Assembly (NCBI RefSeq): GCF_037975245.1
Contig: NC_092583.1
Location: 15,979,264-16,043,263, forward strand
Reading direction: 5' to 3'
From: Apostichopus japonicus
Lineage: Eukaryota > Echinodermata > Holothuroidea > Aspidochirotida > Stichopodidae
Length of the DNA: 64,000 bases
The position numbers and the translations under genes are program-made. The stretch's first letter is position 1; each line of letters starts with the position of its first letter. The notes under the pieces were generated by a model that saw only the letters and a list, made by a program, of their open reading frames with translations, was not told the DNA's origin and ran no database searches. Shown here one piece after another: positions 1-64,000 of this stretch.

Positions 1-540
1 CTGCACAGCTTATAGTAAATGTAGGAGAAGTCTTTGAGAACACATTGTTTCACCTGATTAATTTCACTTACATGCACTTGCATGTTTGAATATTTTGTGG
101 TGTGGTGCAGTTGTTATTGAGTCATTCTTTAGTTTGTATTTCATGATTGTGCATGTACAAAGCATGCAGCATTTGGCATAATCCCAACATTGCATTCCTC
201 AGAGAACTGTTAAGAGATTGAATAATTCCACATTGTATATCAGCTCATTCTACAATTTTTGGATGTAAATCACAAAGTTGTTGTGATATGACGAAAGATG
301 ATGTCTTTTGATTGTATTTCAGCATTTTGAATCTAATTGATATTTCATGCAATAGATAATTGACAATATTTGTTTGTTTCGTGGTTTGCTGAATTTTAAA
401 GTGAATAAAGTTATTTGCAAGTTGACAGAACATCATCAGACTTCTGACATTATTGTAGGCAAAAATTGTACACATCTCACAATAGCTGCAACTTAATACT
501 ATTTTCTGGTCTTCATGGCTTCTGTGAACAGTAAAAAGTA
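1..540. other. AT-rich non-coding stretch, nothing recognised
   Basis: I see no exon-like open frame with splice signals, no RNA gene and no clear repeat. A short minus-strand open frame at 245-475 has neither coding character nor a recognisable family. Confidence 0.4.
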
Positions 541-1020
541 AGAACCTTCCAAAGAACTTGTGAGAACCATTTTAAAGGGGTTCCCCTGGGAACCATATTT
601 GAAAAGGTTCTCGGTAGAACCTTAAGTGTTCTGCACACAGCTACGAATTGAAAGTACCTTTCATGGTTCTGGTGAGAACCATTTTAAAGGGGTTCTCAAA
701 AGAACCTTAGTCATAAAAGTTCTTAATAGAACCTTAGGGGTTCTGCATACGGGACAAAATGAAAGAACCTTTTATGGTTCTTTCGAGAACCATTTCAAAG
801 GGGTTCTCAAAAGAACCTTAGTCATAAAAGTTCTTGATAGAACCTTAGGGGTTCTGCATACGGGACAAAATGAAAGAACCTTTTTTGGTTCTTTCGAGAA
901 CCATTTCGTAGGGTTCTTATTAGAACCATCATGAAAAGGGTTCTCGGAAAGAACCATTGAAGGTTCTGCATACGGGACAAGTCCAAGAACCAGTTTTGGT
1001 TCTATGTGGAACCATATTTT
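541..1020. repeat. About 111-bp tandem repeat rich in GGTTCT/AGAACC
   Basis: The phrase GAGAACCAT recurs at about 562, 674, 785 and 896, giving periods of 112, 111 and 111 bp and four diverged units. Each unit also carries a GTTCTGCAYACGG-type phrase. Within a unit, AGAACC and its complement GGTTCT alternate every 15-25 bp, so single strands could fold into many small hairpins. Open frames run through it on both strands only because the unit length is a multiple of three; I do not call a gene. It could be a satellite or the inside of a DNA transposon. Confidence 0.75.
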
Positions 1021-3090
1021 CTTAGAGTGTATATACGGACTCACTACAAAATCTAGTCCCCACGTGATATCATTATGTTGTTCTTCAAAGGTTTTCTTTC
1101 CTTTGATAGTTGTATTATTCGTTTCTCGTTGAAACCTTATACATTTGGATTATATGCTTAAATGATGTTTTCTGTACAAGAATGTCATTAAAATGCAACA
1201 ATTTTTTGGGTGGAAATATCTTTCTTCTTCTCTGGATATATGATCGAAATATTATAAAGAAGAACAACTACATTTTCAGCTCAATTGCCATAAATTGCAC
1301 CTGTATTGTCTGTTGTCGCCACATGCAGCCTTCACAAAATATTACAAAATATGAACATTTCATCACAGATGCACCAAATCCACGGTATACACGACTCTAA
1401 ATAGTACAAATTTAAACAGGACAAGATAAATCGGTTCCTGGTGAGGCTTTTAACATAGGAGCAGGGGGAGGGGGAGGTGAAGCTCTACACACTTTACCGC
1501 TCATTCACACCAGTTAACCACAAAGACTGACTGAAATGCATATATATAACTTGATAAACGAAAGCGATGGTAAAAATATATATAGAAAGAATAAGTTATC
1601 GCTGGACAAATTTATTTGTTCTTAAATTTTGCATTTCATGAAGAAAGTTTATCAAAGCTAACCTGAGTATCAGTCAAAGTGAGATTGCAACTTCCACTTT
1701 ACTATAAACACCCTCCTAAATCTACCTGCACCCGCCCCCTACCCCCCCCCTACACCCACAAAATGGCAAGTGAAGGAATAAGAGTAGAATTCCAACATTT
1801 TGTCACCCCGACACATTTTCATATCAATATTAATTGCATATAACAGAAAAACATATTTAAAAACATGAAAATGTTTGTTTCCTATAAGGCAATAATGGAC
1901 TGCATTGTTATGAGATTTTATTGTTAAACAACATCTTTATAGAAATGTAACAGAATCAACTCCAAAGATATGTTAGATTTCATCCAAAAATTAACGAAGT
2001 CTGGAATGGTAACGTGATCAAACTATATTTTGGGTGAAAGTAAAATCCGAAATTTTTAAGTAGTGTTAATGCAATCCTCCTCCCCCCCCCCACCCCTACA
2101 CCCATCTCCCGACCCACACCAGTCGCTACATACACCTTTATCATGAGGGTGCCAGCAAATCTCAGTTTCCTGTCTGATAAAATTAAGATTAAGTTATAAG
2201 ATTACAATTTTTTAATCTTCGACAAGCATGGATTAAGGCAATCTTTTAAGCTTGGTACAATATAGCAACGGCAATTGATACACTGACATCAACCCCATGC
2301 ATAACCCCATGCATCCTTCTTTTAGTCCCAGTATTTGAACTCTTACCCTATTCACTTTGGACAAAATAATACAGAATATTTCCTGTGTATAATAGAGGGT
2401 ATTAAGACCCCGCCTCCCTCGGTCCTTTCCCGATTTGTGGAGTGTTAAAGTTTGTTGTATTGGAACTGTAACTTGACTTTATTCTGACTAAACTTCATGT
2501 ATAATCTCCACGCGTAATTGGACCCCTCGCAACCCCCCCCCCCCCCTATATATGGTTAACCGTTCCCATAATTATATATAAGGGATCTGTAGATGGTTAA
2601 CCGTTCCGTATAAAATATAGAGGGACATAAAACATTTAATCCAAAATATCATGATGTGTCAACATATTTTATTCGGTAAGTTTATGTCTATAATCCCATC
2701 GTATGGTACCATCTTAGTGGGCATAATATCTCCTGGGCCTGGGGTCAATCAGGGGGCCCGGACAAATATAAATGATTAAGAATATTCACATATACGCCCA
2801 TGAATATATACCATGAATTTATGAAGACTTCTGGAGAGGGCCTCGCGATATAATTGTTCCAGTTGCCCGACGATGATCTTGAATCTCCCGATTATATGTA
2901 TATTGTTGATACCTTATATGTTTCTTTATATTGTTAACTGCATATTGCGCCACAATGATTGCGTCGAATTGGAAGCAAAAATGCAAACAGCTCCTAAAGG
3001 TGCTGAAATTGTCATGAAGTTAAGCATGCACACTAGTCATACATAATTAGTAAAGGTAAATATCGTGCATGGCGTCTGTACATGGAGTAT
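1021..3090. other. Gene-free AT-rich DNA with homopolymer C tracts
   Basis: No coding exon is supported. Short C-runs occur near 1740, 2085 and 2530. A short phrase (ATGGTTAACCGTTCC) is duplicated at about 2553 and 2593. Nothing else is recognised. Confidence 0.35.
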
Positions 3091-3500
3091 GTGTGATAAT
3101 TAGTAAGGGATTATCATTATACGTGAGAGATAATTAGTAAGGGATTATCTATACCTGAGAGTGGAGATTGGCTGGTTGGGGAGGGGTCGCATTGATTGCT
3201 CACGTTATAATTCTTTTAGTAGACCTATATATGCTATTTCCGGGTCATTAGTTTTGCTATATATATCATTACAATGTGTGATCCATGACGTATATGTGTG
3301 ATAATTAGCAAGGGATTATTATTATACGTGAGAGATAATTAGTAAGGGATTATCTATACCTGAGAGTGGAGATTGGCTGGCTGGGGAGGGGTCGCATTAA
3401 TTGCTCACATTATAATTCTTTTAGTAGACCTATATATGCTATTTCCGGGTCATTAGTTTTGCTATATATATCATTACAATGTGTGATCCATGACGTAGCC
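3091..3500. repeat. 205-bp direct tandem duplication
   Basis: The block starting GTGTGATAATTAG at 3091 repeats at 3296 with few changes (for example GGTTGG/GGCTGG), ending near CCATGACGTA in both. The two copies are nearly identical, so the duplication looks recent. Each unit also contains a short internal repeat (GATAATTAGTAAGGGATTAT). Confidence 0.8.
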
Positions 3501-4767
3501 TATATATGTATGTGTAGTATAAACGTGTAAAGAAGTATTATGTATGGAAAAAGCCATTAAACTGAGCGAATGAAAAACGAAAGAAAACTTACAAGTGACA
3601 AACATATTGCGATGAAAAGAGTCAACCGGCCTGCAGTGGACATTTTCTTCTTCTTTTTGATGATAGGCCGAAAAAATCGGTAAAATTATTAACCGCCTGG
3701 CCGGCAGGCAATTCCAAAGTTACAATCCTCGAAGACTTTTCCTTGTTCCAAACGTTCGTGTTTGCACTCGCTTCTGTAGAAATTATTTGTGGACGATATA
3801 TTCTAAATGACAGGAGCAGAAACGCAATCTTTGCGACAAAGTTGATCTCATGAAATAAAAGGCTTGCTATTTCCACTAGGACGTCGAAAAATGAGAGAAA
3901 AGTTTTTCGATTGAAGTCTTCACTTTATACTAGTGGTGACGAACTGAACAGTGGTTAAAACAGCCTTGTGTTAATTTAAGCAGAGGTCATGACGTTAGCT
4001 ATACACCTATCGAGTTTTACCGTTCAGGCTATTTACAAAGGAACTTTACTAAGTATTACATGCATATAGCAATGGGTGAGGCCACTTGCACCGCTTGAAT
4101 GGACACCACTTTTTTTTTTTTTTTTACAGACATAACTTTTTGAGAATAATAAGGTCGCCACAAAGCTTTTGAAATTCTTACCACCTATAAAGTATCTCAT
4201 CTGCACTTATTTAAGGTTTGTGAAGCGTAACGCTAGCATTCATTTCAAAGCAATATTCTGTTGAAGTAGCATATGAGTCACAGTGTATATAGCTGTTTAT
4301 TTAGCTTATAAGTGCATTGGTAAAACTACCTTAATTATTTGACTCTATGTATGACTGATCAGGTTTCATGCATGGTTAGCATAACTTGGCACACCATTGT
4401 CCCCGGGTTGAAGTCACTATAATATACACCCCTTCATTTTCCCCTTTTTGGGGGGGGGGGTTAATAAATTTTTACAAAAGTGTTCATAAAAGTTCTGGTC
4501 CTTTAAATTATTCCGCAGTTATTGGTGAGTGCGTTTTAAATAAATCATTCAGATCATGGTTACCTTTCAAATAATCAAACTCAAGCGAGCAGCAGCTTAC
4601 GTATGATATAGGCTTAACATTTATGCCAATCGTTAACTGTTACGATACGTCTTGTGGTGGAATACCGCATATCCTGTAGAGGAAATATAACCAACGGGCA
4701 GGGCTGGATTAAGTGCAACTGATGCCATATCTATAAGCATAGCCCAACAATGGTACCACCTCCATGG
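3501..4767. other. Gene-free stretch
   Basis: A minus-strand open frame at 3622-3876 has a hydrophobic stretch near its N-terminus, but it lacks an ATG in frame and a good splice donor, so it is not called. Poly(T) lies near 4110 and a G-run near 4450. No repeat family is recognised. Confidence 0.3.
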
Positions 4768-4797
4768 CCCCTCCATATATATATATATATATATATC

Positions 4798-4892
<95 letters not shown>
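4768..4892. repeat. (AT)n microsatellite
   Basis: About 125 bp of alternating AT with one short interruption (TATCTAAATA near 4795). Similar AT tracts sit at 5173-5203 and 7205-7298, at the outer ends of the inverted Penelope-like copies. Confidence 0.9.
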
Positions 4893-4895
<3 letters not shown>

Positions 4896-4924
4896 AATGA
4901 AAATCGTAATGAGTTGGAAAATCA

Positions 4925-5010
4925 AGAACAGTAGTAAAACTTCCAGCCTCCACAGGTAGGCTTGTACGCGGACACCATAACCAACTAGGCCATGGACGCT
5001 GATTGTATGT
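4925..5010 (-). mobile_element. Possible degraded tRNA-derived SINE head
   Basis: Read on the minus strand, this stretch contains TGGCCTAGTTGG, a good match to a polymerase III A box, followed at tRNA-like spacing by text resembling a tRNA body. The expected B box (GGTTCGAATCC) is badly degraded. It is called only as a possible SINE remnant. Confidence 0.3.
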
Positions 5011-5170
5011 CCAGAGGTTCTAAACCGGTAAGGAAGGTCGTAATTCCACTGTAGTCGTTTGTCACCTGTATCGAACAATACTACTTCTGTTTTTGGTGAC
5101 ATATTTTGCCTTACTCTAGAGATCAAACATGATGCTAACCAACTCGAAAATCATATGTGATTCCTAAAGC

Positions 5171-5209
<39 letters not shown>

Positions 5210-5478
5210 AGAGAAAACCAGAGAAATAAGATATGACTCATAATTGACAAATAAGGAGTAAGTTTTACAAAATATATTGGAATTTTCGGTCCCCCTGGGA
5301 CCTTCGTCAGCAATACTTGGCAGTCGAATGAGAAGTACAAAATGTGACACAATGAAAGTATGACGCTAGATAAGAGTAAGTTGCAATGATGGAATTAAAA
5401 CCAAATAAACCATGACTATACAGGAAGCGGATTAAGGAGCAAAGAACGGATTACATATGCTTGTAGAACTGGTAGTTG

Positions 5479-6128
5479 TTAAGGGGTCCCAAGTCCGGTG
5501 AGGCCGGTGATGTGAGACTTAATACGAAAGATCCAATCGATTTCTTTACGTTTACGTTCAGTAGTTGATTTGAAGTTCGAGGCAATTAAAATACATTTTA
5601 GGTTTTTTAGAGAATGACCATGAAGATTGAAATGTTCGGACACTGGGAATCCTGCAAAATTATCACGAATAGATTTTTTGTGATTATTAAAACGTAAGCG
5701 GAATCGGGAGCCTGTTTCACCTACATAATTGCCCTCTTTGCAAAGTACACAATAGAAAATGTAAATAACATTAATAGAATCACAAGAGAGGGAAGGGGGT
5801 CTAAGACTAAAGTCAACATTGGGAATCTTGACCACGGTGCCTGGGGTAATATGGGGGCATATTTGGCATCTAGGTTTACCGCAAGGAAAATTGCCTGCGG
5901 AGGTGGAAACTGAGCGGGGGAGTCTGGAGGAAGTGAGAAGAAATTTAAGGTTGGGGGGTTGACGAAATGCTAGCATGGGGGGTACCTTAAACGATTCTCC
6001 TACAGACTGATCGTCTTGAAATACAGCAAATTCCTGTTTGATGGAGCGAATGAAAGATTTGATGAGGGGGTTGTAACTGGTAACGAACGGAATGCGTGTG
6101 TTGGGACTTTTAGACTTGTATTTTAATA
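5479..6128 (-). pseudogene. Penelope-like GIY-YIG endonuclease fragment, frame-broken C-terminus
   Basis: The minus-strand frame encodes the same polypeptide as the right copy: a Cys-rich linker (CGKPRCQIC), the GIY-YIG core reading VIYIFYCVLC then YVGETGSRFRLRF, and a downstream conserved ERKRKEIDW segment. Near the end the text differs from the partner copy by a small replacement with net loss of 2 bp (around 5495-5505). This shifts the frame and ends the protein early as GLTGLGTP. Everything before that point is identical in protein sequence to the other arm. No reverse transcriptase is present. Confidence 0.75.
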
Positions 6129-6135
6129 CCCATGT

Positions 6136-6927
6136 GATTTTAAACACCAGGTATCCATATTAACTGGTTATTTCTTGAACGTCGGATACCCCCTTCACTT
6201 AATTAGACAGGGTATTTCCAGGGCCGACAAGTTGAGCCGTGAGGACTTATTAAAATACAAGTCTAAAAGTCCCAACACACGCATTCCGTTCGTTACCAGT
6301 TACAACCCCCTCATCAAATCTTTCATTCGCTCCATCAAACAGGAATTTGCTGTATTTCAAGACGATCAGTCTGTAGGAGAATCGTTTAAGGTACCCCCCA
6401 TGCTAGCATTTCGTCAACCCCCCAACCTTAAATTTCTTCTCACTTCCTCCAGACTCCCCCGCTCAGTTTCCACCTCCGCAGGCAATTTTCCTTGCGGTAA
6501 ACCTAGATGCCAAATATGCCCCCATATTACCCCAGGCACCGTGGTCAAGATTCCCAATGTTGACTTTAGTCTTAGACCCCCTTCCCTCTCTTGTGATTCT
6601 ATTAATGTTATTTACATTTTCTATTGTGTACTTTGCAAAGAGGGCAATTATGTAGGTGAAACAGGCTCCCGATTCCGCTTACGTTTTAATAATCACAAAA
6701 AATCTATTCGTGATAATTTTGCAGGATTCCCAGTGTCCGAACATTTCAATCTTCATGGTCATTCTCTAAAAAACCTAAAATGTATTTTAATTGCCTCGAA
6801 CTTCAAATCAACTACTGAACGTAAACGTAAAGAAATCGATTGGATCTTTCGTATTAAGTCTCACATCACCGGCCTCAACAAAGACTTGGGACCCCTTAAC
6901 AACTACCAGTTCTACAAGCATATGTAA
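6136..6927 (+). pseudogene. Penelope-like element C-terminal fragment (GIY-YIG endonuclease)
   Basis: The open frame runs from inside the spacer (about 6136) to a stop at 6927. It begins with the region that follows the reverse transcriptase in Penelope-like proteins (SILTGYFLNVGYP, then LIRQGISRADKLSREDLL). Next come a Cys-containing linker (CGKPRCQIC), the GIY-YIG nuclease signature (IYIFYCVLC, then YVGET, with the catalytic-type Arg in SRFRLRF) and the conserved SEHFN and ERKRKEIDW segments. In intact elements this nuclease nicks target DNA to prime reverse transcription. Here the reverse transcriptase is missing, so the copy is 5'-truncated. An ATG start near the open end is lacking, as expected for an internal fragment. 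Confidence 0.8.
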
Positions 6928-7204
6928 TCCGTTCTTTGCTCCTTAATCCGCTTCCTGTATAGTCATGGTTTATTTGGTTTTAATTCCATCATTGCAACTT
7001 ACTCTTATCTAGCGTCATACTTTCATTGTGTCACATTTTGTACTTCTCATTCGACTGCCAAGTATTGCTGACGAAGGTCCCAGGGGGACCGAAAATTCCA
7101 ATATATTTTGTAAAACTTACTCCTTATTTGTCAATTATGAGTCATATCTTATTTCTCTGGTTTTCTCTAATAATATTTTCTTTTGGAGTAAACGTGGATT
7201 TTCG

Positions 7205-7205
7205 T

Positions 7206-7298
<93 letters not shown>
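7205..7298. repeat. (AT)n microsatellite
   Basis: About 94 bp of uninterrupted alternating AT, some 30 bp outside the right Penelope-like arm. It mirrors the AT tract at the left arm. Confidence 0.9.
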
Positions 7299-7302
<4 letters not shown>

Positions 7303-7479
7303 CCACATGCAGGGATGTGCTCACGCTGGGAGGCTGCACCCGGTATATCTGAATGCCACCCAGCACAAACAGTATTTAAACATTTCCGCCCGACACTATC
7401 ATGTTTGACGATTCATTTACCAAATTTTACCATAACCAAAATAAAGGTGAATACTTGGCACAGAAGTGAGCTCCAGAAT

Positions 7480-7600
7480 AGCAAAAAGATACTACTATTT
7501 GCCATTAAGCATACTCTATTTGCAAACAATTTCCAAAGTGGAGGGGGACACCCCCACCCCTTAGACCCGTCTCTCAGGACGTTGATAATACAACCGCACA
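7480..7600. repeat. Remnant related to the 366-bp MITE at 56640
   Basis: The segment around 7536-7575 (AGGGGGACACCCCC, CCTTAGACCC) closely matches the inside of the 366-bp TIR element at about 56908-56945. The terminal repeats are not preserved here, so this is a decayed or partial copy. Between 7600 and 8580 I recognise nothing further except C/G-runs. Confidence 0.4.
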
Positions 7601-8588
7601 AATCCGCCCGGCACTCATATATGCTGAGCACTTACTTATCCCTACTCCCTGCACATGATTATTTGAATCCTTGGACCACTCTCAGAGATGAAACAACATC
7701 TTAGCCCCCCCCCCCCCCCTCGATTGCAACTGGTGAATGCGCCCCTGCTAGCCCTTTCCAACCGGTGATAATGATTTTTCAACTATAATCTGCACAATCA
7801 CCTCTACGACCAAAAAACAAAACAAGAAACATCTATTTTCCGAGACATTGAATTAGTTGTGTTAGTCAGTAAGTACGATATCGGCTACCGTACATACAAA
7901 TCGTTTTGAAGTGGTTCAACTTAGCCCACAAACGTAGGCAAAATACGCGTGAAGAAGACCTAATGTTATACTATATCGTTACTTCATGATAATTTCCTAA
8001 CGTGATAATTAAAGCCAAACTTAAAGCGTCTATTTTACCTCCAAGGCAAGTTGTTGAAAACTTTTTTGGGGGGATATTGTATTTTATTTATCTTTTAAAG
8101 GTAATGGTAGGAGTATGGTTTGCCTGAGTAGGTAAATGGCTTAGATATTTCATCGCAAAAATGACGAAGAGAATGCTTGACTACGGTGGCCTACATATCC
8201 ATGTTAGTGACTGACACTTTTGAGATTTTTCAAAAACTGCGGGAGGGGAGGAGGGAAGGAGGGGAGGAGTGGAGAGGGAAAGAAATATGTGATCTACCAA
8301 TGGCCCTCGTCTTGACCAAGTTTATAGTAACCTACCCACCCCATTCCCACCCCTCCTCAAACTGCCCACTTTCTGTGTGAGACCAGTCTGCAGAAAATGT
8401 CAGCGGCGTTGAAGAACGTTATTTTGATTGAAAGCAGTAACTAAAATTCACATCTTAGCCGGTCAGCAATTGGCTTTTCTGGACAGTATGCCGCAATGCG
8501 AAACCCATAGAAAATGTAGACGCTTATCAATGTCGGACTTACATAAATCAAAAAATATTTTGTCTATCTTGGATTTGTATCGTTACAG

Positions 8589-8641
8589 ACCAATCAAATG
8601 TTTCGTTACAAACAGCTGTTATTTCGAACGCCCAAAATGGC
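8589..8641 (+). promoter_or_regulatory. Probable CDC27 core promoter elements
   Basis: A CCAAT box (8590-8594, in GACCAATCA) and a YY1-like AAAATGGC (8634-8641) lie about 160 and 115 bp upstream of the CDC27 start codon; an E-box-like CAGCTG sits between them. There is no TATA box at a suitable place. This is a common housekeeping promoter arrangement. The site assignment is inference from motif and position only. Confidence 0.4.
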
Positions 8642-8754
8642 AGCCCTCATAGGACTTCCCATAATTAATAGAAATAACTAAAAAAGGTCAGGGAAATCAG
8701 TAATATTGAAAATTTCAACTCATTAATTGACTTGAACAGTTGTCGGACGTCAGT

Positions 8755-8778
8755 ATGGTAGTCTATGAGCCAGTTCAG
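8755..8778 (+). CDS. CDC27: CDC27 first coding exon (8 codons)
   Basis: This tiny exon reads MVVYEPVQ and ends CAG followed by GTAATT, in phase 0. It joins the next exon (ATIWQCLNHY) to match the conserved start of CDC27, where EPVQ is followed by (A)AIWQ. The start context has A at -3 and G at +4. No other upstream sequence fits this N-terminus and phase. The exon is separated from exon 2 by 2.9 kb and would be missed by ordinary ORF finding. Confidence 0.85.
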
Positions 8779-11700
8779 GTAATTATGAAGATATTTTGTC
8801 ATCTTATTGTCAAAAATATTTGTTCGTAAAGCAGAGAAGCCTAATGTTAACATATTGTTAACAACATGTACGATAGGATGCAGTAGTATTTACATCTCAA
8901 CTTTATTGCGCAAACAGTTCAATCCAAGCGAAAAGACAATTTATCGTTAATTCAAAGGTTCTTAACATAAGGTTATCAGTGAAAAGTTTATATTACTAAA
9001 GTGAACACTCCCAAACAACAGAATATGTAAAGATTTAGGCCTAGCCTGGGTATTTTGAAATTAAGTAACTGACACTAGGCTAGTAACAGTACACTCAACA
9101 GTAACACTAGAGCTTAGCATGCATGATGGGTCCAATTATGATATACTTAATATTTTGAATAAGTTTACTTATTTCTGAATAAACTTCTTCAAATTTTACT
9201 TATCTAGTCATTGCAATATGTTACCAAACTGCACATCTACGTTTTTAGATGTGGACAAAAGTCTGACGAAACTCTCAGCAATTTTCTTGGTACTACTACT
9301 AGTAGCATGGACACTTTGAAGTTCGTACACCTAAGCCTTAAAACACCCCAAAACTATATCTTCTGGTATAAATCACATGAAAATATACTTGATATGGTGG
9401 GAGAAGTGTGTTATATTACGATACACGGCAAAACTTTCTTTCCTGCAAACTGTTTTCATGTTGTATTCCAATAACATTCTTCGTGATTGTGGAACTGGTA
9501 TTTCTTTGCTAGAGTATTGCGAAGTTCGGACACCCGGCCCACAGTGTGGCGCTGGTGATGAAATTGGTGGCGCAGTTGCTCTTTCAGTAATTATAACAGA
9601 CTTCATAGATCTCCATTTATTGACAAATATGTAAGTACTTACTTGCACACAGGTCATTTTGGAGAGAAAGTATCTGTAGCTTCGTAGTTTTTCATGAAAT
9701 TGGCTGTTGCTATAGGTTGTCATGGTGAAATCATGTATTTCTTAGGGGTGTCCGAACTTTGCAGTGTTCCGAACTTCGCAATACTGACTATACTAGTAGG
9801 CAGTATCATCACGAAAAATGGCCCCATAGAGTGACCTATTATTATGCACTCTTGAATAATATAAGTACATTTCTTTCATTCTCATAGAGTGACCCACTAT
9901 TATGCACTCCAGATAATATGAGAACATTTTCTTTCATTCTTTTATATTGGAAAACAAATAATGGTCAGATAATAGATGTTAGTATGCAAACATGAATATA
10001 AATACACATCTGGATTTAGGTTGGATTCTTGAGATACAAACTACAAAAGCTGCTGACTGAATGTCTAAAACAATTCACAAACGTTTTGATGTCAAGTGCA
10101 AACCAAGAAACTGTTCAACATGTACTTGTGATTAAAAAGATGTACCACACATCAAACCTAACCTCTGGGGACCAATTTCTCCAAAGAATGAATCGAAATA
10201 TGTCACACATCATTAATTTTGCATGAAAAAATTTGTCTTCATGGTCTGGAATCACTAACTTCAAAGTTCTACTGTCACAAGACATGTGCCAACGTTAGCA
10301 ATGGGGTGAAGATTACAGAACGTACAATGATATATTTGAGGTCATTAAAAAAATTTAGAAAGAAATGACACTACATTTGCATTCATAATTCATGGTATGT
10401 AAAATAAGGTTAACTACAGTTTAACGAATTTGGTACAAAACACTTAATCTGACTTCACAGAAGTCTTAACACCTAATATTTTAGGATAACGGACTAATTG
10501 ATGTAGCATATTGACAAACTTCACTGTTCATTCTCATGAAAATGCAAACCTAAAACTTAAGACGATTATTTTTATGTCAAACATGCAGCAAATGGAACAA
10601 TTTTGATGATGACAGACAAACTTAACTTAATGAAGACTGAGGTGCATGATTCCAAACATTTGCAAGTTATCAATCTAATCCTACTTACAAAGCGTAGAAT
10701 TGAAAGGAGTCAGTCATTACGAAAACTATTGTCAGAACACATCGTCCACAGTACTTTTTTTTATCATGCTCACCTTTTCTATTAAGTCCCTTGTGAAACA
10801 AACATCAATATCACCAAAAAGTGCTAGAACTGGATGCCAATTGAAGCTTATTTGGTTGACTGGAAATTAGACATATTGTATAATCTGATTCTTAGGGTGA
10901 ATTTTACTTACAGGGCCATCTTAAGTAACTGATTTAACAAAGCCAGCTGAATAACACAAGACATTAAGCAAGGATTGGCTAAAATCAGTTTCTCAAATAA
11001 CATTAAAGTTAGGTTTTTTTCTTACCCAAACATTTATATCCTTAACCAGGATTTGGAGATTATAAACTTTCATTTTGAAAAGAAATCACAGCTCTAAGTG
11101 TTTGTCATTGCTCCAGTGCAATAGTTGAAATTGCAGATCATACAAACTGGATACATTGACAATGTTATTGTAGTGGCAGTCAAATGTTTTCCTTACTTGT
11201 CAGAATTATGGAATTTTTCTCTTTTTTTTGTGACTGAAGACAAGCTGACATATACAGTATGCCTAGACTAGCAGTTCTGCAAATAGTCTGCTAAACCTAC
11301 ACAGCTACACTGGACAAATGATATATGCATGTGGAAATCATAGCTCAGTGAATAAATTATCCGGTATCGCATCGCAAACTGATATGTAAACTTGACAAAT
11401 AGTGTTTTATTTGAGTTGAGAGCCTTCAAAACTGCGTTACAAAGTCTGAACACTATTTTATTCCCATGCTCTTTAAAATTTTGAAGTTTTAACATTTTTA
11501 GCTTTAAATTTTTAAATTTAGCTTTAAGAAATAGCTTTAAAGTTTTGAATAAAAATCTGGTTCATTCCAACATTGCAGTAAACGTCAAGTGAAATGAAAC
11601 TTTGCAAATTCCTTTATAAACTATAGATTTATTTACTCTTTACAGGCTACTATCTGGCAATGCCTCAATCACTACGACTACGTCAACGCTATATTTTTAG

Positions 11701-14700
11701 CAGAGAGATTGTATGCAGAAGGTGAGTAGTCTCTAGGCTTTCAATAATAGGGAATCTGGATTATCCGGACCTCTGTTCCTGGATGATCAAACCGGCTATC
11801 CAACCGTTCAGACTTGTACAGTGGAGCTCTCCAGCGTTTCTTCAGCGCTTTCATATCTGTCCTGATGTGTGTGACTGTACTGTTCACATATCTCTGAATC
11901 AAAGTAATACCATTCCCTAAAAGCGCTCACAAGCATGCAAACACGCCGTATGAGAGTTCATAGTTAGACGTTCTGTGTCGTTGACTAGTTCAGGGATCAG
12001 CTTGTGTAGCTTTTTCGAACAAAATAATTGTCCTAAAAGGCCCTTAAAATAATTAGCTTGGCTTGACACTTGTAAATTATTTCAAAAGATCTCTTCATCA
12101 GTAATTAACTGCTAGTGATCAACTCATGGTGTAATTTATTTTCTGCAGTCAGAGACTGTAACATGTCAGTTACCATAGAACTAGATAGGACTGATTATGA
12201 CAGTGTCGTTTCTTGATTTTGGGCTCGGATGGAATGGAGAGCGGCATTACTGCGCATGCAATGTGCTGTAAGTTTTAAGTTCAATGGTCAGATCGTGCAT
12301 GGTTGTACAGCAGCTCCTAATGCAAATGCAGGGAATTGTAAATTTATGTCAAAGCACTGAAAAGGACTGATATAAAACACATTGTACAGTCCATTTACAT
12401 ATTTAGCATTTTTTGGTTTGGGGTTCAGGAGGATATATAAGAATCTTGGTTATTCTGATAACCTCCTTTGATATTTCAGACAACCTCTGGTCCTGACAAG
12501 CTCATATAATCAATCCAGACTTTCTTACTTTGCATGTGCTACATTTAATCTGTGAAGAGTGAGTTGAAGTGTTAATGTACCTTTAGACTAAGTTGACAGG
12601 ATAGCCTTTGGATTTCCATGTTTATTATCCCATGCATAGAATACAGGTATGCTGTGCAATAGACTTCATTTATTTATATTTACTGTATGTGATTGGTAAT
12701 TGGAAAATCTTACCAAACTTCATCGATCCTCTGATCACTTCTGTTCTTCATACAGTTGGTTCAGATGATACGCTATTCCTGTTAGCTACCTGCTACTATC
12801 GAAGTGGCTATCCGAACAGAGCACATGCTATCCTGCAAACAAAGGGATGTCCCACACCGCAGTGCAGATTCCTAATGGCTAAGTGCAGTCTGGAATTAGA
12901 AAAGTAAGAGGGGTTAAAAAAAATTGGAAATCAAAGCTTGTAAGGAGTATTATTGTATGATGCAATGCACATAATATGCTACACCTGTACACCGATAGTT
13001 GAATGGCCCATTGAAAACCTTCAGAGTTGAGTGGTCTTGTAGAGAGGTGATATTACCTGATTGGTGTAGATCCATAGATGTCACACTGTAGTTATGAAAA
13101 GTGTAGGAATCACATAAATAGAAAGAATTGGAAGTGTTTATCCACCTCTCTCTCTCTTCTGCCAACAAAGTCTAATATTTGTCAGAAGGAACACAAAACT
13201 AGTGCAGTTGTTTCCCCTTAAATACTACATGCCTTTGGCATGCAAATTGACCCAGCTATAATGTTGATGCCTCAGAGACAAGCAGGTTTGAAGGTCTACA
13301 CATGATGGGTAACTGTATGTATATATTTGACACCCAGATGGTGTATTAAAACCATTTATTTAAGCAATATAATTTTACATTGCATATCTCTCAATGTTGT
13401 ATTTGTGTCACATGGTTCTTGCCTATGATTTATTGATCTACGAATACAGAATTGTGAGCAGCACTAACTAAATCATAAAATCAACATGTAATTATTTATG
13501 ACTTCAGTTAATGCCAGTATGTTACGCATAAATAATTTATATATATGATGAGCAGGGTTTCGGGTTTATGAAGAAGTGACAACTGAAGGAGGTATAGAGA
13601 GGGAAACTGTGTCTGCAATGTCCTGTCAAACCATTCAGTTCTCTTCAATTGATAAGATGGATTGTCAGAATACGAACAAATTAAATTATGTCAGCTGCTA
13701 CTGCAATGAGAGTAAATATATATTTCAAATGGGTTACCCCATGATTTATTCCGATGTGTCATAGCATGGTGCAATGAAATAGACTTGAAATGGATAGGCC
13801 AGTGTTTCATGAAGTAGAATTGTTAGAGGATACTTAGAGCCAAAAAATCAGGTAGTTTTGACTCCAGAGTCGATCAAACACAGTTATATTACCATGATTA
13901 ATGTAACAAAGTTCCTTTGTGAATACTCTTATGATCTTATTGCTGATTATTATTATTTTTTTCTCAGGTTCTCTGAGTGTGAGGCTGCTCTGATGGGAAG
14001 TTCTTTCCCCAAAAATAAGTCTTGCGAGGAAGTGTCCTCAGATTTTGGTGACTCTGCACCTTTTGCTCTTCAACTTCTAGGAAAGCTTTGTCGGTGAGCC
14101 CTGTCGTGTTTATCTACTCAATTTGAAAAGTTTGAAAATGAAAAGTTTGAAATGCCAGTAAACAGATTTGTGCTTTTTGTGTAATACTAAGTTTTTTGAG
14201 ACAAGATGTTCCATGAAATTTTGCAAAATTACAGGTAAATGGAGACCTACTGTACTACTACTTGTGACAATTTTGGTTTATTGATTCTTGTGTAGCTTAT
14301 AGCATGGAACACCTAATCTATATTAAAACATGGCACTTTGCATCACCAACATAGCCAATTGCTTTAAACATTAAAATCACTTAGCTATTTAGTCCCTCTA
14401 AAGTCTCAATACGTGTTTGCTGATGAATTTCGGAAAACAAACTTTTCAAAGCAGATTCAATGTTTCTTATTCTAAATGCAATCTGACCAGGTGGTTTTAA
14501 TGGAGAAAAGCTGTCGCAATCGAAAGAAAGAAATATATATTCTGTTGCCATTATGGTGGGAACGACTGTAAATCACTGCGACCGCCCATATCAACATGTT
14601 CATTAAACAATTGTAACCTATGTAGACTCGTATCGTCCACTGTCCTATGCCTAATGGTCGTAAACAAATCAGAGAGATTTGATTGGTGCATGATCTTTTG

Positions 14701-17700
14701 GGAGGGGCTTGCAAATTTTGAGTGAAGTTTGTAGAATCTACGGACTCGTTAAAAAATCTGGCAAAGTTTATTCAGCTCAAAATGTTTAAAGACAGATAAC
14801 TGAATAAAAGTAATGGTTATTAATATGAAAATTGCATGTAACTGTGTTATTTTTTCACTGAGCTTTTAGGGCAGTAAGGTGGAAAGGTTGAAGTTAAAAT
14901 TTGGCAAACACACAATGAGACTTTAAAGGAAAAGTCTTTATTTCTTTCTTTAAAGGTACACAAAATAACTCTTGTTTTCTGCTATCAACATTTTGCCCTT
15001 CTCTAATGTAACATTGAAGATTTGCAATCCATTTCTCATTTTACAGGAAAGCAGAAAGGTTAAACAAGGCAACTGAGGCATACAAACACTGCTTGAAACT
15101 TAATCCATTTCTTTGGAATTCATTTCAAGTTCTATGCGACTTGGGTAAGTATGCGGAGTCACCTATGTATTTTCATGCCCTTGTTCAGGGGGTGGATCCA
15201 TGATTTTTAAAAAGGAAGGGATTCCGGCCCTGAAGTTGATGGATCCAGGGTTCCCCCCCCCCAACCCTGCTGGAAGAAGTTAAAACTTAAGATGTGAAAA
15301 GAGGCATTCTCTGTCTTATATTATGCTATGTTATGTTTATATGCAATGATATGCTAATAACTACTTCTATTTTGCGTGATTGTTGTATCTTCTACATACT
15401 AGTTCAAATGTAAGTAACTAGTGTATGTTTATACATTTGTGTCGTTCTACCTGCGAAACAAAAAAAAAAACTATGTATGATTGATGTGTACATTGTTTAT
15501 GACGTTCTGTTTGAGAGAACACAAAAACAAATTGTTAGTGTTAAAGTGAATAGTTAACTAAAGAATCTTGCCATGGGTGAAGTGTTAGCATGTATTAGGA
15601 TCAGGGTTGGACCAGATGGCCAGCTGTGAGGATTTTTAGTGCACATCTTCCGTAGTAAAATAGTATGACCTTGAAATATTCAAATATAACAGAATGTTCA
15701 TAGTGTTCTAAAAGCTAAATTTGCTAGATTTACATTGTGCAAACCACTTTCCAGTTGTAATGAGTCTTGTTTATGGCATCCAATCTTACAATAAACCTGA
15801 TTTTTAACCCTTGGGTAAGTTGCTTGATGATTCTATGCACACATATACAATGTCTAGTGGTCAGTGAGACGAGCAAATAATTCACCTATGTGTGCCAATC
15901 TGTAAGGTTAGGGAAATCCCTTCAGGGCCATTTAAAAATGGGAATGAATCATTTGAAAGTCCTTGAAGACTTGAAGTCGGTTTTGAAGTTGGGGAAATCA
16001 CTCACTAAAAATGAGAAGTCAAAAGCAAATTCTCTTTATTGGTTTCCAAGGTAACGCAAGATGATATGTGCTAATCGTGATATATCACTTGATCTGATCA
16101 ACTAATGTGACAACAGAAGCGCAACTGGAATTATGAATTAGCTGATTGTTAATTGTTGTAGATTTTCTAGAAGATCTTTTGGAAGTTTAGTTTCTCACAA
16201 ATTACTCACTGTTAGGTATGTCTCACTTAGCTTCTTTCTGCATTCTCTGAGATGTCTTTTTGACGAGAAGATCAATATCTTTTTCTTCATTTTCAGGAGA
16301 AAAACCAGATCCTGAGTCAGTCTTCCAGCTGCCACCTACTTCAACTCTTTGTACAACGAGCAGCCAAACGGACAGTTGTCCAATCATAGATACCGAAAAT
16401 ATGACATCACACGTCATAACCACCCCCAACCAGACTCCTGTCAATCAAGTGTTAGGGACACCACAGGTATTTGCAATCTTGGATATCTTCACAAACATGG
16501 GCATTTTTTTTCTTTATTATGGATTATTTGATAAGTAACAGTAACAATGGAATGTAGAAATTTGAAAGGTCAAAATGTTCTTCTGCATTTATGAACTAGA
16601 CATTTTTTAAATTTTTTTTTCTTCAAGTTTTTGTTGGATTTAAGTTTCTCTCTATGTGGTTTGCTAAAGGACAATCAGGTATTGTTTCCTTCTGCCTCAA
16701 GAATCTAGCAGTGACAAACATACCTTGTCAATGTTTTGTAATAAAAATACATTTTAGTTAGCAGTGTATGCAATGTTTATTAAAGAAAAACATAAGTTGA
16801 AACTTTTCAAAAAGCTTATCTTAACTGTAAAAAACCCTACTATTTAACCTAATGATATGGTATGAACTGGACCATAATATATGGAGGTACTCAACTACTG
16901 CCATTGGAATATCTCATTATGAAGTGTTGGTTAATTAAACTATAGATAAATTTAAGTGAGGATGGACAATTTAATTTTTTTGTCTGACCCCTGAATTTTC
17001 ATTTTGTACACAGGAGAATGTCTTCACCATGTCAGGAGTCAGACCCTTGTCTGTTAAAACAACACCAGAAATGCATTTTGAGGTCAACATTACCCCTGAC
17101 AGTAACTCAGGGTCATTTTTCCCTCCTCCTGCCCCAGTGTCAGGGAGACATACCAAAACGAAACCTCGTCCAGGAAGGAATATATTTGGAGGGGGCTCAT
17201 CAGGCAGCCCCCTTTCTCCTAGGTATGTATTCTCTTATATAGTATTGATCACCCTCCACCCCAAAGCCCCTCCACACATATATGCATACAGTTGTATGTT
17301 GCAGCAATGTCCAATGGAAAGAGTGCATTCCTGGCTGCTTTTAGTCTCTATCCTGCCCCTCCCCTACCCATCCTTAATTTTCAGAAACCCTGTAACAACT
17401 AATGTATATTCTGTTCCAAACCATTCCTCTAGAAGGTCATTCCTTCGTAAGTAGCTCCAGTTATAGTGTGTTACTATTACAACCATGTTAAATGTTAATT
17501 TATGTATTGCTGGTATCTATGCTGTTATATTAAGGACATTGAACAACTTACAACAATAAATACAGTTACATATTGGTAAAAAAACAGTATATAAGCTCTT
17601 GGCCACTAACAACTATTTTGCACTACATTGTGTGCATGTAGCAGGAACCTGTTGGTCCCTGTGAAAAAGTCCATTGGTAACATTTCTCAAGAATTGTGTA

Positions 17701-20700
17701 AAACTTACTGATTCTTACCATGTTTTTCAGTTCTTAATGTCTACCGGCAGGGAATTACCAGTGTCTTATTATTTTTACTGGCAAATGGACAAATCCACTA
17801 ACATTTAGCTAGTAAATAGCCCAAATTGTAAGACCTGATAATAAAGGTTAACAGCTGGTTTATAATGTATTCACAGATCTCTGCTTCATCTTGAAATCAA
17901 ACTGTAGCCTTTAAAGCAACAAATCCTAGAGCAGAGTTTATAAGGCAGTTAACATGTGTAATATTTTTAAGGTTAACAAATTGTATTTCTATATATGATA
18001 ATGATGAACAAGGTTGGCATCAGTCTCACAAAAACTGCTGTGCATCTGTATAGCAATTTGTCCATTCTGTATAGCATTTTACAATTCAATACCAATAAAA
18101 GTTGTCAATATGTCACCAGTTTGACCTATAAGTTGGTAAAGGCATTTTCTTTCTCGTGCAGTTTTGGAATTTTACCTCTGGATACCCCCAGCCCTGGGGA
18201 TGCAGGCTCACCTACTTTTATCAGCCCCCAAGCTACTGATGCTCAAATACCAGAACCAAAGGCTCCAAGAAGGGTACATTCATAGGGTTCTATGATTAGA
18301 TTTTTTGTTTACTTTCTAATGTTATTTAAAAACTCTAAGTTGGGATGTACTTAAACATGTGTGTTTCTTTGTTTTGGTTTTTCAAAATAAAAATAAAAGT
18401 GTATGCATGGTATAAGCCACAAGAAAATGACTGGTGTTTGATGAATGTTTAGAGAGGGAGAAGGGAATTTCTGAAAATTGTCACCAGGTCACCTGAACTG
18501 TAAAATCTGTAGTTAATTACTTTGATATTTCATGAATATTTATAATGATGTTAATTGATTATTAGAATATTCATAGTGCAATTGTCACCAGGTCACTAGA
18601 ACTGTAAAATCTGTAGTTAATTTCTTGATATTTCATGAATATTTATTCTGATGTTAATTGGTTATTAGAATAGTCATAATGTAATTGGTCAACAACAAAT
18701 TCACTACATGAATATTCATGAGTGGAAAATTTCTACTCTCTGTATATATTGTATATGCTTGGTGGCACAACAGGAGCACATGTTTCTAGGTTGTCCTACT
18801 GTTGGAAGGATTCTGCTATAGACTGCCAAGGAGTGCTGATACCTATCATTTTACTGCCTTTTGGCTAAGATCATGTGTAGTATCTGTTCCCTTTCGAGGG
18901 GAATGGTGATGCACACCCGACAATGATCACACAGTCACAGTCCCGATGCAAGGGAACTGGGGTTGAGAGCGGATCAGTCGTTCGGTAGTTTGGTTTCCGT
19001 GCCTAGGTTCTTTCCTGGGCGACTTTTCCTTAAAAAAAGTATCATTTTACTGCACTGTTGTTGCAAGGGTTAGGGTTAGTAGCAAATATGTAATAGTTCT
19101 CCTCAGAAATAATGAGTAATTTTCTACTATACAAAAATCATATTGGTTTTACAACCTTTGTCTAGTCTTATTTAGTTACTTGCTAGTGGGCCTACATGTA
19201 GGAATGTTAACTGGACTTAGTTCTAAGGCCTATCTTACTTTGCTGTAAGACAGCACGTTTGTAGTTCACTTTCTGGCAAAGACCTGAAGTTCCTAAATGC
19301 GAATTTTTATTTTATTGAATAAAACAAAGTAGCTGCATGGCCTATGTCATGAAGAAAGAAGAATTAGCATGCATGTATTATTTGACCTTTGTACCAGTTT
19401 TTACAGACAGCTTGGTAGCTTGAATACTTCAATCAATCCATGCTTTAAAAAGCTGAATCTGAAATTGGTGGATTGAAATGGTCCTCTTGATGTTCCATCA
19501 TTGTTCAGAAGTATGCAATTCTGTTGATCTATTCAGCATTATTTTATGTCATTTCTTTGGTGCTTGGTGTGCATTCACTATAAACCTATTGAAAATTCAT
19601 GTTGATGTATCTTCGCATTCAACAGGCTGTGAGGAGAGGTTTACCAGCTGGAAAACCTCCAAAGTTACCAGTCTTCAGCCAATCAGGCAACAATAATAGC
19701 AACACTAAAGAATCACATTCTACGGCACTTTTACCAACCTCCGTCCCATCGTGAGTATCCTCTTCAAACTGTCAATGTTCACCAGATATTTCGAGTATTT
19801 GTGGATTAATCCTTAAGATATTGAATGCCCAGGAGACAGGGATGGTTGTATTTAGCTTGAAGTTTACACATCACTGTTTAGGCTCTTAACAATAAAAACA
19901 CATTGTGAGCTCAACTGTAACTATGATGTTAACACTAAAAAAACACATTCTCCGGAACTTTTACCAACCTCCGTCCCATCGTAAGGTTCCTCTTCAAACT
20001 GTCAAACCAGATATTCGAGTATTTGTGGATTAATCCTTAAGACAATGAATGCACAGGAGATAGGGATGGTTGTATTTAGCTTGAAGTTTACACATCAGTG
20101 TATCTAGGCTCTTAACAATAAAAACACATTGTGAGCTCAACTATAACTATGATAGTAACACTAAGGAACAGATTTCTTAGGCACTATTTTCAACCTCCGT
20201 CCCATCGTGAGTATCCTCTTCAAACTGTCCACACCAGATATTTCAATATGTGTGGATTCATCTTTAAAGATAATGAAATGTCCAGAAGAGAGTGAGGGTC
20301 CCTAGATGTACATGTTAAAGTAACACACCACCGCTTTGGATATTCTGTTATTCTTCTTTCTCTTATCTTCTTTGATGTTTTCTCTGTGATAAACAGTCCT
20401 GCACAGGTGCTCTTCACGTCGGCACACCACGGAGTCAGGCGAAGCTCTCGTCTTTTTAGTAATGCCAACTCTGTCAATGCCAGTTCAGTAAAGGTGAGTT
20501 TTTAATGCTTTTTGTATGCCTACATGAAAGCATGTTTGTCCAATTAGTACCTAAATAAGTTAACTCAAAACTGTTTAAAATAAAACACAAAATAAAATAA
20601 AACTATTAGCAAACTGCTTATCTACTAGAGAGCCTGTGTAATAGAATGTGTAAAAGTAAGTTGGCCTGACGTTTTGATCCTAGCAGGATCTTCTTCAGAG

Positions 20701-23700
20701 GCTAAAATAAAACACTTCAAAGATAAAACAAAGAAACCTTTGTATATCTATGCTTAGCTCAATGAACCAGTTTGAGGCTAGTTAAAAATAGTTGGAATTG
20801 TAATCTCTGATTGCAGTATTAATGGGTAAGGAGAAACACTTAATATAGTTAGGCAGAGTGTATAGCCTAGTGGTTAACGCCGGCGTCCCCCAGTCATGAG
20901 ATCCCCGGTTCGATTCCCCGCCGACAGCAAGGTGTGTCGTCTGGCAAGGGTGTTGTTCAATAACAACTTCGCGACATGGACGTTAAATGGATGTGTGCCG
21001 AGAGATTGGCTTCGGTCAGCTTGCGAGTCTATAAGCCTCCATGGCTTCTTTCGCGAGTTCCTGCTTGCGGGAAGATCACATATACATACATACATACATG
21101 CATACATAGTAAGATATTTGGAATATTACATGAAATTAATTAAAAGAGTTATCAGGAATTGTCTCATTAGCACTCGGTTTCTCTTGTCTCGTCTCTTATC
21201 GTACTAAGATGTCTCTCAGAGCCGTCCATAGCAGACAGACTATAGGCCTGGATTGATATTCTCTTTCTTCGTCCTTCTTCCACTCAGGAAAATACCTCAA
21301 CAAAGCCAACGACAAGATCAAAACTCGGACAGACGAGGGCGACCAAGGGCAAGACAAAAACAAGGGGAGTCAAGTCGTCCTCGATAACCACATCTCACGA
21401 GTCCGATCTCATCATCAAATCATCGGAATCGGACGAGAAGTTGAAGAGCAGCGTCAAGGCTGAAAATTACGCCAACCTTCACGCTCAGATCCTCACGTTC
21501 CAGAAAGCATCTGCAGGTGAATATATATGTGACAATGTAATCATTGTATGGAGTAACTAAACAATAGAGATGATGGTTAGTTTGAAACAAATTTACGTAA
21601 ATGTGTAGTGTTTGGACTTAAAGATCATAGGTAATGACCAGAAGGCTTAAATTGGTATATTCTACCAAATTAATTTACCTGTAATGTTCCTATGAAGTAC
21701 ATTTCTTATAAGTATGTTCCTAATTAGTATGTTCCTGGTAAGTATATTTCTTGTATGTTCCCTAGTAATTATGTTTCTAGTAAGTTTAATTAGTATGTTT
21801 CTACTAAGTATGTATTTCTAGTAAGTATGTTTCTACAAAGTTTGTTCTCAAAAATTAATATTTTTCTGGTAGAGCATGCTTCTGGTAATTAAGTTTCTAG
21901 TAAGTTTAATTAGTATGTTTCTACAAAGTATGTGTTTCTAGTAAGTATGTTTCTACAAAGTTTGTTCTCGCTAATAAATATTTTTCTGGTAGAGTATGTT
22001 TCTTGCAATTAAGTTTCTAGTAAGTTTAATTAGTATGTTTCTAGTAAGTATGTTCCTAATTAGTATGTTTCTACAAATTTGTTCTCGCTTATATATGTTT
22101 CTGGTAGAGTATGTTTCTAAGTAATTATGTTTCTAGTAAGTTTAGTTAGTATGTTTCTAGTAAGTATGTTCATAATTAGTATGTTTCTACTAAGTATGTT
22201 TCTGCAAAGATTGTTCTCGCTAATAAATATTTTTCTGGTAGAGTATGTTTCCTAGTAATTGAGTTTCTAGTAAGTTTAATTAGTATGTTTCTAGTAAGTA
22301 TGTTCCTAATTAGTATGTTTCTACAAAGTTTGTTCTCGCTAATAAAATATTTTTCTGGAAGAGCATGCTATTAGTAATTAAGTTTCTAGTAAGTTTAGTT
22401 AGTATGTTTCTAGTAAGTATGTTTCTAATTAGTATGTTTTTACTGAAGTTTGTTTCTAGTAGGTATGTTTGTTAATTGGCAGGCTCCTTTCCACTTCCTT
22501 CATACCCAAAGTATTTTCAATAATATTTTTGTACAAATTACAAGGATGTGTAAATCATCGCTCAATCTTCTTTTTCTTAACCTAACAGAGGGTCTACTCT
22601 CCTTGCTAAGGGATCTTGGTTCTGCCTATGTATCACTTACCCAATTTCAATGTCGAAAGGCCATTGAAAAATTCAGCACCATCCCACCTCATCATTTAAA
22701 CACTGGGTGGATATTCTCTCAACTAGGAAGAGCTCATGCTGAATTAGCAGAATATCAATTGGTGAGTCGACTTCTCTGTCAAACCGTTTACAAGTTTAAT
22801 GGTCGATTAAAGATCCACTACATTGCTAAAATTTAATTTCAATCTCAGTAAATGTAAGGCGCAAAGATGTGTGTGTTTTGCAGCAAGTGTGTTTCACTAC
22901 ATTTCAAAGTATAATTAGTTTAATAGTATCATGAATACAGAGTGGCACTAAACAAAGCATGGCTTCGATGCTACTGAATTTGAAGGGAAAAAAGTTAAGA
23001 GCAAAACTTGTGTGAAAGAAGAAGAAAAAAACGATTCAGTTAAAGAAATCTCTACACTCAGCAAAGATCTAGCTGAGGAGTAACACAATGGACTTATTTG
23101 CATGTAAAATGAAAGTTGATGAAAAATTGTTGTTTTCAGGAATTCATTAAGATAATTACCTACCAATTGCTAAATTTCTGGGCAAGCAGAAAGTGTCCCA
23201 GTGCAGCATTGAAAAGAATAACAGTAGATGAAAGAATATAACTGTCCGATAAAATAATATAAAATACAATATTTAGAATAAACATTTAGTAATTAAAGCA
23301 TCAAATGGCACTCTCTCTTATTTTTGATTATTATGTTTTGTTCTGTAATATTTTTGTAATTTTCTTTGAAATCATGTTTTCTCATTTCAGGCAGAAAAGA
23401 TTTTCAAAAGACTACGTAAATTGGAGTCTCATTACCTGGAGGGCATGGAGATTTATTCCACTGTTTTATGGCATCTACATAAAGAAGTTGAGTTATCCGC
23501 CTTAGCTCAATCTCTTACGACGTTCGATAAAAATTCACCTGAGGTACTCGTCATGAAATTTATCTTCAAAGCATGTTTACCGAATAATAATAACTACAGG
23601 GAATCATTTATCAAGTAATGCATAGTAAAATGCCATACTATGTGGGTAAACTTGCTATGCAAAAATGTATAGCAGTGTTTATACACAGGAAACAGTGTAC

Positions 23701-26700
23701 TTTGTATAAAGACAAAACTTCAAAACTGCTACACACAATTTCAGTACTAAATTATTCCCAACATTAAGATGGTGAGTAATGCTTGTAAAATTTCTTGCGT
23801 ATCATCAGTTGGCAGGGCCCGGGTCTCATGGGTTAGGGGCGGGCCCCATTGGGCCACTGGGTTACCTTGGTCTTAATTCAGTACCTTTACATAGCGAGCC
23901 AGACCCTCAGTATGTATTTATAAATGACAGAAGATAATTTAATGCACCTCCTACCATATTGTTTACACTCTTCTACTTTTTCTTCCGTGACATTTCAGGT
24001 GTGGTGTGCTGTCGGGAATTGCTTTAGTGTACAAAAGGAACACCAGACTGCCATCAATTTCTTTCAAAGGGCCATCCAGGTAAGAGTAAACAACCTTTGT
24101 TTTGGCAAATTTTTTCAAAGTTTTCTTTTGGCTAACAAAAGTCACTCAAGCTTTCTAGTATTAACTTTAAAAGTCATAACAGAAAAAGAAATGTTTTCCA
24201 AAACTAAAAGCAGCTTTTTCCATCCTTTTCTGTGACTTTCTCAACCTCACTGACACCAAGATGCCATAACGACGTACATAACTAACTTATCTATTCAAAT
24301 CTAACTTCAAATGGTGGAATAAAAGTCGAAAAATTTACAACTTTGAACCTTGTTTTTCTCGAAACCTTAACCTACAGTGTTATCAAATAAGTGCATAAAA
24401 GTGTAAGTTTGTGATCACTCCACGTAATTCAGAAATTGAATGATGTTTTGAAATAAATATTACATAACATTATGACTTAACGTTGTCAAATAAGTGCATA
24501 AAGTGTAAGTTTGTGATCACTTTACGTAATTCAGAAATTGAACGATGTTATGAAATAAATCAATATTACATAACGTTACGAGATGTATTCATACATTGTT
24601 AATGTAATAGTATTGTTGAGTTGAAATCGAATTTCTGCTAATTATATAGTCATGTTTTCTCTTTTGTGCAGGTGGACCCAGAATTTGCCTATGCATATAC
24701 TTTACTAGGCCATGAATATGTAGCAACAGAGGAGTTGGAGAAAGCCATGAAGTGCTTTAGAAATGCTATCAGAATTAATCCAAGACATTACAATGGATGG
24801 TGAGTGAATGGAACCAAGAAGAAGTCCAAATTTCTCCTTTAGTCCAGTCTTCTGGCAAGAATTTTCCATTTTGTAGACTGAATTGTGACGCATGAAGGAT
24901 TGTTTTTGAGAACAACCACAGTTGTGCACCGAGCAATTAACAGACAACACATTAAGGTTGTGAAATTAAAACTCTTTGTTCAGAGTAAACAAAAGCTTTG
25001 TCATGATATCTGAATTACTCTCATAAACCGTGAAAATTCCAAATTAACAAGATTATTTCTTGCTGGTTGAAAAAAAAATTTGCTGCTTGCAGTTAAACTG
25101 ATAAGAATTAACCACTTATTGATTACTAACTTAGAATTCCCAACTCTGGTCACAATCTGGAAAAAAATTTGCTGCTTGCAGTCAAAATGATAGATTATTA
25201 ATGCAGAAGGAGCAATTATTGATTACTAGCTTAGAATTCCCAACCCTGGTCACAATCTGAAAAAATTCACTCAGGTTGCTAGAATCAGAGAGATTTCGTC
25301 CATGCTTGTCAATATTTAGAGAGTGAACGGTGTATGGTAATAGTTTCTCTGTTTTGTTTCTTATGCAGGTACGGAATTGGAATGATATATTATCGACAAG
25401 AGAAATTTGCCCTGGCAGAGGTGCATTACAAGAAAGCCATAGAAATAAACCCACAGAATGCTGTCCTCTTGGTTCATCTGAGCGTGGTAAGAAAACGGTT
25501 TTAACTTTCCAAACTTGCTTTCCCATTTTGGTTAACATTAAAAATGCATCACAACAAATCATAATGGCCTTCTATCTTAAATACTGTTTAAGTCTGTTAG
25601 ATCAGATACACTCTGTTCATAGATTCCCGATGACATCTGAAGTTTTAGCGTAAATGTTACAATTCCCACAAAAACAATTGTTTTCATGTTCTAATTTTGA
25701 AACACTTTTGCGAATCATGATATGTTATTAGTTGTTATTAGTTGTTTTGATTGATTGTGCTGACTGTTTTTTAGTGTAGGTTAATACCGATCAATTACAA
25801 ACACTTTTGACATTGAACGTACAGTTTAATGATGTGATGAAGATAAAACATGCAACTTCCATTTTGTTCTTCCAACATGTCGTGCAACTAATTACTTCTA
25901 ACCCTATGTTAGTTGCATTTGTATCTTGGACCAGCAAAATATCTGTTATCTTTTGGTTTTTTCCTTTTCTGGAAATAGGCACAGCATGCACTTCACAAGC
26001 CAGATCAGTCTTTGGCACTCATCAATCGAGCCATGACCCTGGACAGAAACAACCCCCTGGGTAGATTTCAGAAGGCATCCCTCCTATTTGCTACGGATAA
26101 GCCCCAGGTAGGAATAGCAACTTTCGCTTTAAAAAAAATTGTGATGTTTCTGCTGTAATACAAGAAGACTTTATATAGTGTCTGGTATGCAGTTATTTAT
26201 TTTGTTTTTATGAGTAAGCAACTACAAGTGGATGTGGGTTGAAGCTGAATGGCTTAAAAGGTGCATTCCATGTTCGGTTACTATCCAATTTACCAAGTTT
26301 ACCCCTTTTGGAATTTGGTCCCAATTGAATCACCCAGGTCAGGTTGGTAAACCATGGACCGATTACCCACCTTATGTAGATCTCATGTAGACCTCATATA
26401 AACAACTGTAACCTGGACTACCAGTAGTGTTTTCTAATGGTTTACAACATATTCTAATTTAATTTTGTGCCTAAAGTTATCCATTAAATGACATGTTAGC
26501 AATGAGTCAAAGTATCAGTTGAAAGCTTGTCAGAAACAGTTTTAGGCAGGGCAGTAACTAGATCCCTGATATGCAAAGTGTGGGTCGCAACTCGTTTTTA
26601 GGCTGCCCAAAAACCTTAACGAGGATTACCAAAAAGTTAAAAAAAGGGTGGGGGGGGGTGAGGGAATTGGTCAATATTTGTGAAACAAAAAGTGGAAAAA

Positions 26701-29700
26701 TCTTGAACATAAACGATATATATATATATATATTTATCACTTTGCAACTAAGCACTCTTGATTTTAAACTTATCAAAAAGAAAGGGGAATCCCCTCAAAG
26801 CCACAGCATCTGCCACTGGTGGGTAGGCTAGATGATGAAGGCTAAAAATGGGGATATTCAAGCAAAAACATGTTGAAATACCAGTGATCTAGTGTTTATT
26901 AACCGATCTGTAAAACATTATCAAGAAGACCAGTGTCCTTAAATGTCCTTTGAACTTTTGACTTAAAAAATATAAACGTTTGGAGGATGTCATGGGGTTT
27001 CTTTTCAAAATGTATACTAGCGCTGACCTAAGTGAAAAGAACAATGTTATTCTTGAGCTTTTGCCACAGACTATTGCAAGTAAATAATGTCAGCGAATCT
27101 ACAATAACAAGGAAGGCAATATAGTTTTTTTAAATTTAGAAATGCAGACAAGAAAAACATCAAGAATGAGGACTTGTTTTCATAGCTCCTAGTTGGTTGG
27201 AAAATTGCCATTGAAGCAAAAATTTGGTAAATATTTCTGCCATACAGTAATGTCATCCACTATAAAGCTCTAAAATTGTACTTACCCAAAGGCAATTAGC
27301 TGTTTGCACACTGCACCAAAATCTGAACACTTTAGAGACACTCTCTGTCTCGATGACAAAGGTCATAAACTACCAAACTTTGCCAGATGTGTTGTATGAC
27401 AACGTTAATAGCTATTGTGAACTGTGACATTTAATTACAACACCTGTCTAAACACATATTCAGCCCGGGAAATACCAGTTGACCCCGTATAACGACTTGG
27501 CATGAAAGGATGTCAATTTAAACTGTTCCGTTCAGGAAGTTCATCTTACTGATAAGATTGGTTGCCCTTTAAAGATCTGCTATGTATCTGACACATACAA
27601 AGAACAAAAGAAAACGATCTATGTTCTCTGTAATTTGAAATTTGTTGTGACCTAGAACGTTTAGATGGAGGTTGGTGAGACAGATTTTAAAAAAAATAAA
27701 AAATTGTTAGTTGTTTGCACCACAAATGCTTAACCCGTGCCAGCTGATGTTTATTATAAAGACAGGTTTATGTGTAGGCCTACCTCGTCCATTACCAACG
27801 GACGGAATACATGAAATTATGGATCATCATATCAGTTAGTTAGAGATAACTCACGTATCAAGATATTGAGATATTATAAGAAAGGCTTATCTGGAGCGAG
27901 CGGTTAGACATGTAACATAGAAACTCACCCAGTAGAGTTTGTGTTTCTAACTAGTAATTTGCATATTGAGCAGTAATTTGCATATTGAGCAGGTAAATAC
28001 ATTCTTAAATATGCTTGACAGGTATTTGTAGTCTGGTGAGAAATGTATATTTTGTATTGTCTTCCAAGGTGTGAGGGTGGGGGGTACCTTAGGGCTCGAA
28101 TTACACTTATATCATATATTAGCTTTTAATTAAGGTAAAACAGTGCACGTTTTTTAAAGGTTCTTTTTTTTTTTTTTTTTTATGATTATTATTTTTTTTT
28201 ATGTGTGTGAACTACATGAAGGCATTATTTGGTTGAAATAATATCAATATCGACTTAGCTTGAGACTTTAACATGTATGGATACTGTTAATGATAAATTA
28301 CTTCACAACCAACCCAGAAAGTGTCTTCGAAAATAATTTAAAATATGCACCTTGTTAACATTGACACTATGTCCTACATTGAAGTGTCATGAATATTTGG
28401 ATATTTGAGACCCTGTAATCCCTTCCCCCTATATCCATGGCCCCTCCACTGACCCACTCCCCCCCCCCCCCCGGCACTACTGATTGAATGAGGCAGAACA
28501 CAGAATATCACATCACTAACCGGAGCATACGTGTTTTTCTCATCCATGGGACTTAAATTTCAAAACATAACTTACAAATTGAAACTGTTGTGGATTTTGT
28601 TTTGTACTAAATGTGTGTAAAAGGTATTAAAAGTTTGGTCAGATGCAGTTCTTATCTTTTTTTCATTTTAAGTGTTTAGAGGATCAGACTTTTGTATCTC
28701 CAAGCATATGTGGCCTCTGATCACTCTCTTTCTAAGTTCAGTAAAATAATATTGTGTGGTGGGTGTACTCTTTGTCTTTCTCCTGCTTGGTCCATAGCCC
28801 CATGATTGTAGGCCCTCTAAATAATGTTTTTAGCACAAGATCACGTCTGGGACCACATTGGACTCTCTCTCTACTCATTACCCTGACACTCTAATGAACA
28901 GTCACCGTCAAACTGCCATTTTATTGTCCCAATAATTCATTTGTGTGAGTCTAGCTAAAGGAAGCCTCGGCTTACTTTGAGCACCAGCTTCAAAGAACAG
29001 TTGCGGCAATATTTAGTTGGGATGTTGAGGATTTCATTGGCTCAACTTTGGCTGCCCTACTGCTTAATCATCCAGAGATTATTATATTCACTTAAAGGAG
29101 AGTCCAAGGGAAAGACACACCGACTAGTTGCTCAAATTCTTCGTTCTTAGGTCGGTAGTAATCTCGCAACATTCTTTCAATTCTATCACTGATGACTGGG
29201 TGTGGGAAGGTTTCATCATCTGTAGTTATGCTTCGCATGGTGCGTGCCTTGACTTTCACACCCAGTCCATCGGCCGTGAACATTTCCCGAGTGTAAAGGG
29301 GATCAAGCCCCACAAACTGCTCCACAGATTGAAGGGTTCCCAAGAGGTTTCTCTTCATGTCACTGTTATCGATAATCAAAAATTGACTCCTGTCGAAATA
29401 CTTCAGCCATTCTTTAAAGTGTAAGGCATAGTCGCCTGTGTAGACAAAGGGACTACTGCTGTTGATGGCCGTTGACCCGTTTGTGGTCACCTCGGCAGTA
29501 AACCGCTCGGTCTCCAATTTTGCGCTCTGCCTCATCCGCCATTGCCGTTTGGTCCTCATGATCGCAGTGAAGCGGAAGTCTGATAACAGACGTTTCACAG
29601 GGTCCCGTACCAGCAAGATGAATTTGATGTTTCGGGGTAGCTCCCTCTTCATGTTTCTAGGAGCGGACTTGGTCACAAAGTATCTTGGAGTTTTCTCAAA

Positions 29701-32700
29701 TAGCAATTGATCCTTCCTTGGAATTGCCAGTCGGGACTCGTACCAGCTTACGTTGTGTTTATCGTACCTGTCGTAGTAATGCACCTCGTAGCCTGTCACA
29801 CACATCTGCGGATGAAACTCCAGGTAGAACTTCAGTGCATTTGTGCCACATTTTTTAGCGCCGATCAAGATTACATCCGGTAGCCTGCTCGCATAGCCTT
29901 CTCTCTTCATGACTTCCATAGAAATATCGACTGGGATCGCTCCTTCAAAGCTAGCATTGCGTTGCAGGTCCCGCAGCTGCCTGACGATGTTCTCTCGAGC
30001 GATCCGCTTCAGTCGCAGCTCTGTCCGTGCTCCTATCGACTTTCTTAGAAACAGTGCATCACTTTCATTCAAGAGATGATTCCTCTCGATATGTAAATTT
30101 AAACGACTAGCGGTCGTAGTAGAGGTCACAGGGGAGGTTTCTCTAACGAGGAGCAAATCGGGAGATGTTTTTAATCGTACTATCGTATGCTTTCTGTAGG
30201 AAAATAATAAAATATTGCATAATGCTAGTGAAGCAATCACAAGTAATTGAATACAGTTTTTCCTATGAACTGCCATTTCCTGACGAGGAGACGCGGCCAG
30301 TTCTATTTGCATCACAGGTTATCTCTGCGTATTGCACCACTTTAAGGCATCCAAGGTGCAAACAGATTCTGCTTCTTGAGGATAAATTATCTCCATAAAT
30401 GTTGAAAGCAGGACAAGTTGGTTCAAAACTTATCCAGTGAAAAAGCCAACTATCAGAGAGGATTGTACTGTTGCCTGTACCATGGCTATCACAAGTGTGT
30501 ACCATGTATGTACATCCTGTCTTGTGTCCAACGGAAGCATAGGCTTGTCATCCTTGCTTTGCAGGCTGACAATTTCCCTTGGGTGTGTGTTTACCTCAGT
30601 GGACTGGATCCTGTATGTATACTGTAATGTGGTCTGGTTCACATTATCTCCAGATGCATTACTTGGTAGATATGTGGTTCAGGGTACATACACACATACA
30701 TACATGACCCAAACTAGTCTTTATTATAGACCTAATGCTGAGGTCAACATAACTTCACCAGGATCTGTTGACATCATCCAGATTAAGCTCTCCGTTTTCC
30801 TGCATTAATTAAAAGATGAATAAAATGATTAACAAGTTATTCAAAAGTGATAATTAATCAACTGATCATTTAGTGTTTGTTGATTTTGCAATGTGATGAA
30901 GTTGCTTCCCATCAAATTATGTGAGCGGTTTCTAAGTTTGGTCAAAGGGAAGTCCTGGGAGGGTCTGAAAGTCTGGGAGATGCAAGTCTGCAAGTCTGGG
31001 TGAAGCAAGTCTGCAAGTCTGGGTGATGAAAGTCTGGGTGATGCAAGTCTGCAAGTCTGGGTGATGCAAGTCTGCAAGTCTGGGTGATGCAAGTCTACAG
31101 GTCTGGGTGATACAAGTATGCAAGTCTGGGTGATGAAAGTCTACAAGTCTGGGTGATGCAAGTATGCAAGTCTGGGTGATGCAAGTCTGGGTGATGCAAG
31201 TCTGGGTGATGCAAGTTTGCAAGTCTGGGTGATGCAAGTCTGGGTGATACAAGTCTGGGTGGTGAAATTCTACAAGTCTGGGTGATGAAAGTCTACAAGT
31301 CCGGGTGATGAAAGTCTACAAGTCCGGGTGATGCAAGTCTACAAGTCTGGGTGATGCAAGTCTGGGTGATACAAGTATGCAAGTCTGGGTGATGAAAGTC
31401 TACAAGTCTGGGTGATTCAAGTCTGCAAGTCTGGGTGATGCAAGTCTGGGTGATGGAAGTCTACAGGTCTGGGTGATGCAAGTCTACAAGTCTGGGTGAT
31501 GCAAGTCTGGGTGATGCAAGTCTGCAAGTCTGGGTGATACAAGTCTGGGTGGTGAAATTCTACAAGTCTGGGTGATGAAAGTCTACAAGTCCGGGTGATG
31601 CAAGTTTACAAGTCTGGGTGGTGAAATTCTGCAAGTCTGGGTGATGAAAGTCTACAAGTCTGGGTGAAGCAAGTCTGCAAGTCTGGGTGATGCAAGTCTG
31701 CAAGTCTGGGTGGTGAAATTCTGCAAGTCTGGGTGAAGCAAGTCTACAAGTCTGGGTGATGAAAGTATGCAAGTCTGGGTGAAAGTGCTCTCTTTGCAAG
31801 AAGACATCACAATTGATCAGCTATTTCATTATCAAAAATTCCAAATTAGATTGCAATTGAGAATTTAATCAAGCCACTCCCTCACAGAGCTTCTTTTTTT
31901 TCAAAAAGACAAAAAAACCTAAGGTTAATGAGGATGTTATCCAAAGATTCTGTTGTCTTTTTTGAGCAACAATTTGTGGCCCAATACTTTTTCACATTAC
32001 TGTTTCTAATAATGAATAAAAACAGCAAATTAGAAATCATCAAAAATGTTTGACTTTTTGCTTCAGTTTTAAGAAATAATCTCAACTGAGAAAAATTACC
32101 GAACTACAACATTGTTTGGGGATTTTAGTATCAAGTAGCAGACTCAAAACTTAATCCAAATGAACTCAAAGAGCTGCCTTAAATGATGTCTTCTTCAGAT
32201 GGCACACATTGATTGTGTCAAATGTTGAAATAAATATATGCCACACGCTACCCAGGGTCAGGACCACATGTATAGGGCATCATTTTATTGCCAAACGATT
32301 GAGCTGTTATAGTTGAAATGTCCTTGAACATGAGATAAGTCTTTTATCTGCTGGGTTGTATTATTCACTAAACAAATTTTGAGCTCTATGACTGCAGAAT
32401 GCATTGGCACCTGAAATAATAAAGAAACTCAGGGGTAAAAAACATTCCATATGTAACACATCTTCAAGGAAGACTCAACAACAATGATTATAATAAGCAA
32501 AAGAAGCATTTGAGTGAAAACATTTTCGGATGGACAATTTCCACAGTTAGTTTGGAAGGAATTTTTACACTTCAAGTTTATAAGGTTAACCAGAGCAAAA
32601 GTTCACTGTAAATAAAAACAACATTAATCCACAGAATTTTGTGTTTGTTCAAAGTTCCCTGAAAATGTAGGAATTATGACTATTTAATAATGGGATAACA

Positions 32701-35700
32701 GCGTGATGCTAAAACGACATGGATTTTTTCTTGTTTATAAAATGCTAAAATGCTGCTAGCCTAATAATCATTTGATGTTTTAGTACTTTGAATGCATTTA
32801 ATAGTCTAGCAGCTGTAATATTCCAGTGAAATTTTAGGTAAAAAAACATGATTAATGGTAAATATGATACTATAAACAAAATAATAGAATGGTAACAGCG
32901 TGACGGAAACAGTATGACCTAACGCTCATTTCATGATATGGGTACAATAAGAAGTGTTTAAATGTACTTTTCTACGCTCTGGAAAAATGTCCATGTTTAT
33001 TATATTGTGGATTAATGTGCACAAACACAGATTAAGTATTCGAGGAGAAATAGATCAAGTTTATGTTTTATAAGTGTATGTACAATTATACAGAGGCACA
33101 AATGTTTACATCATTGATCAATGTGGGTCACAAATGGCAAATGTGAGACATACTTCATGAAATAAGAAGTATGTCAATGTAAATTTCTATGCTCTGGAAA
33201 AAAACTTCAATGTGCACAAACACAAACTAAGTATTGAAAGAGAAAATGGGTCAAGTTTTGAGTGTATGTTTTGAATATTAACAAACCATTACTGGGGATT
33301 TGATATTTCTTTCTTGTTTACATTAACTTAATCAGAAGTACAGTGAGATTCTCTAAAGTTGTAAATGAATAAGTATAACAAACACACATTGCAAAAGCTT
33401 ATTTAGGCAAAATAATCTTGCATAAAAAGTGTATAAACATCAACATATTTAGATACAAATTTTACATCTGAAAACTTCACACTTGTCTTTAAGCTTTAAT
33501 TTGATACTCAAAATTTATAAACATCTAGGACAGTTTTGAAAATAGGGTAGTCTAGTGATCATGTCCACCTTCGTGTGTAATTGCCCTAATTTGAGCTTGT
33601 TTGAAATATAAATGAATGAGTTGAAACTCAACTTGATGAAGTTTCATTAAAAAGTTATGAAGTATTGAATATTAGCAAAACCAAGCTAACAAACCTGCCT
33701 ATGTATGTGGCAGTTGTTTGCTTTAGAAATTTTAAAAAAATTGAAAGGAATTTAGGTCCTACCACCATTTCTTATACAGTCACTTAAAAGGTATCTATGT
33801 AATTGGTTCTCCAAGCAATGAAGTTAAAGTATCTTCCATAGATATCCATCACTTTTGAATTGATTATAATAGATATTCATATTTCGACCTTATTATCTTC
33901 AGACCTTGGCAAAACATTACAGATACCTGCAATAGTTGTAACAGCAGTCTACCATTCACATGATAGAATAGATGTTTGAATTAAAGTACTTGGGATGCAG
34001 TGTTTTCCATATGATTAATTTTTTAATTCATTCTTTTACCTTGTTGTTTTCCTCTCTCAAAGTTTATATTATAGTTCTGTACATATCATAAAAAGAAATT
34101 TACACATTCCTATTCTCTGAAAGTTTGTTGTAAATAAGGAGATCACAACAAATTAGAAGCCAAATATCTGATGTACAATCTGTTTTCATGGAAGATACGA
34201 AATCGTTCTGACTTGTTTTGTTATTCGAAAAGTTGATCTCTAAGACGGAAACAAATAACCTTTAAGTTTGAATTGCCTAGAGTACTACTGACACGCTTTC
34301 ACAAGTTTACAAATGGCAGTCCAAGGCTGCTGTGTGTTTCCAGTGCTGTCCTTTAGATTTTGCTTTATTACCATGACGATTTACTTAAATATTGATCATT
34401 ATATTTTCTGTACTAAGTACAGGTAGGGAGTCCATTCTTGTCGCATTCTTGATATTTGCCTCTGTTACATACCGAACCAATTAGATTTGTAAATTTTCTC
34501 TTCGTCTGTTTGTTTTAAATGAGCTTAATTTGATAAAGGTTCACAAATCATAATTTAATCTTGAAGGAGAAGTAGAATCTGTAATCAGAGAAATAGCTGT
34601 AGAAGTAGCTGAAGGAGAAGTAGCTGTTGATATCAACAAATTTTAATTGTTGAGTGTAGTATTTGAGGGTTGATATCAAGTTCCAATTTATATTGTTGAG
34701 TACAAAGTATCTATAAATATCTGTCTTAATTCCTAATTAGCATTTTGCATTTTAGTGTACCGTAGTTTCACATAAACTTTGTAAGATTACTTCAATTAAT
34801 TCTTTGCTATGTGTAATTTAGTTTCTAATATTTTATTGCACTGTTTGAGAATAAACATGAAAACTTTATACATGTCTTTCAAAAAAAAAAAACCAGTAGA
34901 GATCGAATAAGTTATACAATCTCTTAAATCGTTTCAATAAGTCCTAAAAAGATCCCAGACAATTACGGTCCTCTCCCACCTTCCCTACCCCCCCTTATTT
35001 CCCCATCCTCACATCCCCTCTCCCCAGCCATAAAACTGTCCAGTAGCTAGTAATTAACAACTACTGTAGTAGTATCAATTGCAGCATGTAAAAAATTGTT
35101 GTGATGGCAAATTGAAATAAAAAATTTAATTTCCCGAAAATTTCCCTTGTAAACTCGTAAGAGAATCTTAAAGACTTTATCTATGACTCCATATATTGTA
35201 ATTGCTCTAAATGTACTTCATAAAATTTGACTGATTGAAGTTTTTTTCTCAAATTACCTGTAATGAGAAAATTCCAACAAGTCAATAGTCTTGAAATTTT
35301 CTAACTTTTTTTTTATAAAGAATTTTGATAAGAATTTGGAGCATCGTAAAGAGAATTTGTATACAGGTCAGTAATAAATCAAAGGAGACTACTACTCAAA
35401 CCTACAGTATAGTTCACATAGTAGTACTATGTGAGCCAGCATGAACAGTTACCAGTACATTATAACGTTACCTAGCTTTCAAGTTTCTTTGACGATATGA
35501 GTGAAAACTTCAAACTACTACTCACCGACATCTGCCACGCTTCCCCTGTTAGCAGCATGCGCTTGTCAGGAACTGTGTGTGAAAACTAGTGAATGCTTGT
35601 AACACTACCACCTCTAACCTCCATATATACACCAATGATCATGCTATATTACAAGGTCACTGATACACAGTGGTGGTTGAAATGAATTCCATGTATTAAA

Positions 35701-38700
35701 ACAGTACTTTACTGTAGCATTATGGATGAGGATATTACTCTTGTGGGTAAATATACAGGGATATGGCTGATTGTTTTTATGTACATTATGTAAATATAAA
35801 TGTGCTCAGAGAGAGAGAATTGTTGTACTAGGAGTGTGACATGTGGTGGCAACTTATCATTGCATGTTGGATGGACTGTAGTGGTATGGTGGTGGGAGAA
35901 ACAGCTTGAGATTAAATAGGTTAAGATGTGTACAGTATGTGTAGTTGTTTCTTCTGCATTGGTTTGTAAACACTGGTGGATAAATGACACAGTTGGTCTG
36001 CACAGGAGATACAACTTAGTGAGTAAATGAACCTTATTACTTTGATGGACTAATGTCTTTTGAGGTCAACCGAGTTCAGTCTGAAATTCATTGTAAGTAA
36101 GAGTGATAAATCTCAAAGCCAAACTTGGAAGAACTTCATATGTAGATAGTACAGCACCATAGTGTATGGAGAGGTCAAAGGTTATATGGAGACATCCAGA
36201 AGTCAAAGTGTGAAGACCCTCTATGTATGATACCGCCAAAGGTAAACTCTTGATTAAACTTGCTTAGTTTGGAGGTTATAGGTCATTTGAAGTCAGTAGT
36301 TCAGACAGCTTGTATTAAAACACAATAAAAACCCTGATCACTTGAAGGTTACAACGGTTAAAACTTGATAAAAAATATTGATTATTTGATCAATATTGTC
36401 AACAAATCTTAGGACACTTTAAGAAAGAAAATGAAGATTAACAAAGACTTAGACATTTGTATGTACAATGTAGTTTATTGCCCCAGACAGTTCTGTCAAT
36501 GGTATTACTTAATATGTTAAAAAAAAAACCAAAAAGAATTGGCTACTTTAACTACTGTAAAGTATTTGAAATGATATGCATACCACAATATAGTTCATGA
36601 ACTTGTCGGTTTTTACTTCAAATAATAGAGTTAAAGACAACAATTCTTACAAAATAGGAATTAAGTATCAATTTGCCTTAAAAAAAAATTAAAAAATGAT
36701 CAAATTCAACCCAGAAAACTGCTTTAAAAACAGTTGAATGACTTTATAGAGCAGTGTAAAATGGAATGATTTCAACTTGTCACCATGTTAACAGTGTACT
36801 TTGAACAGCTTGTCAAACCCGTTAGAGTTAAGTACATACCAGTGTACATTAGTTACGCGGAGTTATTAAAATTGCAGCGTTTTATTAATATTTTTTGATG
36901 ATCAAATACAACTGTAATGGAAGACCAGACTGTACAGATAATTAAATTAAGATACTTATTTACTTAAATGATATTATCTTAATATTTTAATAAGGAAAAA
37001 GTAGTTTTGAAATAGTTGAAGTGATCTTGTCATTAATAACAGTGCATTGTACTATTTTGAAAAAAAAGGCAGAAAAAAAGAAAAAGTAATGGGTCAGGAG
37101 AAGCTCTTTGCAGGACCATTGCATCTCATAAAATTAAAGTATAACACAATTGGAGAAAGTTATAACATTTGATAACAACATCATACCATAATTATTTGTG
37201 ATAGGAATTTCTCGGTCTGAGGTAAATATCTGCTGTCACAATATTATCAATGCCCATGAAAACCTGTTATCTAGGTCACAAGTAGTACGTTCCCTTTTGT
37301 TGTCCCTGTTGAGGCCTCAAGGAGTGCCCCCTTCAGCCATGTCCAATCAACAGTCAGTGCTCGTTGTCATCATCACATTGGTTCATATCTGGTAGTTATA
37401 CGAAAGTTCACACACAAGTTGCAATATCTGAATGCAGACCTAGTAGTACTGTAAACATTATATACATTATATGCTATTATATACAATAGTGTATACAAAT
37501 TAGTCTGTAATTATTGAAGAAGAGATCTTTTGAAACATATTTTGCATAAGTTTTAAGTCAAACTTTGCACTAGTTTTAACCACCTTGACTAATTGTGTTT
37601 TCTAATCATGTAGGTTATTGTTTGTCTGACCAAACCACACATGTCGACCTATTCAACTGGCCAGTGCTTCTGTATGCACTTTCATGCGGCGTGTTTGCTT
37701 GTATGTGATCGCTTTCGTGCGATGGCGTTATTTTGATTCAGAGATCTGTCTACAGTACAGATCACACACATTAGGAATGACTTGAAAATGCCTAGATCTT
37801 CACAAAATTCTGGAGAGCCTTATTACTAAATGATACCACAGTGGTGACTGCATGTCCTCTTAAAATTGCCTCCATCAACACTGTGAATAGTCCTTCCGAA
37901 AAAAAAACAAGATAAATGATTCCATGCACATATCATTCATTGACTGGCAGGTCATTAAAGTATTAAATATAGTGTCGAATAGCTTCCAACCATATTCGAA
38001 CTGGTAAGAGGAGTATAGGAACCCTGAACACAAAATCTGTAACTTAAAAATTCCCCTCAGGCACATCAAAAAGACAATGAGTTAATTTACTGTACTTTGT
38101 GCAACACAGAATGTAGTAAGTTGATTAGCCGAATGGCTATTACGGCCTGTAGATATATCAGACCTCTTTATTTGAAAATCTTGATCACTCAAACGACTCA
38201 CTACTTCATTCATTGAGCTTCACTTAATTGCACTGCCTTCTTTTTATGGCCATTGCCTACAAATTAAAAAGGCCTACCTATCTTTAAAGGGTAGACCAAG
38301 GGAAAGACCTTCCTGCAAGGCGCTCAAATTCTAAATTTTTAGGTCGATAGTAATCTCTGAGCACTTTATTGACCTCTTTGCTCACAGCAGGATAAGGTAA
38401 CTTGGGGTCTTTGGTATTCTTAGCTGTTATATTATTCTTGCCTACTTTAACACTCATCCCATCGGCAGCAAACACATCTCTCGTGTATAAGTGATCGATG
38501 CCGAGAAACCTCTCGACGGAGTGAAGCGTCTCCACCACATTAGCTTTCATCTCGCTATTTTCGATGATCAAAAATTGACCGGGCTTGAAATACTTCAACC
38601 ATTCCTTAAAGTGCAAGGCATAGTCGCTGGTGTAGACGAATGGATGGCTGCTGTTGATGGCCGACTCCGCCGTCATTATTTCAGAAATCAGCAGCTTGGC

Positions 38701-41700
38701 CTGGGATTCTGCACTCTGTTTACGTCGCCACGTTTTCTTCGTTTCCAAAATCGTCGTGAATCGAAAGTCCGATATTAGGCGCTCTACGGGATCCCGAACA
38801 CTGAGGATGAATTTAATGTTACTGGCGAGTTCTCTCTTTATATCGCTAGGCGCCGACTTGGTCACAAAATATTTAGGAGTCTTCTCAAGTACCAGTTGGC
38901 CCTTTTTGGGAATACGCAGACGGGACTTGTACCATTGGACATCGTATTGGTCGTGCCTGTCGTAGTAGTGAACCTCATTGCCAGTCACGCACAGCTGGGG
39001 ATGAAATTCTAGGTAGAATTTAAGAGCATTTGTGCCAGTTTTCTTTGCTCCGATCATGATCACGTCAGGCAGTCTACTCTTTATCCCTTCCTCATGTAGG
39101 ATCTTCTTCACTACAGTTGCTGGAAGGGTTCCATTCAACCCTCTGGTCGATTGAGCACGTCGCAGCCTCTTCAACAGTAATTGTTTTATCGGTGGTAGTA
39201 AACGGCTGTCGATGGTTTTGCCGACAGCATTCCTGACAAATTCGTTCTCCTGCGGAGTCAGTGGGTTGTACCACACATACTGCATATGCAGATGCTTTTT
39301 TGCCTTCGTCCTCCTTCTTGGTTGAGGATGATGGTTTGAGAGTATCACCTGAAATATCACCACTACAGCTATTGTCAATAAAATCAAACCAAACAGCGGT
39401 TTGCGCCATTGCCTTGTCATTTGGGCAAGATTCATGTCCAGATTGTGAGTTGTTCGTTTCTTTTCTCCGTTGTTAAACTGTCTCCTCTCTCTCTCTCTGT
39501 GAAAGATGCGCATCAACTGCAGGGTAAACCGTGCATCTAAACTGGCATCAACAATCTTTGCAATTATCCTGACATAATTCCCTCTTCATGATTGGTGCTG
39601 TTGTACTGTATTGGTCAGGTTGCTGATAGATACATACACACCCCAATCTGCTTATTCATTACCATACATGTATATATATTTAGCGGAATAATTCCTGTAC
39701 TAGAAAGGTGGTACAATTGACTCTGTAACACCAAAATTTTTGCAATCAATATTTTGACCAGTTTCCCTAGATGAGGAATAAGTTGACACGTCGTCATTGA
39801 TTCTACTGAGTGCTTTGTTTATGCACTACTAAAGGACAGGTTCTGTAAAGTGTTATAGGCAATGCAATATTTCTTTGTTCAATTGTAATGGTGTAAAAAA
39901 CACCTGTTTTGTGATTTGCCTGTAACTAGATTTTAAACCAAAATATGTGAAATATTACTCATAATAGTTGGCACATAATTTAAGTATCAGATCTTCCTTA
40001 GTTTTCCATATAGGGACTTGGAGGTATTTTTATGTAAGATCTTGACTAACGATGCAAGGAAAATATACTGTCCAAAAGTCCTCCTGTTTTCTGGGAAGGC
40101 AGCTACTGTTGTTGTGTAGGAGCCTGGCTGTGAACAGGGAGTTGTAACAGTTCCCTGGTGCGAGCCAAATGTAGCCTAGTTAGTAAGGTCATTTTCATAT
40201 ATGCCATATAATGGAATATTCAACTAGACATACAGTGATGTAAAGAAGCTGTTTTTTTATTTCCTGCAGTGCTTGTTTGCCTGACTGTTTCAAGGCTATG
40301 GGTTTAATGTCCTTGTTTTATGCACCGGTTTACGTAAAAACCACAATAACAATTAGGGACATGTACATACATTCACCACCAACACCACAGGTTCCAGATA
40401 CAGTATGGCTTGGGGTGATGAAACCGTTAGTACTAGTGTTGGAACCGCTTTAACCACTGCTTTACCCTACTGAAAATAACAGTCTATTTATGTACACCAC
40501 TGACACGTATACTATACTATACCAATGCAATTCAGAAGTTTGAATAGTTTCAAGTCGATGAACCAAGAGTCCATTACTTTTTGAAATGTCTGATTTGCTC
40601 ATTTTGCATGTTATTCCAAAGGTTTCTTCCGATTATTTGAAATAAAATGAGTCTAAGAGGCTTTAATCGTCTGCTATTTTCACCCTTCCAGGAGGCCTTG
40701 CAAGAACTGAATGAATTGAAACAGATTACTCCTAATGAATCCATGATTTACTTCCTGATGGGCAAAGTAAGTATATGTATGTCCTAAACCATGGGACTCC
40801 CTGTGGGTAGCCATGGTTACAACAAGATGTCACAATGACCCTCCTTATGGCTAGGATGACCTCTAGTGAAAATTTAATAACAGTGCAAATATTTTGAAAT
40901 TGATTCTGTCAAATTTCATTTGTTGAAGGTTAGTCTGTGGTTGCCCCCAAAAAGTACCTCTCTTTAAGTTGCTGTGAAATTACCACACACAAGAAAAAGA
41001 GAGAAAAGAAAAACTGTTTGGCTTAAAAGTCTCACAGAGGGTTGATTTGGAGGGGAAGGTGTCTCTTCCCATGCAAATGCCCTCATGGTGGCAATAAGGG
41101 AGGTCAAAGGTGACTCTTGTATATTTGGGAGTTTTCTTAACTATGCACAACTGAGACAATAGGGTCAGTTTCTGAGTTGGAGCTTTTAAGTATTCAATCA
41201 GCCATTATGTAAATGGTTCTATCCAACTTTTCTCAAATAATTTTGTTCGATACCCCTTTACTTAAGTAGCAAGCATTTTGAAGACTGTATAACTGGCTGA
41301 AATCTAGGCACACGCTAGAACCATGCCGAGAAGAGAATCTGTATAACTGCATTGGGATTATCTGTGGATCAAAGAATATTTTACTTGGTATTGAAAATCA
41401 ACTTTTTGACTGTTACAAATCAAATCTCAGTTTGTGTAATAATTATGTTGTTTTAATATTTTCAGGTTTACAATAAGCTAGGCCAAACTCATTTGGCCCT
41501 TGCCAGTTTCTCATGGGCCCATGACTTGGACCCCAAAGGATCTATGAGTCCAGTGAAGGAAGCCCTGGATAAACACTACCTCCCAGACGATGACAATAGC
41601 TCCCAAGACCTCGATGAGGAGACTTATGAAGGCAAGTCGGAAGGCAAAAACTTAGGACAGGGGCACTTGCAGGAAGCCTAAGGATTGATTTGATCATGAA

Positions 41701-42322
41701 ATAAGGACTTAAAGCAACATGTGACATAAACCTTCATTTCTGTGTCAATACAAAATTCCACTGACATTGCAGTTACTAGTCAAAGTTTATATGCTATCAA
41801 AAAATGTAAAAATTCAGAAAATATCAAAATCATTACACTTGATGGTGTCTCAATAGACACAGCGATTGGTATGAGAAAGTTCATACAAATTTAAAAAAAA
41901 CAAAATTAGGTTGGGCATCTTTGTTTAGTGCAAGCTTATTGTGAACAGCATCCTTGAAAAACTTGGTAAAAGTAGGAATCAGCTAGAAAAAGCTGCTTTA
42001 AGGAGGGCAATTCAACAGTGTTATAGGAAGATGCTTTAAACTCAATGGCAAATTATCTTGTTGTAATAGATAATAGCAACCACAAGAAGCTGAAACTGTG
42101 TACACTGGTGGTAGAGGAGGGGGATGAAGGGGGGGGGAGTTCACAAATGGTGAATTCTTTGTGATCTGTGGCAAAAGTATGTATCAGTATCTCAACTTCT
42201 CATCTTATCTTCTCACAGCTGATGATGGGGCTTTGGGTATGAGTGATATATCCCCCACTGGTAGTCCTCGAGTCAGCCTCGACATGCAACTTCAAGCCAA
42301 CGAGAGCGATGGTAGCCTGTGA
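8755..42322 (+). CDS. CDC27: CDC27 / APC3, TPR scaffold subunit of the anaphase-promoting complex
   Basis: Twenty coding exons join in frame to 846 aa (human protein about 824): 8755-8778, 11646-11721, 12756-12903, 13968-14093, 15047-15144, 16297-16466, 17014-17222, 18162-18273, 19626-19750, 20397-20493, 21288-21516, 22589-22761, 23391-23543, 23999-24079, 24672-24799, 25369-25486, 25979-26107, 40692-40766, 41466-41631, 42219-42322. Every junction has an AG acceptor, and all donors are GT except the last (GC). N-terminal TPRs, used for dimerisation in the family, span about residues 9-160 (FLAERLYAE, LLATCYYRSG). A low-complexity Ser/Thr-Pro linker runs about 160-470 and contains SFGILPLDTPSPGD, almost as in vertebrates. 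C-terminal TPRs span about 473-800 (YAYTLLGHEY, WYGIGMIYYRQEKF, ALASFSWAHDLDPKG). In the family this TPR superhelix binds the Ile-Arg tails of CDC20/CDH1 and APC10 in the nuclear APC/C ubiquitin ligase. Intron 17 (14.6 kb) hosts two antisense genes. Confidence 0.96.
9511..9785. mobile_element. Tc1/mariner-like MITE with inverted ends (CDC27 intron 1)
   Basis: The left end (9511: GAGTATTGCGAAGTTCGGAC, then ACCC) is mirrored at 9746-9785. There the reverse complement reads CAGTATTGCGAAGTTCGGAA, with a second partial copy GCAAAGTTCGGACACCCC inside it. TA lies next to the left end at 9509-9510 and TA occurs a few bases outside the right end, as expected for mariner-type target sites, although the exact right boundary is not certain. 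No transposase frame is present. Confidence 0.55.
9825..9960. repeat. 68-bp direct duplication in CDC27 intron 1
   Basis: CATAGAGTGACCYAYTATTA followed by TGCACTC begins at 9825 and again at 9893, and both copies end in TTTCTTTCATTCT. There are two diverged copies. The rest of intron 1 up to 11645 is AT-rich with no recognised feature. Confidence 0.65.
18481..18690. repeat. 104-bp direct duplication in CDC27 intron 8
   Basis: TCACCAGGTCACYWGAACTG starts at 18481 and again at 18585. Each copy continues through AAATCTGTAGTTAATT and CATGAATATTTAT to a RTTATTAGAATA phrase. The two copies are about 90% alike by eye. Confidence 0.75.
18858..19039 (+). mobile_element. U2 snRNA-headed retroposon (SINE-like) with 14-bp TSD
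   Basis: The insert opens with CTTTTGGCTAAGATCA, then GTGTAGTATCTGTTC at 18875-18889. Apart from one changed base this is the 5' part of spliceosomal U2 snRNA, including the GUAGUA branch-point recognition sequence. After about 32 nt the similarity to U2 stops and roughly 140 bp of unrelated GC-richer text follows, ending in a short A-rich tail (TTAAAAAAAG). A 14-bp direct repeat, TATCATTTTACTGC, flanks it exactly (18844-18857 and 19040-19053), which is the signature of LINE-type retroposition. It sits in sense in CDC27 intron 8. snRNA-headed SINEs are known in some animals; whether this family is described I cannot tell. It could also be a one-off chimeric U2 retropseudogene. Confidence 0.75.
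19690..20285 (+). repeat. Tandem copies of the 3' end of CDC27 exon 9 with its splice donor
   Basis: The true exon ends at 19750 (ACCAACCTCCGTCCCATC, then GTGAGT). The same text with its donor recurs downstream inside the intron: at 19971-19980 followed by GTAAGG, and at 20197-20206 followed by GTGAGT. The spacings are 230 and 226 bp. The copied block starts in the exon (AACACTAAAG) and includes about 170 bp of following intron. The copies have lost frame and perfect identity but keep a usable-looking 5' splice site each. Confidence 0.85.
20855..21108 (+). mobile_element. tRNA-derived SINE
   Basis: The head is tRNA-like: A box TAGCCTAGTGG (20863-20873) and B box GGTTCGATTCC (20907-20917) match RNA polymerase III internal promoters at tRNA spacing. 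An unrelated body follows (about 20925-21080, with GTTGTTCAATAACAAC near the start), and the element ends in an ATACATAC-type short repeat tail. It lies in sense in CDC27 intron 10. No clear target-site duplication was found. It is not a real tRNA gene: the acceptor stem does not close. Confidence 0.8.
21690..22450 (+). repeat. TTTCTAGTAAGTATG minisatellite in CDC27 intron 11
   Basis: Short phrases of the type ATGTTTCTAGTAAG and TTAATTAGT recur throughout, arranged in a higher-order period of about 120 bp marked by TTGTTCTCGCTAATAAATAT. On the CDC27 sense strand the array contains about 13 copies of the hexamer GTAAGT, the consensus 5' splice site. The next real exon begins at 22589, only about 140 bp after the array. 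Confidence 0.85.
24378..24590. repeat. 103-bp direct duplication in CDC27 intron 14
   Basis: TCAAATAAGTGCATAAA followed by GTGTAAGTTTGTGATCACT occurs at about 24383 and 24486; both copies run on to GAAATAAAT and ATTACATAAC. They are nearly identical. Confidence 0.75.
25060..25270. repeat. About 95-bp direct duplication in CDC27 intron 15
   Basis: TTTGCTGCTTGCAGT (25079 and 25168) and ATTGATTACTARCTTAGAAT (25118 and 25218), followed by TGGTCACAATCTG, occur twice with small indels. Note that TGCTTGCAG could serve as a weak extra 3' splice site ahead of the true acceptor at 25368. Confidence 0.65.
26108..28919. other. CDC27 intron 17, first part: no gene recognised
   Basis: AT-rich DNA with a G-run near 26650, a short TA tract near 26720, poly(T) near 28165 and a C-run near 28465. 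No conserved exon, RNA gene or TIR pair was recognised. Confidence 0.35.
28920..28925 (-). terminator. Polyadenylation signal for the 29092-30312 gene
   Basis: The plus strand reads TTTATT, so AATAAA lies on the minus strand about 167 bp after the stop codon of the sulfotransferase gene. It is the first canonical signal seen downstream. Assignment is by position only. Confidence 0.45.
29092..30312 (-). CDS. Divergent HS3ST-like sulfotransferase, copy A (intronless)
   Basis: A single open frame of 406 aa from the ATG at 30312. A short cytosolic tail precedes one membrane span at about 20-39 (IQLLVIASLALCNILLFSY), giving a type II Golgi topology. A stem and then a sulfotransferase domain follow. 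The PAPS 5'-phosphosulfate loop is IGAKKCGTNAL (about 150-160). EVHYYD (about 176-181) holds the Glu that corresponds to the catalytic base of heparan sulfate 3-O-sulfotransferases. EKTPRYFV and the 3'-phosphate segment VRDPVKRLLSDF (about 235-246) follow. Family role: transfer of sulfate from PAPS to position 3 of glucosamine in heparan sulfate. The Cys pair usual near the C-terminus of HS3STs is absent, so the exact acceptor is uncertain. The gene lies antisense in CDC27 intron 17. Possible N-glycosylation sites are NGS and NSS. Confidence 0.85.
   Translation of the reverse strand: MQIELAASPRQEMAVHRKNCIQLLVIASLALCNILLFSYRKHTIVRLKTSPDLLLVRETSPVTSTTTASRLNLHIERNHLLNESDALFLRKSIGARTELRLKRIARENIVRQLRDLQRNASFEGAIPVDISMEVMKREGYASRLPDVILIGAKKCGTNALKFYLEFHPQMCVTGYEVHYYDRYDKHNVSWYESRLAIPRKDQLLFEKTPRYFVTKSAPRNMKRELPRNIKFILLVRDPVKRLLSDFRFTAIMRTKRQWRMRQSAKLETERFTAEVTTNGSTAINSSSPFVYTGDYALHFKEWLKYFDRSQFLIIDNSDMKRNLLGTLQSVEQFVGLDPLYTREMFTADGLGVKVKARTMRSITTDDETFPHPVISDRIERMLRDYYRPKNEEFEQLVGVSFPWTLL
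30313..30950. other. Upstream region of sulfotransferase copy A
   Basis: Probable 5' UTR and promoter of the minus-strand gene. No TATA box or conserved element is certain. Open frames on both strands here lack conserved motifs and are not called. Confidence 0.3.
30952..31795. repeat. AAGTCTGGGTGATGC minisatellite
   Basis: About 840 bp built from a 15-bp unit (CAAGTCTGGGTGATG) that often alternates with an 8-bp partial unit (CAAGTCTG or AAAGTCTA), giving 15- and 23-bp steps. Variant positions (GCAAG/ACAAG/GAAAG) are shuffled between units, as in unequal exchange. Minus-strand frames read as HHPDLQTCITQT-type repeats but lack conserved or start context and are not called genes. It sits between the two nested sulfotransferase genes. 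Confidence 0.9.
31800..38160. other. 6.4 kb of AT-rich intron, no gene recognised
   Basis: No exon, RNA gene or TIR pair was recognised. A diverged direct duplication of about 215 bp is visible: phrases CTCTGGAAAAA, TGTGCACAAACACA and AAGTATT occur at about 32978-33040 and 33192-33230. Poly(A) near 34882 and C-runs near 34990 are simple sequence. Confidence 0.35.
38167..38172 (-). terminator. Polyadenylation signal for the 38284-39513 gene
   Basis: The plus strand reads TTTATT, i.e. AATAAA on the minus strand, 112 bp after the stop codon. It is assigned by position. Confidence 0.5.
38284..39513 (-). CDS. Divergent HS3ST-like sulfotransferase, copy B (intronless)
   Basis: A single open frame of 409 aa from the ATG at 39513. 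A basic cytosolic tail leads to one membrane span at about 39-59 (PLFGLILLTIAVVVIFQVIL), then a stem and the catalytic domain. The PAPS loop is IGAKKTGTNAL (about 154-164), the catalytic-Glu segment is NEVHYYD (about 179-185), followed by EKTPKYFVTKSAP and SVRDPVERLISDF. The C-terminus ends SFPWSTL (copy A ends SFPWTLL). The catalytic domains of A and B are strongly alike, whereas tails and stems differ, so they are paralogues from an old local duplication 8 kb apart in the same orientation. As in copy A, the C-terminal disulfide of typical HS3STs is missing. An internal Met at about 27 is an alternative start. Likely a Golgi polysaccharide sulfotransferase. Confidence 0.85.
   Translation of the reverse strand: MRIFHRERERRQFNNGEKKRTTHNLDMNLAQMTRQWRKPLFGLILLTIAVVVIFQVILSNHHPQPRRRTKAKKHLHMQYVWYNPLTPQENEFVRNAVGKTIDSRLLPPIKQLLLKRLRRAQSTRGLNGTLPATVVKKILHEEGIKSRLPDVIMIGAKKTGTNALKFYLEFHPQLCVTGNEVHYYDRHDQYDVQWYKSRLRIPKKGQLVLEKTPKYFVTKSAPSDIKRELASNIKFILSVRDPVERLISDFRFTTILETKKTWRRKQSAESQAKLLISEIMTAESAINSSHPFVYTSDYALHFKEWLKYFKPGQFLIIENSEMKANVVETLHSVERFLGIDHLYTRDVFAADGMSVKVGKNNITAKNTKDPKLPYPAVSKEVNKVLRDYYRPKNLEFERLAGRSFPWSTL
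39514..40691. other. End of CDC27 intron 17, no gene recognised
   Basis: This stretch probably includes the promoter of sulfotransferase copy B, with a CT-rich run just inside the coding start (about 39480-39500). No further exon or repeat was recognised before the CDC27 acceptor at 40690-40691. Confidence 0.3.
41629..41637 (+). promoter_or_regulatory. CDC27: Non-canonical GC splice donor of CDC27 last intron
   Basis: The penultimate exon ends GAAG and is followed by GCAAGT. Only this junction gives phase 1 and reads into the final exon (ADDGALGMSDISPTG) after the AG at 42217-42218. GC-AG introns of this consensus are processed by the major spliceosome. If the donor is skipped, translation reads on for 16 codons and stops at 41681, replacing the conserved C-terminus. 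Confidence 0.75.
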
Positions 42323-44109
42323 GGATAGCAACATCTCCACCCTGGTCAAGAGAGGCCTAAAGCTGATCCCTGATGAACCCAGGAGGAGGGATAAGCTTAG
42401 CAAACCGAGAGAGGAAGTCCAAGTTTCGAGTAGGGCCATAAAATATTTGTTTCATTTTTTTACAATCAGGCACCAATCATGTCACACTGCCCTTGAAGAG
42501 AAAAATATGCCTACATGTGAGAGTAGTATTGCAGTTGTAATTCTTTTTTTTTTTAGGGGCTTTATGCCATAATGATGTAAGGTGCATATGTCACATTAAT
42601 GTCACTTGCCGTGAGGAGGCTGTAAGGAACAGTTCAACATAGTCCATTTCAATGTTTGGTATCTTTCTTTTGCCTTCGCAACATTACACACGTCGTCAGT
42701 ATTTAAATAACAAACAAAAGCTTCAACCGAATATCCATTATTTCCGATGTCTAAGAGTTTCAGATGATAACCAGCTGTGATGATAACCAGCTGTGATTGA
42801 TGCTATTGGAGCATATTGTATTTTGTTTATTGTAGATGGTATCTTCCCATGGAATGTTTCCTTCCTTCCCTCTTCAGTTTGGGTTTTTGTTGGGTAGCTC
42901 TGCCTTCCCTTTTTGCATTAGCAGTCAAATTTGGATCCTTTGGTTTGTATGGTACGTGAAAGCCTCTTGAACGTCAAGAAGAGCAGATTTGCGACCTGTT
43001 TATGATGAAGTTTCTGTCTTTAACAGCTATACAACTTAAAAGCATCTTCTCTAAAGACAATTTTTATAGTTGATCTTTGTCTTATTATGTGCTAAATATA
43101 AAACTTCATGCAAAATGGTGACACCTGATTTTGTATTTTAAAATGCAGAATCTTGGTCCTTTACAGACAGTGATATTTTTAGATTTTTGTTTTTAAATGC
43201 TGTCGACGGTACGTCAGGCATGAGATGTTCTGATGGATCGTAATTAAGGCTTAAAGTAACTGTCGATATTTAAAAGTCTCCGGAAATGTTTGTAGAACTA
43301 CTGTTTGCGTCGCAGTTCATGTCTCACAGCTCTTGAACATCCGATCTTTAGGAAGTGTAAAACCATTATTAACCTTTACCCTTGGTATTTTGTAATCCAC
43401 TGATGAAGTTACAAACACAATTGTACGAGTCTGTCATTTGTTCAAGCTACATCAATCATGACCCTGTAGATTTTACTTTTCAGACGATTTTCTAGTTTAC
43501 TTTTGGAACAAGGGGTCTATTCACCCGATTGATTTACTAAACCATTTTGTCAGTAAAGTTAGCATGTAAATATAACATATTTCGAACCCAAAATACTTGG
43601 ATACCTGGTAAATTAGCCATTAATATACTAAGGGTAATAGACAATTCACTCAACTACCCATAACTGTAAGTTTCCCCCATGAAGGGGTGTTGTCTGGCCT
43701 TTTCACTGATATTGCTATCAACAGGTTATGTTGATTATGTAGATATAATGAATTTGAGAGAGAGGAGGGAGGGGGGGTGGAGTAAATTTCCTTTTTAATT
43801 TTAATGTATAATTTACTTAAAAAGCTGATGATATAAATGTATTTGTAATCATTTGCACAAGTAAGATCAGAAAGATGAAATAAAACAAAATGATGAAATC
43901 TAGTAATTGTATTTTTGTCTTGTTGTAGTAGTATCACTACCCAGGGAGCATGTATAAAGTAGCTCGTTAATCGGGCAGATAATTAAGAAACTTGGGCCGG
44001 ACGGTTCAGGAGAAAACAAAGAGGACATTATATACTAGTCTGCCTCCTCCATTTGGTGTGAAAACCTTTCAAAGTTCCATTTTTCTGATGAGCACTACTA
44101 CTTCTTCTT
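42323..44109. other. Convergent intergenic region, CDC27 and NUB1 3' UTRs
   Basis: The two stop codons are 1.8 kb apart, tail to tail. No other gene or repeat is seen, apart from T-runs at 42542 and a G-run near 43770. Candidate poly(A) signals for the two genes cross over, so the 3' UTRs may overlap. Confidence 0.5.
43879..43884 (+). terminator. Candidate CDC27 polyadenylation signal
   Basis: This is the only canonical AATAAA I find on the plus strand between the CDC27 stop and NUB1. It implies a 3' UTR of about 1.6 kb. A variant signal or an earlier site is possible. Confidence 0.4.
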
Positions 44110-47100
44110 TCACGTTTCTGTCGATGCAGAAGAGGCGAGCATTATTTTATATTCTTCCAGAAACTGTGTTTCATCCTCCAGGGTGAGATCCAAGTAATCT
44201 TCATCATGTTCTGGTATATCTGGAGCGAGCTCAGCCATCGCTTCTTCCTCGTCTTTTGAGAGTGAATCTTCTGCAGACGAAAGACAAAACCCACAATTAA
44301 ATATTGACGACAACATGTCCATGTAGATCTGCAGATTTTACTAACCCCCCCAAAATGCATTATTATACTACCAAGGCAAGTTTTCATAATTCATCTTAAT
44401 ATAGCCAAATGCTATACAACACTCACCACACCTACACCACACCTACACCTCTTGGCTGCACATTAAAATCCGTTTTACTGTGGGATACCACTTTTAGCCA
44501 GAGGCCACATAACATCGTCAGAAAAAACGCCGGAAATAGAAATTTTAACATGAGGGACTACCTGGTCTTGTAGAGGACATAGCAGCGAGAGATGAGGTCG
44601 ACGGTAAATGGCCGCCATGTTTAGCAAGTTCTTGGACTGCTTTCTGAATGTCTCCTTTCAACTTGAGTAGAGCATTTCTGGCAGCATGCACATCAAATCC
44701 CATCTCAGTGATCTGCAAAAATAAGTATAAATTTTCCACACTGGATTCATTTCTTCAGTAGCAGTTTTAGTATGCTTCTAAACTCAGGTGTGCACTGAGA
44801 TTAATGACACACCCTTGATGTCATATGGACCAAACCAACAACGGTTAGGGTCTTATCTCCTTTCACAAACAGATAATGTTATAAACCAAACCAAACATAT
44901 TTATAACTTCCGTTACCTTGTACTAATGGGTTCTTACTGACATAGCTTAGACGTCACTCACCTGTGCCAACATTTCATCTGTAATATTCCCTGTCCAATC
45001 TGGGCTTGGCTCATCGAAGGATATGTCTGGTACATCGTACCATTCAGGGTGGTTCTGGATGGCTTCCAGGGACAGCTGTAGATCGCTGTTGGTCTGTCTC
45101 AGAGCAGCCGCTGTGACACCACTTGGAAATCCCATGTCTAGTAACTGTTCATAGACGTCAACTTTAATCCTGAAAGAAATGATAAGAAGATCGTAAACTT
45201 AAAACCTGCTAACTCCAGCCTGAGGCGAAGGAAGAGTGAAAATGTGCTACATGATGGAACCATGACAACAATGTACATTTGGGGGGGGGGAGGGGGGGTT
45301 ATAGCACCCCGTAATAAATTAACCCCATAGGTAGAAACGTACAGTACAACCTAAACTGTTAGCCTATATTTCACCAATCAGATGGGAAGGCAGATGATAT
45401 TGACCTATCTTCTTCAAAACTGTACTAGAACTGTACTTGCTATATATGCTGTGCTACATATTTTATGAAATCACCACGGCTAACACCATTGTGTAATGTC
45501 GCCCTCTCTATCTCACTCACAATGTTCCCCTAGCAGATAGAGAGCTGTTTGAATGACACTTTCCACAACTACCTAAGAACCATTATTTCCTTCCCATCCA
45601 TCGAGTTTAACCAAACTTTGTTCACTGTGTAGGATCCATATTGAGGTCTAGACACTGGCTCAGAGATGAGTCTGGTTAAAACATTGAAGACGCGCCCCAA
45701 ACCGTGGGCGGCCATCTGAAAAAGTTAACTTCTGTTGCTTGCAAGTGACGTTTTGTTCGTGTCGCTGCAAAATGCAGACAGTAATGAAACGCGATACCTT
45801 GTTATCTTTAGCTGTACCTGAGATGTCCATCTCTGTATCATTTGTACACTGTGCTGTGGGTATTGACCGCAGCAATATGTACTGACTGTACACTAGTGCC
45901 TAATTACCGACGGTAGCAAGCTGGGTGTGTATTTTCTGGGATCGATGGTGGTGTCTAACACTTCTATTACACCTCATTCGAAACTAGGTCAGATTACCGG
46001 CATTAGACGTTTCTTTTTGCGAGAGTCCTCACACCCTTTAATATTTGGTACACAAATGGGGTTGTTTATATTTGAAGTTCCCATTGGCAGAGATAATTTG
46101 GACAGAAAAAAAATTCTTCAGACCGTAAAGATAAAATAAATCATAACGAGGCTTTAAATGAACTGACAGTTCTAAAAGAGTTGATACAGACAATTTCATC
46201 ACTTGGGCAGCAGTGTGGTTGTAAACTTCAAATGGGACTAGAAGAAGAGTGTTGCAGTGAAAACTGACATCTTTAAAACATGTTATTTCAGTCATTAGCA
46301 ATACAAACAAGAAACAGAAAACACACAAGTAGTTGTTGCTACTCACCATTCTCCATTTGCTGATTTTCCAAGCTTTTTTGCTATTTTTGATTTCCTTGCG
46401 TCTTCTTTCTCTTGCTTGGCTCGAGATTTCTTCCTCTCCTTCCTCTCACTGATCTTTGTTATTGCCTCAGAGACGCTTCCATTTGCTGACCTCAGTCCAA
46501 GTCTAGCCTCTGAAATGCTGTAACCCATAGCAACCAGCTGCATCAATTTTGTTTCATCAATTTGTATCAATTTCAGAATGTTTTCACTCTGCAATATTCA
46601 TAAAAAAAAAACATTGAGATTATTAAAAAGCTTAATTCTTGATGATTCAAGAAACCATGTTTAAAAGCTTGTGGAATCACTGCAGTTTACATATTTCATA
46701 AAGTTATTAACTTATTACTTATTAACTATAAACAATGAAAATAAGCACAATTTTAATAAAAATGAATATGTGCAAGCAATGAAAATTAAATAAATTGATG
46801 GGAAATATTCAACAAACCCTTTGTAATTTTTTTTTTTTAAAACAAAAAACATTAAACACAAAACAGAACAAACACACCTACTTTTTCTAATAATCGTCTG
46901 CACTCAAAAGAGTTTCCCTGATGAAAGTATAGTATTCCTTGAAGAAGATAAAGTTTGACATAAAGAGCCAAATCTTTCCCTTTATCTCCCTTTAAGGTCT
47001 GCAACCTCTCCATGTTTGGACCATGGGAACGTTTGAAAGACTCTTCACAAATTTTTAGCTTTTCTCCTTCAAGAAAGAAAAGGATATCAACTAAGTAGTA

Positions 47101-50100
47101 TTGTAAACAGCATGAGCTCATTACAGATAAACAAAATTAAAGAAAATGACGAAACTTGATTCTTATTTTATACTCTCCGAAGAGACTATCCACAAACTGA
47201 TCAATATCACTAAGAACTGAACGCTTTAGAATGAACTCAAGAATTCTGCTGGATTTCACTTCACGAAAAATTTGACTTTTGTAATTAATAAAAACTCCAT
47301 CTCACCTGCGTTTGGCAGTTGGTCAATATTTTGAAGGCACAGGTAGCACCAAACGATATCAAGGCACAAGATGGCAAAATTGTCCACTGCTTGTAGAATA
47401 TCTGATCGGCAGTGGCTGAATTTGAAGAAATCATCAAGTTCAGTTAATGTGAGATATCATCTGTTGAAAGTTCTTTACAAAAGAATCAATATTAGTTTGC
47501 TTCCCCCTCTCATTTTACTCCCCCCAGACAATTTCCCCAAAAATTAATTGTTATCCAGAAGAGTATATTTAGGTAAAGTCAAGTTTTGCTGTCAAACTGT
47601 TTTATTAACAATTTTTACAGCAAGTTTTATTTTGAAGATATGGAAATTTGGTGATATTTTATTGCAAGTATTTTAAGAGCAGATGGAGTGAAATTATCAA
47701 CACAATTTCAACTGAATAGTCAGTCATATGTTCCTCTTTGTAATATAAACATCAGTTTGTGATTATAAAAAATAACATTTTTTACAGAACTCTTAAAGAA
47801 AGGCTTGAATCGATGTGCATATGACGCTTGATAGCCAGGCAGACATTTCAAACATAATAACACACTGCAATTTCACCGGTCTGTCTTTACACTTTACTTT
47901 CTTAATTAAATTTGCTTTGCTGTCATCACAAAACTACCGACCCCCTCGTATTCCTACATGTAATGAATGATTCATTGCTTGCAAGAACTTTATCCATAGT
48001 TAAAACAGATTTTGAGAGAGGATTTTATCAGCAGTGTGGAATATCAATCTTTTTCTTGCTGGGCTCACATCACAATGCATGTTACCAGATATCCTTGGTC
48101 AAAACCTGTAGTCAAGATGGCTACTGGCAACATTAGCCTCTGAACTTACTTAAAAGCAGTCTCCGATTCCTGTAAGAACAGGACTGCTGTGGAGTCAAGA
48201 TGGCTACCGGCAACATTATCCTCTGAACTTACTTAAAAGCAGTCTCCAATTCCAGTAAGAATAGGACTGCTATGGAGTCAAGATGGCTACTGGCAACATG
48301 AGCCTCTGAACTTACTTAAAAGCAGTCTCCGATTCCAGTAAGAACAGGACTGCTGTGGAGTCAAGATGGCTACTGGCAACATTAGCCTCTGAACTTACTT
48401 AAAAGCAGTCTCCGATTCCAGTAAGAATAGGACTGCTGTGGAGTCAAGATGGCTACTGGCAACATGAGCCTCTGAACTTACTTAAAAGCAGTCTCCGATT
48501 CCAGTAAGAATAGGACTGCTGTGGAGTCAAGATGGCTACCGGCAACATTAGCCTCTGAACTTACTTAAAAGCAGTCTCTGATTCCAGTAAGAATAGGACT
48601 GCTGTGGAGTCAAGATGGCTACTGGCAACATGAGCCTCTGAACTTACTTAAAAGCAGTCTCTGATTCCAGTAAGAACAGGACTGCTGTGGAGTCAAGATG
48701 GCTACTGGCAACATGAGCCTCTGAACTTACTTAAAAGCAGTCTCTGATTCCAGTAAGAACAGGACTGCTGTGGAGTAATCCTTCTTCTTCAACGACGCAC
48801 GTCCCTTCTCATTCAGTGTGAGGGCGACAGACAGAGCTGCCCTCTCTTCTGCTGGTAGGGCCAGAGTTTTGCCATTCTGATCTGTTATTTGTAGGAAAAA
48901 GTTATCTTCATTCAGTCCTGTTCCTAGAAAAAAAAGGAAACAGAATATTAATATAAAAACAAACCAAAAATATGAAATTCTTGCATTAGAATATTTAAAT
49001 GAGTTTTGTTTTTTAATCCAGACTTGCAATGAAGATTACTACAGTAGCTTTTAAACTGTGAGTAAAGCTATTTCTATGTACATGAATGCCATCAGATTAA
49101 CATTGGTTAAGCATGGGCTTAACTGCTGGTTAGCATGGCCTTAACCACTGGTTAGCATGGGCTTAACCACTGGTTAGCATGGGCTTAACCACTGGTTAGC
49201 ATGGGCTTAACCACTGGTTAGCATGGACTTAACCGCTGGTTAGCATGGGCTTAACCGCTGGTTAGCATGAACTTAACCGCTGGTTGCCATGAGCTTAACC
49301 GCTGGTTAACATGGGCTTAACCGCTGGTTAACATGAGCTTAACCTGTTGTTAACATGGGGTATCAAAGAAAATGTGAGATGGCTTCTAAAGCAAGAAATG
49401 TATTTGGAGCTGATATTTAAATTCACGATTAAGGACATTACCTCTGTTTCATACGTACCATACTTTTTGTTGGACAAGAGCTGGGCTGCTTCTTTTGTTC
49501 TTTGAATAGCTGTCAAAGAATCCTCCTTCTGAAGAGCTTCCTTTTCAGTCTCAGATAGAAGAACAACCATCACCTGCCAGAGGGAACAAGACTTCAGTAT
49601 AAGTTTCATGTTGCAGATTTATCCCCGTTCTTCAAATCCTAGTACAGCAGCAGCACTGCTACAATCTGCTCTGTAGTTTGTTGTGGCTGACCCTTCCAAA
49701 CTCCTGCCTCCAGAGTGAGCTGACCCTTCCAAACTCCTGCCTCCAAAGTAAGCTAATTATGACGCTAACACTACCGGACTGAACTTCACCTCAAAGGAGG
49801 AAACTGATGGGGCCAATTCTCTTAAATGTATGCATTATAAAATAGGCATAATTTAGTCACTTGAATTCCGTTTCAGGCTGGAAAATTAAATACCTTGTGA
49901 TGTCTTACAGCTAAATTTCCTACGTCTAAATCTGGTTTATGTTCCTGCAGGTACTATATTGTATGTGAATTGCATGTGCTGAAAAAGTTAGGTCCTATAA
50001 CCTGATTGATTATGCAAATTACGGACTAACTAATATTCAAATGTCCCATCTGTGAGTTTGGAATGTTTGTTTAGCGCATCTTTCTTGCAAAGTAAACTTT

Positions 50101-52350
50101 TACTCTGCATTTCCGGAATCTCTAACTTCTCATTGCCATGGAAGAGTAAAACAACTATCTTAAAAACTTGTACTTCATTATGCATGTAATTAACTAATTA
50201 AAATTGTTCTCATGGATGGGACCTTCCCATGATGTTAATACCATAAATTTGTGTGAAACAAAAGCTGTTCTTGGCCAGTTTGCCAGAACTTGTTTCTTGT
50301 TGCCAAATTAGGTTATGCTACTGTATGGTATATATATATATATTTATATATTCCCATGCTAAACAATCGCTCATTTTGAATGCAAATGGAAAACATCCTA
50401 AAAATAGTTTATTCAATTTAATTTGAAGATAAAGAGGTACAGTAAAACTTTCATCACATTTGGACAAATGCTTTAAACAAGAGACTGATCTTTAGAAATC
50501 TTCAAACTTCCCTCTATGTTGTGCAAACCATTGAAAAACTCAAGGATTCCTTAATACAATAGCTTACTATTTAAATGGTTAAGAAGTGTAAGAGGCAAAA
50601 GTCCCTCCTCTCCCCCCCCCACCCCTGCCCCCCACCCCTGCCCCCCCATAATATCGTTAGATTATACAAAAAGATGTAACCGATTGCATTGAGAAGAAGA
50701 AAATAAATAAAGGGTGTTCATACATGGCTGTAGTTGCAAACACCTTGATCCTTCAGGCTTTCATTACTTTGTAGCACCCGGCCATTGGCGATCAACTTCA
50801 GATATCCCTTTGGGAGTTGAACGTCACTTGCAATTCTGATCACAAAGGAAATGTTGTTTTTTATTAAATGTAGCAACTGACAAATATTAAAAATAGAGTA
50901 TATACTGTAATAAGGATAAAATCTGCTGGTTCCGAATACTGAGATAGATACCTCCAGTCGCAACCACAAATCTGGGAAGTTATAGTAAACTTGATTAATT
51001 AATACTTACGCGAAAAGAAATGTTTTTTAATAGAGAGATTTTGCGTACAAAGATACTTAAAAATATTGAGACTTTGTGAAAGTTATTGGTAAATTTTCCT
51101 TGCCTTCCAACTTAACAAACAAGCCACTATCAGTCTAGAGTAGAGTTGTAACAAGTCATTAAAACTATCACACATCAAAAGTACATGACTAGAGACCACA
51201 GAGGTAAGAGAGGAGTGAATTTAATGAGAGGTATTTTAAGAAGAGGAGGGATTGGAAGAGGAATTGGGGTAGTATATGAAAGGTGCTAATATGCTACCAC
51301 GTCTGGGAGGTTATGTAGAAGGAGAAGTATATACATAATTTGTGCTAAAGACAGGCAAGAGAGGAATGATGTAAATGAGAGATCTCTCAGTCAAATGCTT
51401 ACTGCTCTCTGAGGACATCTGCTTTTTCCTCCAACTTGAAACTGATGTCAAACAATTTCTTCTGGGAACTAATGTTCCCTGGTACTTTGATTTTCAGAGT
51501 TGCCAGACCAGTCTCCTGGAACTGCTTACGGGCAGCAAGCTTGGCCAAGGCATGTTGGCGGAGTTCCTCAAATATCTCCAGGAGGACATCAACAGACAAA
51601 TTCAAGCTTGTACTGTATTGCTGAACTACATCCTGCAATAAGCGAGCAATAAGAAACCAATGCTTATAATATATCACAGCACCAGGCTGGTTTCAGAAAT
51701 TTTTCAAAACTAGTAAAAACTGTCTCAAGCTTTTAGCATGTTAAACTGCTTATACTTTGACAGAAATGTGTTTGTTGGGGTTTTCAACTCAATGATATGA
51801 AAAAGGAAGGGGTGTGGGAGGGACAAGTAGTGAACACGGGTACTAATTTAGTGTTCAAATTTTGTGTTGCAATTTGGATGGCTCTTGCCTCTTCATGGTT
51901 CCTGTGTAGACAAACTGCTATATATACATCTTTACACCTATATAGGAATTTGACCAAATTGCATAGAATTCTGAAATGGGAAACAAGATTATTCACTGGA
52001 ATATCCTGCAAATACCCCAACAAGTGAACCTTGTATTGATGTTTGAATAGTTACTTCAAACACTAACCAAACTCAGTGGCAGCAATGTCTTCTGCTTTGA
52101 GAAAAAGTGAGGATATCGTACACAGAAAGGTGGTAGGATGCAGGTTAGGTGCATTAATTGGTATGGCATAAACCTAATATCTATTGTACAGGCTAGCCCA
52201 AACACTGGTTAGTCATACCTCTGGATATTCTCCAAGTGTGCCATCTTCTTTGCTGTATGGAGGTAACCATAACTTCACTCTATCCGTATTCAGTTTTCGC
52301 TTCACTGCATCTTTAACTGCCTGTGTTATTCCCTCATTTCTGTCTGCCAT
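44110..52350 (-). CDS. NUB1: NUB1, NEDD8 ultimate buster 1 (UBL plus three UBA domains)
   Basis: Eleven exons join in frame to 612 aa (human about 615): 52219-52350, 51403-51632, 50724-50835, 49459-49573, 48731-48923, 47306-47415, 46882-47066, 46347-46588, 44962-45169, 44562-44712, 44110-44270; all junctions are GT-AG. The start MADRNEG aligns with the human N-terminus, and DRVKLWLPPYS is conserved. A ubiquitin-like domain covers about 84-160. A helical middle region contains ILCLDIVWCYLCLQ and LYVKLYLLQGILYF. UBA-type modules lie at about 364-406 (MGYSISEARLGLR), 442-481 (MGFPSGVTAAALRQ) and 502-544 (MGFDVHAARNALL), with a basic stretch at 407-432. The acidic tail reads DIPEHDEDYLDLTLEDE. 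In mammals NUB1 delivers NEDD8 and FAT10 conjugates to the 26S proteasome. Intron 5 carries an 83-bp array copied from the end of exon 5. Confidence 0.96.
48110..48776 (-). repeat. 83-bp x8 tandem array copied from the end of NUB1 exon 5 plus its splice donor
   Basis: TGAACTTACTTAAAAGC recurs at 48141, 48224, 48307, 48390, 48473, 48556, 48639 and 48722, exactly 83 bp apart. The last occurrence is the real exon 5 end. On the NUB1 strand each unit holds 46 nt of exon sequence (ACTCCACAGCAGTCC to GCTTTTAA), then the donor GTAAGTTCAG and 30 nt of intron. The seven extra copies lie in intron 5 with only point differences. Each repeated unit also places a CTTGACTCCACAG in front of the exon-like piece, a possible 3' splice site that would define a 37-nt exon. 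Confidence 0.92.
49107..49358. repeat. 22-bp minisatellite in NUB1 intron 4
   Basis: About 12 units of CATGGGCTTAACCACTGGTT followed by AG, with AC/GC and GG/GA/AA variants. Each unit contains the near-palindrome AACCRCTGGTT. Confidence 0.9.
49624..50720. other. NUB1 intron 3, no extra gene recognised
   Basis: The intron contains a short duplicated phrase near 49690-49750 (GAGCTGACCCTTCCAAACTC type), a TA tract at about 50332 and a C-run near 50610. Nothing else is recognised. Confidence 0.35.
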
Positions 52351-53844
52351 TTGCGGGAGTTGAATAAGTAATAGACTAGTAGCATACTGTACTGCAACAA
52401 GGGAGCATTCAACGAAGCTCAGGTGTAGCGATCTGCAATTAATCATAAAGCATGGATGACCAAGATGTGTGCAATCTGGTACATCATAATGCAGACTCAG
52501 ACTCCTGTACCCTTCAGTCAAGAAGTCCAACTTTGGCATACTCAGTGACTTTTAGGAAAGTTCTTTCAACTCGAGACCTGTTCAAGTAGACTTAAGGGCT
52601 CAGAAAATGGGCATGTAGAGTGTACTGGATGTGCACTGTGTGACAAAGATCCAATGATCAGATTACAATGCAATGCTTTTGCTGGGTCACTTCGAACTTA
52701 GGCCTACCTACAGCACTCAGTTTGCTCCCACTTTTACACTAAATTCGAATACCATTACGTAGCCTATAGCCTACACAACATTAGCAGCTCATGTAACAGT
52801 ATTATTTATTTTTTTGACATACGTTATGTCACTGTAAGGCCTTCAATACTTGCCCTAGCGATATCTGTTACAGTAGTTGCGACAATATTACGACTTACAT
52901 TTACAAGGCTAGGCTAGGCCAAGGAGCCTGGAATTAAGATAGTAAGACTAAGAGGTAGAAGTAAGCACAATGCAAAGTAAAAGACTTAAAATAAATGCCA
53001 ACGATTACTTGCACTTTATTAAAATGGTTAATTTACCTTTTTCTAATATTTTATAGTAAAGAATTGGTTTCCTCTCTACTTTTATGTGCTAAATTGCTTT
53101 TGTACTCTATGTACGTTACTGCGCTGAGTCACTGTGGCCTAGCGTTATACAGTAACATGTAACGCTAACCTGTGGAGGTGAGTGTTGTTGTTTTCCTAAA
53201 CATTGCGCAACACTCGACATACGTAATCGAAGTATTTCAATTGGTTGGTTGATGATCAACAAACTTCTTTCATACATACGTTGTCACTTTTCATGACTGA
53301 CCTAACACCCGGTTATGTATCAAAGTCCTCAAACTCTAACACCATTCTAGGTAAAATGTTTTATATGTTACACAGTTAACCCATTGAGATTGGTCGTTAA
53401 TAAACCAGATATGGCCATTAGCATGAATATTTGGGTAATTCTAAAGGCCCAATTTGGTCGGTTAACGATGTTCAATTATCACAGCGTTTCTATTCTAGGC
53501 ATAAACTTTGAATCATATTGGGGATTTTGCACATAATACTGACTTTAAGTATAGAAACTTTCAATGTAGTTTGCAACCTTTAATTGAAGAATACCAACTT
53601 CAAGAGTTACATTACATTTTTTTTGCATACCGATGGTAATTACCATGGTTACACAACACGTCCCTGGAGTTTACAGTGTAGAATATTCACACTGAGAAAA
53701 TATGTATTAAAAATGGATTTCACACTGATGCAAACATGCAGGATTGCTATACCTTCACTTTTAGCTTTTCACTTATAACCAATACATTTTTTGTCAAGTC
53801 GAGTCACAAGTCATTTAATTTTATTGCAGTTCAAGTCAAACAGG
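52351..53844. other. NUB1 upstream region
   Basis: Expected to hold the 5' UTR and promoter of NUB1 on the minus strand. ATTGG motifs (CCAAT on the minus strand) occur near 53066, 53240 and 53387, but none can be tied to a start site. The frame continues open upstream of the chosen ATG to 52539, but that part shows no family similarity and lacks an acceptor. Confidence 0.3.
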
Positions 53845-53852
53845 TCCAGTAC

Positions 53853-54150
53853 CAGGCGCGTAGCCAAGGGGGGGGGGGGGGCGAAGGGGGCCGCAAGGGG
53901 AGCAAATTTTTTAATATATTTTTTTAATGTTTTTATGATATCGCTAGTATTTTCAAAAGAGAAATGCTAAGATGCAACTAACAAGGCCTGGGAAGTGCCA
54001 TTTCCAGCGATCTGGGAGGCATTTTAAGCCAAAATTTTCTTGTACGCTTCGCGCCAATCATGGTGGCGCGCCACGCTTAGATAGTTTGCAATGCCGAATC
54101 TACAGTTTCTCCCCTCCCTTGGCATATTCCTATTCCTGGCTACGCGCCTG
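53853..54150. mobile_element. 298-bp hAT-type MITE with 8-bp TSD
   Basis: The termini are CAGGCGCGTAGCCA at the left and its reverse complement TGGCTACGCGCCTG at the right. The 8-bp duplication TCCAGTAC lies at 53845-53852 and 54151-54158. TIR sequence and TSD length point to the hAT superfamily. It has no coding capacity. Inside (54033-54085, inverted) is a hairpin-forming block also found in the large hAT element at 58021. Confidence 0.88.
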
Positions 54151-54214
54151 TCCAGTACAGTATACCTAAAAGCAACTTAGAAAAAGTAAACACTATATAG
54201 GGTTAGGTATAGGG

Positions 54215-57200
54215 CCGAACGATAATCAATGGCAAGGTCCAACAAGGTACTTATTTGAAGTAATGCGGGTCAGGTGTTGACGTGAAAAACGAAATGAAGA
54301 CAATAACCATATTCGTCAACTCTTCAGCTTGGATTGCCGTCTTTTAGATGACGGAAACGATATTTTCCATGAAATTCTACACTTCTATTTATAGATCTTT
54401 GTATAGATCCGACAACACTTCTGCGGAATCTTTCCTTTATGACTTAAATCACTTAGAATTATGCTTAGTGTCTCTTTATGTTTGTTGATGGTGTACTCAC
54501 TTTGGTAAAATGTACTACTCACGTCATCTATAACATAATGATAAAGCTCCTGGAAGCGATGGATCTTCGGCTTATTTTCACAAATACTTTTGGCACTTGA
54601 TTGGTCATCTCGTGGTCGATTCCATTAATAATGGTTATAGTGAAGGTTCCCTCTCTCCAGGGCAGACCTGCGGATGGTTACTCTCATCCCAACGTCTGGG
54701 AAGGATTCCTCTTTTGCTTCAGAATAACCATCCCTTTTGTACAGACTATTATATTGGTGCTATTGGGGCCAGGTTGAAATTACTTCTCCAGAATCTGATT
54801 GGTCCTAATCAGACCGGTTTCCTCACAGGTAGATTCATTTGTTGACAATGTTAGATTTGTTCATCATGCTCAATGATTTTAAATATCCCTGGTTTTCCTT
54901 TTTGCTTGTGAGACTCTGAAATAGCTTTTGGTAAGTTGGAATGGAATTTTATACAGGATGCACTTTCCTCCTTTAATTTTTGGAATAGTTTCAAACACTG
55001 GATTTATACTTTTTACAACAATTCTCACGCGTGTTTTTGTAATAAAGGTTTTATCGACTGGTTTCTCTCAAACTTAAAGAGGAGTCCGGCAGGTGTATAT
55101 ATCCTCTGAGCCAGTACTTATTTATTCTTTGTACAGAGATTCTTGCACTCAAAGTTAATCATTCTTTTTCTATTAAAGGTATTACAATTAATGGTACTGA
55201 AGCTCGTATTCTACAGTATATTGACGTCATATGCTTGATGGTATAGCAGCGCTGCTGTTAAGTGATTTCATTTCTGTTTTGGATGATTTCATAGAGTCAT
55301 TTGGATTAAAGATTAATTTCTCGAAGTCCCATACCTTTTAATGTTGGCCTTCTTATTGTAACAGACCACTGTTTCTCTCTGATTTTGACATTGAAGTTAC
55401 CTTGGGTCCTGTTATACTTTGTTAGGTGTGGAATTCACGAACAACGGTGGTGACTTATTCCGTCTTAATTACCAGCCCAAACATTCCCATCTCAAGAATA
55501 TCCCCCGTATCTGGAACAATCAGGATTTGACTCATTTACATGGCCGTAACATTATCGTTAAAACCTTTGGTCTCTCTCAATTGGTAAATCTATTTCTTGT
55601 TTAAATACCGAACTCACACTGAAGGTTCTCATCAAACGCCGTCGAATGCACTATTTCACAAGAAAAAAAAAGAATTTGGTTGGAAATCCAGATAAGGTTA
55701 AATGTTCTCCTATTATAAATCACATTATAGTTCTGGGATCTGAAAGTTATCAATATTGAGAGTTTCATTTTATAGTCTCAAGTGTACGTGGATTTGTGGC
55801 TGTTGCAGTGATCTCATCGGTGGACCATGGAAAATGTTCTTCGATGAAAGTTTAAAGATGTATGGCTGCAGTTTATTTTTAAACATGCAACTGTATAAGC
55901 ATGATGATGTTAAAAACAGAAATATTTTCGCTTTAGCCAAGTTGTCCAAGCTTTGTGTTATACTTCGTACACATATTTAATTGATATAGTTATGCTCATT
56001 AAATTTTATGGAATAACTTTGACATTCGTTTGAATAATGATATTATTTTTTTGTACAATTATCTTTATTTAAAACAATGTTCGGGTACGTTAAAGATCTT
56101 TTCGACCGAAACGGTACTCATTTATCCCTTCAAAGGTTTATATGTAAACTCGATGTTATGAATTTATCGTTCACATGCTATTGGGGCTTAATCTACAGTA
56201 TCCCCGTTAGTTAATTGGCGAGGGTCGATTCCAGGTTGAAGAAGACAATCGGAATATTAACGGAGATTTGTTTGATAATTTCTTAAAAGCTCCTAAGATC
56301 TCACAATTCATTTCTGGGAATTATCGTGAACAAAATTGCCGAGAAACCAACTGCGACCCAGAGACATGGGCCGCCAGGTTTAATAATGTAACTGAATAAA
56401 ACTAGTCCCGCGTTTTGTGTACTCCGTGGCACTCGTGGCACTCAGAGGCCAGGGTGCCATACATCCAATTCAGATTTTATTCACATATATAGTTCTGCGC
56501 ACCAATAGACTTCTTTTGTTTTTAATGGGAAAGAATGATTCTCAAAATTGCACTTTCTGTGAGATTGAAGAGGGAAATTTGGACCACCTTCTTTGGGGGA
56601 AGAAGGTTGATTTCGTGAATCATTTGATATATGTAGAGACAAGGGCGTAGGAACCGGGGGGGGGCTGGGGGGCGCCACCCCAGTGAAAAATATGGAGGGG
56701 CGGAAGTATCATTCCGCCCCCCGCTTCGCAAGTCAGAAAACCCCTTTTTCATTTCCAAATGAGAAAAAAATCTCATTTGGAGCACCAAATTGCATCTAAG
56801 GCCAGGTGAAAATGCAAAATTATATACAAAATGGAGTAGGTGGGTTGAAGTGTGCTATATTGCACCAAATTGCATCTGAGGCCACCTGGAAATGCAAAAA
56901 AATCCAAAGGGGAGGGGGACACCCCCTCCCCTTAGACCCCTCCCCAGGCCGGCCATCAGTCTTCAGCCCCCCCCCCCCACTCAAAAGTACCTTCCTACGC
57001 CACTGTGTAGAGAGATTGTTGTTTAATAAGCAATCCGTGTTCTCTAAGAGGGATTTCTTTGTCAGTTATACGGAGGAGTCTGTCATCCGTATAATTTTCT
57101 AAAGCTTTATATATGGAAGCAGTTCATCTTTGATTGCGAAATGGCAAAAAGAAATACATTAAGCCAGAAGTAAAATGAGTTTTATCATAAATTAAAATTC

Positions 57201-57250
57201 TTTATTAAAGTAGGACAACATAAGAAAATTCGAATGAAAAAAGAATGAAA
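54215..57250 (+). pseudogene. Decayed L1/Tx1-type LINE reverse transcriptase
   Basis: Successive frames, broken by stops and shifts, match the order of a non-LTR retrotransposon ORF2. NNHIRQLFSLDCRLLDDGND is near 54300, KAPGSDG near 54545, and LIGHLV then LSPGQ near 54600-54665. LLLQNLIGPNQTGFLTGRFI is near 54780. The palm text SNLKRGVRQV follows, then an IESFGLKINFSKS segment near 55300, LGVEFTNNGGDLFRLNY near 55425, VKTFGLSQLV near 55560 and a terminal zinc-knuckle-like NCTFCEIEEGNLDHLLWG near 56545-56610. No 5' ORF or intact endonuclease was seen. A 366-bp MITE interrupts it at 56640. It is called a pseudogene because no frame is open for long. Confidence 0.75.
56640..57005. mobile_element. 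366-bp hAT-type MITE inside the LINE, 8-bp TSD
   Basis: The left end is CAAGGGCGTAGGAACC. The right end, reverse-complemented, is CAGTGGCGTAGGAAGG. The duplication TGTAGAGA lies at 56632-56639 and 57006-57013. The LINE reading resumes after it. Inside, a CACCAAATTGCATCTRAGGC phrase occurs twice (56784 and 56864), and G- and C-rich tracts flank the ends. Confidence 0.85.
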
Positions 57251-58012
57251 GAATACGATTGATTTAAAGCAAGCTTTCACCTCTTGTCGAAGTTTATTTG
57301 CAGATTTGTTTTTTCTTCAGTAGTCAGTTGTCACAGATCTGGTATTGCAATATACTTTGTTTATTATTTATTGTCACGCACATTGCTGTGATTGTACAAG
57401 TAGTGTACTATATCTTAATCATATTCAGCACAAAATCTGAGTTGTGTAATACAAAAAAAAGAGAAAAGCATAATTCACATAATTCAAAACATAATTCTTA
57501 GAATTTAAAGGAGCAATACAGAGAGTTTTTACAATTTTAAAAATTAAGAAATTTTTAACACCAGAATAGTTAATATATACATGAATAGCAGTTCCCTTCG
57601 CTTTTTCTGAAACTAATAATAAAGTTTAAAATGTCAAAAAAGGTTAGAAATTGATGTCAGGAAAGTGTTAAAAGTCTCTGTAATACGTGTCAGGCGAATC
57701 TGTTAAATTTGCTTAACGGCCAATTTAGTGAACATATTTTTGTTTTGTGTGGAATCATTGTCCCTGTGACATATTATATACGTTTGCATATATCATTTCC
57801 ATTTTTTCATTTCTTTATTCCAGTATAAATTTACAGAGAAATTTATAAATAGGATAAAAATATAACAATATACAAAACATGAAAATACAGGTTAAGACAT
57901 ATAAAAGTTTATGAGACTAAGTTAATAGTAAAAACATAAAAAGCTCAAAATTATCAAGAAGCTACAACAATGGATCTAAGAAGCTGTCTTTACCAGTTTA
58001 CAAAAAGGGGCT
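57251..58012. repeat. AT-rich DNA with repeat blocks shared with 61.6-62.3 kb
   Basis: 57639-57750 (AAAGGTTAGAAATTGATGTC onward) recurs at 61712-61825, 57756-57788 (CATTGTCCCTGTGACATATT onward) recurs at 62230-62262, and the AGCTACAACAATGGATCTAA text at about 57961 recurs near 61640. No coding content is seen. Confidence 0.65.
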
Positions 58013-58373
58013 GTTCTGTACAGGGGCGTCAATCCGATTTGAAACGTGGGGGGGACGGAATCGATTCGAGTATTCCGGCCGTAAATACTATCTAAGCGGA
58101 GCGCCACCATCGGTTGGCGCGCAGCGTACAAGAAAATTTTTCTTCTGGCAGACCCCTCAGATTGCAGGAAACGGCACTTCCCGTGCATTATGGCAGAAAG
58201 CAACACCCCTAAAATTGATAAAAATTTCGGGCAATTTTTTATTTTGGGAAATATTCTCGAAGGAAGTGATCGCCATTTATTCCTAAGTTTACCAATTCCT
58301 CGTCTCCCAGAAGCGCCCAACATTTAAGATATCGAAACATTTTCGTGTTGGCTGATCCATGATCACCGCCCAT

Positions 58374-59021
58374 CAAGGGCGGCGGAAGCACTTTTAATCT
58401 GGGGGGGGGCACCGACATCAAAGGGCACTTTGCAGCAATCCGATTGGACTGATGCAGCCTTATATTTAGTACCCTTTACAACTCTTATTGTATTATCTTA
58501 TTTGTGTACACACATCACTCCATCAACGCCCCCCCCCCCCTCTCAAGGAAAATATGCATACTAGCACTGCAATATCCAATGTGCAAATTGGGAAACAAGG
58601 AACAAGTTTTCTTTTGAGACAAAATGAGGCGAAATCATGCTAATTGCTAATGTAGGAATCTTCCGAATTAGAGTTTAGTTCTTGTTAATATCTTAACAAA
58701 TTTGTTTCCATCGAAATAGCTTTGAGTTTGACCCACAGAAATTCACTAAGAGTCAGAGGCGTAGCCAGGAGTTGCAAAGTTGTATGCACGACTATCTGAG
58801 CGGAGCGCCACCATCGGTTGGCGCAGAGCGTAGTAGAAAGTTTTTGGTTTTACAAACCCCTCAGATGGCCGGAAAAAGGCCCTTCCCGAGTGTTCATTCT
58901 GGTTCCCTGGCCTCTTGCTAACTTGAGACACCTCAATTTTTATGTAGAAAATGAGCACATTTTTAACCTGGGGAAAAGTGGGGGCACGTGCCCCCTGTGC
59001 CCCGCGGTTCCGCCGCCCTTG
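58374..59021. mobile_element. 648-bp MITE nested in the hAT element, 8-bp TSD
   Basis: The termini are CAAGGGCGGCGGAA at the left and TTCCGCCGCCCTTG at the right, a perfect 14-bp inverted pair. The target duplication CCGCCCAT lies at 58366-58373 and 59022-59029. A further terminus-like CAGAGGCGTAGCCAGG at 58754 inside it has no partner, so an older element fragment is buried within. Confidence 0.87.
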
Positions 59022-59369
59022 CCGCCCATGCCCGTGAGAAGTGGTGACTGGGTGAAGAAAAAGCCATGCCGTTTGAAAACATGGGCAGAAAAAGTGAAAG
59101 TAGCGAAACCTAAGGTAAAACGCGCGATAACGAAGTGATTATTGTCCAGGTTAATTGAGACTGTATCAAACGCGAGCTTAGGACAAACATATTCAAAGGT
59201 AATGGCATTACTAATCCCGATATGTCGTCTTTGAGGTGTGTGGAAAATCCTCAACGACCATCAAAGAGCAATTGAATATTTAGTCTGCTTTTCGATTTCG
59301 AATACACTTTTTTTTTAAATTATGACAAATTTTATGACACCTTTGATTTTTTTGGGGGGGGGCCTGTGC

Positions 59370-59398
59370 CCCCCCGGGCCCCAATGGGCACGACGCCA
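59370..59398. mobile_element. Unpaired hAT-like terminus
   Basis: A C-rich stretch followed by GGGCACGACGCCAG resembles the right end of a TIR element of the GGCGTCGTGCCC type. I could not find a matching left end or duplication. Confidence 0.3.
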
Positions 59399-59679
59399 GA
59401 TTTTAGGAGTGAAAGATTGACAGGGCCGCACCTAACCAACGGCCTGCTGCTGATTTCAAACCTTTGATTCCGAGGACGTTCAAGCAATAGGTGTGTGTAC
59501 TTAATCTGTATTCACAAAACCATAATGTCAATACAGTCCTGTTGATAATTAATGGTGATAATAGACCAACCTGACAGCATCATAAGTGCAGATAAATTCT
59601 AAGCAGCTAGCTCGTTTTTGGTGATGATGCAAAATAGATTGATTTTTTCTTTTTCTTGAGACATCTCACAGGCCGCAAA

Positions 59680-59725
59680 AAAATCACTGGCGGGCCGCAT
59701 GTGGCCCGCAGGTTGCCCACCCCTG
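59680..59725. mobile_element. Unpaired hAT-type right terminus
   Basis: GCATGTGGCCCGCAGGTTG, then CCCACCCCTG at 59716-59725, resembles the end of the widespread hAT family whose termini read CAGGGGTGGGCAACCTG on the other strand. A credible left end with the same 8-bp flank was not found nearby. Confidence 0.5.
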
Positions 59726-60975
59726 GTCTATAGGAACGATGTCCCAAAATTTCCCCGGACATATAGGCGAAGGAAGCTATCCGCCGCGACTGCATGTGAG
59801 TTTCTCGACTTTCTGTCCAGGGAGTCATACCACAAAATGGTGCATTTCCTCATACGCCATTATTAATAATTTAAATAACTAACTAATAAGGCACAGCCCA
59901 TATTCGAGTTCGTATAGCGAGCTTAGCGCAAATTTGGCGCCAGCATGTTAAACCAGGTTGCTAGGTCTACGAGAACACATTTACATGAAATTTGAAAACA
60001 AGGATAGCAAGACAAACAACTTTTATTATGTTTTCAGGACCTCACACATGCGCATGTATCGTCAGACTTAGAATAGGTCCCATGTGAGTGGTGGCTAAAG
60101 TGATGAAGGCATGAAAATAAATCAGTGGTTGTTCGTTGGAGTCCTCAAGCAAGTTACCTCGGTTGCTAGGTGGATTTGCATCTGGTTATCGGGTGAATTC
60201 TGGTCGGAGCGTACTATATAACCACCATGTACCCAGGGACGTAGCTAAGGCCTGATGATTGGGGGGGGGGGGTAGTGGCTGAAAATCGGTTTTGAAGCCA
60301 GAAAATTCCAACTGCTGCTTTGTACCCCCCACCCTCCCGCTACTCGTGAACGATACGGTCAGTGTCAGTCAGAAAATCCAATCTTTCGCGACTGCACTTC
60401 TGTTACGAACTTGTTGCGATACATTTGTACCCACTGGCACTCACTTCAAAAACTTATTGCCCCCCCCCTACCCCAACCAACTATTTTTGTGAATTTCGGG
60501 CAATATGCTGATAGCTGTTTTGATAATTTGCAATGTGTTTTTCAGTGGTTATACTGATATTATTATTACCCAACAATTATCACCAATACGGAAGGGTAAT
60601 AAGACGGAAAATGATTGTATGCTATTTGCATGCGATGTAAAAACCGATGCATGCCTGTATGATATGCACATGATCATGTGTGATGCGCGCGTAGCGCGCG
60701 AAAAATTTTGGTTATATTTTTCGGGCAAGTCGTTACAACCCCCCCCCCCCCCCCCCCCACAAAACAAATTGGGCTCCTACGCCTATGACGGTAGTTCTAT
60801 TAGGCATTTTTTTTGTAGCATTCAAAATCATAAGAAGTTTTGTACGGTGGAGTATAAGAATCGCGAGAAACAATTTCCCAAAGTGGCAAGGAAAACGTGG
60901 TAAATATGACAGGTTAAAGGTCAATTTTGACCGAAATTTTTAAAAAATTTTACATGAAAAGGCCTAGATAAACTA

Positions 60976-61010
60976 GAGTGCGACAGTCGGAAATTCCGAC
61001 TGTCGCACTC
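60976..61010. repeat. Perfect 17-bp-arm palindrome, 1-nt loop
   Basis: GAGTGCGACAGTCGGAA is followed by one A and then by its exact reverse complement TTCCGACTGTCGCACTC. AACTAG occurs just outside on the left (60971) and again at 61020. The hairpin lies inside the hAT element, next to the transposase fragment. Confidence 0.9.
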
Positions 61011-61033
61011 CAATTTTCCAACTAGCGTCAGTT

Positions 61034-61528
61034 TTACCATGGCTTGGGGGTGAGACACACCCACACCCCCTCTAACGACGTCCCTGCGCGGTGAATATGG
61101 AACACGATCACATGGTTCAGCTTCTGTTGAGTCATGGTGCTCCGTAGCCTTGTCTTCAAACGCCTCAAAGCACTAAAAGATCTCTCGGCTTTCGTCGAAC
61201 TGGCGGAGGAGACGAGGAGCAACCGCAAGAGAGCTTCGACTTCACCAAACATAGCCCGTACCACTGGATTCATCAACTTGAATATTTGTCTATAACCTTC
61301 AACCGACGACGAATGGAACTGGCCTCGAAATAAAGGCAGACTAAGCTTAAGATTGTTGGAGAGCTCAGGGTACCAACTCACGAGATCTGGGTGGAATTCT
61401 CCATTCAGCAACATTGAGTGATATTCGAGGATATGAATCCTAAGATGTGTAAGCCGTAACCAAATAGAGCCACGACATTTCTTTTTTTCCAAATGTGTGG
61501 GGGGGACATTTGATATTGTTTCCCCCAT
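61034..61528 (-). pseudogene. hAT transposase C-terminal fragment (dimerisation domain)
   Basis: A 164-residue minus-strand frame. Its second half holds the hAT family C-terminal dimerisation signature: LPVSSAS-like text (here LLLVSSASSTKAERSFSAL) followed by LRRLKTRLRSTMTQQKLN. Intact transposases have several hundred residues with an N-terminal BED or TTF zinc finger and a catalytic DDE region. All of that is missing here, since the right TIR begins only about 55 bp beyond. After HIHR (about 61094) the frame runs into the end of another repeat (CAGGGACGTC on the minus strand at 61086), so the last residues are not native. A non-functional remnant. Confidence 0.8.
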
Positions 61529-61639
61529 CCATCGAAATGTGGGGGGGACGTGTCCCCCCGTCCCCCCCTGGATTGACGCCCATGGTTCTGTAAATAAAAC
61601 GAGTTCTTAAAGAGTAAAAATTCTAAAACATTATCAAAA

Positions 61640-62262
61640 AGCTACAATAAAGGATCTAAGGAGCCGTTTTGTCCAGTTATGAGGTTTTTCTCCCTCTCAC
61701 CAAGTTTCAAGAAAGGTTAGAAATTGATGTCAGGAAAGTGTTAAAAGTCTTTGTAATTCGTGTCAGGCGAATCTGGTCAATTTGTTTAATGGACAATTTA
61801 GTCACAAATTTTTGTTTTTGTTAAATCCTGTAAACATTGAACGAGAAAGTATCTCCCTGTCTCACATGTTTTCATACGGCCAGAAAAAAAAACAGTCTTC
61901 CGAGATTGGACCGTGCCGTATGTATGAACCGGTTTTTATTCTATGCTTATATAATATATGTTTATTTTATGTTTTTACAACATATCAAGTCACCCTTTCC
62001 TTTGCAATAGACTGCCGAAGAAATCTGTGCTAATGTGTATTGATAAAAAATAGGTTTTCAGTACATGCATCCTTGGTTAAATTATATATGTTATCGATAC
62101 TATCGGCTATATGATAATATGTCTTAAGAAAATATCTCCCCATTTGGTTCCCTTTGTAATGGGCCTTACTTTATCATGTAAGTTTCAAAGATTTCATAAT
62201 ACTAATGCAGAGTACCGTATATTAGGATCCATTGTCCCTATGACATATTATATACGTTTGCA
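61640..62262. repeat. Second copy of the repeat blocks at 57.6-58.0 kb
   Basis: It holds three blocks matching 57961, 57639 and 57756. Here the second and third blocks are separated by about 400 bp, while in the left copy they are almost adjacent, so this copy has gained an insert or the left copy lost it. Confidence 0.65.
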
Positions 62263-63752
62263 GTGTAATTTTCAATAACTAATCGCAGCTGGCCTAAACG
62301 ATTTTCAGAATGCTCATACATGACATCAAATAAGCACATTAAAAATGTCACGAATATTACTTGAACAACAATATTGACGGGAAAAATGTTATACAATGTA
62401 AACAGGAATGAATCCAGGAAATAGTATAGTGCGTGTGTGTGTACACCTCTCCCTCCCCTAGTTATTTTGGGGGGTGAACCCCACCCCTACCCCCACCCCC
62501 GTACATTGGAGTCCAATTTCAAAGACCTCAGGGCCACATACCCTCTTGTTTTCAAAGCCTGGATAGATAGATAGATATTTATTCAGCCAATCATATAAAA
62601 ATACAATGGAAATTGGTTGATAACAAGAGCTCAAAACATTAAAAATTGTAAACAGCAAATGAGACCTATAATAATGCACAGAGATATGAAAACGTTCCTT
62701 TAAATTGTTAAGATGAACAAAATATAAAATGTACCTACAAAATATAAAAGAGTAAAAATATATATAAATGGATCCGTCCCCTGGTATATCATAGACATTG
62801 AAAATATCTCTAGCATGGCTTTGAACCTTTTCATATTCAAAGACGGATATCTTACATTAACTATGTATCAATGTAACATTAATAATGTATCACTCTAGAT
62901 GATAGATTATGTAAACTAGCTTCAATTACAAACGTATATACGTTTAGCCTTCAATGAACATATACACATTAACATTTCTGACTGAGGAGTATATGCATGA
63001 TTATTAGGTTACTGTGTATCACAAAAACCAAAAATATACCGTAAAGAAACTTTTCCATGCATAGATTGGGTCTTTCATACCAAATGTTGACATTGGTGCT
63101 TAAAGAAGTCAGACAGTAATTGTCTTGAAAACAACACATTTTTATACAATTTCTTTTTTTAAACAATTTATACAATTCAATAAAAGTTTTTTACACAATT
63201 TAAAAAAGAAAGAAAAGTAAATCAGCTTGATAAATAGATTTGAAGATTGATAAAATGTGTATTTACAATAACTCTATAACAAAGGCCGTATACTTCCAAT
63301 ATAATGATCTATTATGGGTACACTATTAGGTACACTTTACCCTGGTCGGATGATTATAGTATAAGTGTTACGCGCAGGAACTGCAGTGTCGTTAGTCAAT
63401 GAAAATAATTAGCTTATTCAACATAAGTTTATATATGTTTTCACTGGTATATGTTCGCGCATTATGATTGTGCAATATAGCTCCATGCAGATCGACTTAC
63501 AGTGCTGCATAAGAAATATCGCGGGCCGTAGTGTTATACATAGACATGTTCATAGATTGCCCATAAATCTTATATCCTGACAGACGCATATCTGTTAAAC
63601 AGACAGTCCTACACGCTGATACAGGGACACAAAGTGACATACAGAACACAATCTTTAATTTAGAATAAAGGCAATAGTTATCATGATTTAAAAGATAGAA
63701 TTAAATTGTGTGATTTATAGATTAAAGTTATTTTAAGTTTCAAAATACTTGC
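62263..63752. other. Gene-free AT-rich stretch
   Basis: Contains a (GATA) run at about 62563-62575 and C-runs near 62490. No coding, RNA or TIR signal was recognised. Confidence 0.35.
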
Positions 63753-64000
63753 CTGAACTAAACTGACGAATCCAAGACTGAGATCCACATGCAGTACATG
63801 ACCCACCCCACCATGACGTCATTGGGTCGAAATGATATGATGACGTCACTTGATTTCCGGTCGTTCTTCTTTCGCCTTCGATAAACTTTTCTGCCACTTT
63901 ACACACGGTTTGACAAGAGTAGACGAAATTGGGTTGAGGAACAGTTGTTATCGCCTTAGTGGAATCTAAATCTGGAAAGTTATTGACCGCCACAAAATTC
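63753..64000 (-). CDS. Possible partial coding exon running off the window
   Basis: The minus-strand frame is open from the window edge to a possible GC-type donor (CAG then GCAAGT, boundary at 63752/63753). The encoded text is Cys- and Trp-containing (VYSCQTVCKVAEKF, WWGGSCTACGSQSWIRQF) and looks more protein-like than neighbouring frames, but I do not recognise a family. The upstream exons would lie beyond 64000. It could be chance. Confidence 0.25.

Follow-up and report, generated by a model that had tools for sequence, protein, structure and literature searches.

The locus described here lies in a stretch of 64,000 nucleotides of the sea cucumber Apostichopus japonicus (contig C23, positions 15979264-16043263), referred to below as the window. 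It carries a short insertion on the + strand, at 18858-19039, framed by the perfect 14-bp repeat TATCATTTTACTGC, whose two copies at 18844-18857 and 19040-19053 have no third counterpart anywhere in the window on either strand. A preliminary description of this DNA had proposed a retroposon that begins with the 5′ part of U2 snRNA, ends in A-rich sequence and is flanked by an exact 14-bp target-site duplication, and each of these parts was borne out. The 5′ copy of the duplication (18844-18857) is followed by a 5′-truncated head (18858-18889) in which 32 of 32 bases are identical to nt 14-45 of the genome's own U2 snRNA, including ATCATGTG and the branch-point recognition sequence GTAGTA (GUAGUA in RNA). 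As the final GC of the 5′ repeat also corresponds to U2 nt 12-13, the 5′ boundary of this copy is ambiguous by 2 nt. Next comes a junction filler that varies between subtypes, CCTTTCGAG (18890-18898), placed between U2 nt 45 and the body proper and able to form a hairpin with its neighbors (approximately 18887-18903). The body common to the subtypes runs from GGGAATGG to CGACTTTTCCTT (18899-19031), with a stem-loop near its 3′ end (approximately 19002-19019), and is followed by seven A's and one G (19032-19039); in the family described below, G(T)(A) usually comes after the A-run. The 3′ copy of the duplication (19040-19053) begins with TATC, like U2 nt 37-40, which fits the U2-like target preference of that family.

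A sensitive Rfam scan of 18800-19100 identified the head as U2 (RF00004, 37.7 bits, E = 2.5e-6), below the gathering score of 46; U2 is not listed for this copy at the default cut-off because the head is too short to reach that score. In the same interval, the body itself gave nothing in Rfam except one chance-level match to a CRISPR repeat (E = 8.4). A tRNA search found none, and the 64-kb window contains no second copy of the body. The element is predicted to fold into a structured RNA (z = -3.3).

Elsewhere in the window, an inverted repeat of 929 bp with 99.6% identity between its arms (5202-6128 and 6248-7176) carries the same ORF text in both arms (5479-6159, - strand, and 6127-6927, + strand); its protein, which we take to resemble a GIY-YIG/Penelope-type endonuclease, has no Pfam match. 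Two sulfotransferase genes (Pfam Sulfotransfer_1; 29092-30318 and 38284-39585, both - strand) with about 70% DNA identity over 804 bp have apparently arisen by tandem duplication. Two clean tandem arrays lie near each other, with 8 copies of an 83-bp unit (48110-48776) and 11.6 copies of a 22-bp unit (49104-49359), and a fragment at 61034-61606 (- strand) gives a weak match, just under the Pfam cut-off, to a hAT transposase dimerization domain.

The preliminary description had left two readings of the insertion side by side: if its body occurred in many copies it would belong to a SINE family, and if it were single it would be a chimeric retropseudogene made by template switching. A search of the genome (671.6 Mb in 35 contigs) with the window copy returned 46 matches from the 40 candidates scored among 2226 first-look candidates, and a 41-base piece of the body occurs at 1588 genomic places with at most 3 mismatches, compared with none for a reversed-pattern control. 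The one-off chimera, for which the single copy in the window might have spoken, is refuted by these 1588 matches and can be set aside. The insertion at 18858-19039 is a 5′-shortened member of a dispersed SINE-like family that is found on many contigs, is non-coding and has a full length of about 195 bp.

Copies were analyzed at 97 loci. Some of these (L001-L008 and L022-L053) are the best matches to the window copy and others (L086-L142) were picked for an exact 41-mer on contigs C1-C4, so that the sample is not random. Ninety-three loci hold one single match; the four with more than one (L041, L046, L048, L050) were excluded. At one of the latter (L041/L021, C19:15491967-15492744), four SINE copies stand in tandem at a spacing of 199 bp, more regular than nested insertion would give. 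Identity of the 93 copies to the query averages 95.7% (range, 87.6 to 99.2), and 37 of the best-match copies differ from their own consensus by a mean of 2.0%. Old, diverged relatives of the SINE are seen in the 5′ flank of the L044 copy and in the 3′ flank of the L139 copy; the relative beside the L044 copy carries ATCAAGTG within its head, perhaps a trace of an earlier U2 sequence.

An A-run of at least 4 was present in 86 of the 93 single copies and missing from the other 7. By the score of our script, 57 of these 86 copies have a target-site duplication, in keeping with the retroposon proposed for the window copy; 29 have none, a point against the explanation given below. After removal of 2 copies with repeated flanks and 2 with pure TA repeats, 53 copies were kept for analysis, with duplications of 7 to 24 bp (median, 12).

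The head of the family extends further than the window copy suggests, its 32 nt being due to 5′ shortening: the full head corresponds to U2 nt 1-45 and equals the genome's own U2 at 45 of 45 positions, so that the resemblance to U2 noted beforehand holds for the species' own gene. Among the 93 copies, 17 start exactly at U2 nt 1, 49 at nt 1-4 and 76 at nt 1-15, and 5 start beyond the head. In an ungapped count over the 49 copies that start at nt 1-4, the head has no mismatch to U2 in 19, one in 14 and at least 11 in 3. The 18 bases preceding the 17 full-length copies agree with the U2 spacer at 9 of 18 positions at most, and their mean agreement with one another is 0.28; in L004, which is among these copies, they include a second, partial U2 head. 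Given that 17 of the 93 copies begin at U2 nt 1 and that their flanks are not U2 spacer, the RNA from which they derive must have begun where U2 RNA begins.

The genome's own U2 genes form a tandem array with a 645-bp unit on contig C16, with four more genes on C15. A pattern in which an A-tail is joined to U2 nt 36 onward was matched at 90 places with at most 3 mismatches. Sixty of them are uninterrupted U2 sites (56 on C16 and 4 on C15), 22 are A-tail junctions on C16 (at most 1 mismatch), 7 are C16 sites with a second LINE tail, AAAGAAATCTG, and 1 is on C20. On C16, 29 of the 85 U2 sites that match the pattern are thus interrupted, a count that sites departing further from the pattern would escape. 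All 22 A-tail junctions on C16 were read: 6 are copies of the SINE (L062, L063, L067, L071, L072, L073) and 16 are LINE-type tails, LINE reading frames being seen in the longer stretches L054-L057 and the remaining tails being classed by likeness.

In the array, the SINE is arranged as unchanged U2 upstream sequence, U2 nt 1-45, body, A-run and U2 resuming at nt 36 or 38. L067, L071 and L072 each show U2 upstream sequence, U2 nt 1-45 (with one change in L067), a 5-base filler, the body from GGGAATGG, the A-run, GTATCTGTTC and the remaining U2. The sequence upstream is U2 spacer at 400 of 400 bases in L067 (through L018) and at 66 of 66 visible bases in both L071 and L072. L063 contains two SINEs in a row within one U2 gene. 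It had been considered as an insertion into a SINE head, which was rejected: the second SINE occupies the U2 target that remained immediately downstream of the first. In L073, U2 nt 1-53 is followed by a 5′-truncated body that returns to U2 at the same point, and L062 has a still shorter body, behind a LINE insertion, with the same return point. These two are target-primed insertions at U2, with duplications reaching U2 nt 53.

The truncated copies bear on the possibility that the SINEs of the array are products of gene conversion or ectopic recombination, in which dispersed copies would have used their 45-nt head to enter a U2 locus that has no role in their life cycle. The perfect 45-nt homology would permit such events, and the bodies in the array hardly differ: between L071 and L072 there are 2 differences in 188 positions, both within the 5-base filler, and between L071 and the second body of L063 there are 2 in 143, one of which falls in the filler. 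However, the headless bodies of L073 and L062, with U2 duplications to nt 53, could not be made through a head, and the 3′ junctions of the SINEs rejoin U2 at the same point as LINE insertions. This origin is largely refuted, and we consider it highly improbable.

A complete element that enters U2 is expected to leave a double head. Allowing at most 3 mismatches, double heads gave one match, L004. A complete SINE with its own head is also found in the diverged U2 copy on C20, whose 3′ part shares 91.6% identity with a C15 gene and 89.8% with the C16 unit; this double head is more mutated than that of L004. Double heads are rare, which counts against the explanation given below, and are not a major product.

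The array is also occupied by LINEs. The ORF2s of L054 and L056, located beside U2 fragments, match Pfam Exo_endo_phos and RVT_1, i.e., an APE endonuclease and a reverse transcriptase, and the ORF1 of the array LINEs has zinc knuckles. The L056 LINE is of autonomous type and about 5 kb long, and the best solved relative of its ORF2 is LINE-1 ORF2 (E = 4.7e-69). At their 3′ ends these LINEs join U2 as AAAGAAA|TCTG and GAAAGAAA(A)GTA|TCTG. The truncated LINE of L057 has U2 nt 1-45 at its 5′ junction, as in the SINE. In L054, at 4680-4800 within the U2 array of C16, the ORF1 of the LINE has its first ATG at U2 nt 29-31 (ATCATG). Human U2 reads ATCAAG at this place, so that the altered U2 of the sea cucumber provides an ATG in the leader, and this LINE also seems to use the U2 leader.

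In U2 genes, the SINE family shares its insertion site with these LINEs, and for that reason its head is most simply explained as captured target rather than as a template-switch product. A LINE helper would share this site and similar 5′ junctions with the SINE; the two differ in their 3′ tails, and the assignment of the helper is the weakest step of the explanation given below. Comparison of the SINE body with four 10-kb array stretches and 13 junction tails gave one chance-level match of 15 bases (E = 0.68), and among the array LINE tails read none has the 3′ stem-loop of the SINE, A-richness and GTA being all that is shared. Enzymes of the L1 group accept A-tails generally, so that the missing common tail is not fatal to a LINE helper.

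Two kinds of U2-specific LINE are described in the passages of PMC4640811 that concern this target. Keno is an APE-type LINE that interrupts U2 just before nt 39 (PMC4640811); with an APE domain, a reverse transcriptase and U2 resuming near nt 39, the array LINEs are Keno-like by that description, rather than by sequence comparison. Keno differs from the SINE in being autonomous, and the 3′ ends of the array LINEs differ from that of the SINE. Utopia elements carry a restriction-like endonuclease, and those of their families with weak specificity also have copies at U2-like sites in other places (PMC4640811). They resemble the present case in the U2 site and in the stray copies at U2-like sites and, to the extent that those passages characterize them, differ from it in the endonuclease, which is of APE type in the array ORF2s scanned.

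The 3′ ends of dispersed copies retain traces of U2. Most of these copies end in AAAAAGT before target sites that resemble U2 nt 38-40. In the 86 copies with an A-run, the run is followed by G in 80, by GT in 72 and by GTA in 65. Among the 53 copies with a retained duplication, G follows the A-run in 50, as against 11 at the same position of the target-derived 5′ repeat, and GT in 44 as against 7; the G and mostly the T therefore come from the RNA and not from the target site. They equal U2 nt 36-37, although they might instead be a constant feature of the SINE itself, with no read-through into U2. At the target positions corresponding to U2 nt 38-40, A is found in 44 of 53, T in 29 and C in 21, each above flank background (binomial p < 0.001 each; 18 positions tested). 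The preference does not span the whole U2 site: in the same 53 copies, nt 30-36 and the majority of later positions show background frequencies, and the G of U2 nt 42 is present in 4 of 53 targets, more rarely than in the background. Such a pattern is what priming on an RNA that continues into U2, or a relaxed endonuclease of U2 type, would leave.

Heads of older SINE copies have also been hit. Two clear insertions into the U2 head of an older copy were found, at L044 (into the old relative, with the duplication GTATTATGTTCC) and at L085, as against a chance expectation of about 0.002 head hits per hundred insertions (1588 heads × 10 bases/671.6 Mb). L118 and L121 on C3, seemingly one duplicated locus, contain a SINE, an A-run with GTATCTGTTCC and a second body that has no U2 head upstream; this candidate was dropped and is not counted as an insertion into a head, and it may copy a two-unit RNA from a locus like L063.

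No B box was found in the element at 1 mismatch, one near-consensus A-box-like site lies in the head, and TTTT runs occur in the head (at nt 15) and in the body. No internal Pol III promoter of the kind that marks a SINE is present, and the element is SIDE-like by the strict Pol III definition and SINE-like by structure and dispersal. U2 genes are transcribed by Pol II, and the absence of a B box together with the TTTT run in the head would speak for the U2 (Pol II) promoter. With unchanged U2 upstream sequence immediately in front of the array copies, co-transcription with U2 is probably the simplest source of an RNA that starts at U2 nt 1.

The same features can be set against the view that the head was added once, by template switching to U2 snRNA during reverse transcription of a headless SINE, and that the chimera spread from a Pol III or fortuitous promoter of its own, the insertions into U2 genes being a side effect of the LINE used. 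The degenerate A box would suit such a promoter, but the body lacks a B box and the TTTT run of the head could stop Pol III. Sections of PMC13174262 document snRNA chimeras formed via LINE-1 template switching or RNA ligation. Against this route, the fusion point at U2 nt 45 (49/50 in other subtypes) is the 5′ junction of insertions into U2 genes, LINEs included. The array copies have unchanged U2 sequence upstream, and one of them, L071, is matched at 185 of 185 bases by two dispersed copies, L133 on C4 and the first of those in L083 on C3.

The fillers give a less simple picture. They differ by subtype (CCTTC, CCTTA, CCCTC, CCCTA, TTTTC, TTTTA), and TTTTC equals U2 continued to nt 50. A junction-variant pattern gave 203 exact genomic matches; among the 100 matches listed (C1-C15), 44 have CCTTC, 30 CCTTA, 14 TTTTC, 7 TTTTA and 5 others. 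The filler of the window copy, CCTTTCGAG, is the commonest form among fetched copies and is not among the four visible array fillers (CCTTA twice, CCCTC, CCCTA), a point in favor of template switching; a form of it is present in the diverged U2 copy on C20. Either the variants were captured separately or they arose by mutation from a single ancestral junction (U2 nt 1-50 joined to GGGAATGG), and the number of captures is uncertain. The clustering of differences at the junction favors its possible re-formation there. Taking both sides together, we regard a single template switch as an unlikely origin of the head.

The explanation that we prefer, and hold to be probable, is that a SINE-like non-autonomous retroposon family parasitizes the U2 snRNA genes, its head being captured target and borrowed promoter rather than the result of a chance template jump. 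The body enters U2 genes by target-primed reverse transcription, between about nt 37/38 and nt 45-53, as the junctions show. Placed behind unchanged upstream sequence and U2 nt 1-45, it would be transcribed from the U2 promoter as an RNA consisting of U2 nt 1-45, body, A-run and the start of the remaining U2. This RNA would be reverse-transcribed at new sites. At a U2 gene, its head would match the target and the promoter-bearing arrangement would be restored; such arrangements are present in the array, and the cycle is a plausible way of producing them. Mostly, re-insertion would take place off target and leave a promoterless, dispersed, U2-headed copy of the kind seen in the window. The enzyme would most likely come from an L1-type, APE-endonuclease, Keno-like LINE that occupies the same U2 site. 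It also seems reasonably likely that a promoterless SINE family cycles through U2 genes in this way, gaining there a Pol II promoter and a 45-nt head that allows seamless homing to U2 and sometimes to its own older copies, with the strays building up more than 1500 copies.

Such a family shares traits with two known systems. The crocodilian SINEU elements reportedly have heads derived from U1 or U2 snRNA genes. These snRNA-headed SINEs are cited in parts of PMC7245038, PMC4640811 and PMC13174262. The head of the sea cucumber family, U2 nt 1-45 of its own genome (45/45), is likewise snRNA-derived; the two, likened here by description only, differ in host group, crocodilians as against a sea cucumber, and in that the body is seen here inside U2 genes behind unchanged upstream sequence. 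The SIDEs of R2 and R1 in Drosophila are short non-autonomous elements that live in multicopy rRNA genes (PMC3414825). As set out in the relevant sections of that paper, they are internal-deletion derivatives of R2 and R1, depend on co-transcription, borrow the machinery of LINEs with the same target gene, and are cut from the co-transcript by a ribozyme (PMC3414825). The SINE of the sea cucumber is also inserted in a multicopy RNA gene, with which it may be co-transcribed. It departs from the SIDEs, as those sections present them, in that its body has no similarity to the array LINE stretches read and so does not look like an internal deletion of them, that it keeps a host-gene head, and that it has more than 1500 copies, the sampled ones lying almost all outside U2 genes. 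The family combines SINEU and SIDE traits: it is a dispersed SINE-like family headed by the 5′ part of its own insertion target.

SINEs with snRNA heads were thus already known, and the cycle through U2 genes is apparently the new part. No description of a SINE that cycles through U2 genes, or of an echinoderm U2 SINE, was found in a search of open-licence PMC papers, and one may exist in Repbase or in closed papers. The family is also of importance for annotation: the published sea cucumber assembly lists no more than 159,644 bp of SINEs (PMC10344927), less than this single family at about 180 bp × 1588. RNA heads on LINE-made insertions are usually put down to template switching or to the joining of RNAs, according to parts of PMC13174262. 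Here, the head, its fusion point, the source genes and the offspring are all found in one assembly and point to a simpler route, in which an element jumps into an RNA gene, borrows its promoter and carries its 5′ end away. If this is true, an snRNA-headed SINE has been caught along with the source loci that make its head, and Pol II would probably be the polymerase that makes this SINE-like element. Between them, this SINE and the LINEs load an animal's U2 genes, with interruptions at 29 of the 85 pattern-matching sites on C16.
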